Made by a program: the position numbers and the translations under genes. The notes under the pieces were generated by a model, which made no database searches, was not told the origin of the DNA, and saw only the letters and a program-made list of their open reading frames with translations. Below are positions 1 to 64,000 of a stretch of DNA of 64,000 nucleotides, one piece after another. The stretch is from a virus: IMG/VR virus record IMGVR_UViG_3300044695_006482, positions 1 to 64,000 of that record; one strand, 5' to 3'. Positions within the stretch are counted from its first letter, which is position 1; the number at the start of each line of letters is the position of its first letter.

Positions 1-1
1 T

Positions 2-1348
2 AATGGGGGTGGAGCTGCTGTAGCATTTAGCCGAGACAATGCTTTTGGGACATTTATTGGATTTTGGACCAATTCAGCCGCTAGCGCCAACGCTGCCACC
101 GAACGCCTTCGCATCGACAACTCCGGCAACGTGGGGATTGGGACTAGTAGTCCTGGAGAGCTTTTACACTTAAGCGCCAATACGGACCCCAAGATTCAAT
201 TTACCGATGTAGGTAATGTTATTAGCAAAATTGGAATCAGCGCCAGTACAGCTTTAACGTTTGAGCACAACGGTTCTGAACGCCTCCGCATCGACAGCTC
301 CGGCCGCGTAGGGATTGGGACTAGCTCGCCTGCAAGCCTGTTCCATTTGAATGCTTCTGCTTCCGGTGGTGGAGCAATCTTTGCGAACCAAGGATATAAC
401 TGCGCTACCGTCTCTCAGGTAATTTCAAGCGCAGATGCCATATTTGGGGGTGGCGTTATTGCTAGTGATGTTGGCCAAGAAGTTAAAAAGATCAATGCTG
501 ATGCGGCGCATTACATAAAAATCCAAACTGGCGAAGGTATTTCCTTCCACACCAACATTACAGGTGCGTCAGGTACTTCAGTAAATCGCGGGACCAACGA
601 ACGCCTCCGCATCGACAGCTCCGGCCGGCTGCTGGTGGGGACGAGTACGGCGCGAGCAAACTTCTACAACACAACAGCAACTGCCCAAATTCAAGTTGAA
701 GGTGTGGGCGCAGAAAGTGCGTCATTTGCTGCCATCAATGTCGCCGGTAATGCTGGTGGCGCTCGTCTTTATATGGCCAAAGGCCGGGGTGGGGCCATTG
801 GATCAAACACCATTGTCTCAAGTGGTGATGTTCTTGGGCAAATTACTTTCCAAGGCAATGATGGGTCTGAATTTGTAGAAGGGGCGACTATTGAAGCTCA
901 GGTAGACGGCACCCCCGGCGTTAACGACATGCCGGGCCGCCTGGTCTTCTCCACCACCGCCGATGGGTCGAGCAGCCCGACGGAGCAACTGCGTATCTCT
1001 AACGGCGGCACCGTTCTTTACAATCAGCCCGCACCGGCAGCCGTAGACGTTACCGCCACACTTACCGTCGCCAACCTCACCGCCAAAATCATCACTTCCT
1101 CCACTGCCGCAGCCGTCACGATGACTCTGCCCACCGGCACCCTCATGGATGGCGGCTTCAGCGGCCTCTACAACAACATGGCCTTTAAGTGGAGTGTCAT
1201 CAACACGGGCGCTACAAACGCTGTCACCGTCCAAGGTGGCGCAAGCCACACCCTCGTCGGCTCCGGTACCGTCGCCACCAACAACAGCGTACGCTTCTCC
1301 TCACGCCGCACAGGGACCACCACCTGGGTCACTTACCGCGTCGGCTGA
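2..1348 (+). CDS. Tail fibre protein, C-terminal part (cut by window edge)
   Basis: The frame is open from base 2, so the N-terminus lies outside the window and the GTG at 131 is not a real start. The protein forms part of a tail fibre or spike. A shaft motif, ERLRID-S-G-x-VGIGTSSP, recurs at nucleotides 101, 278 and 599, with a degraded copy (EQLRISNGG) near 984. This repeat is common in cyanophage and other phage fibres and marks a trimeric beta shaft. The last 100 residues (AVDVTATLTV to TYRVG) form a separate Thr/Ala-rich beta domain, probably the tip. Its TGA overlaps the next ATG. Fibre role is secure; the receptor is unknown. Confidence 0.85.
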   Translation, partial: NGGGAAVAFSRDNAFGTFIGFWTNSAASANAATERLRIDNSGNVGIGTSSPGELLHLSANTDPKIQFTDVGNVISKIGISASTALTFEHNGSERLRIDSSGRVGIGTSSPASLFHLNASASGGGAIFANQGYNCATVSQVISSADAIFGGGVIASDVGQEVKKINADAAHYIKIQTGEGISFHTNITGASGTSVNRGTNERLRIDSSGRLLVGTSTARANFYNTTATAQIQVEGVGAESASFAAINVAGNAGGARLYMAKGRGGAIGSNTIVSSGDVLGQITFQGNDGSEFVEGATIEAQVDGTPGVNDMPGRLVFSTTADGSSSPTEQLRISNGGTVLYNQPAPAAVDVTATLTVANLTAKIITSSTAAAVTMTLPTGTLMDGGFSGLYNNMAFKWSVINTGATNAVTVQGGASHTLVGSGTVATNNSVRFSSRRTGTTTWVTYRVG

Positions 1349-1848
1349 TGAATAACACCGTCATCGAACTCGGCGGCAACATCAGCCGCCTGCCCCATGC
1401 CTGCCGCGTAGCTCTGGCCCTCCCCGATGCCCACCTGATCATCTCCAGCGAGGGCGGCGCCCAGCAGTGTCTCCAGATCGCGCTTGACGTTGGCCTGCCC
1501 CGAGAGCGCATCCACCTCGACTACCAAGCGTGGGACACGGTGACCAACTTCACCAAAACCGCTGTCCTGGTGAAGCACCTCGGCACCACTGATCTACACA
1601 TAGTGACCGATGGCTTCCACATGCGCCGCTCACTCGGTATCGCCCTCATCGTCTACGCCTTCACCGGCATCCGCTACCACGCAAAACCGAGCAGCAGCGG
1701 CGCCCCCGAGCCCTGGCGCCTGACCTGCGAAGACTGGCTACGCGCCCTCGTGTGGCGCCTCACCGGCTACCAGCACATCTGGCGCGATGTGTATGAGCAG
1801 AGGATGCCGTACTTGCGGCAGCAAGCCGAGATCGCATCCCATCTGTAA
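1348..1848 (+). CDS. YdcF/SanA-like protein (DUF218)
   Basis: 166 aa, starting at the ATG that overlaps the fibre stop (TGATG). The order of motifs matches DUF218/YdcF: N-terminal LGGNISR, ALPDAHLIISSEGG, ERIHLDYQAWDTVTN, and IVTDGFHMRRS before a hydrophobic C-terminal part. DUF218 proteins are linked to cell-envelope functions in bacteria, but their reaction is poorly known. No signal peptide or N-terminal membrane anchor is visible, unlike many bacterial members, so this is a stand-alone cytoplasmic domain. Its place between fibre and lysis-type genes suggests an envelope role during infection, which is inference. Confidence 0.7.
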   Translation: MNNTVIELGGNISRLPHACRVALALPDAHLIISSEGGAQQCLQIALDVGLPRERIHLDYQAWDTVTNFTKTAVLVKHLGTTDLHIVTDGFHMRRSLGIALIVYAFTGIRYHAKPSSSGAPEPWRLTCEDWLRALVWRLTGYQHIWRDVYEQRMPYLRQQAEIASHL

Positions 1849-1872
1849 TTTGTCTAGGTCAGTACCCACACC

Positions 1873-2184
1873 ATGAGCACCACCCACACCTGGCATATCG
1901 CCAACCTCGAGCGCGAGACCCGCGACGGTTACGTCTTCACCGCTCACTACACGGTCGACGCAGCCGACGGCACTTATCGCGCAGGCGCCTACGGCAGCCT
2001 CGGCCTCGAGCGCAGTGACGACATGGTGCCCTTCGCCGATCTCACCGAAGATCTGGTCATCGATTGGGTCAAAGAAAAACTCGGCGACGACAAAGTTGCA
2101 GAAATCGAATCCGCGCTCGCAGCGCAAATCGATGAGCAACATGCCCCTTCAAAAGCCTCTGGTCTTCCGTGGAGTAGCACCTGA
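1873..2184 (+). CDS. DUF7936-like conserved cyanophage protein
   Basis: 103 aa. The protein opens with WHIANLERETRDGYVFTAHY and later has a short acidic helix region (DLTEDLVIDWVKEKLGDDKV) followed by a helix with an AAQIDEQ motif. This layout matches a small beta-plus-helix family (DUF7936) frequent among cyanophage structural genes, where it sits beside fibre and baseplate genes. No catalytic motif is visible. It follows the YdcF-like gene by 24 bp and belongs to the same plus-strand run. A virion or fibre-assembly role is inferred from context only. Confidence 0.65.
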   Translation: MSTTHTWHIANLERETRDGYVFTAHYTVDAADGTYRAGAYGSLGLERSDDMVPFADLTEDLVIDWVKEKLGDDKVAEIESALAAQIDEQHAPSKASGLPWSST

Positions 2185-2229
2185 TCACTGCGTCGTTACT
2201 CTGACCAAGTACGCAACATCCCCGAGGCC

Positions 2230-2475
2230 GTGATTGAGGTGCTTGCCGCCGTCCTCGGGGCCGCTGTAACGGTCGGAGCCATGGGTATCGGCGCCATGGG
2301 CAACCGCAACCGCGAGGACCGCGACGCGGTCCTTCGCCTCACCCTCGCCGTCGAAAACGTCGCCACGCGCCTCGAGGAGCTCCACGTTGACATCAAGGCC
2401 GACCGCAAGGAGACCTACCACCGCATCAACGGCCTTGAACAGCGTGTCGCCAAGCTTGAAGCGGGCCACGGATGA
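2230..2475 (+). CDS. Small membrane protein with coiled coil
   Basis: 81 aa from a GTG start. Residues 2-24 (VLAAVLGAAVTVGAMGIGAMG) form one membrane segment. The rest is a charged heptad helix (VENVATRLEELHVDIKADRKET, then RINGLEQRVAKLEAG), a likely coiled coil. The frame is open upstream to the previous stop, and a CTG at 2188 would add 14 residues. It overlaps the next gene by ATGA. One membrane segment with a cytosolic coiled coil beside a two-segment protein resembles lysis or holin-accessory cassettes, but no family was recognised. Confidence 0.6.
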   Translation: MIEVLAAVLGAAVTVGAMGIGAMGNRNREDRDAVLRLTLAVENVATRLEELHVDIKADRKETYHRINGLEQRVAKLEAGHG

Positions 2476-2723
2476 ACAACGCCACTGTCATCGCCCTCGT
2501 CCTGAAGCTGCTGATCGGCTGCTACTCGTACATGCTGCTGATGGCTAGCGCCAACGTCCTCAGCTGCGAGATTCGTCGCCCCGGTCAGTGCGGCAATCAG
2601 TGGACTCAGGCATTCACCGTCGCCGCCGGCGCCACCTCAACGCTGTGGGCCTACATCACGGACTCGCCCGGCCAACGCCCCGCCCCCCGAGGACGGCAAC
2701 GCCCCACCTCCGAAGACTCATGA
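2472..2723 (+). CDS. Candidate holin (two membrane segments)
   Basis: 83 aa, ATG coupled by ATGA to the previous gene and likewise to the next. Two hydrophobic stretches are visible: residues about 5-28 and 47-65, separated by a short Cys-containing loop (SCEIRRPGQCGN), with a basic/proline-rich tail. Size, topology and charged tail fit a class II holin, which would make the membrane lesion that lets the endolysin reach peptidoglycan. The endolysin lies 3.6 kb away on the other strand rather than next door, so the assignment is tentative. Confidence 0.5.
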   Translation: MNNATVIALVLKLLIGCYSYMLLMASANVLSCEIRRPGQCGNQWTQAFTVAAGATSTLWAYITDSPGQRPAPRGRQRPTSEDS

Positions 2724-2986
2724 AATCCTTCCTCATCGCCCTGGCCAAAGCCCTGCTCAAGGCCGCCCTCGACGAGGGCCTGCGCCGCGGTCTGCCCGAG
2801 ATCTACAAGCGGCTGGACGCCGAGGTGCCGCTGATGCTGTACAACAACGCCTCTCCGGCCAAGGTCGCCGGCACCGTTGCCAGCGCAATCGCTGATGTCT
2901 CAGGCAAACGGGCCACCGCCAATCAGGTGGCCGCGATTATCGGTCTGTACGACCCAATCCGCGCCGCAGCTCGAAGTCTGCGTTGA
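2720..2986 (+). CDS. Conserved small phage protein, unknown function
   Basis: 88 aa, ATG overlapping the candidate holin's stop. It starts with an amphipathic helix (MKSFLIALAKALLKAALDEG) and ends with a helical region (TANQVAAIIGLYDPIRAAA). No transmembrane segment or catalytic motif is clear. Tight translational coupling with the two membrane proteins upstream suggests that the three act together, possibly in lysis or as virion accessory proteins. Function not recognised. Confidence 0.6.
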   Translation: MKSFLIALAKALLKAALDEGLRRGLPEIYKRLDAEVPLMLYNNASPAKVAGTVASAIADVSGKRATANQVAAIIGLYDPIRAAARSLR

Positions 2987-3022
2987 CCCGAGCTCGGTAA
3001 ACTGCCTCAGGAGGACACGCGC

Positions 3023-3361
3023 ATGCTTCAACCTGGGGTCTACGACATCAAGCTTCAGCGTCGCGCTGACTTCAGTCTCCTACTGACAATTGAAGACAGT
3101 GCTGGTTTACCAATCAACTTGACAGGTTGGACCGCAGTTGCACAAGCGTGGGACAGTACGCGCACGACTCAATATGCAGACTTTACAATTGCTTACACTA
3201 ATAGGGTCGCCGGACAAATAACAATAGGACTTACCTCGGCACAAACCACTACGTTTCCGCGCGAGTCACAGTACGACCTTCTTCTGATAAACCCTTCCGG
3301 CCTGAAAGAGTACTACCTTGAGGGTAGCGTTATCGCGTCTGAAGGCTTTAGCGCAACATGA
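3023..3361 (+). CDS. Baseplate/fibre-associated structural protein
   Basis: 112 aa. A strong ribosome site (AGGAGG, 10 bp before the ATG) marks the start of a new translation unit. The pattern PGVYDIKLQRRADFSLLLTI, then LTGWTAVAQAWD and YDLLLINPSG, is an all-beta domain of the kind seen at the N-terminus of phage baseplate upper proteins and in cyanophage virion proteins. It is coupled by ATGA to the following collagen-like fibre gene, so the two are likely assembled together at the tail tip. No enzymatic motif. Confidence 0.6.
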   Translation: MLQPGVYDIKLQRRADFSLLLTIEDSAGLPINLTGWTAVAQAWDSTRTTQYADFTIAYTNRVAGQITIGLTSAQTTTFPRESQYDLLLINPSGLKEYYLEGSVIASEGFSAT

Positions 3362-3690
3362 CATCAGTCTCAATCAACGAAACGCACACTAACGTCGTCG
3401 TTGAGAACGACACGCGCGTCATTGTCGCAGAGGTAGAAACAGGCGTTGTCATCAAATTAACCGGGGTAGGGCCTCAAGGACCGCCCGGTCCAGTTGGCAC
3501 TGGCTTTGTATTCACGAATAGCACACCCTCCGACACATGGACGATTAACCACAACTTAGGGTTTCGACCAATCGTGGAAGCATTTGATAGCGGAAGCCAA
3601 GTAATTGACGCGGCTGTCTCACACCCAAGTGTCAATACCGCCGTTATACTATTCTCGATACCCGTTGCCGGCTTCGCGAGGCTGATCTGA
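3358..3690 (+). CDS. Tail fibre protein with short collagen-like stretch
   Basis: 110 aa. Residues about 1-35 are beta, followed by a short collagen-like G-x-y run (GPQGPPGPVG), then a C-terminal domain with DTWTINHNLGFRPIVEAFD. The latter is the W-x-I-x-HNLG-x-x-P module that caps many phage fibres. A related HNL motif occurs in the next fibre gene (VTHNLNSLDVAVTVF). The collagen stretch implies trimerisation. Coupled by ATGA to the preceding gene. Confidence 0.7.
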   Translation: MTSVSINETHTNVVVENDTRVIVAEVETGVVIKLTGVGPQGPPGPVGTGFVFTNSTPSDTWTINHNLGFRPIVEAFDSGSQVIDAAVSHPSVNTAVILFSIPVAGFARLI

Positions 3691-3691
3691 G

Positions 3692-4480
3692 ATGCCACGG
3701 AAGATTTTTACCGACTTCGATTTCCAGTCGGTCAGCAAGGTCACGAATCTGCCTACGCCCGGCAGTGCTGGCGACGCGGTTCCGAAGTCCTATGTGGACA
3801 GCCTCGTCGAGGGCCTGGCCTGGAAAGACAGCTGCCGGGTCGCCACGCAGGCCAACCTGAACCTGGCCAGCCCCGGCGCCACGATCGATGGCGTCACGAT
3901 GGCGTCACAAGATCGCGTGCTGGTGCGCGCGCAGACTACCGCCTCTCAGAACGGCATCTATGTCTGGAATGGCGCTGCCACTCCCATGACGCGGGCGCTC
4001 GACGCCAGCACATTTGCGGAGCTGGAGCAGGCTGTGACGATGGTGGAGGAAGGCACCAGCGCCGCCACCAGCTACCGGCAGGATCAGATCAACGGCACGA
4101 TCGACACCAGCTCTGTCAGCTGGGTCACCTTCGGTACGGCAGCCCCCGCCGCGTCTGAGACGACCCCCGGCATCGCCGAGATCGCCACGCAGGCCGAGGT
4201 CAACACCGGCACCGACGATCTGCGGTTCATCACCCCGCTGAAGCTGGCCAACTGGAGCGGCCGTTTCAGGAAATTCGCCGTGAGCATCGGTGACGGCACC
4301 AACACCAGCTACACGGTGACGCACAACCTCAACAGCTTGGATGTAGCTGTAACGGTCTTCCAAAACAGCAACGGCGAGGACGTAATTGCAGACGTCGCCC
4401 GTCCCACAGTAAACACAGCAACAATTGTCTTCGCGTCCGCTCCTGCTGCTAACGCGTACCGCGTCGTTGTGGTTGGCTGA
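3692..4480 (+). CDS. Tail fibre protein
   Basis: 262 aa. The N-terminus has the cyanophage fibre signature PGSAGDAVPKSYVDSLVEGL followed by WKDSCRVAT, IDGVTM, DRVLVRAQT and NGIYVWNG. The middle (ETTPGIAEIATQAEVNTGTD) matches the fibre-repeat motif that precedes a C-terminal tip domain. The tip (YTVTHNLNSLDVAVTV) resembles the preceding gene's C-terminus. It is a receptor-binding or fibre-connector component. The stop overlaps the next ATG. Confidence 0.8.
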   Translation: MPRKIFTDFDFQSVSKVTNLPTPGSAGDAVPKSYVDSLVEGLAWKDSCRVATQANLNLASPGATIDGVTMASQDRVLVRAQTTASQNGIYVWNGAATPMTRALDASTFAELEQAVTMVEEGTSAATSYRQDQINGTIDTSSVSWVTFGTAAPAASETTPGIAEIATQAEVNTGTDDLRFITPLKLANWSGRFRKFAVSIGDGTNTSYTVTHNLNSLDVAVTVFQNSNGEDVIADVARPTVNTATIVFASAPAANAYRVVVVG

Positions 4481-4875
4481 TGACTCGCGAACTGCTCACC
4501 GGCGCCAATCTCCGCGGCCCGCTGGAACTGAGCGGCAGCGCCGGAAGTGTCGGCCAAGTGCTGAAATCTGCCGGCCCCGGTGCGATTCCAACATGGGGTG
4601 CAGCATCCGGTGGTGGCGGGGTCGTTCTCAACAGCGCCACACTCGACTTCGGCGCCAACCCGCAGTGGTCAACCGAGTTCACCATCACTTCGATCACTGC
4701 ATCAGTCGGACAAAACGTGATGATGGTGGCATCAGGCAATAACGGTGACGAACTCGAGTTTGACGGCTTCACCTGCGCGGCCCGCGTGACCGCAACCGAC
4801 ACAATTCAAGCCTGGGTCACCGCATGCCCAGGGCCTGTGGCGGGCACTCGATCCTTCCTGTTCCTTCTCTCCTGA
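4480..4875 (+). CDS. Small fibre/structural protein
   Basis: 131 aa, start codon overlapping the upstream stop. The N-terminus (LRGPLELSGSAGSVGQVLKSAG followed by PTWG, split by a Gly-rich hinge SGGGG) is the fibre motif G-x-x-GQVL-x-S-x-G-x-x-P-x-W found in many cyanophage fibres. The C-terminal 80 residues are beta-rich with two Cys. Acts at the tail tip by context; no enzymatic feature. Confidence 0.7.
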   Translation: MTRELLTGANLRGPLELSGSAGSVGQVLKSAGPGAIPTWGAASGGGGVVLNSATLDFGANPQWSTEFTITSITASVGQNVMMVASGNNGDELEFDGFTCAARVTATDTIQAWVTACPGPVAGTRSFLFLLS

Positions 4876-4884
4876 TTCAGACCA

Positions 4885-6315
4885 ATGGCAGTCCTCCAAG
4901 ACGGAACCTCGGGCGGAATCCTTGCCCGCATCTTCAACACCTCCAAGGGTCTGGCTTCGATGCTGGTGGCGGCGGACGGCACGACCGTTCCCAAGACCAG
5001 CGGCGAGGGGCGTGGCTCGTCTGACGGCCATCTGCCCGTTGGTGGCATCAACGACGACACCTACCGACCGTTGCGGGTAGACCGCCTGGGGAACATGGTC
5101 CCCGGCACGGTAAACCTACTGCTGCACGAACCTTTTGAAGGTGCAACTGTAAGTAGCCCCAACCGAGTCACAGTTGCAACTACTACATTCACGCAAGCGC
5201 AGACTGCTGCAGGCGGTCTGAACTTCAACAGCGCCAACAACGCCGCAGCTGCTTCAGCAGCCCTACTGACAAGCAACCGTCAATTCGCCAAGCTGCAGCG
5301 CGCACCCCTGCACTGCAAGTTCCGCGCCCGCGCCGGCCACGTCACCAACGCCGTCATCGAGCTCGGCTTCGGCAACCCCGCCAGCCAAACGGCATCCCCC
5401 ACGATTGGTGCCTACTGGCAAATCACAACTGGCGGCGTCGTCCAGCCAGTCCTGACGTTCAACGGCGTAAACATCACTGGCGGTGCGGTCACAATGCCGT
5501 CCGGCTGGCAGAGCAACTACTACGTCTGGGACATCATTCTTGATGACGACGAAGCTTTCTACATTATTCAGGACACGACAACCGGCGCAAGTATTGCCGA
5601 GCGTCGGATCCAACTTGCTACGACCCAAGTCAGACTCTGGAACTCCTCACGTCTGCCTATATTCGCTCGTCTCCACAACGTCACGGCTCCCGCTTTCGCA
5701 CCGACGCTGATCCTGGCCTCGATGGATGTGATGATGCTGGACACGGCCCAGAACAAGCCGTGGACTCACATCTCAGCGCTGAGCGGGTTCGGCGGAGAGA
5801 TCAACCCGACGACGTTCGCGCAGACCGCAAACTACGCAAACAGCGCAGCCCCGGCCAACGCCACCCTCAGCAACACCGCCGCTGGTTACACCACTCTCGG
5901 TGGTCAGTTTCAGTTTGCAGCAGTAGCCGGCACGGAAAATGACTTCGCTCTGTTTGGCTTTACCGTGCCTGCGCCCTACAGCTTCGTCTGTACCGGCATC
6001 GAGATCGATACCTTCAACGCTGGCGCGGCCGTAGCGACCACAGCGCATGTGCTGCAGTGGTTCACCTCCCCCGATCAGACCGCAATCTCCCTGGCAACGG
6101 CCACCAACCGTCGCGTCACCCTCGGGGTGCAGAGCTTCGCTGTCGGTGCAGCAATCGGCGCCCTGGCAGCGCCCGTAGTCCGCGACCTGAGTAATGCACC
6201 CCTGGTGACCAATCCAGGCCGCATCCTGGTGGTCGGCCTCAAGATCCCCGTCGGCACCGCCACGGCATCGCAGATCATCCGCGGCACCGTGGCGATTCGG
6301 GGCTATTTCGAGTGA
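4885..6315 (+). CDS. Large tail/receptor-binding structural protein
   Basis: 476 aa, last plus-strand gene of the fibre cluster. The N-terminal 60 residues (GTSGGILARIFNTSKGLASM and a following PLRVD-x-LGNMVPG) resemble an adaptor that attaches to the baseplate. Residues about 75-270 look like a jelly-roll or concanavalin-type sugar-binding fold (HEPFEG, YYVWDIILDDDEAFYIIQD), and the rest is a second beta domain. A glycan-binding role is inferred from fold-like features, not from a recognised family. It converges on the minus-strand endolysin with 7 bp between stops. Confidence 0.65.
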   Translation: MAVLQDGTSGGILARIFNTSKGLASMLVAADGTTVPKTSGEGRGSSDGHLPVGGINDDTYRPLRVDRLGNMVPGTVNLLLHEPFEGATVSSPNRVTVATTTFTQAQTAAGGLNFNSANNAAAASAALLTSNRQFAKLQRAPLHCKFRARAGHVTNAVIELGFGNPASQTASPTIGAYWQITTGGVVQPVLTFNGVNITGGAVTMPSGWQSNYYVWDIILDDDEAFYIIQDTTTGASIAERRIQLATTQVRLWNSSRLPIFARLHNVTAPAFAPTLILASMDVMMLDTAQNKPWTHISALSGFGGEINPTTFAQTANYANSAAPANATLSNTAAGYTTLGGQFQFAAVAGTENDFALFGFTVPAPYSFVCTGIEIDTFNAGAAVATTAHVLQWFTSPDQTAISLATATNRRVTLGVQSFAVGAAIGALAAPVVRDLSNAPLVTNPGRILVVGLKIPVGTATASQIIRGTVAIRGYFE

Positions 6316-6322
6316 GCCCGAG

Positions 6323-7471
6323 CTAGTACACCCACTCCGCGGCGGGCCGCACTCCAGCACCTGGCACAAAGCCACCCCCACCTCTGGTGTCCAGGTGCAC
6401 GAACCCCCGAGGGCGGCCATCTCCCAGCCCTCCGGTCCACCGCACCCGGATCCACTGGTAGAAGCTCTCGAGGCTGCGCCCCACGGGGTACACATCGAAC
6501 GCCGCACCGGTGGTGTGCTTCGAGCCCGGCACCCCACCCACCTGGGCATTGATCGGCTCCGGCCTGTAGAAGCTCGTCACACCCAGCGGGCCACCCCAGG
6601 CAACCCGCACCTTCTCGAACTCCATCGCGGTCTGGACTAGCCACGTCCTCGGGGAAGTGCCAGCTGCCGGGATCCGCCGCCGATCCCACTGCAGCACCTC
6701 GCCCACCGTCAGGTGCGGCGTCACCAGGCAATCGAAGTCCTCCCAATCCACCGAGCTCGGCACTGCTTCTCCACCGCCCTGCACCTTCCGCCAGTGCGGC
6801 TCGAAGACAAACCACGTACCGGCGCCCGCGGCCAGCTCGACCCTGGCGTGTGCGTCTTGAACGCTTTCGTTATAGGCGCATACCCCGTAGGTCTTGCCCT
6901 TGACGACCGCCGCCTTCTCCTTATCCCCGAGCTCGGCGGCCGGCTTCGCTGTCTTCTTCAGCCACGTGTCCTGCGTCGCCTCGAGCTCGAAGAGCAGCGC
7001 CTTCGGCTTGGCCTTGACCACCTCCGGCGCCGCATCCACCGCCGCGGGGAGATGCTCGTTCATGAGCTTGATCAGCTTCTCGGCGTAGCGCGGGTCGGTG
7101 GCGTAGCCCTGCTTGACGAGCTCCTTAGCGCCCGCCTCCCGCGTCGCCGCCCGGTTGACGCCCTCGTACTGGTCCCAGTCCTTGTACCAGCGGGTCACGA
7201 GGTAGCGCACGCACTCCCCGAGGTCGGCGAAGTCCATGAACTCCGCCTCGGTGTGCACCCGCGCCCCGTTGATGTACTCGGTCGTCCGGCAGGTCGTGCC
7301 ACTGCCCTTCAGGCCGAAGTAGTTGTACTGGCCGCTGGTGTGCTGGCCGAAGCCGCTCTCCAGTGCCCACTGAGCCGCCACGAGCTCGGGGAACTTCGCC
7401 CCGGCGTCCTTGGCCGCCCCCTGCACCCCGACCCAGTTGTTGGGGTAGGTCTTCGACTTGGCTCGGGCCAT
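6323..7471 (-). CDS. Bifunctional endolysin: GH73-like plus M15 peptidase
   Basis: 382 aa. Residues 10-135 are a glucosaminidase-type lysozyme domain: AAQWALESGFGQ carries the expected catalytic Glu (E38), followed by YNYFGLKG and a late RYAEKLIKLM helix. A linker of about 110 residues follows. The C-terminus (about 255-350) is an M15-type D,D- or L,D-carboxypeptidase: SKHTTGAAFDV supplies the H-x(6)-D zinc motif and GFVHLDTR the second histidine. The pair would cut both glycan and peptide bonds of peptidoglycan. No signal peptide, so export needs a holin. It lies alone on the minus strand between fibre genes and the integration module. Confidence 0.88.
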   Translation of the reverse strand: MARAKSKTYPNNWVGVQGAAKDAGAKFPELVAAQWALESGFGQHTSGQYNYFGLKGSGTTCRTTEYINGARVHTEAEFMDFADLGECVRYLVTRWYKDWDQYEGVNRAATREAGAKELVKQGYATDPRYAEKLIKLMNEHLPAAVDAAPEVVKAKPKALLFELEATQDTWLKKTAKPAAELGDKEKAAVVKGKTYGVCAYNESVQDAHARVELAAGAGTWFVFEPHWRKVQGGGEAVPSSVDWEDFDCLVTPHLTVGEVLQWDRRRIPAAGTSPRTWLVQTAMEFEKVRVAWGGPLGVTSFYRPEPINAQVGGVPGSKHTTGAAFDVYPVGRSLESFYQWIRVRWTGGLGDGRPRGFVHLDTRGGGGFVPGAGVRPAAEWVY

Positions 7472-7528
7472 TTAGCAACCTGACCGGTATGAGTTAAGGT
7501 TAGATGCTGTTCATGTCGTGGGTCACGC

Positions 7529-7921
7529 GTGACTGTTGAACAGTGGCGACCCGTCGTGGGCTGGGAGCATCTGTATGAGGTCAGCGATCTCGGGCGCGTG
7601 CGCAGTCTTCCTCGTTACATCCCGGCGGTGAACCGAGACGGGACCGGTCGCCTTAATCGATGCCGAGGCCAATTGCTGAAAGGCACCCCCGACCGCGACG
7701 GATACCTCAAGGTGAACTTGCGCAACACCCTTGGTGGCGTGAGAACTCGGCTAGTCCACACCCTGGTAGCCGAAGCCTGGATCGGACCACGGCCGACAGG
7801 TCTCGATGTCTGCCACGGCCCCGCCGGGACTGCCGACAACAGTCGACGCAACCTGCGGTACGACAGTCGTTCCGCCAACGAAGCCGACAAGCGACGTTGG
7901 CCTAGCAGGCCGTCTGCTTAA
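7529..7921 (+). CDS. HNH endonuclease with NUMOD4 motif
   Basis: 130 aa from GTG. The N-terminus QWRPVVGWEHLYEVSDLGRV is a NUMOD4 DNA-binding motif, and the core VCHGPAGTADNSRRNLRYDS is the HNH_3-type nuclease centre with the asparagine and histidine of this class. Such free-standing HNH genes home into phage genomes and can nick competing DNA. It sits between the endolysin and the attachment site, a typical insertion spot. Activity is likely but not certain, because the region around the first histidine (LVHTLVAEAWIGP) is short. Confidence 0.85.
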   Translation: MTVEQWRPVVGWEHLYEVSDLGRVRSLPRYIPAVNRDGTGRLNRCRGQLLKGTPDRDGYLKVNLRNTLGGVRTRLVHTLVAEAWIGPRPTGLDVCHGPAGTADNSRRNLRYDSRSANEADKRRWPSRPSA

Positions 7922-7998
7922 ATACCGCCATCGACGGGGGCCTCCTACTAGGCCATTTTTAGGCCAACCCCAGGAGACCACCCCCCGAGATCCCAGTC

Positions 7999-8041
7999 CG
8001 GGGCGTAGCGCAGCTTGGTAGCGCACCACTTTGGGGTAGTG
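7999..8041 (+). other. attP core candidate: 5' half of a tRNA-Pro gene
   Basis: These 43 bp follow a bacterial tRNA-Pro from position 1 to the anticodon stem: acceptor strand CGGGGCG, D-stems GCGC/GCGC around AGCTTGGTA, then CCACT-TTGGGGT-AGTG with GGG in the anticodon position. Homology stops after AGTG and no T-arm follows. A truncated tRNA 160 bp upstream of a tyrosine integrase is the classic form of attP. Integration would keep the host tRNA-Pro(GGG) intact by supplying its 5' half. Confidence 0.8.
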
Positions 8042-8178
8042 CCTACTCCATCTACGCCACCAGAAGAAAGATTCCAGGCCAGCACTCGGATTCTTTGCAG
8101 CGCAACGCTTTTCGGCCCATGGTGGCTCGCTTAATTCAGCCCGGCTTGACCAAAACAGACCTAGGCTGACGCAGAAAG

Positions 8179-8198
8179 TAGTCCAGGTTTTAGTCCAG
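8179..8198 (+). repeat. Direct repeat TAGTCCAG x2, possible integrase arm sites
   Basis: TAGTCCAG occurs at 8179-8186 and 8191-8198, 12 bp apart (about one helical turn), just before the integrase start and on the integrase side of the tRNA-like core. Position and spacing fit arm-type integrase or Xis sites. The integrase frame is also open through this stretch, so it could be coding instead. Confidence 0.4.
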
Positions 8199-8201
8199 AC
8201 C

Positions 8202-9257
8202 TTGGCCCTCGACGCTGCCCTACAAGAGCTGAACGCCCGCCTGAAGGCCGGGCATCAGAAGTGCGTTGTCGAGCTGCGCGGGGCCTCCCTGCACCTCAGG
8301 GCCACCCTGCCAACGCGTGACGATCCGTCGCAGCGACGCCAGCAGCGCATAGCCCTAGGACTGCCCGCCGAGTTCTCCGCCCTCCCCGCAGCCGAACGCA
8401 AAGCCATCGAGCTGGGTCATCAGTTGCGCACCGGCACCTTTACGTGGGCTGCATGGGAAGCTCCTGACGCATCCGTCATCACCGTGTCGGACTTTCACGC
8501 CGCCGCTCAGCGCCTGCACGCCAGCAAGTACCGCAAGTCCCCCGAGCGCGGTGCCGCCGCCTGGTCGAAGAAATGGGCCCCGGCGCTCCGCAAGCTGCCG
8601 CTCTCGGGGGCAATCACCGAAGCGGTGCTGCTGCGCTGCATCCGCAAGCTGCCCGAGGGCTCCGCCGCCCGCCGCGACCAGGGCAACCTGCTGGCCCAGG
8701 TGGCCAAGACACTGGGCCTGGAGACCGGCGCTCTGCTTGAAGCCTCCCGCGGCTACGGCGTCGACAAGCTCGCCGAGCGCGACATCCCCACCGACAAGGC
8801 CATCGAGGCTGCCATCGGCAAGATCCGCCTACCGCACTGGCGCTGGACCTTTGCCATGTGCGCGGCCTACGGCCTCCGCCCGCACGAATGCGCCGGGCTG
8901 ATCTGGCTCGAGGACGACTGGATCGAGGTGGCCGACGCCACCAAGACCGGCAGTCGGCGCGTGACCGCATGCCCAAGCGCATGGGTGCGGCAGTTCGGCC
9001 TGCGCGGCCTTCGCCGCCCGACGCAATCAGCCCAGGGCCTCAGCAAGGCATTCTCCGACGCCCTCGCCCGAGATCAGGTCACGATCAAGCCGTACAACCT
9101 GCGGCATGCCTACGCGTTGCGCCTGATGAGCAAGGGCGTAGCCGCGGACCTGGCCGCCCGGCTGATGGGCCACAGCCTGGTCGTGCACCAGTCCACCTAT
9201 CAGCGGTGGATCGAGGCCGACCGGATCCAGAAAGCCATGCACGGCCTAACCCTCTGA
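8202..9257 (+). CDS. int: Tyrosine integrase
   Basis: 351 aa from TTG. Catalytic residues are visible in order: R in YGLRPHECAGL, K in TKTGSR, H-x-x-R in LRHAYALR, H in MGHSLVVH and the nucleophile Y in STYQRW. The N-terminal 200 residues are the arm- and core-binding parts. It performs site-specific insertion and excision between attP (7999-8041) and a host tRNA-Pro gene. The frame is open upstream with no ATG or GTG nearby; CTG 8166 is the only other candidate start seen. Length is normal for phage integrases. Confidence 0.92.
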   Translation: MALDAALQELNARLKAGHQKCVVELRGASLHLRATLPTRDDPSQRRQQRIALGLPAEFSALPAAERKAIELGHQLRTGTFTWAAWEAPDASVITVSDFHAAAQRLHASKYRKSPERGAAAWSKKWAPALRKLPLSGAITEAVLLRCIRKLPEGSAARRDQGNLLAQVAKTLGLETGALLEASRGYGVDKLAERDIPTDKAIEAAIGKIRLPHWRWTFAMCAAYGLRPHECAGLIWLEDDWIEVADATKTGSRRVTACPSAWVRQFGLRGLRRPTQSAQGLSKAFSDALARDQVTIKPYNLRHAYALRLMSKGVAADLAARLMGHSLVVHQSTYQRWIEADRIQKAMHGLTL

Positions 9258-9295
9258 GGTTGCGCTAGGGTCTGTTCAGATCTGGTTAGACCTAG

Positions 9296-9568
9296 ATGGA
9301 GGAGATCCTCAATCGCCTGGACGACATCGAGCGCGCGCTGGACAAGCTGATCCGCGCCACAGTCGCCACCCCCGAGAACGACTGGGTGGACTCCAAGGAG
9401 TTCTGCCGCCTTGTTGGACTGCGCGACACGAAGGCCCTGACGTACCAAATGTCGAAAGGCGTGATCCGCAGCGACGCCCTGCGCAACATCGGCACCGCAC
9501 AGCGCCCTCGGTATCGCTTCCACCGCGTGAAAGCGGTTGACCAGTTCCTGAACAGGTGGGGCAAGTGA
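9296..9568 (+). CDS. Excisionase-like DNA-binding protein
   Basis: 90 aa. An N-terminal coiled coil (EEILNRLDDIERALDKLI) is followed by a winged-helix-like segment (WVDSKEFCRLVGLRDTKALT, then YRFHRVKAVDQFLNRW) of the kind found in MerR/Xis-type excisionases. It lies 38 bp after the integrase, the usual place for a recombination directionality factor. It would bend attachment-site DNA and favour excision. A TAGGGT box lies 25-30 bp before the ATG. The next gene's GTG overlaps its stop. Confidence 0.6.
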   Translation: MEEILNRLDDIERALDKLIRATVATPENDWVDSKEFCRLVGLRDTKALTYQMSKGVIRSDALRNIGTAQRPRYRFHRVKAVDQFLNRWGK

Positions 9569-9921
9569 AGAACAACGAGCAAGCGTTGGCGGACTGGGTC
9601 TACAGGCTCCACACCGAGTGGCTGCCGAACTGGCAAGACATGCCGGACAACACCTTCGTCTGGTGGAACTTGCTGCTCACTGTCCTCGACGAGGCCAGCA
9701 CTGACGAGTTCGGAGAGGTCGTCGTTCGCATGACAGCACCCGCGCTCACCTCCGCACGCCCCGCCAGTAGCGCTCCTCCGCCTTGCCCTCCCACGCCCGG
9801 TGCTGCGCCAGACGCGCAGAAGCCCGAGCGCGACGCTTGCGGAGGTTCCAGTCGTGGAAGAACTGGGCATCATCAACCAGTCGGTGCAGCAACCCGTTGG
9901 GGAGCCGTTCCGCGATCTTGA
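9565..9921 (+). CDS. Small unknown protein, convergently overlapping
   Basis: GTG at 9565 overlaps the stop of the excisionase candidate (GTGA). The first 60 residues look like a folded protein (ALADWVYRLHTEWLPNWQDM, then FVWWNLLLTVLDEAST). After about residue 62 the sequence becomes Ser/Pro/Ala-rich because the frame runs antisense through the minus-strand gene 9746-9964 without meeting a stop. The true functional part is probably the N-terminal half. Function not recognised. Confidence 0.5.
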   Translation: MKNNEQALADWVYRLHTEWLPNWQDMPDNTFVWWNLLLTVLDEASTDEFGEVVVRMTAPALTSARPASSAPPPCPPTPGAAPDAQKPERDACGGSSRGRTGHHQPVGAATRWGAVPRS

Positions 9922-9964
9922 TCAACCTCTGCAAGTACCGTGCTCGGGCCTCCAGCTCGGTCAC
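9746..9964 (-). CDS. Small conserved basic protein, unknown
   Basis: 72 aa from GTG on the minus strand, just downstream of the cyAbrB gene and in the same direction, so probably its operon partner. It has a helical core (LQRLIKIAERLPNGLLHRLVDD, read as two segments) and an Arg/Lys-rich C-terminus (RKRRARASARLAQHRAW) that could touch nucleic acid. The pattern LPNGLLHRLVDDAQFFHDWN looks conserved rather than random. It overlaps the plus-strand ORF 9565-9921 tail to tail by 176 bp. Confidence 0.6.
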   Translation of the reverse strand: MTELEARARYLQRLIKIAERLPNGLLHRLVDDAQFFHDWNLRKRRARASARLAQHRAWEGKAEERYWRGVRR

Positions 9965-9969
9965 TCAGC

Positions 9970-10338
9970 TCAGACCTTGGCTGCCGAGGGCGCAGTGGCC
10001 TGAACCGGCTTGGGCACCAGGCGGATGGCGTCGTCGTCGATGACGATGTCGAGCTCGTCACCCGGTTGCAGGTTGAACTTGGCCGAGTAGGTCTTACCCA
10101 GCAGGATCACGCCGCTGCGGTGGACCGTGGTCTGGTAGGCCGCAATCTTGCCGGGAGCTTTGCCCACAGCAATCGCGACACCTTTTGCCTTGAGCAGTGC
10201 GTTGTAGAAGTTCTTGACCAGGATTTGCTCCTTGCCAGTCTTGGTCTGACGCACGTAGCCAGCTTCACGAGCGAGCTCTGTCTGAGTCATGTTCTCCCGA
10301 TCTTTGACCAGATCGAGAAGCTCTTTGCCAACCAGCAT
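9970..10338 (-). CDS. cyAbrB-family transcriptional regulator
   Basis: 122 aa, starting at the ATG that gives MLVGKELLDLV, since the longer frame to 10404 adds a non-conserved hydrophobic leader. The N-terminal part (TQTELAREAGYV then LVKNFYNALLKAKGVAI) is the cyanobacteria-specific AbrB extension, and the C-terminus (YSAKFNLQPGDELDIVI) is AbrB-like. Cyanobacterial cyAbrB proteins control carbon and nitrogen responses globally. A phage copy could redirect host transcription or help to hold lysogeny, which is inference. It is transcribed together with the DNA polymerase, 62 bp downstream of it. Confidence 0.78.
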   Translation of the reverse strand: MLVGKELLDLVKDRENMTQTELAREAGYVRQTKTGKEQILVKNFYNALLKAKGVAIAVGKAPGKIAAYQTTVHRSGVILLGKTYSAKFNLQPGDELDIVIDDDAIRLVPKPVQATAPSAAKV

Positions 10339-10400
10339 CGGTAAGCGGGGAAACAACGCCCAGATTAGGACAGATAGAGGCAAAGGGAAACCTCTGTCAG

Positions 10401-12353
10401 TCATTTCGCATCAGCCCAGGTCGGCCCCCATGACACCTCAGCCAAAATCGGCACCTTCTTACAAATCTCCGCGCCTGCTGACTCCATCGAAGCCTTCAGA
10501 AGCGCCGCCCAGTGCTCTTTGCGCCCTTCTTTGACCTCGAGCACGATTTCATCGTGAACCATAGCGATGAGGCGCGCTTCATCAGCAGGTGCTTTTACAA
10601 GCGAATCCCACAGTTTGGAGATAGCGATCTTAGCAATATCACCAGCCGTACCCTGAACTTGCGTATTGATACGCGTGGTGTACTTATCGTTAAACCCCAC
10701 CAGCATGCGCCTCCGCCCGAGAGCGGTGTGCACTGCAGGCGTCGTCCGCGTCCCTTGATCCTGCTGCCACTTATAGAGAGTGGGATAAGCCTCACGAAAG
10801 CCTTCGACAATCTCCCTAGCTTCATCCATGTTCATATCAATGCCGTACTGAGCAACAGCTTGCTTTTGCAGCGTTGCTGGACCCGCCCCAAAAAGCAAAC
10901 CAAAGTTTGCCATTTTTGCACTGGTGCGTTGTGACTTAGTAACCTCATCAAGACTCACCTTTGCGATCAGGGAAGCGGTCTCGGTGTGCAGGTCACGCCC
11001 AGCCAAGTACGCGTCGATCATCCGCTGCTCCCCCGAGAGCTCAGCCGCCACACGAAGCTCCACCTGGGAGAAGTCAGCAACGATCAGCAGATATCCCGAA
11101 AGTGCAACGAACTTGCTCCGGAAGTCCTCTCCACGATTGACTTGTTGAAGGTTCGGCGAAGCTGCACTCAGACGGCCCGTCTCGGTGCCCATCTGCCTGT
11201 AGTTGCAGTGGATGCGCCCATCCGGCCCAATAGACTCAAGCAATTTCTCGATATTCGAGACCTTGGTAACCGCTGTTTTCCACGTCAGATACTGATCAAT
11301 CAGTTGGTAGTCATTACGCAGGAACGCCAACAGGTTCTGGTCCAAGCTCGGGGCACCCTTCTCATCAACGGGCAACAAGATCCCCGCCTTCTTAAATCCC
11401 AGCGCCATTTGCTGGGCCGACCTCGGATTGAAGCCCTTGTAAAGTTTTGTGCCGAGCCGCTTATAGCCGCTGTCCTTCTCCCTGGTATTGATGCTGCCGT
11501 CCGGATCCCGCGGCAGCCACGAGTTCGGATCATCCGGCGCGTTCTTCCGGATCTCTTGGTCCAGGTGCTCGAGGAACAAGGTCTTCAGCGCCTCGGCCTC
11601 CGCGGTGAGCGAGACGCGCAGCTCCTCAGCCCCCGGCTGATCGAACCCGAACCCGTGCCACTGCATCAGCGCGATCGGCCGCAGCACGCGCATCTCCAGC
11701 TGGAACAGGTCCCACAAGGTGTAGTCCCCCCGGACGATGTCGTTCGTCAGCTTCGACTGAAGCACCGGCGCCAAGTGAGGCAGGCAGATGGCATCCCGCG
11801 CCGAGTACACGAACTGCTCGGTGGTGAGCACGCTCGCTGACCAATCGGACTTCTGAAGCTCCTTGGGCATGACCCACTTCAGATTGCGCTTGACGATCTC
11901 ACCGAGGTCGTTGGGCGCACCGGTGCCGTTGTTGATGATCTTCGCCGCGACCATGGTGTCGAAGATTGGCCCCCCGAGGACGACCCCCTCCCCCCGTAGA
12001 AAGTTCAGGTCAAACGCCGCGTTTTGCAGCACTTTGCGGCACCCCCCTTCGAGCAGCGCTTTGAGTTGGCGCAGCCCGTCGGCCTCCCATGGGACCTCAC
12101 GGCAGTCCGCCCGCCGCCACCCATCAAGATCGACAATCAGGGCAAACTGTGCAGTCGCCACCTGGATCAGACGGACCTGATTGACCCGCGGATCGAGCCC
12201 CGTCGTCTCAGTGTCAACCCCAATGGGCATTGCAACAGCTTCAATCTCAGCAATGCGCCGCTTCAGTTGACCAGCCTGGGCTGGACCTTTGATGACGTCG
12301 TAATCCGGATGCAGCAGTGCTCCGATCGCGTCCTCGGTGATTTTCGATGGCAT
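10401..12353 (-). CDS. Family A DNA polymerase with 3'-5' exonuclease
   Basis: 650 aa replicative polymerase. Proofreading motifs: Exo I GVDTETTGLD (about residue 45), Exo II NAAFDLNFLR, Exo III YSARDAICL. Polymerase motifs: A ADFSQVELR (about 426), B RTSAKMANFGLLFG (about 484), C MVHDEIVLEV (about 598). No 5'-3' nuclease domain, as usual for phage enzymes. In motif B the residue equivalent to E. coli Pol I 762 is Phe. It is the second gene of the minus-strand replication block, downstream of the primase-helicase. Confidence 0.95.
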   Translation of the reverse strand: MPSKITEDAIGALLHPDYDVIKGPAQAGQLKRRIAEIEAVAMPIGVDTETTGLDPRVNQVRLIQVATAQFALIVDLDGWRRADCREVPWEADGLRQLKALLEGGCRKVLQNAAFDLNFLRGEGVVLGGPIFDTMVAAKIINNGTGAPNDLGEIVKRNLKWVMPKELQKSDWSASVLTTEQFVYSARDAICLPHLAPVLQSKLTNDIVRGDYTLWDLFQLEMRVLRPIALMQWHGFGFDQPGAEELRVSLTAEAEALKTLFLEHLDQEIRKNAPDDPNSWLPRDPDGSINTREKDSGYKRLGTKLYKGFNPRSAQQMALGFKKAGILLPVDEKGAPSLDQNLLAFLRNDYQLIDQYLTWKTAVTKVSNIEKLLESIGPDGRIHCNYRQMGTETGRLSAASPNLQQVNRGEDFRSKFVALSGYLLIVADFSQVELRVAAELSGEQRMIDAYLAGRDLHTETASLIAKVSLDEVTKSQRTSAKMANFGLLFGAGPATLQKQAVAQYGIDMNMDEAREIVEGFREAYPTLYKWQQDQGTRTTPAVHTALGRRRMLVGFNDKYTTRINTQVQGTAGDIAKIAISKLWDSLVKAPADEARLIAMVHDEIVLEVKEGRKEHWAALLKASMESAGAEICKKVPILAEVSWGPTWADAK

Positions 12354-12376
12354 TGTGAAGTAACTGCTACAGGCGG

Positions 12377-12577
12377 ATGGACAGCCTCTCGCTGAAGTTC
12401 GCGGAGGAGTCAGCTCTCAGGCAGCTCGAAGACTGCACTGATATTGCTGAGTTGAAAAAACTGACGTCAGCACTGATCAAGGCTCACTTCAATGCGAAGG
12501 CGCTGATCTGCCAGTTGATGGAGCAGGGACTGAAGGACATCTCCCGAGAACGGTGCACCTACTGCCCTCACGAATGA
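12377..12577 (+). CDS. Small conserved cyanobacterial/cyanophage protein
   Basis: 66 aa on the plus strand, opposite to its neighbours and diverging from the polymerase gene (23 bp between starts). All-helical: SLKFAEESALRQLEDCTDIA, then ELKKLTSALIKAHFNAKALI. Ends with a possible metal-binding pair, CTYCPHE. The DCTDIAELKKL...LIKAHFNAKALI pattern resembles a short conserved family in picocyanobacteria. Function unknown; the closely opposed starts suggest a shared divergent promoter region with the polymerase. Confidence 0.65.
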   Translation: MDSLSLKFAEESALRQLEDCTDIAELKKLTSALIKAHFNAKALICQLMEQGLKDISRERCTYCPHE

Positions 12578-12652
12578 GTGGCCAGTAGGCTTGCCCCAGC
12601 GGGCTCCTCGCATCGGAGCCACGCGGCCACCAGCGGCGAACGGTGGTGACGC

Positions 12653-12683
12653 AGGGGGAAGGGGCGGCTGACCCCTCCCCTTG
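12653..12683. terminator. GC-rich hairpin between convergent genes
   Basis: An imperfect stem of GGGG-AA-GGGG against CCCC-T-CCCC with a 7-nt loop lies between the convergent ends of 12377-12577 (+) and the primase (-). No clear U-tract. A bidirectional terminator is likely by position. Confidence 0.45.
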
Positions 12684-12721
12684 CCCTGCTCCGGTCAGCC
12701 TAGGCGCCGTTCCGGTTCTGG

Positions 12722-15646
12722 TCACCACTGGTCACCAAAGCGCGCCCAGTCCTCCGGCGTCTCCTGCCACTCCGTCAGGACGGGAACGTCCACGTCATGT
12801 CGTTGAACCGGGGGTCGCGGTTCAACCACAGCTGGACGATCGGATGGTTGTCCGTCGAGCACCGCCAGATCTGGGTCATCGCCCAGTGCCGGCCGCCCGG
12901 AGTCTTGGCCTCCCGGAACTTCCGCTCCCACGTCGCCAGGCGCTTGCACGCCTTCTCCGAGCTCGGCAGCCGCTGGATCTGGTCCTGGTTGGTCATGAGA
13001 CTCCTTCTTACCCCGCGTTTTGTTGTCCGTTGTCCTTTGCCCCCCTAGATCGCCCTCGGGGACTGGCGATTTGCAAAGGACATCCTGTTCGCATTCTGGT
13101 TGATGTCCGTTCCTTTCCGGGCTTGGTGAAGCCGACCCAGAGGAAAGGACAGCGTCCTCGGGGGTGGATTCGTTGTCCTTTGCTTTTTCCTGTTCCTGCA
13201 AGGGATCTGATGGACGAACGGACAAAAGACACTCAAATGAGGGCAACGCACGCGAGGGGGTGGGTGGAAGTGTGTAAGAAGGGACCGGCTTGTCCGAGCC
13301 TGCGACCTTGATCTTCCGCCCCTCCACCAGCACGCCATTCGTCACCCACCGGTCCAACCATCGCTTCACGGTCTTGCCCGAGGGCGCCTGCCTGCCCTGA
13401 CCCCCCATCTCACCAACCAGCCGCTCCCAGACCTCCTTGGCGGTGACCCGGTCATTCCCATCGCCGTCCTCACCCCGAGCCTTCAGCACCCGGTCCTTGA
13501 CGATGCGCAGCGCCATGGTGTTCGGCTCCGGATCGCCCTGCCCCTGGTCCTCGCGCCGCTCCGTCGGCGTGTAGTCCCACACCGAGTACGCGAAGTCGTG
13601 GTCCCGCTCGACCACCAGCAGGTCGCCCTGGCGCCCCAGGCGTGACTTCTTGATCTGGATCATCCGGCAGTTGCCGGGACTCCGCCGCCGCTCCCTCAGC
13701 GACTCCCGCTCGTCCTCCGAGAGCGTCCTGAGGTGCCACTGCTCATCAACCGCCGCCACGAGGTAGCGCGTCCCCCTGGCCTCCCCATTGGCGTTGTCGT
13801 GGTGGATCCAGATGATCGACGTCGCCGGGAACCCATCGGAGCTCGGATCCCCGTTCTTCTCCGCGTAGTAATAGAAGGGGCTGGCAAAGCCCTTGTCCTT
13901 CTCCTCGCACTGCATCTTGGTGCTGCAGGAGCCGATCGAATCCACCACCACGAGAGCGGGCTTGTACTGCCGAATCCACTCGGCGAACTCGTGGGTGTGG
14001 TTGATCTGGAAGCCGCGCTTGACGATGAACCAGCTGTCGCTGGCCGGATCGATGCCGTTGTCCTCGCAGTCCTGTAGGAGCTTGGCTGGGTTCTGATCGT
14101 TCTGGATCCAGAGCACCGGGCCCTGCTTGACCGGCAGCTCAATGCCGCGGATCCGCATCGGAGTGCCGCGCCCCACGGCGGTGGCCAGGCCCATGCAGGC
14201 CGACGTCTTCCCGAGGCCGCCGGCGGCGTGCAGCATCACCTGGGTGGGCTTCATCAGCAGGTTCGGCACGAGGAACTGCATGCGCTCCACGTCCTGCCAC
14301 CAGTGCTTCTTCTCGTTCTGCCGGCGCGAATCCTCGTAGTACCGGTACTCCTCCATCGCCGCCAGGCACTGCGACCCGGTCAGGCGCCGCCCCGTCTCTG
14401 CCGCGAGCTCGGCCATCCGGGCCACCCGCAGCGCGGGGTTCATCTCCTCGTCGTGGATCTTGATCAGGGCCTCGTGGAAGTCCCTGGCGTTCATGACGAG
14501 CCGCGGCACCTCCTTGGTGACCTGCGCCTGCGCATCTTCGGGGTAGTTGAAGCCAATCTCCCCCGCGAGGTCGGCGACGTACTTCTCCAGATCCGCCCCA
14601 GTGGGCTTGCCGGCATAGAGGTTGTCGACCTTGATCTTGTGAATGAAGTCGAGCAGGTCACCGCCGACCTCGCACGCCTTGCAGTCCCAGCAGCCGCTCT
14701 GCTTGGAAAACTGGAAGCTGGTGCCGCTCTTGCCGCCGTGCCACGGGCAGCCGGACATCATCTGCGGGTTGTCGCCACCGCGCTCCTTCCAGCCGTAGCG
14801 CTCAAACGCCTCGTGCCGGAAGACAAGGTCCGCCAGCCGAGGCCGCAGCTTGGCCTGCACCTCCTCCTTGAAGAACCAGCCGCGGATCTGCCGCGGCGGC
14901 AGCACGGTCTGCCCCCCGAGCTCGGCATCCAGCTCCTGCTGCACCGAATCCGGCAGCCACTGCACCGGCTTGCGGAACGGCCGCAGGGCATCGAGCACCC
15001 AGCCCGGCGCCGGCTCGACCTTGCCCTCGTTGTAGTTAAGGAAGCGGTAGCGCCCGCCGGTATCCGGATGCGGCGAGCCCGGCAGCACGCTCTGACTCTT
15101 GTTGAAGCGGAGCACGACCTCCTCGTACTCGGGGTCGCCCTCGACCAGAGCCTTCTGCTCCAGGTCCGCGGCCTGCTCCTTGGCTTTGGAGCCCCGGTGC
15201 CAGGTGCCATCGAGGGTGAGCTTGAGCCTGGTGACGCTGTCCAGCTCCGGAATCAGCTGCCGCGGCACTTGGTAGATGAGCTGCCGGCGCCCCGGCCTCC
15301 CCGAGGTCCAGGCCATGGTGCGCTCCTCGCCGTAGGACTCGTACTCGTCACCGGCGAGCGCCTTGTAGCGCGCATCGGCCGTAGGCCCATCGATGTCGAG
15401 GGCGATCAGCCCCTGCGAGTGCTCGCCAGTGACCACGCCAATGCCGCGGTAGCACTGCCTGGCCTTGTACGCCTCGATGCACATCTCGGCCGTGAGCGGC
15501 CTGTTCTGCCAGCCCTCGACGTAGGTGTCCTTGCCGTGTACTGGCACAAAGCGCCACCAGCGCGGGAAGACGCCGCCACGCAGCAGATCGATCGCCTTTC
15601 CCCCGAGATCGTCGGGCGGAAGGCTTGCGGACGATGAAGCAATCAT
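12722..15646 (-). CDS. Primase-helicase (PrimPol, zinc motif, RecA-like ATPase)
   Basis: 974 aa. Residues about 20-230 are a bifunctional primase/polymerase domain (GIGVVTG, then ALDIDG with catalytic acids near 85). About 297-325 hold a CHC2-like zinc site (CPWH ... CWDCKAC). About 460-650 are a RecA-fold helicase: Walker A HAAGGLGKTS (near 470), Walker B ALVVVDSIGS (near 567), and a WIHHDNANGEARGTRY motif. The enzyme primes and unwinds the phage fork. After about residue 750 the chain becomes polar, and the last 90 residues share DNA with a second ORF in another frame, so the true C-terminus is uncertain. A TATAAC -10 box lies upstream. Confidence 0.9.
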   Translation of the reverse strand: MIASSSASLPPDDLGGKAIDLLRGGVFPRWWRFVPVHGKDTYVEGWQNRPLTAEMCIEAYKARQCYRGIGVVTGEHSQGLIALDIDGPTADARYKALAGDEYESYGEERTMAWTSGRPGRRQLIYQVPRQLIPELDSVTRLKLTLDGTWHRGSKAKEQAADLEQKALVEGDPEYEEVVLRFNKSQSVLPGSPHPDTGGRYRFLNYNEGKVEPAPGWVLDALRPFRKPVQWLPDSVQQELDAELGGQTVLPPRQIRGWFFKEEVQAKLRPRLADLVFRHEAFERYGWKERGGDNPQMMSGCPWHGGKSGTSFQFSKQSGCWDCKACEVGGDLLDFIHKIKVDNLYAGKPTGADLEKYVADLAGEIGFNYPEDAQAQVTKEVPRLVMNARDFHEALIKIHDEEMNPALRVARMAELAAETGRRLTGSQCLAAMEEYRYYEDSRRQNEKKHWWQDVERMQFLVPNLLMKPTQVMLHAAGGLGKTSACMGLATAVGRGTPMRIRGIELPVKQGPVLWIQNDQNPAKLLQDCEDNGIDPASDSWFIVKRGFQINHTHEFAEWIRQYKPALVVVDSIGSCSTKMQCEEKDKGFASPFYYYAEKNGDPSSDGFPATSIIWIHHDNANGEARGTRYLVAAVDEQWHLRTLSEDERESLRERRRSPGNCRMIQIKKSRLGRQGDLLVVERDHDFAYSVWDYTPTERREDQGQGDPEPNTMALRIVKDRVLKARGEDGDGNDRVTAKEVWERLVGEMGGQGRQAPSGKTVKRWLDRWVTNGVLVEGRKIKVAGSDKPVPSYTLPPTPSRALPSFECLLSVRPSDPLQEQEKAKDNESTPEDAVLSSGSASPSPERNGHQPECEQDVLCKSPVPEGDLGGQRTTDNKTRGKKESHDQPGPDPAAAELGEGVQAPGDVGAEVPGGQDSGRPALGDDPDLAVLDGQPSDRPAVVEPRPPVQRHDVDVPVLTEWQETPEDWARFGDQW
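12775..12996 (-). CDS. Nested ORF inside the primase 3' end
   Basis: 73 aa from ATG in a different frame of the same strand, wholly within the primase ORF. It reads like a real small helical protein (QDQIQRLPSSEKACKRLATW, then WAMTQIWRCSTDNHPIVQLW), whereas the primase frame here is Gly/Pro/Asp-rich and low-complexity. This suggests that the nested frame is the selected one and the primase frame stays open by GC bias. The end of the primase frame (EWQETPEDWARFGDQW) again looks natural, so a frameshift between the two frames is possible. Function unknown. Confidence 0.5.
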   Translation of the reverse strand: MTNQDQIQRLPSSEKACKRLATWERKFREAKTPGGRHWAMTQIWRCSTDNHPIVQLWLNRDPRFNDMTWTFPS

Positions 15647-15675
15647 GTAAATTCTGCAGCGTTATAGGTGCATGA

Positions 15676-15699
15676 GGGGGCAGATCTGCCCCCTTTTTT
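15676..15699. promoter_or_regulatory. Perfect 18-bp palindrome in the primase promoter
   Basis: GGGGGCAGATCTGCCCCC (15676-15693) is followed by T6 on the plus strand. It lies 30 bp upstream of the primase ATG and overlaps the place of the -35 box for TATAAC (minus strand, about 15659-15664). As RNA it is a plus-strand terminator hairpin, but no plus-strand gene ends here. Operator for a dimeric repressor is the favoured reading. Confidence 0.5.
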
Positions 15700-15850
15700 G
15701 TGCGCCGGCCCAACCGGGCCTGGTCACGGTAGGGCCACAACCGTTGCGGGACAAGGGTGCTAGGTGTGTTGTCTTCCTTAAGTGAAGTCAAGAACGCATT
15801 TACCTGTTTTATGTTTGAGTCGCTGCCAGACACGACAAAAGGTCCGTCCT

Positions 15851-16594
15851 GTGACGCATCCCGCAACGCTTGAGCCCGACTGCGGTCTAGGCCCCGACGC
15901 CACGATCCGAGACCAGTTCGAGAACGGGGTCCGGGTGTTCTCCCTCCTATTCACCAAGTGGATGGACACCAACGCTTGGTCCCACCCGGTGATGGTCCAG
16001 CTGGCCGCGGGCTGCCTGCAGCTCCCCGGTGGCAAGGGCTGGCTGCACTCCTCCCAGATCAGCGGCCTGCGCCACGGCAAGCTGCTCAGCCCCGGCCCGC
16101 GCACCTTCATGGCGATCGAGCGGCTGAACTTCCACCTGCACCTCTACACCACGAAGCAGCGCCTGCTCCCCGGCTCGAGTAGCAGCAACTTCTACTCCCA
16201 CCCCTACGTCATCACCGAGGATGGCGCCCCACCCGAGCTCGGCTGGTGGATGGAAGTCTTCTGCGGCGCCCGCCTGCCCAAGGACGTTGACGTCAGCACG
16301 CGCTTCTTCACGGACGACCACTCTTACGCCGTGTCGGCGAACTGGGCGAAGCTGATCCGCCGCCTTCTGATCACCTCAGGCCACGACATCATCGAGGAGC
16401 TGGACAGCCTGATTCGTGCCCACTACCCGGTGCGAGAGCCCGACCGGGTGTCCCAGCTCATCGCCGTGATCCAGAACCGCACGCAGTGGAACCCGGACGA
16501 GCTGCTGCGCGAACTGCCCGCCATCACAGCGTTTACAGCAGCTCTCGGCGGCCCCGAGAACGAGGAAACACTGCTGCAGGCCATCGACACATGA
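15851..16594 (+). CDS. Putative regulator with HTH-like segment
   Basis: 247 aa from the GTG at 15851; the frame is open upstream to 15782 but that extension is not protein-like. A central segment (WLHSSQISGLRHGKLLSPGP then RTFMAIERLN) resembles an XRE-type helix-turn-helix, and the surroundings are rich in Trp, His and Leu. It diverges from the primase gene, so it could act on the palindromic operator between them; this is inference from position. A GGTGCTAGGTG box lies at 15757-15767. No known family was identified with confidence. Confidence 0.6.
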   Translation: MTHPATLEPDCGLGPDATIRDQFENGVRVFSLLFTKWMDTNAWSHPVMVQLAAGCLQLPGGKGWLHSSQISGLRHGKLLSPGPRTFMAIERLNFHLHLYTTKQRLLPGSSSSNFYSHPYVITEDGAPPELGWWMEVFCGARLPKDVDVSTRFFTDDHSYAVSANWAKLIRRLLITSGHDIIEELDSLIRAHYPVREPDRVSQLIAVIQNRTQWNPDELLRELPAITAFTAALGGPENEETLLQAIDT

Positions 16595-16681
16595 GGTATG
16601 TCAGCAAATGACTACAGGTAGAGCAGCCCGCTGAACCTGCCACCATTTGCGGTACATTGCGGCACCCTTGCACCGCCTTTA

Positions 16682-17041
16682 GTGCAAATCGCGACGCATC
16701 TTCCCACCCGCTACGAAACCATCAACTGGGAATACGCCTCATTAGTCGCGATCAAAGTCAGTAACACTGGATACAGTCGCGATGTCTCACTCATCTGCGA
16801 GCAGGACGAGCAGAGCGGCTACTTTCCCGTGCGCTGCGAAGCAGCTCAGCTGGAGTACCTGCGTCCGTACGCCGAGATCCTGCGCCGCGCCACCTACGAA
16901 GGCGGCGAGCCACCGGTGGTGCCGATCTTCCGCTCAAACGGCTACGCCCACCTCTGCGTCAGCGGCGCGGTCTACGACTACCCCGAGCTCGACTCCGTCC
17001 GCCAGCGCCTCTGCACCCCCGCAAAGCGGGGGGGGGGGTGA
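16682..17041 (+). CDS. Hypothetical protein ending at a G11 tract
   Basis: 119 aa from GTG. Mixed alpha/beta composition with a conserved-looking core (YASLVAIKVSNTGYSRDVSL, then YLRPYAEILRRATYEGGEP). No catalytic motif. Its last codons and stop are created by a run of eleven G's (17028-17038) right before TGA, so the C-terminus depends on tract length. Short inverted ATTTGC/GCAAAT arms lie just before the start. Function not recognised. Confidence 0.55.
   Translation: MQIATHLPTRYETINWEYASLVAIKVSNTGYSRDVSLICEQDEQSGYFPVRCEAAQLEYLRPYAEILRRATYEGGEPPVVPIFRSNGYAHLCVSGAVYDYPELDSVRQRLCTPAKRGGG
17016..17038 (+). repeat. Hairpin followed by G11 homopolymer
   Basis: CCCCCGC-AAA-GCGGGGG (7 bp stem, 17016-17032) runs into a total of 11 consecutive G's at 17028-17038, directly before a stop codon. 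The tract could vary by slippage or be a base-calling artefact. Confidence 0.6.
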
Positions 17042-17080
17042 CCACCCACATTTCTTCCAATTTCGGTCAACCTGATTCGG

Positions 17081-17109
17081 TTGACGCGTTGCCTGTTCGG
17101 GCCTAGGGT
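17081..17109 (+). promoter_or_regulatory. Promoter TTGACG-N17-TAGGGT
   Basis: TTGACG at 17081-17086 and TAGGGT at 17104-17109, 17-bp spacer, 4 bp before the GTG of 17113. If used, the transcript would start inside that short gene or just before the ssDNA-binding gene. It belongs to the recurring CTAGG-type -10 group. Confidence 0.5.
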
Positions 17110-17112
17110 GGC

Positions 17113-17337
17113 GTGAGTCGACCCCACGGTTTGGGCACTCCCCATCTCCTCTACGGCGAGCGGAAGCGCAAGCGCCATCTGTACCTCACGGACACGGCGC
17201 ACCAACATCTGGTCGGCATGGCACAGCGCACCGGCAACTCTCCCTCCGAGATCTGCGAGCAGATCATTCGGAAACACGCCAATGCGACTGCCGCTGAACG
17301 GCTCACGTCACCCTTTCTGATCGACATCCTGCCATGA
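17113..17337 (+). CDS. Small ribbon-helix-helix-like DNA-binding protein
   Basis: 74 aa from GTG. A basic start (YGERKRKRHLYLTDTAHQHL) leads into VGMAQRTGNSPSEICEQIIR, the strand-helix-helix layout of Arc/MetJ-type repressors. Stop overlaps the ATG of the ssDNA-binding protein (ATGA), so the two are co-translated. Likely autoregulator of the replication operon, or a small DNA-binding accessory factor. Short proteins of this fold are hard to distinguish, hence moderate confidence. Confidence 0.55.
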   Translation: MSRPHGLGTPHLLYGERKRKRHLYLTDTAHQHLVGMAQRTGNSPSEICEQIIRKHANATAAERLTSPFLIDILP

Positions 17338-17876
17338 CTGCCACATTCCTATCAGCTGACCTGATCGACGAGATCCTCAAGGAGTCATCTGGCTCCGGTC
17401 GCTACGTCAACCCGTCCAAGATCGAAGGCGAGCTCCGCCTGCGTCTCTTCGGCACCGGTGTCAGCGGCTTCGAGGGCTGGACCGACGAGAACAAGCCCGT
17501 CCGCTGGGAGCTCAAGCCGACCGAGCTGCCCTCGAACATCAAGGTCCGCGAAGGTCAGACTCCGCTGAAGCGCTTCATTGCCATCGTCGTTTACGACTAC
17601 TCCTCTCAGGACTTCAAGATCCTGCAGATGACTCAGAAGACGCTGATGGAACAGCTCTTCAAGTACGTCAAGGACGAAGAGTACGGCGATGCCACGCAGT
17701 ACGACATCAAGATCAGCAAGACCGGCGAGGGCATGAAGACCGAGTACACCCTGCTCGCCGCACCGCCTCGTCCTGTCGCCAAGGACATCCAGGCCGCCTA
17801 CGAGAAGGACGGTGTGCGGATCAACCTCCAGGCCCTGTTCGACGGTGACGACCCCTTCGCTGAAGCTTCGGCCTGA
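17334..17876 (+). CDS. Single-stranded DNA-binding protein (phage type)
   Basis: 180 aa. The arrangement ELRLRLFGTGVSGFEGW, then KPVRWELKP, FIAIVVYDY, FKILQMTQKTLMEQLFKYVK and QYDIKISKTGEG matches phage OB-fold ssDNA-binding proteins of the gp32-like class. The C-terminus is acidic (LFDGDDPFAEASA), as expected for recruiting replication partners. It would coat ssDNA at the fork and during exonuclease-driven recombination. Followed by a strong terminator at 17895, so it ends an operon. Confidence 0.75.
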   Translation: MTATFLSADLIDEILKESSGSGRYVNPSKIEGELRLRLFGTGVSGFEGWTDENKPVRWELKPTELPSNIKVREGQTPLKRFIAIVVYDYSSQDFKILQMTQKTLMEQLFKYVKDEEYGDATQYDIKISKTGEGMKTEYTLLAAPPRPVAKDIQAAYEKDGVRINLQALFDGDDPFAEASA

Positions 17877-17894
17877 TCTGTCCAGTTCCGGAGT

Positions 17895-17920
17895 GGGGCG
17901 GCAGGTAACCGCCCCTTTTT
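17895..17920 (+). terminator. Rho-independent terminator after the SSB gene
   Basis: GGGGCGG-CAGGTAA-CCGCCCC (7 perfect GC-rich pairs) followed by T5 at 17916-17920. The ATG of the XRE gene lies 12 bp further on. Confidence 0.85.
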
Positions 17921-17931
17921 CCCGAACCGCT

Positions 17932-18195
17932 ATGGATCCTGCTGTGCCACCCCTGCTCCGGATCTACGCCCGGAACATCGAACTCTTAGCGGTGAAGCGC
18001 GGGATTCCTGCGCATGCCCTCGCCGGCGAGCTCGGCCTCACCGCCAACACCTTGAACCGCATTCGGTTCGCCCGCAGCCGCTACCTCGACCCCGAAGTCT
18101 TCGTCGGTCTTCTTGACCTCTTCGAGTGCGAGCCCAACGACCTGCTTTTACCCCAGCCAGGTATCGACTACTCGCATGACATCCGCACTCGCTGA
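17932..18195 (+). CDS. XRE-type helix-turn-helix regulator
   Basis: 87 aa from the ATG right after the terminator. RNIELLAVKRGIPAHALAGE then LGLTANTLNRIRFARSRYLD form the five-helix Cro/C1-type DNA-binding domain, ending LLDLFECEPNDLLLP, which is characteristic of XRE repressors. It has no C-terminal protease domain, so it is Cro-like in size. Placed between the SSB and exonuclease genes, overlapping the latter by 20 bp. A lysis/lysogeny or replication switch role is inferred. Confidence 0.75.
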   Translation: MDPAVPPLLRIYARNIELLAVKRGIPAHALAGELGLTANTLNRIRFARSRYLDPEVFVGLLDLFECEPNDLLLPQPGIDYSHDIRTR

Positions 18196-18886
18196 TAGGC
18201 GCCTGCCCCATCTGCCCCGGTACGAGCCAGTCCGCTCCCACGAGGGCGACGAGCGTCTGTACAGCACACCCGCAGGCAGCCTGCACAGCGTCACCACCAT
18301 CCTCTCGGGCAGTCGCGACAACTCCGGCCTGGAGCTCTGGCGCGAATCCGTCGGTGCCGAGCGCGCCGACTTCATCAGCTCATTCGCCTGCTTCCGCGGC
18401 AACGGCCACCACCTGAACATCGAGCGTTGGCTGACCGACGGCAGCGAGCCCGAGTACAGCCTGGCCACGTCGCCGTACTGGAAGTCGACGCGCCGTTTCC
18501 TGGACACGATCGACTCCGCGCTCCTGCTCGAGGGTGCCGTCTGGCACCGGGACGGCTTTGCCGGCACGCTCGATGCCATCTGCTACCTCGCCGAGGACGG
18601 CCTTCAGCCCACCTTGTGCGACTGGAAGACGGCCGACAGCCCGCGCAAACCGGACAAGATCTACGAGTACTCGCTGCAATGTGCGGCCTACGTCGCTGCT
18701 GCGAACTACGTCTACGGGCACATGGGTCTGAACATCACCCAGGCCAAGATCGTGGTTGCCATCGCCGATAGCGCGCCTCAGATCGAGACGCTGGACGCCC
18801 GCGCCCTGGAGCAGCTCTACAAGCATTTCCTGGCCCGGCTGCAGCGGTTCACCTTCGCCCGCAAGAGCAGGGGAGGCCGCAAATGA
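18176..18886 (+). CDS. PD-(D/E)XK exonuclease (Cas4/MGME1/RecB-like)
   Basis: 236 aa from ATG 18176, overlapping the XRE gene. N-terminus LPHLPRYEPVRSHEG then RLYSTPAGSLHSVTTILSG matches the MGME1-like phage exonucleases. Nuclease motifs: GFAGTLDAIC (metal-binding Asp), LCDWKTA (D-x-K) and QCAAYVAAANY (Q-x3-Y). It resects DNA ends for recombination or replication restart and probably works with the SSB. No Fe-S cysteines seen. Confidence 0.82.
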   Translation: MTSALADRRLPHLPRYEPVRSHEGDERLYSTPAGSLHSVTTILSGSRDNSGLELWRESVGAERADFISSFACFRGNGHHLNIERWLTDGSEPEYSLATSPYWKSTRRFLDTIDSALLLEGAVWHRDGFAGTLDAICYLAEDGLQPTLCDWKTADSPRKPDKIYEYSLQCAAYVAAANYVYGHMGLNITQAKIVVAIADSAPQIETLDARALEQLYKHFLARLQRFTFARKSRGGRK

Positions 18887-19284
18887 GCTCGGCAACTACC
18901 AGTGTGACCGAGTACCTGCGCGCCGCACTGGGCGGCTCACTCATCGGCCAGATGGCGGCGACGCGCGACATCAGCGTCGAAGCGCTGCTCACCCCTGACT
19001 CTGAGGCGCTGAATACCCTGCGCGCCGAGCTCGAGGAATTCGGCGTGGACCCCGAGCTGCTCGCCACGCAGGCCCTGGCCGCGCTGACCGCTCTGATGAT
19101 CGAGCCCGACAACGCCGATCGCATCGTCACCGAGCTGACCCGGCTTCTGTGGAGCATCCTCGGCGACCCCAAGAGCGGCGCTCCCCCCGAGATCTACCGC
19201 CAGGCCGGCAGTGCAATGCACCTGTCATTCATCGGCATTCTTTCACCGCAAATTCTCGAACCCTTCTTCAAGTCACTCGATTAG
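18883..19284 (+). CDS. Unknown helical protein in replication operon
   Basis: 133 aa, coupled by ATGA to the exonuclease. Predicted all-helical, acidic in the middle (LRAELEEFGVDPELLATQAL), with a hydrophobic C-terminal stretch (MHLSFIGILSPQILEPFF) too short and polar to be a sure membrane anchor. No motif recognised. Its location between exonuclease and dNMP kinase suggests a replication accessory role. Confidence 0.6.
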   Translation: MSSATTSVTEYLRAALGGSLIGQMAATRDISVEALLTPDSEALNTLRAELEEFGVDPELLATQALAALTALMIEPDNADRIVTELTRLLWSILGDPKSGAPPEIYRQAGSAMHLSFIGILSPQILEPFFKSLD

Positions 19285-19286
19285 CC

Positions 19287-19862
19287 ATGCCCCGCCTGAT
19301 TGGTCTTTACAGCTCCGCGCCTCAGTCCGGCAAGTCGAGCGTCGCGTCGTACCTCAGCACGTACGGCTACCGCACCGTCAGCTTCGCCACTCCGCTCAAG
19401 GCGATGGTGCGCAGCTTCCTGGTCCACGCCGGCTACACGTACGACCAAGTCGACGACCTCCTGACGCCGAACCAGAAGGAACGCATCCTCCCCGAGCTCG
19501 GTGTCAGCCCTCGCCAGCTGATGCAGACCCTTGGCACCGAATGGGGCCGCGATTGCGTCCGCCCCGACGTGTGGTTGCGGTGCTGGGAGCGCAACGTCAA
19601 GTACTACCTGAGCTCCGACCTGCCTGTGATCTGCGACGACGTCCGCTACCCGAACGAGGCGGATCTGATCCGCAGGTTCGGCGGCGAATTGTGGCTGATC
19701 ACGCGCCCTGGCGTGCGCCGCACCACGAGCCACGCCAGCGAGGGGTCGCTCGATGACTTTCCGTGCTTCGACCGGCGCCTGGACAACAGCGGAACGCTGA
19801 TCGACCTGTACCAATCGGTGCGCCGTCTCATTGACGTCACCACCCCCGAGCTCGCGTCATGA
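19287..19862 (+). CDS. Deoxynucleoside monophosphate kinase
   Basis: 191 aa. Walker A YSSAPQSGKSSVASYLS near the N-terminus, then SFATPLKAMVRSFL, the LMQTLGTEWGRDCVRPDVW motif and ICDDVRYPNEAD, all typical of phage T4 gp1-like dNMP kinases. It phosphorylates dNMPs to dNDPs using ATP, feeding DNA synthesis, and partners logically with ThyX two genes downstream. Start ATG lies 2 bp after the previous stop. Confidence 0.82.
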   Translation: MPRLIGLYSSAPQSGKSSVASYLSTYGYRTVSFATPLKAMVRSFLVHAGYTYDQVDDLLTPNQKERILPELGVSPRQLMQTLGTEWGRDCVRPDVWLRCWERNVKYYLSSDLPVICDDVRYPNEADLIRRFGGELWLITRPGVRRTTSHASEGSLDDFPCFDRRLDNSGTLIDLYQSVRRLIDVTTPELAS

Positions 19863-20089
19863 CCGTCCCCATCCCCGAGGCCGCAGACCGCCTCAGCCCT
19901 CCCTGGCGCTTCCGTCTGGGCGACAACGTCTATGTCCGCGGGCGCGGCTTCGACGAGACCTTCAAGGTCGTCGGCGGCGAACTCTGGCTGGGCTGCCCCC
20001 ATCTGACTCTGGTCGACCCGGACGGCCGCACCTGGCGTGTCGCCCAGATCGAGTGCTCTTCCCGTCCGATCGTGTTCCGCAAAGGCTGA
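19859..20089 (+). CDS. Small beta-rich protein, unknown
   Basis: 76 aa, ATG coupled to the kinase stop. Sequence RFRLGDNVYVRGRGFDETFK then GELWLGCPHLTLVDPDGRTW reads as an SH3-like or Tudor-like small barrel. Stop overlaps the ThyX ATG (TGATG). No known family; it may be an accessory protein of nucleotide metabolism, on context alone. Confidence 0.6.
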   Translation: MTVPIPEAADRLSPPWRFRLGDNVYVRGRGFDETFKVVGGELWLGCPHLTLVDPDGRTWRVAQIECSSRPIVFRKG

Positions 20090-20808
20090 TGGATCCTCAT
20101 TTCCGCGTCGAGGTGCTGAACCGCACCGAGCAGCCCCAGACCCTGTGCTGGTGGGCAATGCACCAGGACTACAGCGAGGACTTCGTCTTCGACGAACACC
20201 CTCCGACCGAAGCCGAGGCCGGTGAGATCTGCGTCAAGCGGTTGCTCTCCGGCGAGCGCGGCCACTACGGCCCACTGGAGCACCCACAGATCAGCTTCAA
20301 CGTGGGCTGGTTTCCCCACTCGGTGATGCAGCAGGCCCGCACCCACCGCGTCGGCGTGAGCTTCGACGTGCAGTCGATGCGCTACACGGGTCAGCGCATT
20401 CTCGACGTGTGCATGGGAACTCGCGACGTCGAAGAGGTCTTCTACCTCCGCCCGGTGGGCACCTACCGCGACCGTCAGGGCAAGCGGTACGAGTACACCG
20501 CCGACGCTCGCCTGGTGGACCGCATCATCTGCGTCGACGCCGCCGGCCGTTACAAGCTGGCCATCGAGCGCGGCTACGCCGAAGAACACGCCCGCGGCAT
20601 CCTGCCGTTCGACTACCGCCAGCACTTCGTGGTGAGCTTCTCGCTGCGAGCCTTCCTGCACTTCATGGACCTGCGGGCCAAGCTCGACGCTCAGGAAGAA
20701 ATCCGCATGCTGTGCGACCTGATGTGGCCGCACATGCAGTCGTGGGCCCCGGAAATTGCCGCCTGGTACGCCGCCACACGGCTGCACAAAGCACGCCTTG
20801 CACCATGA
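20089..20808 (+). CDS. thyX: Flavin-dependent thymidylate synthase ThyX
   Basis: 239 aa. The ThyX signature appears as RTHRVGVSFDVQSMRYTGQR (residues 84-103), a variant of RHR-x7-S in which the first Arg is Thr. Further ThyX features are GERGHYGPLEHPQISF and the C-terminal SLRAFLHFMDLR motif. It converts dUMP to dTMP with methylene-THF and FAD. Phages use it to raise dTTP independently of the host enzyme. Part of the exonuclease-kinase-ThyX run. Confidence 0.93.
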   Translation: MDPHFRVEVLNRTEQPQTLCWWAMHQDYSEDFVFDEHPPTEAEAGEICVKRLLSGERGHYGPLEHPQISFNVGWFPHSVMQQARTHRVGVSFDVQSMRYTGQRILDVCMGTRDVEEVFYLRPVGTYRDRQGKRYEYTADARLVDRIICVDAAGRYKLAIERGYAEEHARGILPFDYRQHFVVSFSLRAFLHFMDLRAKLDAQEEIRMLCDLMWPHMQSWAPEIAAWYAATRLHKARLAP

Positions 20809-21146
20809 CCCTCCTCATCACCATCCGCTCCACCGAGGACGGCTACTACCACTGGGAGCTACACGACGGCCCTGACGGCGCCTTCGAATACTCCGGCTAC
20901 ACCCCGCTTCTCGAGCGCTGTTTCGAGGAGATCCTCCGCGCCCAGTGGAGCCTCGCTGAACACCTCACAAGAGACCTGAACCCCGAGAACGGTTGGCTGC
21001 CGCACGACGCCCCGGATCCTGCTCCCATCCCCCAGGTCCATCCGCCCTCGGGCGACGCGCTCCCCGCTCAGCAGGACATCCCAGCCTCGAGCCATCCGAG
21101 CACATCTTCACCAAGCATTTACCTTCCCCCATCCAGTTCTGGTTGA
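20805..21146 (+). CDS. Hypothetical protein with Ser/Pro tail
   Basis: 113 aa, coupled by ATGA to thyX. The first 65 residues are folded-looking ([20 protein letters not shown] then [20 protein letters not shown]), and the last 40 are Ser/Pro-rich and probably disordered. No recognised motif. The sigma-factor gene starts 10 bp downstream. Confidence 0.55.
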
Positions 21147-21156
21147 CAATGCACTG

Positions 21157-22026
21157 ATGTCCAACTCAGAACTACAGAGCTATCTGACCGATGTAGGACG
21201 GCTGCCCGTCCTCAGCAAGGAAGCGCAGCTGCGTCACTGCCAGCGCATCTTCGCCTGGGTGAACCACGCCGACGGCCGCGACTGCGCCCCGCCGCGTATT
21301 CGCCGCGCCGGCGAGCGCGCCATGACGGTCATGGTGCAGACCAACCTGCGCCTGGTCGTCTCCATCGCCAAGCGCTACCAGAACAGGGGCCTCGACATGC
21401 TGGACCTGATCCAGGAGGGCAACCTCGGCCTGATCCGCGGCCTCGAGCTGTTCGACCCGACCCGCGGCTACGCGGTGTCCACCTACGCCTACTGGTGGAT
21501 CCGCCAGGCGATCACCCGCGCCATCCACAGCATGGCCCGCCCGATCCGCCTCCCGATCAACACCCACGAGGTGCTGAGCCGGGCCCAGCGCTTCACCGCC
21601 GAGTACACCGCCACCAACGGCCGCACCCCGACCTTCACCGAGATCGCCGCGCACTGCGAGACCACGACCGAGCGCATCGTGGCCATGCTCGACCTGCAGT
21701 CCACGACGACGTGCCGCTCACTCGACACGTTGTGCACGGACGACGGCAACGCGCTGATGGACCTGATCGCCTACGACAGCACCAGCGCCACCAGCTCCCC
21801 GGACGAATCCCTGCGCCTGCAGGACAACCGCGAGGTGCTGCGCCTGGCGCTGAGCCGCCTCCCCGAGGTCGAAGCGCAGATCCTGCACGGCGTGTTCTTC
21901 GAGGAGCGCTCCCTGCGCGACATCGCCACAGAGCTGGGGTTCAGCCGCTCCCGCGCCGGCCAGGTGCAGAAGACGGCATTGAACCGCCTGCGCAACATCC
22001 TGCGCCTGCAGGGGCACGCCCCATGA
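21157..22026 (+). CDS. Phage-encoded sigma-70 family RNA polymerase sigma factor
   Basis: 289 aa. Regions in order: 1.2 ([20 protein letters not shown]), 2.1-2.3 ([38 protein letters not shown]), 2.4 ([17 protein letters not shown]), 3 ([17 protein letters not shown]) and 4 ([38 protein letters not shown]). Region 2.4 keeps the canonical -10-reading residues. Region 4.2 departs from the usual TRERIRQIE, so -35 recognition may differ. It would redirect host RNA polymerase to phage promoters. Close to the group-2 cyanobacterial sigma factors, so host acquisition is plausible. Confidence 0.92.
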
Positions 22027-22202
22027 GCAGCGAGCCCCTGGTCCGGCTGCGGTGGTACGAGCTGTGGATGCTCCGCTTCCTGTCGCGCAGCCCGCGCATC
22101 GCGCGCATCACAGTCCAGCAATTCGCCCCCGAGCCCGATTTCGTCGGCCAGCTCGAAGCGCTGTACCACGGCCCCAGCGCCGAAGGAGAGCGCGAAGGTT
22201 GA
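22023..22202 (+). CDS. Small protein downstream of sigma factor
   Basis: 59 aa, ATG overlapping the sigma stop (ATGA). [20 protein letters not shown] then [20 protein letters not shown]. Co-translation with the sigma factor raises the possibility of a modulator such as an anti-sigma or RNA polymerase-binding protein; nothing in the sequence proves it. A promoter begins over its stop codon. Confidence 0.55.
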
Positions 22203-22229
22203 CGCTTGACGCCCAGCCTGTGCTAGGCT
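22199..22229 (+). promoter_or_regulatory. Promoter TTGACG-N19-TAGGCT
   Basis: TTGACG at 22199-22204 and extended -10 TGCTAGGCT ending at 22229; a second TTGACG at 22206-22211. Drives the HTH gene at 22259. Spacer is 19 bp to TAGGCT, or 17 bp to the overlapping GCTAGG. Confidence 0.55.
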
Positions 22230-22258
22230 GCGCCACCCATCTCACGTCCGCCGTTCGC

Positions 22259-22642
22259 ATGCCCGTCCAGCGATCACAGGTCTCTCTGGACCGCCTCCTA
22301 TCAGTCTGTGACTTGATCTACGCCCGTGACGGATTCGTCACCTGGACCGAGGTCGGCAGCACCCTCGGCATCAGCCGGCAGGCCGTTCAGTTGCGCCTTC
22401 GCGCGGCTGTTGAGAAAGGCGACCTCACCCCCGAGGCCGTGGAGAAATACCAGAGCATGGCCTCACGGACCGCAGCCGCCCGAGAGCGGAAAGAGAAGCG
22501 CGAATCGGACGAAAACAAGTACAGGCGCTATATCCGTTTCATGCCAGAGAACCTGGAGTGGCTCCAAGCTCAGTCAGACGAAAGGAAAGTGACGATACCT
22601 GACATCATCAATGGCCTAATTACCAAAGCTCGAACGAGCTAG
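22259..22642 (+). CDS. Helix-turn-helix regulator with basic linker
   Basis: 127 aa. Residues about 5-50 form a winged/HTH domain (VTWTEVGSTLGISRQAVQLR), followed by a Lys/Arg/Glu-rich helix (ARERKEKRESDENKYRRYI), then a ribbon-helix-helix-like end (IRFMPENLEWLQAQSDERKV, PDIINGLITKA). Two DNA-contacting parts suggest a specific repressor. It has its own TGCTAGGCT promoter and directly precedes the long regulatory and RNA region, so it may control that region. Confidence 0.7.
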   Translation: MPVQRSQVSLDRLLSVCDLIYARDGFVTWTEVGSTLGISRQAVQLRLRAAVEKGDLTPEAVEKYQSMASRTAAARERKEKRESDENKYRRYIRFMPENLEWLQAQSDERKVTIPDIINGLITKARTS

Positions 22643-22706
22643 AATCCAATACATATACATACATTTTTTATTGCGCCCTGGAAGTGTGATGACTGCGTCA
22701 CGGCCT

Positions 22707-22788
22707 GTCCCAGGCTGGGACTAGCGAGTCTCGGCGCGACATCTATTCTCTTTCGCGCGCGAAAGGTCTCAATCCGAGACTCAATAGA
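22707..22788 (+). promoter_or_regulatory. Compound inverted repeats (operator, origin or RNA fold)
   Basis: Three nested elements: hairpin GTCCCA-GGC-TGGGAC (22707-22721); 9-bp perfect arms GAGTCTCGG (22726-22734) and CCGAGACTC (22774-22782); and between them a 16-bp palindrome CTTTCGCGCGCGAAAG (22750-22765). TCTATT (22742-22747) can also pair with AATAGA (22783-22788) outside the arms, giving a pseudoknot if transcribed. No T-run, so not a simple terminator. Confidence 0.6.
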
Positions 22789-22801
22789 CACAGCCGCCTG
22801 G

Positions 22802-22832
22802 TTGCGCCGTCGGCCGCTGGCCGTGCTAGGTT
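22802..22832 (+). promoter_or_regulatory. Promoter TTGCGC-N19-TAGGTT
   Basis: TTGCGC at 22802-22807, CGTGCTAGGTT ending at 22832, 19-bp spacer, same architecture as the 22199 and 23014 promoters. The leader downstream has hairpins GACGGC-GAT-GCCGTC and GCAGC-TTT-GCTGC and no convincing ORF. Confidence 0.5.
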
Positions 22833-23013
22833 GGCTGAGACAACCGGAAACGACCCGGACGGCGATGCCGTCGCGGACGGCGCCCGTGCTGTCACCTTAC
22901 CGCACCTTGACAACCGAACACCCTGGCCCATGGGGACCCGCAGCTTTGCTGCGCCCATCGGCCGATCACGCTTCCCTCCTTGTGCGGGTTTCGTGATTCT
23001 CGCGCCGGTTCGC

Positions 23014-23044
23014 TTGACGGATCCGGCGGCAGGGGTGCTAGGTT
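23014..23044 (+). promoter_or_regulatory. Promoter TTGACG-N19-TAGGTT for the structured RNA
   Basis: TTGACG at 23014-23019 and GTGCTAGGTT ending at 23044, with the same 19-bp spacing. Predicted start near 23051, immediately at the first hairpin of the structured region. Confidence 0.6.
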
Positions 23045-23050
23045 AGGTGC

Positions 23051-23707
23051 ACCGAACCGAAAGGGTCGGGCCAGCCGCTCCCGCGGCGCATCCTGTTTCT
23101 GAACTGCTTATGTAATGCTCTGATCTTGCTACGAACAACAACCGTGCCGAGCGCAGTGCCGAGCCCGTGATCGGGTGAGCCTGCCCAGCTTGGAGGGAAG
23201 ACGTATCGGACAATGAGCCCTTAAGGGCCGGGGTCTGTACCAGGGGCGGCGATTTGCCTGCGGTCTGGCCTACGTATCGTCTGAATCCTGGCTTCGCCGG
23301 AGGGACAAGCTGACCCGCTTTGTGCGGGCCTCTCAGAGGAGGGCACCTAGGGATAGGTGTTCAGCCCTAACCGACCCGGATGGTATGGGGGAATAGGTGC
23401 AGCGGCATGATGCCGAGCCCAAGCCCGAGCCATCGGGCCTAGGTGAGCACTAGCAGGCGCGGGCTCTGAGCCCTTCGAAGCTAGTAGCTGTCTAGTGGGC
23501 AGGCAGTGAAGCTGACAGCGCAACCCTGGCGAACCGGGGCGCGACTGTCTTGCTGTACCTATGGGAATACGCAACCCGGCTTACCCCGGCTCTGCAACAT
23601 ACGGTCACCGCGTGTTGACCGTGGCAATGGGCATTCGGCTCTGCCTAACACGCACAAACCATCTCCCCCAGAAGTTCCCCCTGGCGCACTGCGTCCGGGG
23701 GTCTTTT
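23051..23707 (+). ncRNA. Large structured non-coding RNA candidate (about 660 nt)
   Basis: No convincing ORF in any frame, yet the stretch is bounded by a promoter (23014-23044) and a terminator (23677-23707) and is full of hairpins. Examples: CCGAACC-GAAA-GGGTCGG (23052-23069, GNRA loop), GCCGC/GCGGC (23074), GCCC-TTAA-GGGC (23217), CCCGC/GCGGG (23314), CACCTA-GGGA-TAGGTG (23344, GNRA loop), CGGCA/TGCCG (23403), GCCCGA-GCCA-TCGGGC (23423), GGGCT-CTG-AGCCC (23461), a GACAG/CTGTC arm capped by CCCTGG-CGAA-CCGGGG (23514-23549), and an H-type pseudoknot at 23601-23653. Size, complexity and phage setting resemble GOLLD or ROOL RNAs, but no specific match could be shown. Conservation was not tested. 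Confidence 0.65.
23677..23707 (+). terminator. Strong terminator ending the structured RNA
   Basis: CCCCC (23677-23681) pairs with GGGGG (23697-23701) around an inner GGCGC/GCGTC stem with a 3-nt loop, one mismatch, followed by TCTTTT at 23702-23707. Confidence 0.8.
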
Positions 23708-23751
23708 GGCTGAGGTGCTTTGCACCTTTCCCTCTAGCTGTGAGTTTCAGC

Positions 23752-24033
23752 ATGTACTTTCAACACCTTTGCGCTGATAACGATTACAATGGCAATCCGC
23801 GCCGTTTGTACGTTTTAGTCGACGAAAACCTGCCCGTCCCAGCCCGTGTCGCCGCCTGGGATGAGGGCTACAGCGGAGCAGATGCCGTGCCCGGAGTCTG
23901 GCGTGACTGCGCCTACCTCGCCGAGCGCATGAACATCACCGTGAGTCTGTACAACGAGCTGCGCCGCACCCTGCCCGGCCCGAAGTGGCCGCACGAAGTG
24001 CCTGGCTTCGCGCATCTCCGCGAGCTCGTCTGA
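23752..24033 (+). CDS. Conserved picocyanobacterial/cyanophage hypothetical protein
   Basis: 93 aa from ATG. MYFQHLCADNDYNGNPRRLY then WDEGYSGADAVPG and LYNELRRTLPGPKWPHEVPG look like a conserved globular domain of cyanobacterial accessory genomes; function unknown. First gene after the structured RNA. Its leader CCTCTAGCTGTGAGTTTCAGC resembles that of the gene at 24859 and is therefore likely functional in expression. Confidence 0.65.
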   Translation: MYFQHLCADNDYNGNPRRLYVLVDENLPVPARVAAWDEGYSGADAVPGVWRDCAYLAERMNITVSLYNELRRTLPGPKWPHEVPGFAHLRELV

Positions 24034-24067
24034 CTGATTCCCGAACCGGTTACCACGCATCCCACAC

Positions 24068-24361
24068 ATGTACCGCAACCTCTGGTTCCACGGCCGCAAT
24101 TCCCTGCGGCAGCTCCCCTTGGAGTGCATCGGCGACTGCTCCGGCTCCGGCGACCGCACAGGCGACGTCGCCGCCTGGGTGCGCCGTCTCGACTTCGACG
24201 GCCCGGCCTGGCTGTTCCGCGAATACCTGCGCGAGTTCGGCGCCTGGGATTCGGCGGAGCTCTGCGACCACAACGCCAACCGCGAGCGCGTCCTCTGGAC
24301 CTGGGCCTGCAACTGCGCCGAGGAACCCGGCGTCTACGACTACCTCTACCTCGGAGTCTGA
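24068..24361 (+). CDS. Conserved cyanophage hypothetical protein
   Basis: 97 aa. MYRNLWFHGRNSLRQLPLEC, then CSGSGDRTGDVAAWVRRLDF and WTWACNCAEEPGVYDYLYLG. Several Cys (ECIGDC, CNC) might bind metal. Followed 2 bp later by the next gene, so co-translated. Composition and codon use match neighbours; no family identified. Confidence 0.6.
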   Translation: MYRNLWFHGRNSLRQLPLECIGDCSGSGDRTGDVAAWVRRLDFDGPAWLFREYLREFGAWDSAELCDHNANRERVLWTWACNCAEEPGVYDYLYLGV

Positions 24362-24363
24362 CC

Positions 24364-24573
24364 ATGCGCCCCGACTACGCTACGCCCGAGGACTTCGCCA
24401 AGTGGCGCGCCCACGCCGAAACCCTCGACACCCACGCCCTGCGCTGGTCCATCGCCGACTGCCGCCACGCCGCGCGCAATCTCCGCGGCTGGAACCCCGA
24501 GCGCGAAGGCTATTACGAGGACCAAGCCTTCACCTACGCCGACGAACTCGCCCGCCGCTCGCGTCTCTCATGA
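24364..24573 (+). CDS. Small helical protein, unknown
   Basis: 69 aa. A regular helical pattern FAKWRAHAETLDTHALRWSI then ADCRHAARNLRGWNPEREGY followed by DQAFTYADELARR, an arrangement recurring in small phage proteins of unknown role. ATG lies 2 bp after the previous stop and its own stop overlaps the next ATG. Confidence 0.6.
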   Translation: MRPDYATPEDFAKWRAHAETLDTHALRWSIADCRHAARNLRGWNPEREGYYEDQAFTYADELARRSRLS

Positions 24574-24773
24574 AAACCCACTTCTCCAACCGCGCAGTCC
24601 CTCCCGTGACTGCCGAACAGCTCCGCTCGGTCGGCGTCAATCCGTCCGACCTCTGGTGGTCGCCCACCTTCCACAGCTGGTTGTTCTGCGGCCCCCTTGC
24701 TGCACAGAACCCCTACGCCACCACCGGCGCAACCCTCGCCGCGCTTGGCCTTACCCCCGACCCCCGCGCCTGA
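24570..24773 (+). CDS. Small unknown protein
   Basis: 67 aa, ATGA-coupled. VPPVTAEQLRSVGVNPSDLW then WSPTFHSWLFCGPLAAQNPY. No motif recognised. Last of the four-gene run 23752-24773, after which a hairpin-rich 85-bp spacer (CCCTGC-CCC-GCAGGG) separates the next unit. Confidence 0.5.
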   Translation: MKTHFSNRAVPPVTAEQLRSVGVNPSDLWWSPTFHSWLFCGPLAAQNPYATTGATLAALGLTPDPRA

Positions 24774-24830
24774 CGCACCCCCGAGCCCGTTCCCTGCCCC
24801 GCAGGGTCGGGCCCCTGGGCGCCTCTGCGC

Positions 24831-24841
24831 CTCATCCTCTC
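24831..24841 (+). promoter_or_regulatory. Leader motif CTCATCCTCTC
   Basis: Copy 1 of a repeated leader element; followed by AAGCTGTGAGTTCAGCT and the ATG at 24859. Confidence 0.4.
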
Positions 24842-24858
24842 AAGCTGTGAGTTCAGCT

Positions 24859-25173
24859 ATGGCTCAGTTCAAAGACATCTATCTCCCCGCGCTCGACAAC
24901 CCCGAGCACGTCTGGCGCATCGGCTACTACAAGCCGGACCGCGCCCCCGGCGTCGTCTCCGCCACTGAAGGCCAAGTCCGCGACTACGACACCTGGCAGT
25001 CCTTCACCTGTGACCTCTTCGGCTGCCGCAAATACCGTCGCCAGCTCCCTGGCCGCGCCACCAAACGCGCCATCGCCCAGGGCCTGGCCGCTTTGCTGGC
25101 TGAGATGCGTGACGCCGGCGTCGTACCCCCGGACCGTGCCGCCGCCCTGATCACCAAGTGCGCCGCCGTCTGA
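24859..25173 (+). CDS. Hypothetical protein, cyanophage accessory region
   Basis: 104 aa. QFKDIYLPALDNPEHVWRIG then YDTWQSFTCDLFGCRKYRRQ and a C-terminal helix ALLAEMRDAGVVPPDRAAAL. Two Cys (CDLFGC) are close together. The pattern suggests a compact alpha/beta fold. Stop overlaps the next ATG (TGATG). Function unknown. Confidence 0.55.
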   Translation: MAQFKDIYLPALDNPEHVWRIGYYKPDRAPGVVSATEGQVRDYDTWQSFTCDLFGCRKYRRQLPGRATKRAIAQGLAALLAEMRDAGVVPPDRAAALITKCAAV

Positions 25174-25424
25174 TGAGCGACCCCTACACCTTCAACCACG
25201 ACGATCCCACCCGCTCCCTAGTGCGTTGCGCCTCTCACCGAGCGCGGCAGTCCCTCGACCGCCTGCTCGCTAACCACGGCGAGACCGGCCAGCCCTACTA
25301 CAGCTGGGACACCGCCTGCACCGGCGGCATCGTCGCGGTCCCCTTCCGCCTCTTCCCCGAGGCCGTCCGCCTGACCGGCTGCTCTCGCGCCTCGCGCCGC
25401 TTCGCCTACCACCCCTGTTGGTAG
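25173..25424 (+). CDS. Small basic hypothetical protein
   Basis: 83 aa. RSLVRCASHRARQSLDRLLA then ACTGGIVAVPFRLFPEAVRL and RFAYHPCW at the end. Basic N-terminal half with an amphipathic helix. Start codon overlaps the previous stop. No known domain. Confidence 0.5.
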   Translation: MSDPYTFNHDDPTRSLVRCASHRARQSLDRLLANHGETGQPYYSWDTACTGGIVAVPFRLFPEAVRLTGCSRASRRFAYHPCW

Positions 25425-25440
25425 GAGCCCGCCTCCGTCT

Positions 25441-25451
25441 CTCATCCACAC
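25441..25451 (+). promoter_or_regulatory. Leader motif CTCATCCACAC
   Basis: Copy 2 of the leader element, followed by hairpin CGCCGC-ATC-GCGGCG and the ATG at 25477. Confidence 0.4.
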
Positions 25452-25476
25452 CGCCGCATCGCGGCGCCTCTCACCC

Positions 25477-26181
25477 ATGCCAACCAACGCCAACGGGCGG
25501 GTCCTCTACGAGGGTCCGTCCCTGCTCGATGGCGCCCCCATCGTCGTCATCGCCACCGGATTCGCCGAGCGATCCGGCAACGCCAAGACCGGCTCAATGA
25601 TCCAGACATGGATCCTCCGCGCCGACATCCCGCCGCACCACGCCTTCAAGTCCCCCGAGGGTGCCTCCGTCTGTGGCGACTGCACTCACTTCCTGAATAA
25701 GACGTGCTACGTCTCCTGGTACCAGGCCCCGCTGTCCGTCTGGAACTGCTGGCACCACGGCGCCGGCTACGCCCCGGCGACACCGTCTGACTTTGACGGT
25801 GTGACCCTCCGCATCGGCTCAGCCGGTGACCCCGCCGCCGTCCCCGAGCACGTCTGGCTCCCCCTTCTCCCCCGCGTCGCAGCGCACACCGGCTACACCC
25901 ACCAGTGGCGCCAACCCTTCGCCGCCTGGGCTCGAGGCATCCTCCAAGCCAGCTGTGACGGCTTCGCCGACTACCTCGAAGCCACCGCCCACGGCTGGGC
26001 GACGTTCCTCGTCACCCCGGCCGACACACCCGACCCGGCCGGCACCGTCCACTGCGCCGCCTCCGCCGAGCGCGGCCATAAAACCACCTGCGCTGCCTGC
26101 ACCCTGTGCGACGGCGCAACGGCCAACGTCGTGATCCACGCCCACGGCTCCCGCGCCTCTCGCGTGGCCCTGCGTAACTGA
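25477..26181 (+). CDS. gp88/DUF7227-type phage protein
   Basis: 234 aa. The family pattern is clear: LLDGAPIVVIATGFAERSGN then AKTGSMIQTWILRADIPP, CGDCTHFLNKTCYVS, GSAGDPAAVPEHVWLPLL, TGYTHQWRQPF and a C-terminal ERGHKTTCAACTLCDG. Two Cys clusters (CGDC...C and C-A-A-C-x2-C) suggest a metal centre. Members are frequent in actinobacterial and proteobacterial phages, where the function is unknown. Complete length. Own leader motif, so independently expressed within the accessory region. Confidence 0.75.
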   Translation: MPTNANGRVLYEGPSLLDGAPIVVIATGFAERSGNAKTGSMIQTWILRADIPPHHAFKSPEGASVCGDCTHFLNKTCYVSWYQAPLSVWNCWHHGAGYAPATPSDFDGVTLRIGSAGDPAAVPEHVWLPLLPRVAAHTGYTHQWRQPFAAWARGILQASCDGFADYLEATAHGWATFLVTPADTPDPAGTVHCAASAERGHKTTCAACTLCDGATANVVIHAHGSRASRVALRN

Positions 26182-26200
26182 TTCCTAAATAGGTTGACCT

Positions 26201-26395
26201 ATGACAAGCATCCGTCCAAGATTGAGGCGTCGCCCCCGGCACCCCATGCCCCCCTGGCTCGCCGCCGAGCACCTCGCCGGCTTCCTCCTCGGCCTGGCCC
26301 TCGCCGCCATGGCGATCGACCACGGCCGCTCCACCGCCCCGACCCCGAGCGCGCTGCCTGCCGCTCAAACGCTCACCCAGTTCCCCGGCCCGTGA
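26201..26395 (+). CDS. Small membrane-anchored protein
   Basis: 64 aa. Arg-rich start (SIRPRLRRRPRHP), one transmembrane helix (LAGFLLGLALAAMAID), then a Thr/Pro-rich tail: N-in topology expected from the positive charges. Its ATG lies 1 bp after ATAGGTTGACC, an 11-mer also found at 28433. Overlaps the next gene by GTGA. Function unknown. Confidence 0.5.
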   Translation: MTSIRPRLRRRPRHPMPPWLAAEHLAGFLLGLALAAMAIDHGRSTAPTPSALPAAQTLTQFPGP

Positions 26396-26640
26396 CCAGC
26401 ACCTACGCCCCGCGGCTATGCCCGCCTGACCCACCCCCCGATCTCGAGCCCGTCGCCGTTTGGCACTTCCTCTCAGACGACTGGGAGCACGAGCACTGGG
26501 CCCAGTCGTCCGAAGAAGCGGACGAGCTGATCGCCGCCTACGCCGAGCGCGGCGAGCCCTACACCGTCCGCCAGCTCCTGGTGGAGCCCGACGAGTGCCC
26601 TCCCCCCGAGGACAACTCCGACGCCTACTGCGACCTCTGA
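26392..26640 (+). CDS. Acidic hypothetical protein
   Basis: 82 aa from GTG, overlapping the previous stop (GTGA). LEPVAVWHFLSDDWEHEHWA then QSSEEADELIAAYAERGEPY and an acidic C-terminus (EPDECPPPEDNSDAYCDL). Strong negative charge could mimic DNA or bind a basic partner; speculative. No known family. Confidence 0.55.
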   Translation: MTSTYAPRLCPPDPPPDLEPVAVWHFLSDDWEHEHWAQSSEEADELIAAYAERGEPYTVRQLLVEPDECPPPEDNSDAYCDL

Positions 26641-26652
26641 GTCGCCTTTCCT

Positions 26653-26663
26653 CTCATCCTCTC
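26653..26663 (+). promoter_or_regulatory. Leader motif CTCATCCTCTC
   Basis: Copy 3 of the leader element, followed by GCTGTGA as in copy 1. Here the GTG inside GCTGTGA is the only evident start codon of the next gene. Confidence 0.4.
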
Positions 26664-26666
26664 GCT

Positions 26667-27026
26667 GTGACAACAACACTCACCCGGCGCACTGCGCCCC
26701 GGCGCAAACGCGCCTACGCCCCCACCGGCGACGTCGGCAAGCACCTCGCCGAGGCCCGGTCCCTGCAGCTCCGCATTCAAGAACTGACCGCTCTGTACGA
26801 CACCGAGCGGGCCTGGCTGCTGACCCACATGCAACAGCAAGGTCTGCAGTCCGTGGCGCTAGGCGCCATCCGCTGCGTGCTCAAAGAGCGCAGCCGCTGG
26901 ACCTACTCCCCCGAGACCGAGCGCGACATGCAGGCGCTCCAAGTCACCCAGAAGTGGGAGCAATCCCACGGCATCGCGCAGAACACACCCACCCACTACA
27001 CCGCAATCACCGAGGCCCAGTCATGA
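26667..27026 (+). CDS. Hypothetical protein with central coiled coil
   Basis: 119 aa from GTG. Basic N-terminus (TRRTAPRRKRAYAPTG), a helix (AEARSLQLRIQELTALYDTE), then AIRCVLKERSRWTYSPETER and DMQALQVTQKWEQSHGIA. The helix-strand-helix order is reminiscent of phage proteins with a Gam/host-nuclease-inhibitor layout, but the match is weak. The stop is overlapped by the next ATG. Confidence 0.55.
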   Translation: MTTTLTRRTAPRRKRAYAPTGDVGKHLAEARSLQLRIQELTALYDTERAWLLTHMQQQGLQSVALGAIRCVLKERSRWTYSPETERDMQALQVTQKWEQSHGIAQNTPTHYTAITEAQS

Positions 27027-27226
27027 GCACCACCACCCTGTCCCGCGCGGACCTTTTCCGCACCTTCCTCGCGATGGAGCGCCACGGCGGCGGCTTCTGC
27101 GCCGCCCTCGCCAACGCCTGGTACAAGGCCGACGCCGGCAACAAGGCCCGCATCGAGGCCGCTTTTCCACACCTCCTCGACGCCTACGGCCCGGATTCGA
27201 GGTTCTTCTATCTCCAGAACAACTGA
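27023..27226 (+). CDS. Small helical protein, unknown
   Basis: 67 aa. DLFRTFLAMERHGGGFCAAL then ANAWYKADAGNKARIEAAFP and HLLDAYGPDSRFF. The AMERHGGGFCAALANAWYKAD...IEAAFPHL...YGP pattern is a recurrent small phage protein of unknown function. Coupled by ATGA to the preceding gene and 3 bp from the next. Confidence 0.6.
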   Translation: MSTTTLSRADLFRTFLAMERHGGGFCAALANAWYKADAGNKARIEAAFPHLLDAYGPDSRFFYLQNN

Positions 27227-27229
27227 GCC

Positions 27230-27499
27230 ATGACCTACACCCCCTCCTTCCCCCTGCCCTCCGTCCACCTCAACGGCACGGGCCGCGACCGCCTGCTCGC
27301 CGACTACCAGAGCGCCTACAAGCTGCTCTGCACCGCCGCCACCGCCTTCGCCGAGATCGAGTTCAACGCCCGCGACTACTACGTCCAGGGCGACTATGCC
27401 TTCAACGCTGCCCGCACCGAGCGCGACCGCGCCCGCCTGCACTTCGGCGCCTTGAAGCAATACCTGGAGGCCCATCTGCTGCACCTTGCTGTGGACTGA
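27230..27499 (+). CDS. Conserved phage protein (VHLNGTGRD motif)
   Basis: 89 aa. The PSVHLNGTGRDRLLADYQSA motif followed by AFAEIEFNARDYYVQGDYAF and YLEAHLLHL is shared by small proteins in phages and plasmids of diverse bacteria. Helical throughout after the motif. No biochemical role is known to me. Stop overlaps the next ATG. Confidence 0.65.
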   Translation: MTYTPSFPLPSVHLNGTGRDRLLADYQSAYKLLCTAATAFAEIEFNARDYYVQGDYAFNAARTERDRARLHFGALKQYLEAHLLHLAVD

Positions 27500-27711
27500 T
27501 GCAGGACGCCTACTACTGGGCCATCGTCGGCCGCATCTCCACCGACAAGGAGGACACGCCCTTCTGCACTGTTCTCCCGGAGACAGAGAGAGAAGCAGTT
27601 CGGCAATTCCTAGAGCAACTGCGAGAGCAGAGCGCGGAACTGTACTTCGCAAACGGCGCAATTATCACCGCTGCATTTCGTTCAATCGAACCTATTGAGT
27701 GCATGTCATGA
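27499..27711 (+). CDS. Small hypothetical protein
   Basis: 70 aa. DAYYWAIVGRISTDKEDTPF then LPETEREAVRQFLEQLREQS and a C-terminal strand (GAIITAAFRSIEPIE): beta-alpha-beta. Base composition is more AT-rich from here to 27863 than in neighbours, hinting at separate acquisition. ATGA overlaps at both ends. Confidence 0.55.
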   Translation: MQDAYYWAIVGRISTDKEDTPFCTVLPETEREAVRQFLEQLREQSAELYFANGAIITAAFRSIEPIECMS

Positions 27712-27863
27712 AACCATTATCCCTGGACCGGTTTGAGCGGGCCTTAGCAGCCCATGCCTTGGAGTACTACGTTCGCAATAAACAACCAGATCCCATTGCG
27801 GGAGGTGTGCCCTACCAAGAGCAAATGCAATTTTTACTCAACAAGCTTCTTGCCAATGGCTAA
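27708..27863 (+). CDS. Very small protein (51 aa)
   Basis: ATG overlaps the previous stop and its own end overlaps the next gene's start by 8 bp. Reads LSLDRFERALAAHALEYYVR then NKQPDPIAGGVPYQEQMQFL and LNKLLANG, a two-helix protein. Position and overlap, rather than any motif, support it. Confidence 0.55.
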   Translation: MKPLSLDRFERALAAHALEYYVRNKQPDPIAGGVPYQEQMQFLLNKLLANG

Positions 27864-28092
27864 CCATCCCACCATCCTCGCCTTTGGCTACAGCTATCTG
27901 CCGCGTGGCTCTTCTGCGCCCTCCTATGCCGTCGCCAACGCTTCTCGTCTGGAGGGGTTTCAAGCCCTCACCTACGACCTCGACAGCGTCGAGCTCCTCG
28001 ACGTCCATCATGTCTCCGCCGACGACGTCTTCACGCTCACCGACGTTATCTGGAACCGTGACCACAACCCCACGCCCTACGGGAAGTCATGA
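27856..28092 (+). CDS. Small hypothetical protein
   Basis: 78 aa from the ATG inside the end of the previous gene. PTILAFGYSYLPRGSSAPSY then LEGFQALTYDLDSVELLDVH and SADDVFTLTDVIW. Beta/alpha; ends with ATGA overlap to the next gene. Not recognised. Confidence 0.55.
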   Translation: MANHPTILAFGYSYLPRGSSAPSYAVANASRLEGFQALTYDLDSVELLDVHHVSADDVFTLTDVIWNRDHNPTPYGKS

Positions 28093-28436
28093 GTGACCCC
28101 GCCTTCAACCTGGCGCAGTGCGCCATCCGCCCCAACTGGTACGACCACCTTCCCGCCGCCGAGGCCGCCATGGCGGACGCCGACCGCTGCACCTGGGCCC
28201 GCATCGACGCAGGCTGGGAGGGTGACGAAGGCGGCTGGTACGCCCCGGACGGCACCCACGAGTCGGACTGGGCCACCGAGGGCTACCCCTTCCCCGAGGA
28301 CGTCGCCGAGTACCGCGCCTGGCACAGCGCCTTCAACCACTACGACGCCCAGGACGCCGGCGCGCCGCAGCCCGACCCCTACCCCGAAGCCCCGGCGCAC
28401 CGCCGAGCGCGCTACGCGCTGTCCTGTCCTGGATAG
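28089..28436 (+). CDS. Hypothetical acidic/aromatic protein
   Basis: 115 aa. FNLAQCAIRPNWYDHLPAAE then GWEGDEGGWYAPDGTHESDW and YPFPEDVAEYRAWHSAFNHY. Strongly acidic and Trp/Tyr-rich. Last of the tight run 26667-28436. A promoter begins 1 bp after its stop codon. Function unknown. Confidence 0.55.
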   Translation: MSDPAFNLAQCAIRPNWYDHLPAAEAAMADADRCTWARIDAGWEGDEGGWYAPDGTHESDWATEGYPFPEDVAEYRAWHSAFNHYDAQDAGAPQPDPYPEAPAHRRARYALSCPG

Positions 28437-28437
28437 G

Positions 28438-28466
28438 TTGACCCTTCACCTCGACCGGCCTACCAT
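28438..28466 (+). promoter_or_regulatory. Promoter TTGACC-N17-TACCAT
   Basis: TTGACC at 28438-28443, TACCAT at 28461-28466, 17-bp spacer, about 95 bp before the DUF932 gene. Preceded by ATAGG, giving the 11-mer ATAGGTTGACC also seen at 26189. Confidence 0.5.
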
Positions 28467-28521
28467 CTGACCAGGGCCGCACAGCCTGTCCTCCCGAGGG
28501 GTGCGTCTCGGCACAACGCAC

Positions 28522-28532
28522 GTCATCCACAC
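28522..28532 (+). promoter_or_regulatory. Leader motif GTCATCCACAC
   Basis: Copy 4 of the leader element, 30 bp before the DUF932 gene. Confidence 0.35.
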
Positions 28533-28561
28533 CGGCGCCTCGCCGATTCTCAACAAGGACT

Positions 28562-29647
28562 ATGCAAATGACTATCAGCAACACCAACCGCGTCAGCACC
28601 GCCTACGCCGCCGACGGCAGCGGCCCCCTCGTCTACGGCCGCTACCGCGACCGCGGCTATGCCGTGAACCCCCTGATCGGCCGCGTCGGCACGATGACGC
28701 CCGAGAACGCCTCCGCCTGTGAGGCATTCGCCATCGCCGGCCTCGACTGGACCGCCGACAAGCGCCCCGCCTTCTTCATGGGCCCCGACGGCCCGATCGA
28801 ATCCCCCGAGCACTGCTCGATCGTCCGCAGCGACACCAACCGGCTCCTCGGCATCCACGGCGCCGGCTACACCCCGGTGCAGAACAGCGCCCTGGTGAAC
28901 CTGCTCGACTACCTCCGCGAAGACATCGAGATCGAGAACGTCCTCTCGATCCGCGACGGCCGCAAAGTCTTCGCCACGGCCTCAATCCGCGCCGAGGACG
29001 AAGTGCTCCCCGGCGACCGCGTCCGCCGCTACATCCACGCCTTCAACAGCTTCGACGGCTCGAGCTCCTTCGGCGTGTTCTTCTCCGACGTCCGCCTGCG
29101 CTGCGCCAACCAGCTGAGCTACCTGACCGGCAAGGCCGCCAGCGTGGCCAGCCGCGACGGCTCCGGCTTGCGCATGAAGCACACGGCGTCCGTCACCCGC
29201 TTCGCCGAGCAGCTGCCGCACCTGATCGACCTGGAGCGCCGCTCCTTCCGCCAGTCGATCGACGAGCTGCGCTCCCTGACCAACGTCCAGCTCACCACCG
29301 AGCTCGCCCGCCGCGTCCTGGAGAGCACCTTCGCCGACAAGCTCGCAGCGCCGATCAAGGACAAGGACACCGGCAAGCCCCGCCAGCGCACGATTGCCGA
29401 CCTCCCCGAGATCGGCATCATCCGCAGCCACTACGCCGGTGACACCGGCCTGGGCATCCGCGACCTGCCCGGCTGCGCCGGCACGCTCTACGGCCTGTAC
29501 AACGCCATCACCCAGTTCGAGACGCACGACGCTGGCCGCGCCAAGGACGAAACCGAGCGGGCCCGCACCCGCCTCGAGGCCCTGTGGGGCGGCAGCGCCG
29601 CACGCCGCATCGACCGCGCTCGCGAAGCCTGCCTGGCCCTGGTGTGA
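28562..29647 (+). CDS. DUF932 family protein
   Basis: 361 aa. Motifs typical of DUF932 phage/plasmid proteins: ENASACEAFAIAGLDWTADK, LLGIHGAGYTPVQNSALVNL, RRYIHAFNSFDGSSSFGVFF, VRLRCANQLSYLTGKAA, and the late LYGLYNAITQFETHDAGRAK. Members are abundant in mobile elements and often expressed early; the molecular function is unresolved. ATG at 28562 or the second ATG at 28568, which has better spacing to AAGGA. It has its own promoter (28438) and a possible hairpin terminator at 29650. Confidence 0.82.
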   Translation: MQMTISNTNRVSTAYAADGSGPLVYGRYRDRGYAVNPLIGRVGTMTPENASACEAFAIAGLDWTADKRPAFFMGPDGPIESPEHCSIVRSDTNRLLGIHGAGYTPVQNSALVNLLDYLREDIEIENVLSIRDGRKVFATASIRAEDEVLPGDRVRRYIHAFNSFDGSSSFGVFFSDVRLRCANQLSYLTGKAASVASRDGSGLRMKHTASVTRFAEQLPHLIDLERRSFRQSIDELRSLTNVQLTTELARRVLESTFADKLAAPIKDKDTGKPRQRTIADLPEIGIIRSHYAGDTGLGIRDLPGCAGTLYGLYNAITQFETHDAGRAKDETERARTRLEALWGGSAARRIDRAREACLALV

Positions 29648-29649
29648 CC

Positions 29650-29680
29650 GCGCTGGCTGGCCCCGCCGTAAGCCCAGCGC
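29650..29680 (+). terminator. Hairpin after DUF932 gene
   Basis: GCGCTGG (29650-29656) pairs perfectly with CCAGCGC (29674-29680) over a 17-nt loop. No U-tract, so termination is uncertain. Confidence 0.4.
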
Positions 29681-29734
29681 ATCTATGCCCCAGCCACCGG
29701 CGCTCCCCACACGCATTGCATCCCCACCACACCT

Positions 29735-30031
29735 ATGCCCGAGACCGCAGCTGTCATCACCTTCAACAACGAATCGATCCTGGCCTGGCTGGCTGAGAAG
29801 GGCATCAAAGGCAGCCACCAGGACTACGTCCGCCCGGACGACATCCTGCACCGCCATGTGTACGGACATCTCCCGTACTGGCTGGCCTCCTACGCCGAGA
29901 GCGTCAGCGAGGTGACGTTGCCCAAGCTGCCCCGCGACGACCGCGACCGCTTCAACCGCGGCGAGCTGTCCGTGCAGGAGATGGACGCCGCCGGCGCCCA
30001 CATCGTGACCTACCGGGTCCGCAAGGCGTAG
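29735..30031 (+). CDS. Csx16-like protein (candidate ring nuclease)
   Basis: 98 aa. The layout VITFNNESILAWLAEKGIKG, VYGHLPYWLASYAESVSEVT, LPKLPRDDRDRFNRGELSVQ and DAAGAHIVTYRV parallels the Csx16 (VVA1548) family: an N-terminal bait-W-x3-QGI segment, G-x-LP-x-x-LA, a conserved LP-x-x-x-R-G-x-EL-S, and a closing GA-x-L-x-x-Y-V. Csx16 proteins sit in type III CRISPR loci, and recent work assigns cyclic-oligoadenylate ring-nuclease activity to this group. A phage copy would be an anti-defence protein. No CRISPR genes are nearby. Family match is by eye. Confidence 0.5.
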   Translation: MPETAAVITFNNESILAWLAEKGIKGSHQDYVRPDDILHRHVYGHLPYWLASYAESVSEVTLPKLPRDDRDRFNRGELSVQEMDAAGAHIVTYRVRKA

Positions 30032-30040
30032 CGACAAAAA

Positions 30041-30065
30041 GCGCCGGGTTTCTCAGGCCCGGCGC
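30041..30065 (+). terminator. Hairpin after the Csx16-like gene
   Basis: GCGCCGGG-TTTCTCAGG-CCCGGCGC, 8 perfect pairs, directly followed by leader motif CTCATCCACAC. No U-tract. Confidence 0.5.
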
Positions 30066-30066
30066 G

Positions 30067-30077
30067 CTCATCCACAC
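30067..30077 (+). promoter_or_regulatory. Leader motif CTCATCCACAC
   Basis: Copy 5 of the leader element, followed by GACCGGCGCTGTGAG, upstream of 30134. Confidence 0.4.
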
Positions 30078-30133
30078 GACCGGCGCTGTGAGTCAACCGA
30101 CCATGCCCTTCCAGTTTCCCACGCCCGGCCCAA

Positions 30134-30541
30134 ATGGCCATTCCTGACACCCCGCACGCCCTGATCGAGGGCTCCAGCGAAGCGACGCTGACGATCCTCC
30201 ACGAGGGCTACGACGCGCTCACCTCCCGCGACCAACGGCTCGTGCGCCTGGTCCACGCCGAGCTGCTCAAGGGCGAGCTGAGCGACACCGCCTTCGCCCA
30301 GATGCTGACGACCATCGTCAACACCTGGCAGGCCCTGAGCTCAACCGCCCTGTCCGCGACCTACGAGCGGATCGAATCCGAGGACGAGATCGACACCGAC
30401 TGGATCGATGCCATCGCCCACTTCACCCGCATGGACCAGTACCAGCAGCACCTCCTCGCCGCCATCGGCGAGAACCCAGGCGTGCCGGCCGAGGCCCCCC
30501 AGTCCGGGCGGTACACGATCCAGGGTCCCGGTGATGCCTGA
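30134..30541 (+). CDS. Hypothetical helical protein
   Basis: 135 aa. TLTILHEGYDALTSRDQRLV then LVHAELLKGELSDTAFAQML and IDTDWIDAIAHFTRMDQYQQ, all helical and acidic, with a flexible end. No known domain. Single gene following a leader motif. Confidence 0.55.
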   Translation: MAIPDTPHALIEGSSEATLTILHEGYDALTSRDQRLVRLVHAELLKGELSDTAFAQMLTTIVNTWQALSSTALSATYERIESEDEIDTDWIDAIAHFTRMDQYQQHLLAAIGENPGVPAEAPQSGRYTIQGPGDA

Positions 30542-30649
30542 ACCGTTCGCGCTTCCCTCGGCTCGCCAGTCCCGACAGACTGGGGCAAACGAGCCGAGAC
30601 CGCCATCCAGGGCAGGTCGTGCTCCGCACCCCCGATACCCCTCCTGCGC

Positions 30650-30841
30650 ATGGATTACGCCATGGCTGGCTTTGCTGCGTACGAATTCATGCAGATCGAG
30701 ACCGGCGTCGCGCTTTACAGCACGTTTGCCACCCAAGCCGAAATCCTGAAAGCCAATGCCAATTTGCGCCGCCGCGGCTGCTCCAGCCGCTTTGTACCCG
30801 CCGGCACGTTCTCCACGCCGTCGCTTCACGCTCCGTGCTGA
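30650..30841 (+). CDS. Small protein, possibly frameshifted
   Basis: 63 aa. MAGFAAYEFMQIETGVALYS then TFATQAEILKANANLRRRGC look natural, but the last 10 residues (STPSLHAPC) do not. The next frame continues with plausible protein (FTLRADGGFLAAEHRSSG), so this and 30891-31013 may be one gene of about 120 aa split by a one-base indel. Confidence 0.5.
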   Translation: MDYAMAGFAAYEFMQIETGVALYSTFATQAEILKANANLRRRGCSSRFVPAGTFSTPSLHAPC

Positions 30842-30890
30842 CGGCGGATTCCTCGCCGCCGAGCACCGATCCTCCGGCCCGCCGGTAGCT

Positions 30891-31013
30891 GTGGTGCCCG
30901 ACTTCCACGACGCAGTGCTGTTCGTGGACTTCTGCACCGCCGCGACCCGCGGACACCTGATGACCGAGCTCGGCTGGCCGGGCCTCCGCGTCGTCGAAGT
31001 AACGCTCGACTGA
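30891..31013 (+). CDS. C-terminal part of a split gene, or tiny ORF
   Basis: 40 aa from GTG: VVPDFHDAVLFVDFCTAATR then GHLMTELGWPGLRVVEVTLD. The frame is open upstream to 30756, through sequence with protein-like content from about 30816. See 30650-30841: together they would form a complete small alpha/beta protein. Confidence 0.45.
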   Translation: MVPDFHDAVLFVDFCTAATRGHLMTELGWPGLRVVEVTLD

Positions 31014-31029
31014 GCTGTGCTTCGCCTTT

Positions 31030-31040
31030 CTCATCCACAC
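31030..31040 (+). promoter_or_regulatory. Leader motif CTCATCCACAC
   Basis: Copy 6 of the leader element, followed by CTCTCGTTCTCACCCACC and the ATG at 31059. Confidence 0.4.
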
Positions 31041-31058
31041 CTCTCGTTCTCACCCACC

Positions 31059-31241
31059 ATGACTGCATCGTTCTGGACATCCCTGGCCACGTACTGCCAG
31101 GAGCTGGCCCCAGTCGCCGGCCCGCTTCTCGGCGCCGTGGGCGACACCGCCAGCGCCGTTGACCGGGCCGGCCGCTCAACGAAGGCCCTGGGCAACGACT
31201 CTGCGCGCCTCGAGCAACTGCTCTCCGCCGAGGACGCGTGA
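31059..31241 (+). CDS. Small hypothetical protein
   Basis: 60 aa. FWTSLATYCQELAPVAGPLL then GAVGDTASAVDRAGRSTKAL. A moderately hydrophobic N-terminal helix; may associate with membrane. The stop is overlapped by the GTG of the next gene. Confidence 0.45.
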   Translation: MTASFWTSLATYCQELAPVAGPLLGAVGDTASAVDRAGRSTKALGNDSARLEQLLSAEDA

Positions 31242-31489
31242 GCGCAGCGCCCCACATCAACCCGCTGGACCTGTCCGATGCCGACTTTCTACAGCGCTCT
31301 GCCGCAATGTGCAGCACCAAGGCCGCCTACAGCAGCCGCCCCGAGGCCGTCGCCTTCACCCGGCGCCGCGGCTATGCAGGAACTGCGTATTCGTGCCCCT
31401 GGTGTAGCCATTGGCACATCACCAGTTACGACCGCGCCCGCGCCAAGGCGTACCAACGGCGATTGAAACGACTGCTGCGCACGGAATAG
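31238..31489 (+). CDS. Zinc-ribbon-like small protein (CPWC-x2-WH)
   Basis: 83 aa from GTG. KAAYSSRPEAVAFTRRRGYA then YSCPWCSHWHITSYDRARAK. The K-x2-Y-x(6)-A-x(6)-G-x2-Y-x-CP-x-C-x2-WH-x-TS pattern recurs in small proteins of phages and bacteria and looks like a metal-binding knuckle, probably nucleic-acid binding. Function unproven. Confidence 0.65.
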   Translation: MSAAPHINPLDLSDADFLQRSAAMCSTKAAYSSRPEAVAFTRRRGYAGTAYSCPWCSHWHITSYDRARAKAYQRRLKRLLRTE

Positions 31490-31547
31490 CAATACACGCA
31501 ATGTAGATTCCTTCAACTCGGCTTAAACCATCCCATTCCTTTCTGCG

Positions 31548-31715
31548 ATGAGCCTTTCCCCTAACTGTGTTGAGACGCCCTGCGACCCCGTGGTGCAGCA
31601 GGCCCGCCAGGACCGCCTCGAGGCCCTCTACGTGCTCGACGGCCGCGACTGCCACGGCCACGAGCTCCACGGCTTGTACACGGGCCTGGCGCAGCGCTAC
31701 GCCGAGGCCGCATGA
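31548..31715 (+). CDS. Small protein (55 aa)
   Basis: ATG at 31548 and stop overlapping the next ATG. LSPNCVETPCDPVVQQARQD then RLEALYVLDGRDCHGHELHG and LYTGLAQRYAEAA. Helical with three Cys. Supported by the ATGA coupling and its natural composition. Confidence 0.6.
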   Translation: MSLSPNCVETPCDPVVQQARQDRLEALYVLDGRDCHGHELHGLYTGLAQRYAEAA

Positions 31716-32047
31716 CCTACACCGCCACCCCTCCGGTCCACGAGCCCGACCGGATCGAACGCGACTTCTGGGCGTTCCACATCGCCAACCCGCGGGTCTA
31801 CACAGAGTTGCGGGAGCACGCCCTGCACCTCCGGCGCAAGGGCCGCACGCACTACGGCATCAAAGCCCTGTTCGAGGTCGTCCGGTTCCACCGCGCACTG
31901 GAGACAACGGACAAATGCGCGGAGTGGAAGATGAACAACAACTACTCCGCGCTCTACGCCCGTCTGCTGATGGCGAACGAGCCGGAACTGTGTGACTTCT
32001 TCCGCACGCGTTCCCGCCGGGCCCTGTGCGCCGGCCCGCTGCCATGA
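31712..32047 (+). CDS. Conserved phage protein, unknown
   Basis: 111 aa. IERDFWAFHIANPRVYTELR then LHLRRKGRTHYGIKALFEVV, RFHRALETTD and MNNNYSALYARLLMANEPEL. This F-W-x-F-H-x-ANP-x-VY ... NNNY-x-S-x-YARL-x-M pattern is widespread among small phage proteins with no known activity. Ends by ATGA overlap with the next gene. Confidence 0.7.
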   Translation: MTYTATPPVHEPDRIERDFWAFHIANPRVYTELREHALHLRRKGRTHYGIKALFEVVRFHRALETTDKCAEWKMNNNYSALYARLLMANEPELCDFFRTRSRRALCAGPLP

Positions 32048-32214
32048 GCCCCGACGACCTGAGCGTCGAGTACTACGTCGACCGCCACGGCCACGACTGC
32101 TACCGGATCTGCCTCCCCGAGGGCGGCCCCTGCTCGATCGTCTCCTCCGCCCACCTGATCGACGAGCGCAAAGCGCAGCTCCTGCGCGCCTTTACCTCCA
32201 CCTCGACCTCATGA
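32044..32214 (+). CDS. Small hypothetical protein (56 aa)
   Basis: DDLSVEYYVDRHGHDCYRIC then LPEGGPCSIVSSAHLIDERK. Beta-rich with Cys/His residues. Coupled at both ends by ATGA. Not recognised. Confidence 0.5.
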   Translation: MSPDDLSVEYYVDRHGHDCYRICLPEGGPCSIVSSAHLIDERKAQLLRAFTSTSTS

Positions 32215-32321
32215 AGCGCTACGCCTTGCTTGCCATCGTCCTGGGCCTGGCCCTGGGCGCCGCAGCCCATTGGGCCCGCCCCACGGCGGGCTCCACCACC
32301 CCTGACTCCTGGTTCGACTGA
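32211..32321 (+). CDS. Tiny membrane or exported peptide (36 aa)
   Basis: MKRYALLAIVLGLALGAAAH is a signal-anchor-like sequence: two positive charges, then 16 hydrophobic residues, with a short polar tail. It is coupled to both neighbours by overlap, which supports translation. Confidence 0.5.
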   Translation: MKRYALLAIVLGLALGAAAHWARPTAGSTTPDSWFD

Positions 32322-32572
32322 TGGCGGTCAATCGCAGTGGCCCGCCCTGCCCCGAGTGCGGCTCACTGATCACTGACGTGAACCGGACCAGCCGCTCGCC
32401 GGAGGGCCACTTCTGCCGGCGGCGGGACTGCCCGAGCTGCGGCGCCCACTTTATGACGATTCAGCACGCCGAGCTCGTTGCCCCCAAGGGCTCGGTGCGC
32501 TGGCAGAACCATATCGTGCATGTGAATTGGTCACAGTTTCGGGCTTACTTTGCATCGTTGCTTACGCCATGA
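32321..32572 (+). CDS. NrdR-like zinc-ribbon protein
   Basis: 83 aa. CPECGSLITDVNRTSRSPEG then FCRRRDCPSCGAHFMTIQHA reproduces the four-Cys zinc ribbon at the N-terminus of the ribonucleotide-reductase repressor NrdR (C-x2-C ... R-R-R-x-C-x2-C-x2-R/H-F-x-T). The ATP-cone that senses nucleotides is absent. It could bind NrdR-box DNA without nucleotide control, which would fit the phage's interest in dNTP supply. Inference; other zinc ribbons are possible. Confidence 0.6.
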   Translation: MAVNRSGPPCPECGSLITDVNRTSRSPEGHFCRRRDCPSCGAHFMTIQHAELVAPKGSVRWQNHIVHVNWSQFRAYFASLLTP

Positions 32573-32646
32573 GTACTACAACACTTGTTTTCATGATTGC
32601 TTGGTCGATCGCACTGGGTATTCTCTACGTGAAAGGAACGTCATGA
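32569..32646 (+). CDS. Micro membrane protein (25 aa)
   Basis: Reads TTTLVFMIAWSIALGILYVK, a single membrane helix. Its ATG overlaps the upstream stop and its stop overlaps the downstream ATG, the same arrangement as 33964-34035. Confidence 0.5.
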   Translation: MSTTTLVFMIAWSIALGILYVKGTS

Positions 32647-32993
32647 CTGATTCGATTACCCCACCGCCGGAGCTGGTGCAGCAGTGGCGGAAAGAACCTC
32701 AGTACACCGACGGCAACAAGCTGGTAACGATGGTCACCATGACCACAGATCGTTTAATGCAGTTGTGCGAAAAATCTGCTCAGCATGGCGCCGATCAGGA
32801 GCTGGAGGCGTGTCTAGCCAACATCCACACGATGTACGGCAAGGACAAAGCCGACTGGTTGCGTGCAATTCGCCGCCCCAAGCCGTTGAGCTTGAAGGAG
32901 CAGGCGCTGGCTGAACTAGCTGAATGGGAGAACGTTATGGACATTGCATCCGATAGCCCCATCCGCCGCGCACTGGAGGCGCTACCTGAATGA
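32643..32993 (+). CDS. Conserved cyanophage hypothetical protein
   Basis: 116 aa. ITPPPELVQQWRKEPQYTDG, then a helical middle (TTDRLMQLCEKSAQHGADQE) and LSLKEQALAELAEWENVMDI. The TPPPELVQQW opening is typical of proteins in picocyanobacterial islands and their phages. Lower GC than upstream genes. Coupled at both ends. Function unknown. Confidence 0.65.
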   Translation: MTDSITPPPELVQQWRKEPQYTDGNKLVTMVTMTTDRLMQLCEKSAQHGADQELEACLANIHTMYGKDKADWLRAIRRPKPLSLKEQALAELAEWENVMDIASDSPIRRALEALPE

Positions 32994-33226
32994 CTGAACC
33001 TCTCTCCCCCGCCGCTCAGGCGGTGCTGGATGGATTTCGTGCTGTGCCAACTCTTATGGATGGACCGTCTATTGCTGGTGCCCTCCGCGCTGCTGCGGAT
33101 CAGGTGGTGCCGGAGAATCTGCGCGAATACGAGACCTATACCAATGAGGCGATCCGCCTGAATCGTATGCACATCCGCTCTCGACTCCTCGCCATCGCCG
33201 CCGAGCTGGAGGGTGGCAATGACTGA
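32990..33226 (+). CDS. Conserved cyanophage hypothetical protein
   Basis: 78 aa. EPLSPAAQAVLDGFRAVPTL then PSIAGALRAAADQVVPENLR and SRLLAIAAELEGG. Helical; same accessory family cluster as its neighbours. Overlaps the next start by 8 bp. Confidence 0.6.
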   Translation: MTEPLSPAAQAVLDGFRAVPTLMDGPSIAGALRAAADQVVPENLREYETYTNEAIRLNRMHIRSRLLAIAAELEGGND

Positions 33227-33434
33227 GATCACCCGCTACAAGCTTGACGCTGCCTTCGCGCCGCTGAGCAAGTTCGATCATCTCGCCAAGCCTAATGATT
33301 TCATCGAAGTCTCGCTATGGCACAACGGCGAAGGCTTTGATGCTCACCTGAGCAGCCATGCCGAGCAAACCATCAGGCTCTCGTGGAGAGAGTTCAAAGC
33401 GCTGAAGAAACTCATCAAGGAGCTGGATCAATGA
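33219..33434 (+). CDS. Small hypothetical protein
   Basis: 71 aa from ATG 33219 (a GTG at 33213 is possible). YKLDAAFAPLSKFDHLAKPN then DFIEVSLWHNGEGFDAHLSS and LSWREFKALKKLIKELDQ. Beta-then-helix; resembles small cyanophage and cyanobacterial proteins without assigned role. Confidence 0.55.
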   Translation: MTEITRYKLDAAFAPLSKFDHLAKPNDFIEVSLWHNGEGFDAHLSSHAEQTIRLSWREFKALKKLIKELDQ

Positions 33435-33967
33435 CTGACTTTCGTGCGCTGTGCGCTGAGCTGGTTCACCTCAACGAAGTGGAGGTAGATGACTGGACAC
33501 GTAAATGGGCGGATGTTGTAAAGCGCACTAAAGCCGCCCTAGCCCAGCCCGAGTCGCAGGATGTTGACCCATGGCCGATGCCAGGTGACGCAGAGGGCCT
33601 GGCAGAAGTGTTCTGGGGCCGTTACGACCAGCCCGAGCCGCAGGGGCCGACGGATGAGGAGATCTTGGCGCTGTCTCAAGAGCATGGAGTTTCGTACACC
33701 AGGCTCAATGGCGGCGTGATTTATGGAAGGCCGGAAGGGTATGACATGCGTGACGACGTATTGTCCTTTGCCCGCGCCGTCCTCGCCCGCTGGGGCCGCC
33801 CCGCCATCGAGCCCAAGCCGCAGGGGCCGAGCGAGACAGCATGGGCTCTTGCTCAGTTGCTAGACGGCGTTCAGCGGCACGACCTGCCGAACATGACCGG
33901 GCTCTCTGATTCCGATTGTGACCGTATCTGGGCCGCCCGCCCCGCCACTACCGAAGAGCAACAATGA
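33431..33967 (+). CDS. MTDFRALCAEL-family protein, copy 1
   Basis: 178 aa. Opens MTDFRALCAELVHLNEVEVD, contains QPEPQGPTDEEILALS and closes a domain with RAVLARWGRPAIEP before a second part. The same start, middle and RWGRPAIEP signatures recur in 34032-34574, so the two are paralogues. This family is repeated in many picocyanobacterial islands and their phages; its role is unknown. Pro/Glu-rich linkers separate short helical modules. Confidence 0.75.
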   Translation: MTDFRALCAELVHLNEVEVDDWTRKWADVVKRTKAALAQPESQDVDPWPMPGDAEGLAEVFWGRYDQPEPQGPTDEEILALSQEHGVSYTRLNGGVIYGRPEGYDMRDDVLSFARAVLARWGRPAIEPKPQGPSETAWALAQLLDGVQRHDLPNMTGLSDSDCDRIWAARPATTEEQQ

Positions 33968-34035
33968 CTGACTACCAGTCCACGTTGCTTTCTGCTGTCT
34001 TGATTCTTTTCATCGTTGCTTGGTACTTCAAATGA
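33964..34035 (+). CDS. Micro membrane protein (23 aa)
   Basis: TDYQSTLLSAVLILFIVAWY followed by FK. One membrane helix. ATGA overlaps with both flanking MTDFRALCAEL paralogues. Confidence 0.55.
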   Translation: MTDYQSTLLSAVLILFIVAWYFK

Positions 34036-34574
34036 CTGACTTTCGTGCGCTGTGCGCTGAACTGGTTGCAGCACTGAAGGAGTGGACTGAGTACGAGCAA
34101 CCCTGCACAACGGAAGACGAAACGGATCTCGCTCAGGCAAGGCGGCTAGTGCAACGCGCCTACGCCTTGCTGGCCCAGCCCGAGCCGCAGGGGCCAACGG
34201 ATGAGGAGCTAGAGGATTTCGCACTGCAAAATGGTGGTGGCTATTTCAACTGCGACTGCCAGGAAGAAGCTGACATTCTCACCCGGAAACACATGAGCAA
34301 CTATCGCGCCGTACTCACCCGCTGGGGCCGCCCCGCCATCGAGCCGGTGCCGGTGAGTGAGGGGATGCCTGGCCCGGAGGATGTAAACGACGATGGCGAA
34401 GTATGGGTCGAAGAGCCCGCTTACGATTATCCGTTGGGTGACACTGGCGATTACGACAGCGAGCCCGGCAGATGGGTGCTAAAGCCGCTCTCGTCCCTTG
34501 ATAAGCGCTTCAAACGACGCTGGCTCCCCCACTCGGCGTTGCCGGTGCCTGGGGTGGAGGGTGCCGATGGCTGA
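34032..34574 (+). CDS. MTDFRALCAEL-family protein, copy 2
   Basis: 180 aa paralogue of 33431-33967 with the same MTDFRALCAELVAALKEWTE start and RWGRPAIEPVPVSEGMPGPE. It has in addition the C-terminal DUF551-like portion WVLKPLSS...RWLPHSALPVPGVEGADG, a domain typical of this family. The divergence between copies implies old duplication or separate acquisition. Function unknown. Confidence 0.75.
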   Translation: MTDFRALCAELVAALKEWTEYEQPCTTEDETDLAQARRLVQRAYALLAQPEPQGPTDEELEDFALQNGGGYFNCDCQEEADILTRKHMSNYRAVLTRWGRPAIEPVPVSEGMPGPEDVNDDGEVWVEEPAYDYPLGDTGDYDSEPGRWVLKPLSSLDKRFKRRWLPHSALPVPGVEGADG

Positions 34575-34680
34575 CGCCCTGCTTGCCCTCGCCCTACTGC
34601 TCGCCCTCGGCGCAGCGATTGAGCTGTGCATCAAGGCGATCTTCGTGCGCCTGCTGCCGTTGCTGCTGAGGTTGCCCTGA
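34567..34680 (+). CDS. Small membrane protein (37 aa)
   Basis: ADALLALALLLALGAAIELC then IKAIFVRLLPLLLRLP. Strongly hydrophobic, probably one or two helices. ATG overlaps the previous gene; its stop lies within the likely start of the next. Confidence 0.5.
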   Translation: MADALLALALLLALGAAIELCIKAIFVRLLPLLLRLP

Positions 34681-34853
34681 AGCCGCTCCAGCTGTACCGC
34701 GTGGCATTCAGCCATGCCACACCGCTCCACCTGATGGCCCGTGACCTTGCGCACGCCATCACCAGCGCCAAGGAACTATGCCCCGATACCCAGTTCCTGA
34801 GCGCCACGCTGGTGCCTGAATGGGACGAAGCCAATGACACTCAAAAGCGGTAA
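34677..34853 (+). CDS. Small cyanophage protein, start uncertain
   Basis: About 58 aa: KPLQLYRVAFSHATPLHLMA then RDLAHAITSAKELCPDTQFL and SATLVPEWDEANDTQKR. The LYRVAF-x-HATPLHLMA-x-D-x-AHA pattern looks conserved. No ATG or GTG in the right place; CTG 34677, GTG 34701 or ATG 34728 could be used. Last gene before packaging. Confidence 0.55.
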   Translation: MKPLQLYRVAFSHATPLHLMARDLAHAITSAKELCPDTQFLSATLVPEWDEANDTQKR

Positions 34854-34877
34854 TCTTCGGTAACCATCAGTAAGCAT
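34848..34877 (+). repeat. Three 10-bp repeats before terS (pac/cos candidate)
   Basis: CGGTAATCTT, CGGTAACCAT and CAGTAAGCAT in tandem, exactly one helical turn apart, ending 6 bp before the terS start. Such phased repeats are suited to binding by the small terminase ring. Confidence 0.5.
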
Positions 34878-34883
34878 CGGGCT

Positions 34884-35345
34884 GTGGTCCACCGCAACGC
34901 CTCCATCGTCGACGGCCTCCGCGAGGGCGAACGAATGGCCGCCGAACTTCTCGCCCGCGGCAAAACCTGCAGAGAAGTATCGCGCGCCTTAGGTATAGCA
35001 GAAAAGACCCTCTATAACTGGCGCAAACGCCCCGCCGTTCAACGTGCTATCTACGCCCTCCAGCAAGAGCTGATCGACATCTCCGAGTCCAAAGGACTCG
35101 CCCTGATGCCAGACGCCATCGCCACGCTGACCTCGATCATGCACGACGAGAACGCCCGCGCCAGCGACCGCATCGCCGCCTCCCGCGCCTTGCTGAACGG
35201 CGCCGCCGCCTACCAGGAGCGCAAGCTGCTGGAGCGCACCGTGTCGGACCTGGAGTCGCAGATCTACGGCCTGATGCAGATCCCCGAGGAGGACGGCCCC
35301 GAGCTCCTGCCCTCCGCCGACCCCGCCGACCCCGAGGACGCCTAA
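34884..35345 (+). CDS. terS: Terminase small subunit
   Basis: 153 aa from GTG. Residues about 20-50 form an HTH (AAELLARGKTCREVSRALGI, AEKTLYNWRKRP) used to recognise the packaging site; the middle helices (LTSIMHDENARASDRIAASR) mediate oligomerisation; the C-terminus is acidic and would contact TerL. It sits immediately upstream of the large subunit and downstream of three phased 10-bp repeats that are a natural target. Confidence 0.8.
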   Translation: MVHRNASIVDGLREGERMAAELLARGKTCREVSRALGIAEKTLYNWRKRPAVQRAIYALQQELIDISESKGLALMPDAIATLTSIMHDENARASDRIAASRALLNGAAAYQERKLLERTVSDLESQIYGLMQIPEEDGPELLPSADPADPEDA

Positions 35346-35357
35346 GGCCCTGCGCCG

Positions 35358-36839
35358 ATGACCTCCTCCCTCTCGCAGCTCCAGCGGCGCGCCGACCGCC
35401 TCCGCCTCGAGCTGGCCCGCCGCGCTGCCCGCGCCGCGAATTTCGACCCGGCCGTACCGCCAACCAAGCTCCCCGGCGTCGATGACTGGCCGTCGTTCGC
35501 ACGACGCACCTGGATCCGCACGGCCGGCACGGTGGCCCCTTTCGACCCGTACCCCTACCAGGAGGCCCTGGTCCGCTCAATCAACGCCCACCCCAACACG
35601 ATCATCAACAAGTCGCGCCAGATGGGCGCCTCAGAGACGGTCTGCTCCTACCTGCTGTGCCGTGCCCTCACCGAGCGCGGATTCGCCGCCGTGGTCTTCT
35701 CCAAGACGCAGCAGGACGCCTCCGAGCTCGGCCGCCGAGTGCGCGCCATGGCCAACAGCATCGAGGGCGAATCGATCCGCTACCTGACCGACAGCAACAC
35801 GCAGATCGCCATCGAGGGGCGCGGCACGCTGTACTTCCTGCCGGCGTCGCCCCGCGCGGCCCGCGGCATCCCCAGCTGCTCCGTCCTGTTCATGGACGAA
35901 GGCGCGTTCCTTGACGGCGCTGCCGAGATCTACCGAGGCGCCATGCCGACCCTGTCGATGGTGGGCGACGCCGCCAAGGTGATCGTCACGTCAACCCCCG
36001 ACACCGAGCTTGACTGGTTCGGCCAGCTGTGGCACCAGGGCACGCCGGTCGACTGGTACGACTACGTGCGCCGCCACGAGATTGCCGCGCTGAACACAGC
36101 CCTGGCCGAAGTCCAGGACTCCTGGAACCGGGTCGCGATCCACTACAGCCAGCATCCGATCTACGGCGCCGACCCGCAGTGGGCGCAGCGGACCCGCGAG
36201 TCCCGCCGCATGACCCAGGCCGCATGGGACAGCGAATACGAGCTGGCCTTCGGTGCGACCGACACCCAGATCTACCCAACAGACCTGATCCGCCGCGCCA
36301 CCCGCGGCCACTGGCGCGAGTGCGGCTCGATCGGCCGCACCTACGTGATCGGCATCGACCCGAACGCCGGGGGCAACGACTACTTCACCGCTCTGGTGCT
36401 GGACATCACCGCCACTCCCTACGAAGTGGTGGCCATGTACCACGAGAACGGCAAGAGCACTGATTACAGCTTGCGCCATGTGAAGTCACTCATTGAGGAT
36501 TACCTACCCGAGCGGGTAATCGTGGAGAAGCAGGCGATGGGAGCTGTGATCGCAGAGGCGCTCGCCAACATCCTGCCCAACTATGCTATCGAGACGTTCA
36601 GCACAAGCCGCCCCAGCAAGGTAGTAGCAACCGACCGCATCCTTTACTACCTCGAGCGTGACGAGCTGATCTTCCCGAATGGCGCCATCCCCAACGAACT
36701 CCGCGCCTTCCAGCAGAAGGAATCCGGGTCCCGCGAAGCAGCCTCAGGCGCGCATGACGATACTGTGATGGCGTTGGCCTTCGCCTGCAGCGCCGTCCCC
36801 GAGACCCCGAATACTGCGGGGTTCTTCGCACATATTTAA
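35358..36839 (+). CDS. terL: Terminase large subunit
   Basis: 493 aa. ATPase: variant Walker A NKSRQMGASE (near 85-93), Walker B CSVLFMDEGAF (near 175), coupling motif VIVTSTP. Nuclease: YVIGIDPNAGGND (near 330), VIVEKQAMGAV, and the final HDDTVMALAFA metal-binding Asp pair. It cuts concatemeric DNA and drives it through the portal. Full length. Its end is followed 32 bp later by a tRNA gene. Confidence 0.95.
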   Translation: MTSSLSQLQRRADRLRLELARRAARAANFDPAVPPTKLPGVDDWPSFARRTWIRTAGTVAPFDPYPYQEALVRSINAHPNTIINKSRQMGASETVCSYLLCRALTERGFAAVVFSKTQQDASELGRRVRAMANSIEGESIRYLTDSNTQIAIEGRGTLYFLPASPRAARGIPSCSVLFMDEGAFLDGAAEIYRGAMPTLSMVGDAAKVIVTSTPDTELDWFGQLWHQGTPVDWYDYVRRHEIAALNTALAEVQDSWNRVAIHYSQHPIYGADPQWAQRTRESRRMTQAAWDSEYELAFGATDTQIYPTDLIRRATRGHWRECGSIGRTYVIGIDPNAGGNDYFTALVLDITATPYEVVAMYHENGKSTDYSLRHVKSLIEDYLPERVIVEKQAMGAVIAEALANILPNYAIETFSTSRPSKVVATDRILYYLERDELIFPNGAIPNELRAFQQKESGSREAASGAHDDTVMALAFACSAVPETPNTAGFFAHI

Positions 36840-36871
36840 TTGTATAATCAACCCGACCAAGTCCAACACCA

Positions 36872-36944
36872 GGGGGTCTAGCTATCTGGTGAAAGCAGCC
36901 GACTCATAATCGGCCTCAGGCGAGTTCGATTCTCGCGACCCCCA
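36872..36944 (+). tRNA. tRNA with CAU anticodon (Met or Ile2)
   Basis: 73 nt cloverleaf: acceptor GGGGGTC/GACCCCC with discriminator A; short D-arm GCT/AGC; anticodon stem GCCGA/TCGGC with loop CTCATAA (anticodon CAT); T-arm GCGAG-TTCGATT-CTCGC. No encoded CCA. The CGACTCATAATCG arm matches bacterial tRNA-Ile2 as well as Met, so it may read AUA after lysidine modification. Confidence 0.9.
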
Positions 36945-36949
36945 TGCAA

Positions 36950-37309
36950 CTACGCCGCTCGGGGAGAGTGGAGCCACAGCCAGATGTCCGCCTCCCGCTC
37001 CGGATCCCAGAACGCCTGAGCGCGAAACCAGCGAACCCAGTCGATCTCCGAGCCCTTGGCCCGGTTGCAATCCGCGCAGGCCGCGATCAGGTTCTGCGCG
37101 ACCGTGTGCCCACCTTTGCACCGAGGGCGGACGTGATCGAGCGTGCCCGCCGGCCTACCGCAGTAGGCGCATAGGCACTTCCAGGAGTCGAGGATCCCCT
37201 GCCGGAACCGCAGCTTGGCGAGACGCTTCGAAAGGAGGACGGATCCATCGATGTGATGGTCCACCATGCGCCGAATGCCGCTTACCCAGCGTATGGACCC
37301 CCCGAGCAC
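36950..37309 (-). CDS. HNH endonuclease
   Basis: 119 aa from a GTG; starts at 37267 (ATG) or, with a repeat-containing N-terminus, 37441 (TTG) are possible. Zinc and active-site pattern: CLCAYCG, TLDHVRPRCKGG (catalytic DH), LIAACADCNRAKG. The C-terminal WFRAQAFWDPEREADIWLWL is a family signature. It lies antisense between the tRNA and portal gene. HNH proteins beside terminase often aid packaging cleavage, or act as homing nucleases. Confidence 0.82.
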   Translation of the reverse strand: MLGGSIRWVSGIRRMVDHHIDGSVLLSKRLAKLRFRQGILDSWKCLCAYCGRPAGTLDHVRPRCKGGHTVAQNLIAACADCNRAKGSEIDWVRWFRAQAFWDPEREADIWLWLHSPRAA

Positions 37310-37323
37310 GCGTAGAACCGACT

Positions 37324-37393
37324 CTAAGTTTTTGTATGTAGAGGCTAAGTTCTTGCGCCCAGACTCTAAGTTTTTATGCCTTAAAGCTGAGTT
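37324..37393. repeat. Four 21-bp-phased CTAAGTT repeats
   Basis: CTAAGTT at 37324, 37345 and 37366 and CTGAGTT at 37387, each exactly 21 bp apart (two helical turns) in AT-rich DNA between divergent HNH and portal genes. On the minus strand the same phase encodes KNLES-type heptads, if the HNH start is at 37441. Confidence 0.65.
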
Positions 37394-37480
37394 TCTCTCG
37401 ATTTTTCCCGACTTCTGCGACTGACAAGAATTCAGCCTCAACTCGTAGACTGTGCGTATTGCCCCCCGCCCACCCCTGCC

Positions 37481-39322
37481 GTGGAGCCGCTTGAGTCCGA
37501 TAAATTCCGGAACGATATAAGTACTAACAGGAATGACGGCGCACTTGTCAACGTCCTCACCGGCATGGGTGTGAGTGGCAAAGACAAGACAACAGCAACC
37601 TCCGTCGGCTCCAGCTACCTCCTAACGCAAGGCGAACTCGAAGCCCTCTACAGCCACGGTGTCCCACGTCGTTACGTCGACGCTATCGCCGATGAGATCC
37701 TTCGCCACCGAGCCACAATCACGATCGGCGGCGACGACCCCAACGCCCAGGACGTCATCACCGGCTTCGAGGAGTACCTGAAGGTCACGCAGTTCCACGC
37801 GTCCTTGTCTGAGGTGATCAAGCTGCAGCGCCTCTACGGTGGCGCCGGCCTCGTGCTGCTCATCGACGACGGCCTCCCCGAGGACGAACCCGTCGATGCC
37901 ACCCGCATCCGCTCGGTCCGCGGCTACGTCCCCCTGTCCCGCCACGAGCTGATCCCCGAGGACTTCACGATCACCGACTGGTCCAAGCCCAGTCACTACC
38001 GGATCACAACAAGTCAGCGCATCACCCCGGAGCAGGACGGCCCATACGTCAACGTCCGCATCCACAGCTCACGCGTCGCCCGGTTCGACGGCCTGTACCT
38101 GCCCTGGCGTGTCCGAGCGCGGAACACCGGCTGGGGCCACAGCGTTCTGCAGCTGATCTGGGAGTCGTTCAAGCGCTACGAGTCGGCCATGTCGGGCCTG
38201 GAGTCGATGACCTCCGACGCCGACCTGTTCGTCCACAAGATCCCTGGCCTGTTCCAGCGGATCGCCTCCGGCAACGAGAGCGACCTGCGCAAGCGCCTGG
38301 AGGCCAACAACCTCAGCCGCTCGGTGTACGGCGGCATGGTGGTCGACGTCGAGGAGGACCTGCAGTTCCTCAATCGCGCCCTGGCCAACATCGCGACCGC
38401 AACCGATCCGTTCGTCAAGGATCTGCAGGCCGCCACCGGCTGGCCCGCCTCCATCCTGATGGGCGACTCCCCCGGCGGACTCGGCAAGGAGGGTCGCTTC
38501 GAGGAGCGCGTCTGGGCCTCGCTGGTCGAGCAGTGGCAGGAGGTGTACTGCCGCACCCCGGTCACCGAGGTGTTCTCCTACATCCTCGCCGCCCGCGAGG
38601 GCCCGCTTCGCGGCAGGCCGCCGGCGTCCTGGGCGACCCACTTCCCCTCGGTGTTCACCCAAACCGACGAGGAGAAAGCCGCCCTGCGCCTGCAAATGGC
38701 CCAGGTCGACGCCCAGTACGTGAACCTCGGCGTCCTCAACGCAATTGAAGTACGTGAATCCCGTTTTGCCGGAACGGAGTACAGCATCGAGACCACGCTG
38801 AACGAAGTCGTTTCGGAGCAGCTCGTCACGCAAGCCGACGCGTCGTTCCAGAGCCAGATGATGGGCTACGAAGCGCAGGCCCAGGCGCTGCAGAACCCGC
38901 CGGCGCAGGAAGCGCCACCACCCGAGGCCGGAGCTCCCCCCGAGGCCGACCCGGCCGCGAAGCGTCGCGACGTCTTCGACAACTACGAGGCGCACGGCCT
39001 GCGGATCCGCGTCACGCACACGGCCGGTGAGATCCGCGCCGGCCACCTTGTTGGACCCGACGGTCAGCGCACCGACTCCAGCGCCAACGCACCGCTGATG
39101 GTCTTCGGCCCCAACCGCTCGCGCAGCTACAAGCTGTACCGCGCTCGGTTTGATGCGGCGGACGGCGCCCTGCTCGAGGGCCCCTATGTGACGGGCTTCG
39201 CCTCACTGCGCACAGCCAAGCAAGGCGTGGCCGCTCTATTCCCTCGGCAGAATGTGGCAGGGCTGTCCCCCGTCCCCGAGGGCGAACTTGAAGCCCTCCG
39301 CGCCGGATGGGAGGTGTACTGA
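37481..39322 (+). CDS. Portal protein (DUF1073-like) with extra C-terminal domain
   Basis: 613 aa from GTG. Residues 40-460 match the DUF1073-type phage portal: SSYLLTQGELEALYSHGVPR, RYVDAIADEILRHRATI, KLQRLYGGAGLVLLIDDG, GLEGMTS-like stem (SAMSGLESMTSDADLFVHKI) and GWPASILMGDSPGGLGKEGR. Forms the dodecameric DNA gate. After a proline linker (near 485-500) there is an additional 110-residue domain (VFDNYEAHGLRIRVTHTAGE ... YKLYRARFDAADGALLEGPY) that is not part of a normal portal. Stop overlaps the next ATG (TGATG). Confidence 0.85.
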   Translation: MEPLESDKFRNDISTNRNDGALVNVLTGMGVSGKDKTTATSVGSSYLLTQGELEALYSHGVPRRYVDAIADEILRHRATITIGGDDPNAQDVITGFEEYLKVTQFHASLSEVIKLQRLYGGAGLVLLIDDGLPEDEPVDATRIRSVRGYVPLSRHELIPEDFTITDWSKPSHYRITTSQRITPEQDGPYVNVRIHSSRVARFDGLYLPWRVRARNTGWGHSVLQLIWESFKRYESAMSGLESMTSDADLFVHKIPGLFQRIASGNESDLRKRLEANNLSRSVYGGMVVDVEEDLQFLNRALANIATATDPFVKDLQAATGWPASILMGDSPGGLGKEGRFEERVWASLVEQWQEVYCRTPVTEVFSYILAAREGPLRGRPPASWATHFPSVFTQTDEEKAALRLQMAQVDAQYVNLGVLNAIEVRESRFAGTEYSIETTLNEVVSEQLVTQADASFQSQMMGYEAQAQALQNPPAQEAPPPEAGAPPEADPAAKRRDVFDNYEAHGLRIRVTHTAGEIRAGHLVGPDGQRTDSSANAPLMVFGPNRSRSYKLYRARFDAADGALLEGPYVTGFASLRTAKQGVAALFPRQNVAGLSPVPEGELEALRAGWEVY

Positions 39323-42150
39323 TGGACAACCAGCACCCCCTGACGCCCGAAGGCTTCCGCACCGCGGCGTACCTGGCCGCCCGAGAGCGGTTGGACGCAC
39401 GCAAGACCACGCGCAACGTGCAGTGCAACCCACCCAACGTGCGCTGCGGCAATCGCTGCATTCCGCCGACGTGGGACTGCCGACTCAAAGGTCAAGGCGC
39501 TGATCCACATCTGCGTGCGGTCAAAACCGATCCGCTCGGTGGACTTGCCAACATCCAACGCGGCTTTGGTCGCATCAGCAAAGGCATTGTAAAAGGCAAC
39601 TTCTCAGAAGTTGAAGGTGGTAAGCGCGCGATCATCCGAGGCTCGGTCAAGATCGCCCCAGGCAATATCCAGCAGAAGAAAGAACTGCAGAAAAAACTGG
39701 AAGATCGCACGCGCGCAATCGGCATCGGCCTCGCCGTAGTAACTGGCGGCTTAGGCATCCACGCGTTGCTGATGAAGAGCGATACCTTTGGTTACCGCAA
39801 TGGTGTCGGCGCCAACATCAACAATGCCACGCGGCTTGGTGTTAGCCGTGTACTGGACGCCATCCCAGGCATCGGCTCCAAGCGAGCGCGGGTACGCGCA
39901 GCTGTTTCGACTGGCGTTCAAGAGCAGCTCACCCGCCAGGCCAACCCCGCCTCAGCAGTTCTGACCGGCCAGCTTGCGCGGACTCAGGTCACCGGCGCTG
40001 ATGCAGACGCCCGAACCAACCTCGTGCAGGCGCTGCAGACCGTCAACGGCAAGCATGGCGGCGCAAACTCCGACTTCGACGCCTGGAACCGGGAACATCA
40101 GAGCGCCTTCTGGGGTGTGACGCGTGTCGAGAACGGTGTAGGGCTTACTGGTGACAAACGTGCAAGCGTCTTTGCTCGCCCTGCTACTGATGAGTTCCTG
40201 GCGCGGCAGTTCGGCCTCCAGGGGGACGATGTACTCACAAGTGGTGCGATTAAAGACGCAGTAGAGCGCCGCCTCGGTGAGTACAAGTCCGATCTCCTCG
40301 ATCTAGCGCAACAGCAGGGCTACCGAGTGACGAGTGTACGAGGTGGTGCTCGCACGCTTGCCCCCGCTGATCAACGTACCTTCATCCAGGGAGTAGTACG
40401 AGGCACACTGCCTACAGGTCAGAGCAATAATCGTGTGCGCACACAGCTCACACAAAGCCTAGAAGAGATACTAACAAATAGCCCCAAGACCCGAGCCAGA
40501 GCTGTCTACAACGAAACATTTGGTACTTTCAATGATTTCTACACGTCAAGAGCATCCGCTATCGAGAATGCCTCTTCCTCCTCATTTTTCTCGCGTGAAA
40601 TGCGGCGCGCGGGGGTGGAACAGACAGTGATCGACGGGCGTCAGGCGCGCGCGCAGTATGTCCTCGGGCTGGTGCGCCCCGGCAGCCAGGTCCAGGGCCC
40701 ATCTCACGCCGAACTCGCGTTGCGCGAGTACCACGCTCGTGAAGTGGCGCGCACGCCCCGCAGCATGTACACCATCAGTGATCGCCTGGCGATCTCCGCC
40801 GCCTCCGAGATCGAGGGGCGCACTGTCGGCCGAAGCGAGGCATTTCAGATCCTGGAGCGTGAGGGCTTCACCGGCGCGGTCCCCCGCACCCAGCCGGCGC
40901 GCCAGCGCCAACGCCCCTCCACCGAGGGCGAGGCCGCCTACCAACTGATGCGACAGAACCCCGGCATGACGTTGGAGGCAGCCAGGCGCGAAGTGAAGCG
41001 CAACCGCGGTGATGCCGAGCTCGTCCGCACGGCCACGTACCTGGCCGCCCGCGCCGATTTCAAGGAGAACCCCCGCCTGGGAAAGCCTTGCGGCGCCTCG
41101 CACATCCCGAAGGCGCATGAGTGCCGGAAAGGCGAAGGCGCTGATGCCCCCTCGCCTGCAACTCAGGCTACGGATCGCCGGAAAAAGGCTGCGGTCATTG
41201 CCGCGGTAGCCGGCGGTGCACTGGCCATAGCCGTCGCGGGCAGTGTCGCCTACAACCTCAAGAACATCAGCGACCCGACCAAAGCCCCCTTAGCAGCCAG
41301 CCCGTCCATCAAAGATCTGACTCGTCAAATGAAGAAGGAGTCGGGGTTCAAATCCACAAGTGAGGCCATGGGGTATTATTATACTCAAAAGTCTGGTCTC
41401 AAGCCCGGAGACGTTGTCTACTTCAGGCATGAAAAAGACCCAGCCGCCCACTTTGGAATCTACCTAGGCGAAGGCAAAGACGGCGTAGTTCGCGCCGTAA
41501 TTGCCAACACCAAAGAGTCTCGCTTCAGCTGGACAGACATTGCCGAGATCGGCACGACGAAACCCGGTGTCAAGACATCTCAGGCCGCGATGACGCCCCT
41601 GCAGAAGGCCCCGAAGCCCGGCTTCGCCGACACACGCGGCGTGTCTTTCACAAACGAAGAAGTTGTTAAGCGTGCCATCCGTATTGCGGGAACCGACTAC
41701 AAGTTCACTCTGACTAAGGACAACTGCGAAGCTCTGGCAAACGGTATTGCTTACGGCGTCCCTGAATCCGAGCAGCTACAGCGGTTTCGCCGTGCCACCC
41801 GCGCCGTTGTCGACATCGCAGTGACGCGCGACCAACGGCGTGAAGCTCGTGAAGCCATCTACAGAGGTAAGGCCCAAGGCCGGAGCTACAGCGCAGCCCA
41901 GTTCGTCACCTTCTTGGAGGGCAAGCGTGAGTTCAGCTCCCCCATCGGGCGTGATCTGTCTGCGCAGTATGCCCAGTACTTCGAGCGAAGCCGCACCGAT
42001 GCCGAGGACGCACCCACCCTCGGCCTAATCCCGGTCTCCGAATTATGGAGTCGCATCGAGTCCTACGGCCCCGTCATCCGCGCCCAAGCTATGGGCGACT
42101 ACCTGTTCCTTCAGCGCACCCTGGTTGAAATCAATCGTGGAACTCCTTGA
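39322..42150 (+). CDS. Large virion-cluster protein with LRAT-like domain
   Basis: 942 aa. The N-terminal module has RTAAYLAARERLDARKT then CGNRCIPPTWDCRLKG; a second copy (RTATYLAARADF then CGASHIPKAHECRKGEG) begins near residue 568, so the gene looks like two fused units. A membrane-like helix (AAVIAAVAGGALAIAVAGSV) follows. Residues about 690-830 resemble an LRAT/NlpC-P60-type papain fold: GLKPGDVVYFRHEK, AAHFGIYLGEGKDG (His) and DNCEALANGIAYGVPESEQ (NCE with catalytic Cys). Sits between portal and MuF, where ejected or capsid-internal proteins are encoded. An acyltransferase or peptidase acting on host envelope during entry is an inference. Confidence 0.65.
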   Translation: MDNQHPLTPEGFRTAAYLAARERLDARKTTRNVQCNPPNVRCGNRCIPPTWDCRLKGQGADPHLRAVKTDPLGGLANIQRGFGRISKGIVKGNFSEVEGGKRAIIRGSVKIAPGNIQQKKELQKKLEDRTRAIGIGLAVVTGGLGIHALLMKSDTFGYRNGVGANINNATRLGVSRVLDAIPGIGSKRARVRAAVSTGVQEQLTRQANPASAVLTGQLARTQVTGADADARTNLVQALQTVNGKHGGANSDFDAWNREHQSAFWGVTRVENGVGLTGDKRASVFARPATDEFLARQFGLQGDDVLTSGAIKDAVERRLGEYKSDLLDLAQQQGYRVTSVRGGARTLAPADQRTFIQGVVRGTLPTGQSNNRVRTQLTQSLEEILTNSPKTRARAVYNETFGTFNDFYTSRASAIENASSSSFFSREMRRAGVEQTVIDGRQARAQYVLGLVRPGSQVQGPSHAELALREYHAREVARTPRSMYTISDRLAISAASEIEGRTVGRSEAFQILEREGFTGAVPRTQPARQRQRPSTEGEAAYQLMRQNPGMTLEAARREVKRNRGDAELVRTATYLAARADFKENPRLGKPCGASHIPKAHECRKGEGADAPSPATQATDRRKKAAVIAAVAGGALAIAVAGSVAYNLKNISDPTKAPLAASPSIKDLTRQMKKESGFKSTSEAMGYYYTQKSGLKPGDVVYFRHEKDPAAHFGIYLGEGKDGVVRAVIANTKESRFSWTDIAEIGTTKPGVKTSQAAMTPLQKAPKPGFADTRGVSFTNEEVVKRAIRIAGTDYKFTLTKDNCEALANGIAYGVPESEQLQRFRRATRAVVDIAVTRDQRREAREAIYRGKAQGRSYSAAQFVTFLEGKREFSSPIGRDLSAQYAQYFERSRTDAEDAPTLGLIPVSELWSRIESYGPVIRAQAMGDYLFLQRTLVEINRGTP

Positions 42151-43009
42151 GCGCTACAACCGCCTCCTCCACACCTCCGAGAGCGGCACCATCACCATGC
42201 TCAACCGCGTCCTCGACGCGAGTTTCAACCGCCTGGTCCGCCGCGCTCGGGTGCACATGCAGGCGGGCTACAACGACCCCGCCCAACGCAACCTGGCCCT
42301 GTTGCAGGAGTTCCGGATGCTGGTGCCGTCGTTCAACCCCAACGCCGTGGACGGCTACGACCGCATCCTGCGCAACCTCGTGGGCACCGCCGGGCGCTTC
42401 GGTATCACCGTCGCCGATGAGCTCACCGGTCAGGTGAAGACCGGCCCGCGGGTCGACGTCTCCATTCCGCTGGAAGCGACGATCGCCGCCGCCGGCCAGG
42501 CCAAGGGCTACCTGCGCCGCCACGGCGAGAAGTTCGCCGAGACCGCGGCCGAGACCGTCGCCCAAGGCATCGCCGAAGGCCGCCCCACCGACGCCATGGT
42601 GCAGGACATGCGCTCTCGGCTCGGTGTGGTGAAGTCCCGCGCTGAAGCGATTGTCCGCACCGAGTCACTGCGCGCCTACAACGACGCCTCGAACACGTAC
42701 TACGCCGCGCAGGGCATCGAGCTGGTGATGTACTACGCCACTGCTGACGACAGGCTTTGCCCGTTCTGCGCCCCGAGAGCGGCCCAGATCTACCGCCGCG
42801 CCGAGATCAAGGTGCCGCTGCACCCGCGTTGCCGGTGCTACCTCGCCCCGTGGGACGCCGACGTGGCCTCGATGGACCCGGACTACGCAGCTATGCGGAA
42901 AACGCATAAGTCCGACGTCGCCAAAGCATTCGCCAGCGCCGGCACCGAGCCTGTTTCTCTCAACAAGGCCGCGGTGTTCGAGCAACTCGCCCCAACGCCG
43001 CTGTCCTAG
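42125..43009 (+). CDS. MuF-like minor head protein (SPP1 gp7 family)
   Basis: 294 aa from TTG 42125 (GTG 42137 is an alternative), overlapping the previous gene by 26 bp. Core VVKSRAEAIVRTESLRAYND then YYATADDRLCPFCAPRAAQI and VPLHPRCRCYLAPWD is the hallmark of the phage head morphogenesis family, with C-x2-C and H-x2-C-x-C metal ligands. It binds the portal or DNA and a few copies enter the capsid. Position directly after portal is canonical. Confidence 0.85.
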   Translation: MKSIVELLERYNRLLHTSESGTITMLNRVLDASFNRLVRRARVHMQAGYNDPAQRNLALLQEFRMLVPSFNPNAVDGYDRILRNLVGTAGRFGITVADELTGQVKTGPRVDVSIPLEATIAAAGQAKGYLRRHGEKFAETAAETVAQGIAEGRPTDAMVQDMRSRLGVVKSRAEAIVRTESLRAYNDASNTYYAAQGIELVMYYATADDRLCPFCAPRAAQIYRRAEIKVPLHPRCRCYLAPWDADVASMDPDYAAMRKTHKSDVAKAFASAGTEPVSLNKAAVFEQLAPTPLS

Positions 43010-43066
43010 GCCGGAACTGGTTCTTACACTGGCCTATCACATCCTGGGCGGCGTCGCCCTACTGCT

Positions 43067-44125
43067 ATGCCCGCCGCCACCAAGAAGCGCCCACCGATGG
43101 AGATGGAGCCCGGCGAGGGCAAAGCCCACGAGAGCGCCGAATCCGCTGCTGAAGAGACCCGCGAAGGCGCCGAGCCCGACGACGCCCCGAAGGCCAAGAC
43201 CAACCGCAAGCGCAGCGCGAAGAATGCCAAGGCCACCAAGGCTCCGATGGACAGCGACTGCAGCTGTGGTGCGGCGAAAGGCAAAAAGTGCTCCTGCGAC
43301 GGCGGATGCGGTAGCGGCTACGCCAAGAAGATGGACCGCAACGACGCCCTGACCCCTCAGGAGTACCTCGCCGCCTGCGACCTCGGCATCCAAGGCCGCA
43401 GCCGTGCCTACATCCGTTCCCGCCTCGACACCGCCATGAATCTCACTCCTTCCACCGTCCGCAACGATCTCAAGTGCGGCAATGGTTCCATCTCCGAGGG
43501 CGAAAAGTGCACAAAGGGAGCCGCTCAGAAGGTCGATCCGAAAGCAGAAGCAAAGAAGGAGTTCAGAAATTTGATGAACAATCCTACTGCAGCTTTTGAA
43601 TTCAGCAGAGCCCGAGGTTCTACCAAAGGAGTTGGTAACAAGATCAAGGTCGCCGGTGAACTCGCCGCCCGTGTCGGCGGCGGGTTCGCCCTCGGTGCCG
43701 GCTTGGTGCAGATTTCTGAAGGCGCTATGCGTGGCAACCTCGGGGAAGTCAGTCGCGGCTACCGCAACATGCAGCTCGGCGCCGCCGCGACTCATGTGGC
43801 AGCTGCGAGTAAGGCCGGTCGTATGGGCAAAAAAGAACTCTCGAAGGAGTTCCTGAAGAGTGCGGGCCGTCAGGCAGCCATCGGCGTAGGCCAGGAAGCT
43901 GCCATTGGCGCATACGCCGGCTTCAAGCGCGCCGGGGGAGCAGCGGGTATTGGCCGCAACGCACGCCGTGCCTACCAGGGCACACGCATGCGCACCTCCG
44001 GCATGGGCTCCACCCCACGCGGCACGGGCTGGGCCTCGAGCGCCTACGACCGTCCACTGCCTGGGCGCCGCGACTCCGTCTACGCCAACGGCTTCTCCCC
44101 CGAGCTCGACCAACTCGCGATCTGA
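43067..44125 (+). CDS. Virion-cluster protein with Cys module and RRDSV tail
   Basis: 352 aa. Charged, disordered N-terminus (about 1-60), Cys cluster (DCSCGAAKGKKCSCDGGCG), segment LTPQEYLAACDLGIQGRSRA, then LTPSTVRNDLKCGNGSISEGEKC carrying the C-G-x3-I-S-x4-C module, a Gly/Ala-rich helical region (VGGGFALGAGLVQISEGAMR) able to insert in membrane, and the C-terminal tag GRRDSVYANGFSPELDQ. No known family. The neighbouring gene shares the module and tag, so both probably follow one assembly or processing route. Confidence 0.6.
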   Translation: MPAATKKRPPMEMEPGEGKAHESAESAAEETREGAEPDDAPKAKTNRKRSAKNAKATKAPMDSDCSCGAAKGKKCSCDGGCGSGYAKKMDRNDALTPQEYLAACDLGIQGRSRAYIRSRLDTAMNLTPSTVRNDLKCGNGSISEGEKCTKGAAQKVDPKAEAKKEFRNLMNNPTAAFEFSRARGSTKGVGNKIKVAGELAARVGGGFALGAGLVQISEGAMRGNLGEVSRGYRNMQLGAAATHVAAASKAGRMGKKELSKEFLKSAGRQAAIGVGQEAAIGAYAGFKRAGGAAGIGRNARRAYQGTRMRTSGMGSTPRGTGWASSAYDRPLPGRRDSVYANGFSPELDQLAI

Positions 44126-44128
44126 GCC

Positions 44129-44623
44129 GTGGTACTTACTCCGACTTTAGTACGCAGCGATGTTTTCATTGGCAACAAAAAGCTGAACTGCGGTCCTGGC
44201 TCCAAGCCCTGTGGCAACGCCTGTATCCCCAAAGACCACAAGTGCAGGGCTTCGTGGAACAAGCCAGTCAAGCTGGCCGCCGGCGCAGCGGCTCTTACCG
44301 GGGCCGCAATCGTCGGCACTGCGTTTCTCCACCCGAGAGCGAACATGCGCAGCGCCGCTCGTTCTGTGATCGACCCGACCCTGCAGACCGGCTTCGGCAT
44401 AGGCAATGTGGCCCGTGGCAACTGGGCCGGTGCTGCGAAGAACGCCGCCAACGTGGCAGCTACAGGCCAGGATCTCGGTAAGAACCTAGGCACCCTCGCT
44501 AAGGGCTACGGCACCGACATCAAAGGGGCAGTCAACCGAGGGCGTAACGCTGCGTTCAAGTGGCGCAATCACCGCCCCGCAAAGCGTCGCGACTCCGTCT
44601 GGGCCGAGGGCTTCGCACCATGA
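44129..44623 (+). CDS. Virion-cluster protein, smaller paralogue
   Basis: 164 aa from GTG. LTPTLVRSDVFIGNKKLNCG then PCGNACIPKDHKCRASWNKP (module), a hydrophobic helix (LAAGAAALTGAAIVGTAFLH), Gly/Ala-rich middle (GFGIGNVARGNWAGAAKNAA) and the same C-terminal tag, KRRDSVWAEGFAP. Organised like the preceding 352-aa protein without its N-terminal extension, so a duplicate. May form part of a channel or ejection complex; inferred from composition. Confidence 0.6.
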   Translation: MVLTPTLVRSDVFIGNKKLNCGPGSKPCGNACIPKDHKCRASWNKPVKLAAGAAALTGAAIVGTAFLHPRANMRSAARSVIDPTLQTGFGIGNVARGNWAGAAKNAANVAATGQDLGKNLGTLAKGYGTDIKGAVNRGRNAAFKWRNHRPAKRRDSVWAEGFAP

Positions 44624-45564
44624 CGCTCACCCCTGCCTCGCTCCGCCTCGACGCCCCCGGCCGCGCCTGCGGCCAGGGCTTCATCTCCGCTGGCAAGACC
44701 TGCCGGCAAAAAGGCGCCTTCCCGACGGGCAAGGCCATCGCCGCGGGTCTAGGTGTGGCCGCCCTCGGTGTCGGGGCTTATGCGTTGTCCCGGCGTGGCA
44801 AGGGCGCCGCAACCTCCAGCAGCGGTGGCAGTTCCCCCTCCGGCCCTCCGCGCCTTCCGGGTCTGACACCTCGCGGTCTCCTCGCCGCCGCACCCCCGCG
44901 CAAGTCCAAGACCCAGCGCATGCGCGAGAACACCGCCGCCGCGGTGCGCAACGCCGAGGGTGCCATCGCTCAAACCGCCCGCGAAGAAGTCCGCCGCGTC
45001 GGCCAGATCGGCAACACCATGGCCACCGCCGGTGAAGCTGCGGGCATGGCCACCAAGACCACCCTGCGCGAACTCCGCCTGCGCACCGAGGCCGCCCGTC
45101 GTCGCTTTGAGCCTGGTTATCGCGCTCCGGACCAGCGCCGACTGCCCGGTGGGATCCAAGCCCAACTCCCCCAGAGCAACCAGCAGCCGGAGACCATCCC
45201 CTTCGACCCCCGCACTGGCCAGCCACGCCGGCGCAAACCCCGAGGCTTCGGTCGCACCGACAACTTCATCCAGCACTACGCCCCAGTCCTGCTGCAGCCG
45301 CCGACACGCCGCGACGCTGAGGACGGCAAGAAGTACGCCAAGACCGTCACCAACCCCGAGACCGGACGCAAGAACACCGTCCGCTATGGCGCCAAGGGCT
45401 ACAAGATCGCCCCCGGCACGGACAAAGGCGACCGCTACTGCGCCCGCAGCTTTGGCGACATGAAATCCGAGGGCTACGACTGCTCCGGCGCTGAGCGCAA
45501 CACGCCGCTGTGCCTCTCACGGGCGAAGTGGAAGTGCTCGGGCAAAGCCAGTCGCCGCTCCTGA
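44620..45564 (+). CDS. Virion-cluster protein with DUF6321-like C-terminus
   Basis: 314 aa from ATG 44620 overlapping the previous gene (ATGA). N-terminal LTPASLRLDAPGRACGQGFI then SAGKTCRQKG is the shared Cys module, followed by a membrane-like helix (AIAAGLGVAALGVGAYAL), a basic helical middle, and a C-terminal domain KKYAKTVTNPETGRKNTVRY then GDRYCARSFGDMK and SRAKWKCSGKASRRS. The latter is recognisable as a small conserved phage domain (DUF6321-type) common in cyanophage and other phage virion genes. Function unknown. Confidence 0.65.
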   Translation: MTLTPASLRLDAPGRACGQGFISAGKTCRQKGAFPTGKAIAAGLGVAALGVGAYALSRRGKGAATSSSGGSSPSGPPRLPGLTPRGLLAAAPPRKSKTQRMRENTAAAVRNAEGAIAQTAREEVRRVGQIGNTMATAGEAAGMATKTTLRELRLRTEAARRRFEPGYRAPDQRRLPGGIQAQLPQSNQQPETIPFDPRTGQPRRRKPRGFGRTDNFIQHYAPVLLQPPTRRDAEDGKKYAKTVTNPETGRKNTVRYGAKGYKIAPGTDKGDRYCARSFGDMKSEGYDCSGAERNTPLCLSRAKWKCSGKASRRS

Positions 45565-45574
45565 GCAGACTGAG

Positions 45575-45739
45575 GTGAAACCCGCCCATCCCCCCGAGCA
45601 CGCCTTCACCCGCCTGTGGTTCTGGAACAGCGCCGGCGCTCAGACTCTGCTGTGCCCAGTGCACGAAGCTGCAGACATCAAGCGCCGCCTAATTGCCGAA
45701 GGTGCCGTTGTCTGGCACACAGAAGTGTATAACGCCTAG
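45575..45739 (+). CDS. Small hypothetical protein (54 aa)
   Basis: From GTG 45575: KPAHPPEHAFTRLWFWNSAG then AQTLLCPVHEAADIKRRLIA and EGAVVWHTEVYNA. A compact beta-alpha-beta pattern. Meets the antisense XRE gene with a 4-bp overlap of the stops. Confidence 0.5.
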   Translation: MKPAHPPEHAFTRLWFWNSAGAQTLLCPVHEAADIKRRLIAEGAVVWHTEVYNA

Positions 45740-45951
45740 ATCCCTACAATCAACTGCTCCAAAGTAATCCTGTACAACTCAGCCAAAGCAAACAGCTTAC
45801 TAATCGATACCTCAATCTCACCATGTTCCAACCTGCTGTAAGCAGCTTGGCTGACTCCTAGCACCTCTGCAACTTGCATTTGTGTCAGTCCAGCAGTAAT
45901 ACGCAGCATACGAATTCTGCGACATAGCTCCAGCTGCCTGTGAATGGCCAC
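45736..45951 (-). CDS. Antisense XRE-family repressor
   Basis: 71 aa from GTG on the minus strand, alone inside the plus-strand head operon. LCRRIRMLRITAGLTQMQVA then EVLGVSQAAYSRLEHGEIEV and LFALAELYRITLEQLIVG is a textbook Cro/C1 HTH. More AT-rich than its surroundings, suggesting separate acquisition. Could be a prophage-stage repressor expressed from the opposite strand. Confidence 0.85.
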   Translation of the reverse strand: MAIHRQLELCRRIRMLRITAGLTQMQVAEVLGVSQAAYSRLEHGEIEVSISKLFALAELYRITLEQLIVGI

Positions 45952-46012
45952 ACCGCTGACTCGCTCACCGTTTAAGGCTACTCACTACACCGAAACCACG
46001 TAATCTGACGCC

Positions 46013-47305
46013 ATGGAAACGTCTGTTTCTCGTTACGACTTCGCGCCCATCACGGGAAGCGAAACCACCGAGGAGGGTTACCTCCGCGTCTGGTGTCGTG
46101 CGGCGCGCACGGGGACCCAGCTCTACCGACGTGCAGACGGCTCTCAAGTTCGGGAATACCGCCCGCCGGAGGAGGTCAGCAACCCTGACTCCCTCACGAC
46201 GTTCGGCATGAAACCCGCGACCTGGGGCCACCCCCCGGTCCTGCTCGATTCGGCGAACACCAAGCAGTTCCAGATCGGCTACTCCGGTAGCCAGGTCCGG
46301 TACAACGACGGTTTCGTCGAAGTCGCCCTGGTTGTCACCGACCAAGACGCCATCGAGAAGATCAAGCGCAAGGACGCCACCGAGGTGTCCGCCGGCTACA
46401 AAGTCGACTTCGACCCCACCCCCGGTCTTACCCCCGAGGGCGAGGAGTACGCCGGCGTCCAGCGCAACATCCGGGTCAACCACATCGCCATCGTTCCCCG
46501 CGGCCGGGCTGGCCCGGAGGTTCGACTCCTAATGGATCGCATGGATGCGGCCGACGCCGTCTCCTTCGATCCCGAGTGGATCCGCGACAGCGGATCGGCG
46601 CTCCAGCCCTGTCAACCTGCATCTCCCGTTATGGCCACCGTCAAACTCGACGGCCTGGAGATCGATCTGCCCGCAGAAGCAGCCACCGCGGTCCAGTCCT
46701 TCGCACGGGACATGGGGCGCCAACTCAAAGCTGTGACTGACGAGCGCGACGAGCTTTCTTCCAAGCTCGACGCCCTCCAAGCAGATCTCGACTCCCTCTC
46801 CTTCGAGAAAGAAACCGCTGAAGGCCGCGCCGACGCCCTCGAAGAGCGCCTGGCCGAAGTCGACGCCGGCGCAAGTCGCATCGACACCGCCGAGCTCGAC
46901 CAACTCGTCGCCGCCCGCCTCGCCACCCTGCAGAAGCTGGCTCCCGCATTCGCCGAAGACTTCCACTTCGACGGCATCGACGACGCCGCTCTGTACACCC
47001 AAGCCTTCGAGAACCTCACCGGCTCCGCCCCCCGCGAAGACGCTGAGCCCGCCTACATCCAGGGCGTCGTGGAGGGCATCCTTGCCGCTCGCGCCGACTC
47101 CGAGGACGGCGACGAAGAGGAAGGCGATGACACCGAGGACGCCGGCGACGGCGAAGCCAAGGAAGACTCTGCCGACCGCGCCGACAGCACCGCCAACCTG
47201 CGCGATGCCCTCAAGGGCGCCGGCCGCAGTCCCGCTTCCCCGGTGGACACCTACCGCGCGAAGCAGGCGGATGCCTGGAAGCGTCCCCTCACTGCCACCA
47301 AGTAA
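46013..47305 (+). CDS. Prohead protease (DUF2213) fused to scaffold
   Basis: 430 aa. Residues 1-180 are the DUF2213 protease: VWCRAARTGTQLYRRADGSQ, YRPPEEVSNPDSLTTF, ATWGHPPVL, EVSAGYKVDF, and NHIAIVPRGRAGPEV. Residues 205-430 are a scaffold: long heptad helix (VTDERDELSSKLDALQADLD, FEKETAEGRADALEERLAEV), acidic tail (EDGDEEEGDDTEDAGDGE) and basic end. The scaffold shapes the procapsid and is then digested. An in-frame ATG at 46631 (MATVKLDGLEIDLP) could make scaffold alone. Confidence 0.85.
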   Translation: METSVSRYDFAPITGSETTEEGYLRVWCRAARTGTQLYRRADGSQVREYRPPEEVSNPDSLTTFGMKPATWGHPPVLLDSANTKQFQIGYSGSQVRYNDGFVEVALVVTDQDAIEKIKRKDATEVSAGYKVDFDPTPGLTPEGEEYAGVQRNIRVNHIAIVPRGRAGPEVRLLMDRMDAADAVSFDPEWIRDSGSALQPCQPASPVMATVKLDGLEIDLPAEAATAVQSFARDMGRQLKAVTDERDELSSKLDALQADLDSLSFEKETAEGRADALEERLAEVDAGASRIDTAELDQLVAARLATLQKLAPAFAEDFHFDGIDDAALYTQAFENLTGSAPREDAEPAYIQGVVEGILAARADSEDGDEEEGDDTEDAGDGEAKEDSADRADSTANLRDALKGAGRSPASPVDTYRAKQADAWKRPLTATK

Positions 47306-47317
47306 GGAGCTCCTGCC

Positions 47318-47926
47318 ATGCCCGTTACGTTCACCCCCACCACCGTCACCAACCCCTCCGGCGCTCAGGGCAGCTACCCGCTGCGCGAGGCCGTAGGCCA
47401 CGAGGGCGGCATTGCTGATCTGCAGGCTTATGTCTGCCGCAGCTACCGCAACCAGTCCGGCGCCGCGATCCCGTTCGGGAGCCTGGTGATGACGGACAAC
47501 GCCCCCACCACCAACGATCCGTACGCCGTTGAGCTGGCGACCGGCATCACCCTGATTCAGGGCATCGCTGTCCACTCCCTGGTCACTGAGGGCACCACCC
47601 TCGGTGCTGCTTACACCCCGATCCCGACTCCTTACTTCTCCGACGGCCGCATCGGCTATCCGGACAAGGAGACCGTCAACGTCGTCTCGAAAGGCGTTGT
47701 CTGGGTGTTCTCCGTCGATGCAATTGCACTCGGCGACGCGGTCCGCTTCTACAAAGCCGACCACTCCGGCACAACTGCTGGCGCCTTCCATGGCCGCTTC
47801 GGCAAAACCGCCGTGGCGACGAAGACTGTTGCAGTCGCAGGCGCACGCTGGCTGTCGGAAACCACTGCCGCAGGTCTGGTTCTCCTCGAGCTGGACATCC
47901 CCGGTCAGACCTACACCGCCGACTGA
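47318..47926 (+). CDS. Head decoration/cement protein (gp24-like)
   Basis: 202 aa with a strong AAGGAG site. LREAVGHEGGIADLQAYVCR then SYRNQSGAAIPFGSLVMTDN, followed by beta domains rich in Thr and Val. Its position between protease and capsid, and the composition, fit structural cement proteins of the Gp24/DUF2190 type that decorate and strengthen the shell. Not a known enzyme. Confidence 0.65.
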   Translation: MPVTFTPTTVTNPSGAQGSYPLREAVGHEGGIADLQAYVCRSYRNQSGAAIPFGSLVMTDNAPTTNDPYAVELATGITLIQGIAVHSLVTEGTTLGAAYTPIPTPYFSDGRIGYPDKETVNVVSKGVVWVFSVDAIALGDAVRFYKADHSGTTAGAFHGRFGKTAVATKTVAVAGARWLSETTAAGLVLLELDIPGQTYTAD

Positions 47927-47941
47927 CGGAGACCCTCCCCC

Positions 47942-48859
47942 ATGACCACCGAAATCCGCAACGACGAGGTCGGCGTCTTTCTCGCCCGTGAGCTTGAGAC
48001 CATTCTCAGCCGCACGTTCGAGGTCGAGTACGCCGACATCAAGTACAGCCAGCTGATCCCGATCTCCACCGAGGTCGGTCCTGGCGCTGACTCCTTCACT
48101 TATCGCGTCTTCGACAAGCAAGGCTCGATGAAGGTGATCAGCGACAAGGCCCAAGACCTGCCCCGCGCTGACGTGCTCCGCAAGGAAGTCACCCTGCCGG
48201 TTCGCAGCATTGGTGGCTCCTTCGCCTACACCATCCAGGAAACCCGTGCCGCCGCCATGGTGCCCGGCATGAACCTGGAGCAGCGCCGCGCCAACGCTGT
48301 GCGCCGGGCCTACGAGGAGAAGATGCAGGAGATCGCCTACTTCGGCGACGCTGCCTCGGGCATGAAGGGCTTCTTCAACAACGACCAAGTCGACAAGCTT
48401 GTCCCTGACAAGTGGTTCGATGGTGGCAGCACCACCACCGACGAGATGCTGTCGTTGCTGAACGAGGTGCCCACCCGCCTCGTGCAGAACTCCAACATGA
48501 AGGAGATGCCCAACACGATGCTGGTGCCCTACAACGTGTACCGCATCATCTCCACCACCCCGAGGTCGACCACCTCGGACACCACCGTGATGGAGTTCTA
48601 CCTGCGCACCAACCCGATGATCACGGCGATCGAGCCCATCAACGAGCTCGAAGCCTCCAAGTCGGGTGGCGCCCTGTCCAAGGACCGCATCCTGGTGTAC
48701 GACCGCAGCCCGGACAAGCTGCAGCTGCACGTCCCGCAGCCGCTGGAGTTCCTGCCTCCTCTGCGTCAGGCCCTCGAGTTCACGGTGGCCGCCCACGCCC
48801 GCGTTGGTGGTCTCTCGCTCTACTACCCCAAGAGCGCGATGGTGCTGGAAAAGGCTTGA
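47942..48859 (+). CDS. Major capsid protein (DUF2184 type)
   Basis: 305 aa. FLARELETILSRTFEVEYAD then YSQLIPISTEVGPGADSFTY, FDKQGSMKVISDKAQDLPRA, LEQRRANAVRRAYEEKMQEI, PYNVYRIISTTPRS and a C-terminal LYYPKSAMVLEKA. These match the DUF2184/encapsulin-like HK97-fold capsid proteins. Builds the icosahedral shell. Follows protease/scaffold and cement genes in canonical order. Confidence 0.9.
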   Translation: MTTEIRNDEVGVFLARELETILSRTFEVEYADIKYSQLIPISTEVGPGADSFTYRVFDKQGSMKVISDKAQDLPRADVLRKEVTLPVRSIGGSFAYTIQETRAAAMVPGMNLEQRRANAVRRAYEEKMQEIAYFGDAASGMKGFFNNDQVDKLVPDKWFDGGSTTTDEMLSLLNEVPTRLVQNSNMKEMPNTMLVPYNVYRIISTTPRSTTSDTTVMEFYLRTNPMITAIEPINELEASKSGGALSKDRILVYDRSPDKLQLHVPQPLEFLPPLRQALEFTVAAHARVGGLSLYYPKSAMVLEKA

Positions 48860-48917
48860 TCTTTCTCGCCTTTTCCCACCTACCCTGAATGGGTTGCACT
48901 GTTCTTCACACCTAGTC

Positions 48918-49331
48918 ATGATCATCGTTTACCGCCCTGAACTTGAAAACCCTCCGATGGACAAGGAGTGCACCATCGGCTTCTCGTTCGTCGATGGCGG
49001 CGGCCTTCCTGATCACATCCAAGTCACCTCGGGCGTCACCCGTGACTTCCCCGAGGACACCTGGGACAGGATCAAGGACTACGACGTGGTCAAGAACCTC
49101 CTCTCCCTCGGCGCCCTGCGCGTCCAGGACGAGGAGCCCGCGGCCGAGGCCACGACGACCCCAGTCGCGCACGACTCCATCGCCGACCTGCCCCTCACCG
49201 AGGCCATGAACCTCGTGGAGGCCAGCTTCGACCTGGACCAACTGCGCCGCTGGGACGCCAAGGACTCCCGCATCCGGTTGAAGAACGCCATCGCCAAGCG
49301 CATCAGCGCCATCACTGAAGGCAACGGCTGA
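48918..49331 (+). CDS. Head-tail region protein, unknown
   Basis: 137 aa from ATG. A beta-rich N-terminal half (GFSFVDGGGLPDHIQVTSGV, TRDFPEDTWDRI) and a helical C-terminus (IADLPLTEAMNLVEASFDLD, LRRWDAKDSRIRLKNAIAKR) that resembles Rho-N/FI-like small domains of head-completion proteins. Located between capsid and head-tail adaptor; likely involved in DNA packaging or joining. Confidence 0.6.
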   Translation: MIIVYRPELENPPMDKECTIGFSFVDGGGLPDHIQVTSGVTRDFPEDTWDRIKDYDVVKNLLSLGALRVQDEEPAAEATTTPVAHDSIADLPLTEAMNLVEASFDLDQLRRWDAKDSRIRLKNAIAKRISAITEGNG

Positions 49332-49639
49332 TGGCAGTCCCCACGTCCAGTGCCTTGCTCCTCCGCTTCCCCGAGTTCGGCGAGCAATCGCTCTCGGTGG
49401 TCGAAGGGGCGCTGACCGAGGCCGGGCGTTCCGCTCCGGTCACTACGTGGGGAACTGTCCACACCGAAGCCGTCAGCTACCTGGCGGCCCATCTGCTCGC
49501 CACCCGGACGATGCAGATCGGCCAACAGGTTGGCTCACCCTCCGGCACCCCCATGGGCACTGGTTTCGCCACCACGCTCTACGGCCAGGAGTACAAGCGG
49601 CTGCTCGACAGCCTCCCTCTCAGCGGCTTCGCCCTCTGA
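49331..49639 (+). CDS. Head-tail adaptor (DUF4054-like)
   Basis: 102 aa, start overlapping previous stop. LLLRFPEFGEQSLSVVEGAL, TEAGRSAPVTTWGT and AVSYLAAHLLATRTMQIGQQ are the conserved helices of DUF4054/gp6-type connectors that form the ring under the portal. It ends YGQEYKRLLDSLPLSGFAL. Good length for the family. Confidence 0.78.
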   Translation: MAVPTSSALLLRFPEFGEQSLSVVEGALTEAGRSAPVTTWGTVHTEAVSYLAAHLLATRTMQIGQQVGSPSGTPMGTGFATTLYGQEYKRLLDSLPLSGFAL

Positions 49640-49641
49640 CC

Positions 49642-50040
49642 ATGGCAATCCCGGCAAGCACGGTTTCCGCCTACGCGCCTTGGGGTAATGCCCAGCTGGC
49701 GTTTGAAGTGGGCACCGGTTACGCCGCCACGGATGCCGCCACGGGCAACGCGGTCCAGGCCACTGAGGTGATCGAGTACCTCGCCGCCCTCAGTCTCCAG
49801 GCCCCAAATTGGAAGCCCGAGAGCGGCGTCGATGGCACGACCTACGCCTGCCGTGGTCGCCTACTGAGCCCGGCAACCCTCGACCCGCGGATCACGAACG
49901 GCGCGCAAGCCGAAGCCGTGGTCAACGGCTACCGCGGGCGCTTCGAGCTGGTCTTCGACCTGGCAATGGACGCAGCTCACCGCCGCGACCTGCGCCAGTC
50001 GATCGAAGGCACGTTCCGCGTCGTCGGAGGTCCGACCTGA
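49642..50040 (+). CDS. Head closure/connector protein
   Basis: 132 aa. A beta-barrel-like chain (WGNAQLAFEVGTGYAATDAA, AVQATEVIEYLAALSLQAPN, LVFDLAMDAAHRRDLRQSIE). By position (second connector after the DUF4054 adaptor) it should be the head-closure protein that seals the capsid before tail attachment. No sequence family was recognised with certainty. Confidence 0.6.
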   Translation: MAIPASTVSAYAPWGNAQLAFEVGTGYAATDAATGNAVQATEVIEYLAALSLQAPNWKPESGVDGTTYACRGRLLSPATLDPRITNGAQAEAVVNGYRGRFELVFDLAMDAAHRRDLRQSIEGTFRVVGGPT

Positions 50041-50414
50041 TGCCCGCCCCCAAGCGCCAACTCAGCCAGGCCCTCGAGAACGCCACCGCGCAGGCGGTGC
50101 GCCAACTCGGCACCTGGCTCGACGCCCGCTTCACCCAGGAGATCTCCGAGGTGAAGTGGCCCTACCCGACACCTCCCAAGGTGCGGGACATCGTGGACAC
50201 CGGCCGCCTGCGCGCCAGTCAGACACGCGTCGTCAACTCTGACGGCTCTGTGACTTTCACCTGGCCCGTGGAGTACGCCAGCCAAGTCCACGAGGGCGGA
50301 GTCTCCACCGAGGGGCTTCGCTTTCCCGGCCGACCCTGGACGAAGGCCCCTCTCGAGGAGGCCCCGGCCAAGTTCGGCCAGCTGTTGCGCTCCGCCCTGG
50401 AGGCACAGCAATGA
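50040..50414 (+). CDS. HK97 gp10-like tail completion protein
   Basis: 124 aa. ALENATAQAVRQLGTWLDAR then ISEVKWPYPTPPKVRDIVDT, GRLRASQTRVVNSDGSVTFT and VEYASQVHEGG-V, the VEYA-x-x-VHEGG motif being typical of gp10-like proteins. It joins tail to head. Overlaps both neighbours by a few bases. Confidence 0.75.
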   Translation: MPAPKRQLSQALENATAQAVRQLGTWLDARFTQEISEVKWPYPTPPKVRDIVDTGRLRASQTRVVNSDGSVTFTWPVEYASQVHEGGVSTEGLRFPGRPWTKAPLEEAPAKFGQLLRSALEAQQ

Positions 50415-50884
50415 CGATCTCGACGGCCTACCCACCGGTCACGCTGCTGCGCAGCAACCTTGAGCGCTACGTCCTCGACCTGTTCGAGGCCAATAGCTCC
50501 ACTCTCAAGGCGTACACGGCATGGCCCGGCTACTACACGCTGCCTGACCGTAGCCGCATCCCCGCGGTCTACGTCACCGGTGCTTCGATGGTCCCCTCGA
50601 ACTGGACCATCACCGGCATCGAATGCGTCATCGAGGACGTCCCCACGATCACAAGCCCCGGTTCGTACACCGGCGTCCTCTCCTTTGAGAGCTGGAACGT
50701 CCGCTTCACGAACTACGGCACAAATCAAGGCACGCGCATGCCGGTTTCGATGCTCGACATCAGCCGGCGCATGGCGCGCGCCTTTCCACGGGACCCAGTC
50801 ACGTACATGGCCCGGACCGAGGTCACCTTCGAGGCCCTCACGGCCCGCATCCGCGGGGCCGTTCTGAACCCCCCGATCCCCTAA
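50411..50884 (+). CDS. Tail terminator-like protein
   Basis: 157 aa. LLRSNLERYVLDLFEANSST, RSRIPAVYVTGASMVPSNWT, GIECVIEDVPT and LSFESWNVRFTNYGTNQGTR fit the alpha/beta fold of minor tail terminator (gpU/gp11-like) proteins that cap the tail tube. Assigned chiefly by position between tail completion and major tail protein. Confidence 0.6.
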   Translation: MTISTAYPPVTLLRSNLERYVLDLFEANSSTLKAYTAWPGYYTLPDRSRIPAVYVTGASMVPSNWTITGIECVIEDVPTITSPGSYTGVLSFESWNVRFTNYGTNQGTRMPVSMLDISRRMARAFPRDPVTYMARTEVTFEALTARIRGAVLNPPIP

Positions 50885-50896
50885 GGAGTCACCACC

Positions 50897-51886
50897 ATGG
50901 CCGACTACGCCATCGGGCTGTCGTTCCACAAGGCTCACCGGACCCTGGTCCGCGCCGTGGAACTGGTCGCCCCCGCCCGCTACTTCGCAAACCGTGACAG
51001 CGCTGGCAACATCACGCTGCCGTCGCTGGCAACCGGTTTCAGCTACATCGAGCTGCAGGGCCTGACCCAGGCCAACTTCCAGATCAACGACAACAACCAG
51101 GAGTTCCGCCTGCTGGGTGATGACGGCTGGATGGACTCGGTGATCACCGGAGCATCGGTGCAAGCCTCGTGCACGGGCTACTTCCTGCGTCAGACCGAGA
51201 TCCCGAGCGGCGCCACCACGCCGAGCTACTTCGGCAACTACGACGAGGGCTTTGACCTCATCCAGCGCGCCCGCTACGACAAGAGCTTCGAGATCTACAT
51301 CGAGTTCTTGAAGGAGCTGGGCCAGGCCAATGGCAGCACCGGCAACTTCATCTACGACTTCACCGGCTTCAACGCCGTCATCCAGAACTACTCCGAGAAC
51401 GTCACGGCTGAAGGTCTCACCGAGATCTCCTTTGACCTGATGTCCCGCGGTCGTCCTGTGTTCGGCAAGTACGACGCCGGCTCCACCGCGCTGAACTTCG
51501 GCGCTGTGCAGGCCAGCCTGCTGTTCCTGGTGGCCGGCACCCGTCAGGTGGCCTACAGCCCCGCGGACAACACCAGTGCAGTGGTGACGTCGTCCACAGT
51601 GACGGCCACCTACACGAGCAACGGCAGCGTTGCCCTCGCTGGCCTCGCACTGGGCCAGACCGATGGTTCCGGCTTCCGTCTGGAAGTCGCCTCCTCCGGT
51701 GTGCGCGTCCCCGCGACCGTCGCCCTCGGTGGTGCCGGCACCAACGTCGTCACCCTCACCCCGAGCTCGGCACTGGCTGCGGCCACCATCTACCGCCTGA
51801 AGGTCGCCGACGGCGCCATCACGCAAGTGGTGGGTGGCGTGCGGCGCCCGATCCAAGGCGGTGTGATCGAGTTCCGGACCGCTTGA
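50897..51886 (+). CDS. Major tail tube protein with C-terminal Ig-like domain
   Basis: 329 aa, good AAGGAG site. Residues 1-215 are the tube domain (IGLSFHKAHRTLVRAVELVA, NITLPSLATGFSYIELQGLT, YDKSFEIYIEFLKELGQANG, LTEISFDLMSRGRPVFG). Residues 220-329 are an Ig-like or Big_5-type domain (AYSPADNTSAVVTSS, LTPSSALAAATIYRLKVADG). Such add-on domains decorate the tail surface and may bind glycans. A terminator follows, so this is the abundant end product of its operon. Confidence 0.85.
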   Translation: MADYAIGLSFHKAHRTLVRAVELVAPARYFANRDSAGNITLPSLATGFSYIELQGLTQANFQINDNNQEFRLLGDDGWMDSVITGASVQASCTGYFLRQTEIPSGATTPSYFGNYDEGFDLIQRARYDKSFEIYIEFLKELGQANGSTGNFIYDFTGFNAVIQNYSENVTAEGLTEISFDLMSRGRPVFGKYDAGSTALNFGAVQASLLFLVAGTRQVAYSPADNTSAVVTSSTVTATYTSNGSVALAGLALGQTDGSGFRLEVASSGVRVPATVALGGAGTNVVTLTPSSALAAATIYRLKVADGAITQVVGGVRRPIQGGVIEFRTA

Positions 51887-51908
51887 TCCAGTCGAACGAT
51901 CGCCCTAT

Positions 51909-51931
51909 GGCCCCTACCAAGGGGCCTTTTT
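51909..51931 (+). terminator. Rho-independent terminator after the tail tube gene
   Basis: GGCCCC-TACCAA-GGGGCC with T5 at 51927-51931. Separates high-level tube expression from the chaperone and tape-measure genes. Confidence 0.85.
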
Positions 51932-51937
51932 ATTGCC

Positions 51938-52204
51938 ATGAACTACGACCTGCTCGTCGAACCCGAAACAAGCTGCGTGTACGCGGTGAACTGCCGAGTG
52001 GAGGACTCCACGCTCCACTGTGGAGCCCTCTATCTCGAACCCCAGATCCCGGACCAGCATATACGCTTAGCGTATGGCGACGCTAGATTTGAGGTTGAAC
52101 TTCCGACGGAGCTGATCAACCGGCCAGACCCGTACAGGGCGTGGCAGGTTGCTCTACCACTACGCGATGAGCAAGTACGCCAGCCTTCTGTTCCCGGCCG
52201 ATAA
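51938..52204 (+). CDS. Small tail-region protein, unknown
   Basis: 88 aa, ATG 7 bp after the terminator's T-run. LLVEPETSCVYAVNCRVEDS then LHCGALYLEPQIPDQHIRLA and FEVELPTELINRP: beta-rich with three Cys. Its end overlaps the start of the tail chaperone by 38 bp. Might be a tail assembly accessory; not recognised. Confidence 0.5.
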   Translation: MNYDLLVEPETSCVYAVNCRVEDSTLHCGALYLEPQIPDQHIRLAYGDARFEVELPTELINRPDPYRAWQVALPLRDEQVRQPSVPGR

Positions 52205-52715
52205 GTACCACGAGATCGGACCTTTTCGTTTTCCTGTGTACAACGACCTCGTCCCTGGTGAGGCCAAACAGATCGAGGCTATTTCGCGTAAACAGTCCAG
52301 GTCGACATTCGCGTCAATCAAACTGGCGCAGCGTATTGCTAAAGACAAGAGCATCAGCACGAAAGAAGCTATCGAGCTGCTTGGCAACACCAGCGAAGAA
52401 AATCAAGACCTCCTCTACGACTACGCCGCCGAGCTCGAGGAGCTCCAGAAGAACAGTGTCGGCGCCGTCGAGCAGCAGGTTGCCTTCGTGACCCTGTTCA
52501 TGCAGTACCGGGCCGAGGTCAAGCTCCCCAAGGCCAAGGACTGGCAGCGCCTTGAGGACTGGACCGAAGCCGACACCGAAGCCATGCCCTCAAAGCTGAT
52601 GGAGGACGTGTTCCGCATGATCGGCTGGGAACGTGACGGCTGGCCGAAGCCCGAAGCAGAGGGAAAGCCCGAGGACGAGGAGCAGGAGTTCAGCCCTCCC
52701 CCGACGAGATCCTGA
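52167..52715 (+). CDS. Tail assembly chaperone (G-type)
   Basis: 182 aa from ATG 52167. AKQIEAISRKQSRSTFASIK then LAQRIAKDKSISTKEAIELL, AAELEELQKNSVGAVEQQVA and TLFMQYRAEVKLPKAKDWQR are the helical pattern of gpG-like chaperones. It coats the tape measure before tube polymerisation. It ends EEQEFSPPPTRS just after a C5 slip site, where a -1 frameshift yields the longer GT form. Confidence 0.75.
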   Translation: MSKYASLLFPADKYHEIGPFRFPVYNDLVPGEAKQIEAISRKQSRSTFASIKLAQRIAKDKSISTKEAIELLGNTSEENQDLLYDYAAELEELQKNSVGAVEQQVAFVTLFMQYRAEVKLPKAKDWQRLEDWTEADTEAMPSKLMEDVFRMIGWERDGWPKPEAEGKPEDEEQEFSPPPTRS

Positions 52716-53149
52716 AGGACTGCGAAGCAGTTCTACGCACAGCGCCGACGGACTGGGACGCGATCTACATCCGCCTGCGCACGTCTGCGCTGAGTGACGA
52801 CTTCCCCCGAGAGCGGTTCCTACGCACTCCGGTGAGCACGATCCGCATGGTGTTGCGCGAGCTCGAGCAGCGGGAGCAGGCCGAGGCGAACATGAACGCG
52901 CTGGCGACGGCGCGGCTGACACAGCTGGTGCTGCAGGTCGCGCACGGGTTCTCGGGCTCGAAGCGCCCCGCGCCGAAAGTCGCGGTCAAGGACTTCTTGC
53001 CCTACCCGGACTGGCGGCCGTCTTCAACCGCGGAGGCTCAAGGTCCGGACCAGCCGACGAAGTTCATTCTCAGCGAGCTCGGGAGAAAGCACCTGATTCC
53101 GATCCATGTGCTCGCCGCGCTGATGACCCCGCCAGATCAACGGCCGTAA
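52700..53149 (+). CDS. T extension of tail chaperone, via -1 frameshift
   Basis: In the -1 frame the sequence continues from the C5 run (52698-52702) as PDEILKDCEAVLRTAPTDWD, AIYIRLRTSALSDDFP, STIRMVLRELEQREQAEANM, and ends at 53149 before the tape measure. There is no good internal start near the frameshift, and the ATG at 52850 would remove conserved-looking sequence. This is the G-GT arrangement known from lambda and many siphoviruses. The slip site read in frame 0 is T-CCC-CCG. Confidence 0.78.
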   Translation, partial: PDEILKDCEAVLRTAPTDWDAIYIRLRTSALSDDFPRERFLRTPVSTIRMVLRELEQREQAEANMNALATARLTQLVLQVAHGFSGSKRPAPKVAVKDFLPYPDWRPSSTAEAQGPDQPTKFILSELGRKHLIPIHVLAALMTPPDQRP

Positions 53150-53176
53150 CATACGGCTAGCGCATAGGGAAGGTCA

Positions 53177-56100
53177 GTGGCTGATTTTCAGCTCAAAGTA
53201 ACGGCTGAGACTCAGAACGCTGAGAAGGACTTACGACGGCTAGATAAAACAGCAAATGAAGCGACGAAAGACAGGAAAATCAAACTAGATGTACCATCAA
53301 TCGGCCAAGTATCCAAAAACTTTTCTGACCTAAGTAAAAACCTTGAGACTGCTGCCAACGACATCAAGAAGTTCTATGGTGTTGCGCGGCAACTGCCCGG
53401 CATAGGGGCGCAGATACAGACTTACGAGAAGGCTGTAGCGGGGACAGCAAAGACTGCCAACGCCCTTGCTAGCAATACCAAAGCTGGCGAAATACTTACC
53501 CACAGCTTCGAAAAGGCAACAGGAGCCGTCGGAAAACTTGTCAACAATCTTGCCAAAGTAGGTTTCGCACTGTTTGGTATCAAAGAAATTGTCGGCGTTC
53601 TCCAGACTGCATTTGGCGGACTGTTCAACCAGACAATTGGGAGGGAGATAAAGTTACGTGAAACGATCCTAAAGACACAAACTACGCTTGCATCTACGGC
53701 AAAAGTATTTAGCAACGGCAAAGAGATAACTGATCCATATCAGAAGATCGTCAGTCTGACAGGTGCAGTCAGAAAGAACATCGACTCAATCCGAGAACGA
53801 TCGGTCGCCCTGGCTGGAGTCACATCGGGGGAAGTCATCGAAGTCTTCGGAATCGTGGCTACTCAGATTAGTCAGATCGGCGGAGGCTTGAAGGAAGCCG
53901 AGGACTTGGCGATCAACTTTGCAGCAGCACTGGGCACCTTTGGGATCCCGCTCTACCAAGCTCGCCAGGAGATCGGGTCGATCCTACGTGGTGACATCAC
54001 AATGGATTCATACCTGGCAAAGGCGCTGGGTATCACCAACGAAGACGTTGCAAAAGCAAAAACACAAGCAGGTGGACTGGTCAAGTTTCTTGAGGATAGG
54101 CTGGCTGCCGCTGTTGCTGGGCAAAAAATTGCAGCACAGGGTTTCTCTGGAATTGTTTCTAATATCAAAGATCTTGCCGAACTACTTGGGCAGCGATTCG
54201 GTGCTGCTTTGCTTGATCCGCTACTAAATGTACTAGCAGCCGTATTTGAAAATCTGTTCAGAATTAAAGAGCAGATTTTCGCCATTGCCGATGGCGCGGG
54301 TCAAGCATTCGGGCGTGTGGCAGCAATAGGTCGCGAGATACGTTCTCGTGCGGGGCTTGTCTCCCTAGGCGAGATCGGCCTGAAGGATGACTCTGGACAG
54401 AAAGCACTGAACGCCATCAAGGACGCAGTCCAGGACGTGACTGTGCTGGTCGAGGGCGCGGCCCAACGAGCAATTGGAGCAATCGCCCAGGCCATCCAGA
54501 CACTGAAACCCTCTGTGGTGACAGTTGCCGACGCATTCGTCCGTCTCGGCAAAGTCTTTATTGAAATTAAGGTCGACACGTTTGAATCGCTAGCCCGAGT
54601 TCTCGCCAATCTCATAACTCTAGCCACACCACTGCTGGCGACATTCACGACACTATTCAATCTGTATAGCCGCTTCCTGGATCTGCCGGTAATTCAGGAG
54701 TTTGCGAAGCTTGCAGCAACGATGAGTCTGCTAAAGCGCGCGGGCATGGATTTCATCACAAATGCAATCTTAATTGGCAATACTTTGTTTCGCGTTGTGA
54801 TTCCAGCTGTAGGCGCGCTCGGCACAGCCTTTGGAGTCGTCATCGGGGGGGTTGGAGCTGTCGTTCTCGCTCTCGGGAAACTAACACTAACCCTTGCGGG
54901 TCTGACAGCAGCTCTAGCTGGAGTTCCCGGAATTGCCGCGGGGGTTGCAAAGGCTCTAGTTGACGTGTCGAAGAACCTCGGTCAATCAGGACAACAGAGT
55001 GTTCAAGCCGGCAACAACATCAACACTTTGGCTGGGGGCTTTAAGAATCTAGGCGAAACCGCCAAACTAGCTGGCCTCAACATTGTCAAGTCGCTGGGCT
55101 GGACGCTATTGATTCAGGCCGCCGTAACGGTTGCGATAAATGCAGTCGGAGAATTCCAGAAGGCATCGGAGGACACCGCCCGCCAAAAAAGAGCTGAGCT
55201 GGCGTTGACGCGGCTGAGCAGTGTTTATAGAAATGTTGGAGATGATGCGGACTACGCAACTAAAGCTGCGCGTGACTTTGAACAACAGCTTACACAAGCT
55301 GAATACGGGCGGGCTATCGAAAGGCTTGAGGAGATACGCAAAAAACTGAATGATATGCGATACGAGGCGCAGATCGGCATTCAGACCTGGGGCGAGTTCT
55401 TTCGTATATTCGACTTAGGCAGAACGATACAACGCGCGCAGGGATTAAACCCGGTCTCAATTGATGCTGCAAAGCTGATCGGCGAAGAGAAGCGCCTGCG
55501 CGACTACCAGCGCAAGTATGAAGCCGATCAAGACAAACGAGAACTAGAGAAGAACATACAACTCCAGGCTGACAAGAGGGTCAATCTCGAGAAGGAGATC
55601 CGAGACCTGCAGCGGCAGCACCAAGATGAACTCTTCCAGCAGCGCCAGACCCTCGCCCAGAAGGAAGTCGAAATCTTCCGCGCCGCCGGCGAACTGCGCA
55701 TCTTCCAGATGGAGCAGGCGAACCAGAAGCTGATCGAAGGCGAGGAAGGTGCATCCCGCGCCGCCCTCGAGTCCCTCAACAACTACCTCTCGGTCCGCGA
55801 GCGCGGTGAGCTGGAAATTGAATCAGCTAAAAAGAACCTTGCAATAGAAATCGCCAATCTGGATAAACAAATTGCAGATTACAGGCTAGATAATGAAAAG
55901 AAAATTGCCGAAATACGAAAAAGAGCTGGTGATTACGAGAAAAACATCAGTGACTATAGGCGCCAGGTGGCTGGTCAAATCGCCGCGGGTAGCGGAGGAG
56001 GGGCTGCCACATTTGGTGCCACTGGCAATGTTAAGAATGCACCAGGGTGGGTCCACGGTCACTTCCAAACAAACACTGGTACACTCAACGATTTAATACA

Positions 56101-57976
56101 GGATGTCATACCTGTTCTCAAAGGACTTCTTGACCAGGGAATCCCGGTCGAGTTGTCGAGTGGTGTAAAAGTACAGGGAGGCAAAGACGACAATTACTAC
56201 AAGAGAATCCTCACAAGCGCGGCTCAGCAGCACAGACACAGCGGAGATGGTCGTTCCATTGACCTCTTCGTGCCCCAAGGCACCAAGGTGCCCGTACCTC
56301 TATCCGATGTTTCAGGACCCTCGGGCCGTGGTGGCATCAGCGGAGTGCTACCCGGCAGCGGTAAATCCTGGGTGGGGCACCTTGCCCCCGGATCCAAGGC
56401 TGGGGGTGCGGCCGCCGTGGCACCACCCCAAGCGCCTGATTTCTCTTCAGTCGCCGCCCCAGCTGTCGAAAAGTACGCCGCCGCTGTTCGCTCAGTAGCG
56501 TCCGCAATGGAGCGGCTGCGCGCACTGCAGGAAGCTCTCACCCAGGCGCGGACTGCCGCTGCTTTCACCGAGATCGCCAAGGCGGCCTTTCCACAGGTTC
56601 AAGTTGAGCAGTACCTAGACAAAGTCAACGAGTCAAAGCTTGCAATGACTCTGCTCAGCCAAGTCACAGAAGCGACTTATGATCCAGAGCGGTTGCAGCT
56701 GGCAGCCGAGTATCAGAACGAGATCAATATCAAACAACGTGAGTTTGACCAGATCTGGAGCAAGGCGCTTAATACGAAAGGCATACAGCAGCAGGAACTG
56801 AATCGCCTGCAGAATGAACTTAACGAGCGAAGCGCTAAGTACACCAAGGACTTGCAACAGCAGTACCAATACAAGTTGCAGCAACTGCAGTTGGATCGCC
56901 TACGCGCATCGCTTCAAGACTCGCTCAACCGAACCAAATCCTTAGGTGAATCCACACAAGACATCGAAACCCGCACACGCCGTGGACTCGAGGGAGTACG
57001 AGCTGAGCTGATCGACGCTGAGATCGCGAAGCGCGAGCTACGCCGTCGGCTCAACGAGGCACTCAAGAACGCCAACGGAGATCCTGGGTTGGAAGCCCAG
57101 GCCCGCTCAACCTTCAACAATGAGGCCGCTGCGATCGATGCCGAGGCCCTGGCCAAGATCGCAGCGAACAACCCGATCACCGGGCTGATGAGCCAGTGGA
57201 AGCGCGAGCTCACCGACACCAAGGCCATGGTGGCGAGCCTGGCGCAGACCATCCAGTCCGAGCTCGGCAGCGCCATGTCCAACGCCGTCAGCGGCGTGAT
57301 CAACGGCACCATGACGGTGCAGGAAGCCTTCGGCCAGATGTTCGCCAACATCGGCCGGGCCTTCATCGAGATGGCGACGCAGATGATCGCCAAGGCGCTG
57401 ATACTGCAGGTACTGGGGCTGTTCGCTGGCGGAGCTCCAGGCGGTGGTGGCGGTCTGAGCAAACTGTTTGGCGCCGGCGCACCCGCGGCAGTTGCCGGCG
57501 GCGGAATCTTCTCCGGTGCCGGACCCTTTCAATTCCGTGCCTCCGGCGGCCCCATCAGCGCCGGGCGCCCCTACATCGTCGGCGAGCGCGGCCCCGAGCT
57601 GGTCTTCCCCGGCGCCGACGGCTACGTCCTGCCAGCCGACCGCACGGCAGCTGCACTGGCGCAATCCCGCGCCGCCCTCGGGGGTGGGGGCAGCTCCGCG
57701 GCCAGCAGCAGCGCCTTCAGCGAGAACCGCGACGCGCTCAGTTCGGTCACATCCATGTCCCGAGAACGGCAAGTCGAACGCTGGCTCACGTCCGGTGCGG
57801 GCAGCACGGAGATCAAGTACAGCCGTGTTGGCTCTGGCGATCTGCCATTCGTGACCGAGCAGGACATGCTGCAGGCGACGAGGATTGCGGCGCAAGAAGG
57901 AGCCAAACTGGGTCAGCAGCGTACGTTGGCGGCCTTGCGTAACAATCCGGCTACACGCCGTTCAATCGGAGTGTGA
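53177..57976 (+). CDS. Tape measure protein
   Basis: 1599 aa from GTG. Extended helical protein (AETQNAEKDLRRLDKTANEA at the start; long coiled coils near 760-930). Membrane-like stretches near residues 550-600 (GALGTAFGVVIGGVGAVVLA) would form the DNA channel. Around 955-1080 lies a peptidase-like segment (GWVHGHFQTNTG, HRHSGDGRSIDLFVPQGTKV, GSGKSWVGHLAPG) resembling a degenerate M23 domain. The end carries GPELVFPGADGYVLP. It sets tail length and enters the cell with DNA. Part of this gene (53.2-56 kb) is more AT-rich than its neighbours. Confidence 0.92.
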   Translation: MADFQLKVTAETQNAEKDLRRLDKTANEATKDRKIKLDVPSIGQVSKNFSDLSKNLETAANDIKKFYGVARQLPGIGAQIQTYEKAVAGTAKTANALASNTKAGEILTHSFEKATGAVGKLVNNLAKVGFALFGIKEIVGVLQTAFGGLFNQTIGREIKLRETILKTQTTLASTAKVFSNGKEITDPYQKIVSLTGAVRKNIDSIRERSVALAGVTSGEVIEVFGIVATQISQIGGGLKEAEDLAINFAAALGTFGIPLYQARQEIGSILRGDITMDSYLAKALGITNEDVAKAKTQAGGLVKFLEDRLAAAVAGQKIAAQGFSGIVSNIKDLAELLGQRFGAALLDPLLNVLAAVFENLFRIKEQIFAIADGAGQAFGRVAAIGREIRSRAGLVSLGEIGLKDDSGQKALNAIKDAVQDVTVLVEGAAQRAIGAIAQAIQTLKPSVVTVADAFVRLGKVFIEIKVDTFESLARVLANLITLATPLLATFTTLFNLYSRFLDLPVIQEFAKLAATMSLLKRAGMDFITNAILIGNTLFRVVIPAVGALGTAFGVVIGGVGAVVLALGKLTLTLAGLTAALAGVPGIAAGVAKALVDVSKNLGQSGQQSVQAGNNINTLAGGFKNLGETAKLAGLNIVKSLGWTLLIQAAVTVAINAVGEFQKASEDTARQKRAELALTRLSSVYRNVGDDADYATKAARDFEQQLTQAEYGRAIERLEEIRKKLNDMRYEAQIGIQTWGEFFRIFDLGRTIQRAQGLNPVSIDAAKLIGEEKRLRDYQRKYEADQDKRELEKNIQLQADKRVNLEKEIRDLQRQHQDELFQQRQTLAQKEVEIFRAAGELRIFQMEQANQKLIEGEEGASRAALESLNNYLSVRERGELEIESAKKNLAIEIANLDKQIADYRLDNEKKIAEIRKRAGDYEKNISDYRRQVAGQIAAGSGGGAATFGATGNVKNAPGWVHGHFQTNTGTLNDLIQDVIPVLKGLLDQGIPVELSSGVKVQGGKDDNYYKRILTSAAQQHRHSGDGRSIDLFVPQGTKVPVPLSDVSGPSGRGGISGVLPGSGKSWVGHLAPGSKAGGAAAVAPPQAPDFSSVAAPAVEKYAAAVRSVASAMERLRALQEALTQARTAAAFTEIAKAAFPQVQVEQYLDKVNESKLAMTLLSQVTEATYDPERLQLAAEYQNEINIKQREFDQIWSKALNTKGIQQQELNRLQNELNERSAKYTKDLQQQYQYKLQQLQLDRLRASLQDSLNRTKSLGESTQDIETRTRRGLEGVRAELIDAEIAKRELRRRLNEALKNANGDPGLEAQARSTFNNEAAAIDAEALAKIAANNPITGLMSQWKRELTDTKAMVASLAQTIQSELGSAMSNAVSGVINGTMTVQEAFGQMFANIGRAFIEMATQMIAKALILQVLGLFAGGAPGGGGGLSKLFGAGAPAAVAGGGIFSGAGPFQFRASGGPISAGRPYIVGERGPELVFPGADGYVLPADRTAAALAQSRAALGGGGSSAASSSAFSENRDALSSVTSMSRERQVERWLTSGAGSTEIKYSRVGSGDLPFVTEQDMLQATRIAAQEGAKLGQQRTLAALRNNPATRRSIGV

Positions 57977-57978
57977 TC

Positions 57979-58452
57979 ATGAGCGAGATCGCCATAGGGA
58001 CATACATCAACTTTCAACTTTCAGAAGGCGTTGAAACAGGCTACGCATTTCAGAATTTTCACTCGCAACAAACCCGCCCGTACGAAGGGGTCGATTACGT
58101 GTACGCCGGCTTTGGCTTTAGTGGTACAAGCGTAGACCTGCAAGGCAGCAACATTCGGGCACAGCTAGTTTTCGCAGTCTCACAACTCATCCTCAACTTT
58201 GTCCAGCAAGCCGCAGATGACCGCTGGATCATCCGCATTCGTACTGTGTGGCTCGATCCGGACTCGCTAGAAGAAACATCGACGTTCATGGAAGAGACAT
58301 ACCAAATAACCGGTTTTCAGCATGATGGGATCCGACTTGCAATGGATCTTGGCAGTCCACTCGATGCTGTTTCAGGTCAATCACCGCGGCGTACACTGAC
58401 TCAGTACCTTGTCGGCTCATTGCCGGCTACAGGCCAGATTTCGTTTGTGTGA
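57979..58452 (+). CDS. Tail tip-associated protein
   Basis: 157 aa from ATG 57979. TYINFQLSEGVETGYAFQNF then YEGVDYVYAGFGFSGTSVDL, QLVFAVSQLILNFVQQAADD and YQITGFQHDGIRLAMDLGSP. The position (after tape measure, before the giant tip protein) corresponds to the gpM/gpL-like minor tail proteins. An all-beta adaptor role is inferred. Confidence 0.65.
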   Translation: MSEIAIGTYINFQLSEGVETGYAFQNFHSQQTRPYEGVDYVYAGFGFSGTSVDLQGSNIRAQLVFAVSQLILNFVQQAADDRWIIRIRTVWLDPDSLEETSTFMEETYQITGFQHDGIRLAMDLGSPLDAVSGQSPRRTLTQYLVGSLPATGQISFV

Positions 58453-61400
58453 TGCTCAATCCGGGCGGCCACCAGATTGTTCTTTTGCCACAAGATCGCG
58501 ATCTAATCGCAGTACTTGGCTGCACCGAGGCAGAATATCGCGCATTCGTAAAGCACTGCTATAAGCACAGCAGAATTGAGCCAGGGAAGCCGGTCAACTT
58601 CCTCATAATTCCATTCCTAATTCAGCTAGTAATTGGGATAGCTCTATCCGTAGTAGCAAGCCTTCTGTTTCGCCCGAAGCTGGCGGGCGGGCGGCCCGCC
58701 GAGATCCGGCAGAGCTCACTGCCCGGCCAGAACGTAGTCGGCCGCTCCGAGTACGCCCCCAAGGCCGGTTTCGACTCGCTACAGAACGTCGTAGAGATCG
58801 GTTCCACAATTCCACTGGTTTACGCCAAGCGCGAGACCATCGATGGTGTGACCTACGGCGGAGTGCGGGTTAACACCAACTTGCTCTGGAGCCAAATGCT
58901 GTCACTAGGTGGCAGCCAGATGCTGCGAGCCGTATTCCTGATCGCCGAGGGCGGAGTCGGCGCAATCGATCCCACCCAGTTCGCATTCGGCGATAACGTC
59001 CTCGGTGGTTACGATCTTGGCACTGCGAATGCCGCAAGTAGCCGCGTGACGTTCTACGTGTCGCGTGACGGTGGCCGACTCACCAATGCAGACTGGATCG
59101 CTGGTCGGTCTCCTGCAAATGACATCGGCAACGCCCAGAACAATGGTGGCACCGATGTGTTCCAGATTGTCGGACTGAATGGTGCTTGGGCTACCGACTT
59201 CTCCTACGCGTTCAAGCCCTCGACGCAGACGCAGTTCGGCGTCTATTCACTACTAGGCAACGGTCTCGCATTTCGCGTTAATCCAGCGCTGCGCCCCGCT
59301 GTACAAGTAAAGACCGAACCCTCGGGCAAACAAGATACACGACTCGTCTGCGAGCCTGACGGGGTCTCACAGGCTCAACGCGACAAGTACAACACACTCT
59401 TCGCAAGCCGCGGGGGTGTAACTGCCAAGAATGGAGTCGGCTTTAGCGGCACGACAACATTTGCGATAGGTGACACGATCGCCTACACCCTCGATTCCAG
59501 CAGCGAAGCAAACCGAGTCTTTATCGGTGTCCAATCAGGCCCATACCACCAAGAGACCTGTCGCGATGTCGCGCAAACGGTCTCCGGCCGCCAGCGTGGG
59601 TGGGACGATGCCCTGAGCGCCGGTGAGCTGTACCGGTTCGGCAGCGCGCTCTTCGTCTGCGAAGCCCGCAGCCCGAACGACGAAATCTTCGCCTCCGAGA
59701 TCGATAACGAACCCATCGGCGGTGGCCAGTCCATGTCGTACACGCTGCGCTGCGTCAGAGCAGGCGTAGCTGTACTGAATGGCACAAGCGGAACACTAAC
59801 AGCCACTAACACCTCTCATCTACTAAAAGTCGCCATCGCTGGCTTTGCCATCCCCCGCGCGGCCCAGATCGTCGAGATCGGCCTCCGCAGCAGCCTCGGG
59901 ATCCGAATCAGCGGGCTGTGCAACTTCCGCGACTCGCTCAGCCAGACCGAGATCGATGGCAGGGCCTGTTCCTACTTCAACGGTCGGGTCTACGCCCCCG
60001 GTCAAAGCCTCGAACTCAGCACGTATCAATCCGGCTCATTCAGCGGCTCTGAAACGCGCTACGCCTTCTTCAAGATCGGCTACCGCATTGCCGGTAGCGA
60101 CGCGGACTTCGTGTACCTCGACCAATGCTTTGGCGCCCGCAGCCTGACACAGCAGGCCGTCTACAACTACATCCGGCTGCAGATGCCATCTGTGCAGCGC
60201 TGGGAGTTCCGGATCGAGCCCGTGAGCGGCTGGGAGGTACGCAGCAACGTGAGCTTCGCCAGCGGCAGCCTGGAAGTCCTGGACGCCCGGATCAGCGGCA
60301 TCCGCACCGTCAGTTCGGGTAGCGGTGCCAACATCGTCACCGTGGCCTACAGCGGCGAGCCTGTCGCGCGCACGCAAGACACCTTCGCGGTTGCGGCGAC
60401 CAGGGATAAGGGGCTCGGCGTGGCCCTTGCCGACAGCGGGGACTACGCCGACGCCTGGGGCAAGCTCGCGGAGGCATTCGTCTTTGAAGAGGTCCAGAGC
60501 TCAGCGCGCAGCCCCGAGCACGAAGTGGTGTATGTGAACCTGCTAGCTGGTAATCCCAACGTACCGAACTACGACAATATCGCACTTGTGGGGGTGAACC
60601 TCCGCAGCAGCACTGAGTTCAGTCAGTTGAATCAACTGTCTGTTTACGTCAACGAAGGAATCAACAGTGTCCATACTTTTCCAGAAGTCTTTCAAGATCA
60701 GCTCACGAACACACGCTACGGCGTCGGTTCAATACTGAGTCCCGAACTGATTGACGGTGAAGCATTCGACTTCTGTGCTCAATGGACCCGCGACCGCCGC
60801 TACTTCTTCGACGGCGCAATCGCGCAGCCAATTAACTTGCGCCAGTGGGGCAGTCAGACAGCAGGCTACTTCCTACTGGATCTTGTCATACGCAATGGAA
60901 AGTTCTCGCTGCAGCCTGCGGTCTACTTCAATCAGCCTGAAACAATCACCGGCATGTACACCGCCGGCAACATCATCGAGGACTCGTTCGAATTCACCTA
61001 CGCCGAGGTCGATCAACGCATCCCCAAACGCGTCTCAGTCAAGTGGCGCCAGGAAAAAGCCAGCGGGGACAGCACGACGAAAGGATTGTTCCCCGTCATC
61101 CGCGAGGTCACTGTCCGCGAAATCGGAACCCCCGAGAACGCACCACTCGAGAGCATCGATCTCTCTGACTTCGCTACCAGCGAAATCCACGCAATTGATG
61201 TAGCCAAGTACTTCTGCCGCGGGAGCCGACTGATCACGCACTCGGTGCGCTTCAAGACCGTTCCGACGCAGGCCGCCCTCGAGATCGGACGCTGTTTCAA
61301 GCTCGGGCTCGAGACGAGCGCTTACCTGCAGCCAAATAACGGGGCAATTGATAGCAAAGGGAAGGTGACAACGGTAGAACCGCTCGCTGACGGCGCCTAC

Positions 61401-62408
61401 GAGGTACTGCTGTGGAACGGGTCTACAAGTGAAATCATCGAAACCGAGCTGAATGTAGTCAATCAAGCTACCAGTCAGTACACCAACGCAGTCTTCTGTG
61501 TCAAACAAGGCAGCACTGAAACGCGCGCCTACAAGGTGCAGTCGCTTGGGTTTGATGAAGACGGAAACATTCAAGTAGAAGCAGTCTACTTCCCACTAAA
61601 CGAGCAAGACTTCAGTCTAATCACAATCGGCTGGGATGCTGAAACCAACTGGATAATTGAGGGACGTATCGGGACGAGCGAGAACACAGGTACGACCGTG
61701 AGCACGTTCACAGGCGTTCAAATAACAGGAAAAAACAGCACCATTGTTGGCGCTCCGTCGAGCTACAGCGCTCTGGTGAGTGGGGGCGCCGGGACCTACA
61801 CCTACCTCTGGACTGGTTCCGGCGTGACGTTCGGAAGCCCAACTGCAGCGTCCACCACAGTCACGGCCACCAGTGCAGGGGTCCGCACAATTACGTGTAC
61901 GGTGACGCGTGGTGCAACGACAATCGCGGCGACAAAGACAATTACGGCAATAGCATCAACCACTATTGGAACAATTGGCGCGGTGACACTCACAGGTAGC
62001 ACCGCAGTGGCAATCAACACAGCGACTGCCTACACGGCGACGTATGTCAACAAGCCGGTTGCCACAACTGCTGGATCATTCACCGTCGGTCAGCAGTATC
62101 AAATAGTCACTGTTGGCACGACAAACTTCACAACGATCGGCGCCGCAAGCAACACGGTGGGTGTGGTCTTCACCGCAACTGCAGTGGGGTCAGGTACAGG
62201 GACCGCCGACTCGCTCGGTGCTGCTTTTGTCAACTGGACTTGGACCTCGAACACATCCGGTGCATCCGCGTCAATCACGAACTCCAACGCCCCGAGAGCG
62301 ACAGTCACTTTCGATGTGGCCGGCACCTATACAGTGAGGTGCACGATCAGCTCGCCGACTGCTAGCGATAGCCCGCAGACGCAAACCCGCACAGTGACCG
62401 TGACATGA
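58452..62408 (+). CDS. Central tail tip / host specificity protein
   Basis: 1318 aa from ATG (a GTG 3 bp earlier is possible). An N-terminal part with a membrane-like helix (PFLIQLVIGIALSVVASLLF) and IPLVYAKRETIDGVTYGGVR, YVSRDGGRLTNADW, then fibronectin-like and tip domains (FRIEPVSGWEVRSNV, FCAQWTRDRRYFFDGAIAQP, RGSRLITHSVRFKT) like gpJ. The C-terminal 220 residues are PKD/Ig-like (GAGTYTYLWTGSGVTFGSPT), interrupted by an inserted motif (GSFTVGQQYQIVTVGTTNFT, TIGAASNTVGVVFTATAVGS) typical of cyanophage structural proteins. Binds the host surface and opens the tail. Confidence 0.85.
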   Translation: MLNPGGHQIVLLPQDRDLIAVLGCTEAEYRAFVKHCYKHSRIEPGKPVNFLIIPFLIQLVIGIALSVVASLLFRPKLAGGRPAEIRQSSLPGQNVVGRSEYAPKAGFDSLQNVVEIGSTIPLVYAKRETIDGVTYGGVRVNTNLLWSQMLSLGGSQMLRAVFLIAEGGVGAIDPTQFAFGDNVLGGYDLGTANAASSRVTFYVSRDGGRLTNADWIAGRSPANDIGNAQNNGGTDVFQIVGLNGAWATDFSYAFKPSTQTQFGVYSLLGNGLAFRVNPALRPAVQVKTEPSGKQDTRLVCEPDGVSQAQRDKYNTLFASRGGVTAKNGVGFSGTTTFAIGDTIAYTLDSSSEANRVFIGVQSGPYHQETCRDVAQTVSGRQRGWDDALSAGELYRFGSALFVCEARSPNDEIFASEIDNEPIGGGQSMSYTLRCVRAGVAVLNGTSGTLTATNTSHLLKVAIAGFAIPRAAQIVEIGLRSSLGIRISGLCNFRDSLSQTEIDGRACSYFNGRVYAPGQSLELSTYQSGSFSGSETRYAFFKIGYRIAGSDADFVYLDQCFGARSLTQQAVYNYIRLQMPSVQRWEFRIEPVSGWEVRSNVSFASGSLEVLDARISGIRTVSSGSGANIVTVAYSGEPVARTQDTFAVAATRDKGLGVALADSGDYADAWGKLAEAFVFEEVQSSARSPEHEVVYVNLLAGNPNVPNYDNIALVGVNLRSSTEFSQLNQLSVYVNEGINSVHTFPEVFQDQLTNTRYGVGSILSPELIDGEAFDFCAQWTRDRRYFFDGAIAQPINLRQWGSQTAGYFLLDLVIRNGKFSLQPAVYFNQPETITGMYTAGNIIEDSFEFTYAEVDQRIPKRVSVKWRQEKASGDSTTKGLFPVIREVTVREIGTPENAPLESIDLSDFATSEIHAIDVAKYFCRGSRLITHSVRFKTVPTQAALEIGRCFKLGLETSAYLQPNNGAIDSKGKVTTVEPLADGAYEVLLWNGSTSEIIETELNVVNQATSQYTNAVFCVKQGSTETRAYKVQSLGFDEDGNIQVEAVYFPLNEQDFSLITIGWDAETNWIIEGRIGTSENTGTTVSTFTGVQITGKNSTIVGAPSSYSALVSGGAGTYTYLWTGSGVTFGSPTAASTTVTATSAGVRTITCTVTRGATTIAATKTITAIASTTIGTIGAVTLTGSTAVAINTATAYTATYVNKPVATTAGSFTVGQQYQIVTVGTTNFTTIGAASNTVGVVFTATAVGSGTGTADSLGAAFVNWTWTSNTSGASASITNSNAPRATVTFDVAGTYTVRCTISSPTASDSPQTQTRTVTVT

Positions 62409-62785
62409 CGAACTTCCCAGCGCTGGTCCCAACGTCACGCTCGGTTACGCAAGGTCAGTACCCGGTCAAGCGCTTCACCAGCATCGCAGGCACGGGCACG
62501 ACGCGGGCCTACGGGAGTCAGCCATTCGGCGCCTCACTCGAGGTGGAATTCGGCAACGTGCCCGATCTGCAGGCTCTGGCCGTCGTCACCTGCTACGAGA
62601 GCGCACGAGGTAGTTACGCTTCACTCTCGCTTCCCATCACTATCTGGGACGGCATGGATGACTTGCTCCGAGAGCAGCTCGAACGTGATTACACATGGCG
62701 CTTCTCCGAGCAGCCGCGGATTACCTCGGTGCGTCCGGGCATCAGCAGCGTTACTGTGCGCCTGGAGGGTATGCGTGACGGCTGA
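62405..62785 (+). CDS. Minor tail protein
   Basis: 126 aa, start overlapping the tip protein's stop (ATGA). PALVPTSRSVTQGQYPVKRF then AYGSQPFGASLEVEFGNVPD, TIWDGMDDLLREQLERDYTW and RFSEQPRITSVRPGISSVTV. A small beta/alpha protein common downstream of tip genes in cyanosiphoviruses. Its stop overlaps the next ATG. Confidence 0.65.
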   Translation: MTNFPALVPTSRSVTQGQYPVKRFTSIAGTGTTRAYGSQPFGASLEVEFGNVPDLQALAVVTCYESARGSYASLSLPITIWDGMDDLLREQLERDYTWRFSEQPRITSVRPGISSVTVRLEGMRDG

Positions 62786-63180
62786 TGGCTGTTCTGACAG
62801 GAAGCAACGGAGAACTTCGCTATCAGGGGTTGCGAGTCGGCAAATGTCGCAACTTCTCGCTGGACATCAGTCGAGATGCCCTCGAGACGACCGCGATGGG
62901 TGTCTACGACAGGACGTACGTTGAAGGGCTGAGAGGTGCGACAGGCTCAGCAACGATTATCTACGACAGAGACAACGTCGCAACACGTGCAGTTCTAAAC
63001 TCGATCTTCCGCAACGATGATGGTGCGCAGAACGTCGGTTTTGTCCTGAACACTGCTTCTGGCATCGAACTTAGTGTCGAAGCTCTCGTCACTAGCGTTA
63101 GTGCTCCTGTCAGCGTCGGTGAAGTGATCGCCTGCTCATTGAACTTCCAGGTCTCCGGCCCGATCGAAGGTGAGTTCTAA
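62785..63180 (+). CDS. Tail tube-like protein (second copy)
   Basis: 131 aa. GELRYQGLRVGKCRNFSLDI then SRDALETTAMGVYDRTYVEG, LRGATGSATIIYDRDN and SVGEVIACSLNFQVSGPIEG. The ETTAMG-x-Y-x(5)-GLRGATGSATI segment is the tail-tube fold signature. As the main tube gene is at 50897, this one probably forms a distal ring or spike base. ATG overlaps the prior stop. Confidence 0.7.
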   Translation: MAVLTGSNGELRYQGLRVGKCRNFSLDISRDALETTAMGVYDRTYVEGLRGATGSATIIYDRDNVATRAVLNSIFRNDDGAQNVGFVLNTASGIELSVEALVTSVSAPVSVGEVIACSLNFQVSGPIEGEF

Positions 63181-64000
63181 TGGCGATTCTTGGTGTCGGA
63201 GGAAGGCTTCGGCTCAAGCGTGAAGCACCGGAACCGACCGTCCTCCGCCCCGGCAACGTCCACGTCGGCAGTCGGTCGATCTACATGCGCAACCCAGCGT
63301 TCTGGTCAGGCGACCAGATCACGCTGAGCTGCGCCAACGGGCTGCCCCTCGACACGAGCACGAATGGACCTGACTGCCCCGATGGGTTCTCGATGTTCTT
63401 CGGCGGCGACTGGACACTGGGGTCAAACCGCAGCCATGTCACCAGTGACACAGGCAATTTCTATAGTGCAACTGATACTATTCAGTTCTATATGCGGCCA
63501 GAAGAGTGTGGGCTAACTCAGACCGCAACATACTTTATTTACAGAGATCAACTGGATCGCATCAGCTTTTACACGACGCGCTCGGCTGCCCTGAACGGCC
63601 AAACAGCAAATCGGATACCACTCTTTAGGGTTGACTTCAACGCACTCATTGTCTCCGCTACGGGAACCGCCGAGTACGAAAGCGCGATTGCAACGTGCTC
63701 AACTGATATAGGCGACTACTACTTCAGTGATTCACAGGACGAAGTAACACTGGCCTCGATCTGTGACTTTGCCCCTGATTACACGAGCCCGCCCGCCTGG
63801 ATCACCGAGTACGACAACGCGGATCTGACGCCGCGCTACTACATCAATGCAGGGGGGACCGGCGCACTGTGGATGATCCAGGCCGATCTGCAGAGCTGGT
63901 CACTCACGCTCAATGCCCCCGAGGTCGACACAACAGCAGTAGGCGAAAAGTTCGGTGATGCTGTAAAGAGCATTGTCAACGGAGGCGGGTCACTTGACTT
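63180..64000 (+). CDS. Tail structural protein, cut by window end
   Basis: ATG at 63180 overlaps the preceding stop (TAATG). The frame is open to the last base, giving at least 273 aa: AILGVGGRLRLKREAPEPTV, VGSRSIYMRNPAFWSGDQIT, then a beta-rich body with several Cys and, near the edge, LNAPEVDTTAVGEKFGDAVK and SIVNGGGSLD. The last motif parallels ETTAMG...GATGSATI in the gene before, so it too carries a tail-tube-like domain. Confidence 0.8.
   Translation, partial: MAILGVGGRLRLKREAPEPTVLRPGNVHVGSRSIYMRNPAFWSGDQITLSCANGLPLDTSTNGPDCPDGFSMFFGGDWTLGSNRSHVTSDTGNFYSATDTIQFYMRPEECGLTQTATYFIYRDQLDRISFYTTRSAALNGQTANRIPLFRVDFNALIVSATGTAEYESAIATCSTDIGDYYFSDSQDEVTLASICDFAPDYTSPPAWITEYDNADLTPRYYINAGGTGALWMIQADLQSWSLTLNAPEVDTTAVGEKFGDAVKSIVNGGGSLD

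Follow-up and report, generated by a model that had tools for sequence, protein, structure and literature searches.

A Large Structured Noncoding RNA Family Predicted in Uncultured Phages That Probably Infect Cyanobacteria

Results

The DNA analyzed here (the window) is a stretch of 64,000 nucleotides that forms part of a 72 kb IMG/VR virus record. The nearest cultured match of its portal protein is that of the cyanosiphovirus Synechococcus phage S-CBS4 (40% identity, with 71% of the protein covered), and its DNA polymerase is closest to those of Pseudanabaena phages (28%); the host is therefore probably a cyanobacterium. On the plus strand, a gene for a phage sigma-70 family factor (21157–22026; Pfam Sigma70_r2, Sigma70_r3, and Sigma70_r4) is followed directly by a 59 aa ORF (22023–22202) for which we found no Pfam match, and then by a gene for a small HTH-like protein (22253–22642), whose N-terminal part is HTH-like by a weak Pfam match and whose C-terminal part reads from its sequence as ribbon-helix-helix-like. 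Next come a noncoding interval (22643–23751) and a series of small genes, the first of which is a 93 aa ORF (23752–24033). Within the interval lies a large structured RNA of ~657 nt on the plus strand (23051–23707), whose ends we placed from its promoter and its terminal hairpin. The earlier note that drew attention to the region had begun the feature at 23014, which is the −35 box of the promoter, and had given 23051–23707 for the densely structured part, which is about right for the RNA itself. The conserved unit runs on beyond the terminal hairpin and reaches the start codon of the gene that follows.

The absence of a protein-coding frame between 22643 and 23751, proposed in the same note, was borne out. 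GC content by codon position is flat over 22600–23650, whereas most genes of the window have a GC3 of ~0.8–0.95. We compared the window with six close relatives and found that substitutions fall evenly on the three codon positions (22/27/18 against relative L094 and 22/32/25 against L116), and that the RNA region differs from its relatives by indels of 1, 4, 5, 14, 16, 24, and 25 nt. The sigma factor gene, by contrast, shows 54/30/96 substitutions over the codon positions and no indels. A codon-like pattern of substitution was thus looked for in these relatives and not found.

The RNA has its own promoter, as had been suggested, in the form of TTGACG...TGCTAGGTT (23014–23044; TTGACG followed by TGC-TAGGTT), which was recognized by a motif scan and recurs in relatives. 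In the 64 kb, two sites match the motif TTGACR-N13-17-TGCNANNNT (0.26 expected): one before the RNA and the other, the promoter-like site TTGACG...TGCTAGGCT (22199–22229), before the HTH gene. Relatives contain one to five copies, nearly all of them at this locus. Sequence and comparison with relatives also point to a second, upstream copy in tandem (22803–22831) that combines TGC-TAGGTT with a weak −35 element, TTGCGC; in relative L118 this element is TTGACC. Two to four tandem promoters, spaced ~90–125 nt apart and directly upstream of the RNA, are typical of the relatives, and because of these tandem copies we infer that the RNA is strongly expressed. A generic promoter and terminator scan picked up neither the promoter of the RNA nor its terminator-like hairpin.

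Upstream of the promoters, the window contains an inverted repeat around GAGTCTCGG and CCGAGACTC (22713–22795). The same GAGTCTC/GAGACTC elements with GCGAC, in inverted arrangement, are present in L002, L005, L016, and L091 and are possibly operators for a phage regulator. We rejected GAGTCTC as a universal element of the locus, as its exact form occurs in few relatives only. In L091, L095, L084, and others, a CGCGC...GCGCG hairpin followed by TTTT stands shortly past the first tandem promoter and would yield a very short RNA.

All of the relatives are metagenomic contigs. We retrieved loci whose sigma factor is at least 55% identical to that of the window, and in each of them the RNA occupies the same position, provided that the contig extends sufficiently far. 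The widest scan, with the terminal hairpin, gave 57 contigs, from which three were dropped as unrelated on the basis of context and model score. In the remaining 54 IMG/VR contigs, which contain about 36 distinct 3′ ends, the 3′ element is preceded directly by a phage sigma factor gene in all cases that we checked: the sigma factor was confirmed by Pfam in four newly found loci (L091, L085, L101, and L089), and most of the others have a sigma-like ORF of ~300 aa upstream. In L016, the most distant of the relatives, whose sigma factor is 43% identical, only a remote terminal hairpin and the surrounding motif are recognizable; the hairpin motif occurs there twice (9724–9748 and 10245–10269), ~520 nt apart. 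No DNA similarity was found in cultured phages or plasmids, and the 20000–69420 stretch of S-CBS4 contains neither an annotated sigma factor nor a match to the RNA. A search of bacterial and archaeal genomes gave no match to the long motif and three scattered matches to the short motif, in unrelated bacteria and at chance level.

The sigma factor is the constant upstream neighbor of the RNA, and the 59 aa ORF is conserved in many, although not all, of the relatives. More than half of them lack the HTH-like protein, and we therefore rejected it as an obligate partner of the RNA. The slot after the RNA (23752–24033 in the window) is variable in gene content, and in many relatives the 93 aa ORF is replaced by a different gene, while the leader and the hairpin at the start codon are constant. 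Several relatives carry, between the sigma factor and the RNA, a reverse-strand gene that by eye appears HNH-endonuclease-like (for example at ~4080–4730 in L091 and at 9502–10062 in L010); the window is without this insert.

We assessed structure by covariation, using shuffled alignments, slid pairing partners, and a comparison of hand-chosen helices. The 3′ domain contains an H-type pseudoknot (23601–23653) whose strands pair exactly where the earlier note had placed them (23601–23607 with 23616–23622, and 23610–23615 with 23648–23653), with an inserted hairpin (23629–23633/23642–23646) that has the loop UUCGGCUC. Of the sequences that contain the entire domain, 18 are distinct; in these, 99.0% of the cells are paired, and eight pairs show two-sided changes (29 two-sided cells), a result reached by none of 500 shuffles. 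The shuffles ignore the relatedness of the sequences; a control with slid partners, which takes it into account, gave 36%–50% pairing. One pair of the stem varies among C-G, G-C, U-A, and U-G, and the next between G-C and A-U; of the pairs between the loop and the 3′ strand, one varies among U-A, C-G, and A-U and another between C-G and U-A. The variable pairs include 34 G-U cells against one A-C cell, which indicates that selection acts on the plus-strand RNA. The pseudoknot is present and covarying but is not universal, as it is absent from L132/L141, L134, and most of body class I. These RNAs keep the terminal hairpin, and most members of class I retain, of the pseudoknot domain, only the inner hairpin with a CGGCUC loop. 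Between the pseudoknot and the terminal hairpin, the C-rich stretch ACCAUCUCCC (23658–23667) is nearly invariant across all classes, also where the pseudoknot has been lost, and is unpaired in the local fold.

The hairpin that had been taken for a strong terminator is real and resembles an intrinsic terminator, and it is longer than described: CCAGAAG/CUUUUGG encloses CCCCC-GGCGC/GCGUC-GGGGG (23668–23709). Across 33 sequences it is 99.5% paired, with two-sided changes at five pairs, and its outer pairs covary through the U-tract, one of them occurring as G-C, A-U, C-G, and U-A. The U-tract is itself paired, and it is poor in L014 (UUGCUU) and some other relatives; because the run of U residues is broken while the pairing is maintained, this structure could be a site of processing or a terminator that leaks. 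Two further hairpins follow it. The post-terminator hairpin GAGGUGC-UUU-GCACCUU (23712–23728) is 93% paired, with two-sided changes at three of its seven pairs. The start-codon hairpin GCUG...CAGC-AUG (23737–23754) abuts the downstream start codon, is unique in the window, and covaries: it is found in three compensatory versions (GCTG/CAGC, GCAG/CTGC, and GCTT/AAGC), despite the differences in the gene that follows.

The body of the RNA had been described as packed with hairpins, two of them closed by GNRA loops. Both GNRA hairpins exist, but the density of hairpins is no proof of structure by itself, because the folding energy is only mildly unusual and close to that of shuffled and coding controls: the window RNA gave z-scores of −3.0 and −2.1 in two runs, relatives ranged from −0.2 to −4.2, and a coding control reached −2.3. 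We therefore rejected folding energy as proof of structure and relied on covariation with L012, which is ~60% identical. Nine helices retain all of their 47 pairs in the window and L012 alike. Two-sided changes occur 18 times in them, and there are neither one-sided changes nor broken pairs; the helices were picked by eye with both sequences in view, which makes this a strong count rather than an unbiased test. A tenth helix, Hg (23514–23549), is identical in the two sequences and so uninformative, and the 5′ strand of helix Ha in L012 could be either of two identical GCCACAC copies, of which we used the first, a choice that does not affect the letters. The central domain (23393–23562), which is closed by AUAGGUGCAGC/GCUGUACCUAU and contains helices Hc, Hc2, Hd, He, and Hf, accounts for 11 compensatory pairs. 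A hairpin cluster (23309–23365) closed by 23309–23313/23361–23365 shows three and four compensatory pairs; its GGGA (GNRA) hairpin (23344–23359) keeps its loop in L012, although four of the six stem pairs are exchanged, and a stretch of 16 nt at one of the hairpins in the cluster is missing from L116. The resulting model of the body is a partial secondary structure. Two-sided changes are thus seen in stems of the pseudoknot, the terminal hairpin, and the body.

By sequence alignment, bodies of at least five classes, 400–600 nt long, stand behind the same 3′ end. The promoters and the terminal hairpin are constant across the relatives, and the bodies are exchanged in blocks. A core model of class I (R2) gave no significant match to any other class, and we do not claim a core shared across the classes.

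Comparison with known RNA families gave no assignment. A cmscan of the window region against Rfam 15 found no match at E ≤ 5, and a scan of eight relatives at E ≤ 3 found none except one subthreshold snoRNA artifact. Membership in GOLLD or ROOL, which had been raised as a possibility, is not supported: the GOLLD model (RF02032) had no match at E ≤ 1 in 11 records, and the ROOL model (RF03087) had none in 11 records and none in cmscan, although both searches were run without a positive control and so weigh less than they appear to. OLE, HEARO, 6S, tmRNA, RNase P, group I and II introns, and raiA likewise gave no Rfam or ARAGORN match; the one borderline match, to group-II-D1D4-1, is below the cutoff and lies elsewhere in the L103 record. 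The other possibility raised, that of a new class, is favored by these data.

Discussion

The covariation and the even distribution of substitutions show that selection maintains a folded plus-strand RNA of ~650 nt, with one to several promoters of sigma-70-like type before it and a constant hairpin at its end. This RNA is noncoding, longer than 500 nt, multihelical with covariation, and phage-borne, as are the large ornate phage RNAs, and by these sequence features it is a new family of that kind, uncatalogued in Rfam 15, although it may have been described elsewhere. To our knowledge, very few structured phage RNAs of such size have been found, and they have no settled function. The family adds deep natural variation, with its many 3′ ends and body classes, and its fixed gene context and strong covariation make the secondary structure, the minimal unit, and the exchange of modules open to analysis. 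The RNA can also be produced and imaged directly, and the block exchange of bodies on a single 3′ end raises the question of what such RNAs are selected for.

GOLLD and ROOL, both large phage RNAs, assemble into cages made of RNA only, and GOLLD, whose function is unknown, is constant in its 3′ part and divergent in its 5′ part (PMC12286853). The cyanophage RNA resembles GOLLD in being large and ornate and in this division of the molecule, but its constant part is ~150 nt, compared with 416 positions in the GOLLD model, it does not match any Rfam model, and it lacks the neighboring or embedded tRNAs of GOLLD: the sole tRNA of the window, a tRNA-Met at 36872, is 13 kb away. It is like ROOL in being a phage or prophage RNA of ~600 nt that is rich in helices and pseudoknots and has no known protein partner. 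The 5′ and 3′ parts of ROOL are intertwined, however, whereas those of the cyanophage RNA are separable, and the cyanophage RNA has neither the tRNA-island context nor a match to the model. OLE, HEARO, raiA, and 6S are likewise large or structured bacterial noncoding RNAs, but their gene contexts differ and none has an Rfam match here. At the level of function only, the RNA can be compared with the put RNA of HK022, as a phage RNA that could act on transcription past terminators; put RNA is short and is located near the start of early operons.

The reading that we favor, with slightly less than even confidence, is that this uncatalogued family of uncultured cyanosiphovirus-like phages represents an abundant stand-alone transcript that acts in trans. 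The RNA would be made in large amounts, and the folded molecule would act probably through its three-dimensional shape, as a scaffold or an RNA assembly (compare GOLLD and ROOL). Action through shape is suggested by the large body, the GNRA loops, the pseudoknot, and the multihelix junctions, and also by the block exchange of bodies between phages while the promoters and the 3′ end stay. The terminal hairpin would release most transcripts or serve as a processing site, and residual read-through would reach the variable accessory genes by way of the conserved start-codon hairpin. As the body classes cannot be aligned to each other, a single function common to all of them is an assumption. A more specific form of the proposal, which we hold only tentatively, is a class of RNA machines unrelated to GOLLD and ROOL, in which the promoters, pseudoknot, and terminal hairpin form a 3′ chassis and the bodies are swapped, each with its own RNA-only particle or host target.

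Conservation is highest in the 3′ hairpin and in the leader of the gene behind it, a pattern that would suit a role in cis as well. The main rival of action in trans is a cis-acting leader, in which the nascent body and the 3′ domain would set passage through the terminal hairpin and opening of the start-codon hairpin and so turn the accessory genes on or off by put-like antitermination or attenuation. This is possible but rather unlikely. The terminal, post-terminator, and start-codon hairpins are the most conserved and covary, the leader stays constant while the genes that follow it differ, and the paired U-tract, poor in some relatives, implies that termination may be conditional. However, at least five unrelated bodies before the same 3′ end would be odd for a cis switch, known put elements are far smaller than 400–600 nt, and we identified no alternative antiterminator pairing that is conserved. 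There are precedents for RNA elements acting on the polymerase that transcribes them, HK022 put being an example (PMC9378689).

The near-invariance of ACCAUCUCCC in all classes, and its lack of pairing in the local fold, would also suit base pairing of this stretch with mRNAs, by which the RNA would act as a regulator and mask their Shine-Dalgarno sequences. We consider this quite improbable, as the rest of the window offers no site that is complementary at 13 or more of 16 bases, the adjoining CCAGAAG is engaged in the terminal hairpin, and an ornate body of 650 nt would be unnecessary. The constant presence of a sigma factor gene next to the RNA raises the idea that the RNA, in the manner of 6S, serves RNA polymerase or the phage sigma factor of the upstream gene as a decoy or scaffold, but neighborhood alone is a weak argument, no match to the Rfam 6S model was found, and the architecture differs in lacking a single long bulged hairpin, which makes such a role highly doubtful. 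A DNA element (a recombination hot spot, origin, or packaging site with hairpins acting as DNA) might account for the 3′ unit flanking a variable gene slot and for the block-exchanged bodies, but it is extremely unlikely, as selection on DNA would not produce the tolerance of G-U over A-C, and the region has dedicated promoters and a terminator-like hairpin.

Two minor features of the bodies were also observed. L012 and L082 contain an extra hairpin module, and in the class V relatives L010, L013, L092, and L016, repeated ACCTTGACAATTNA-like elements are found inside the RNA region.
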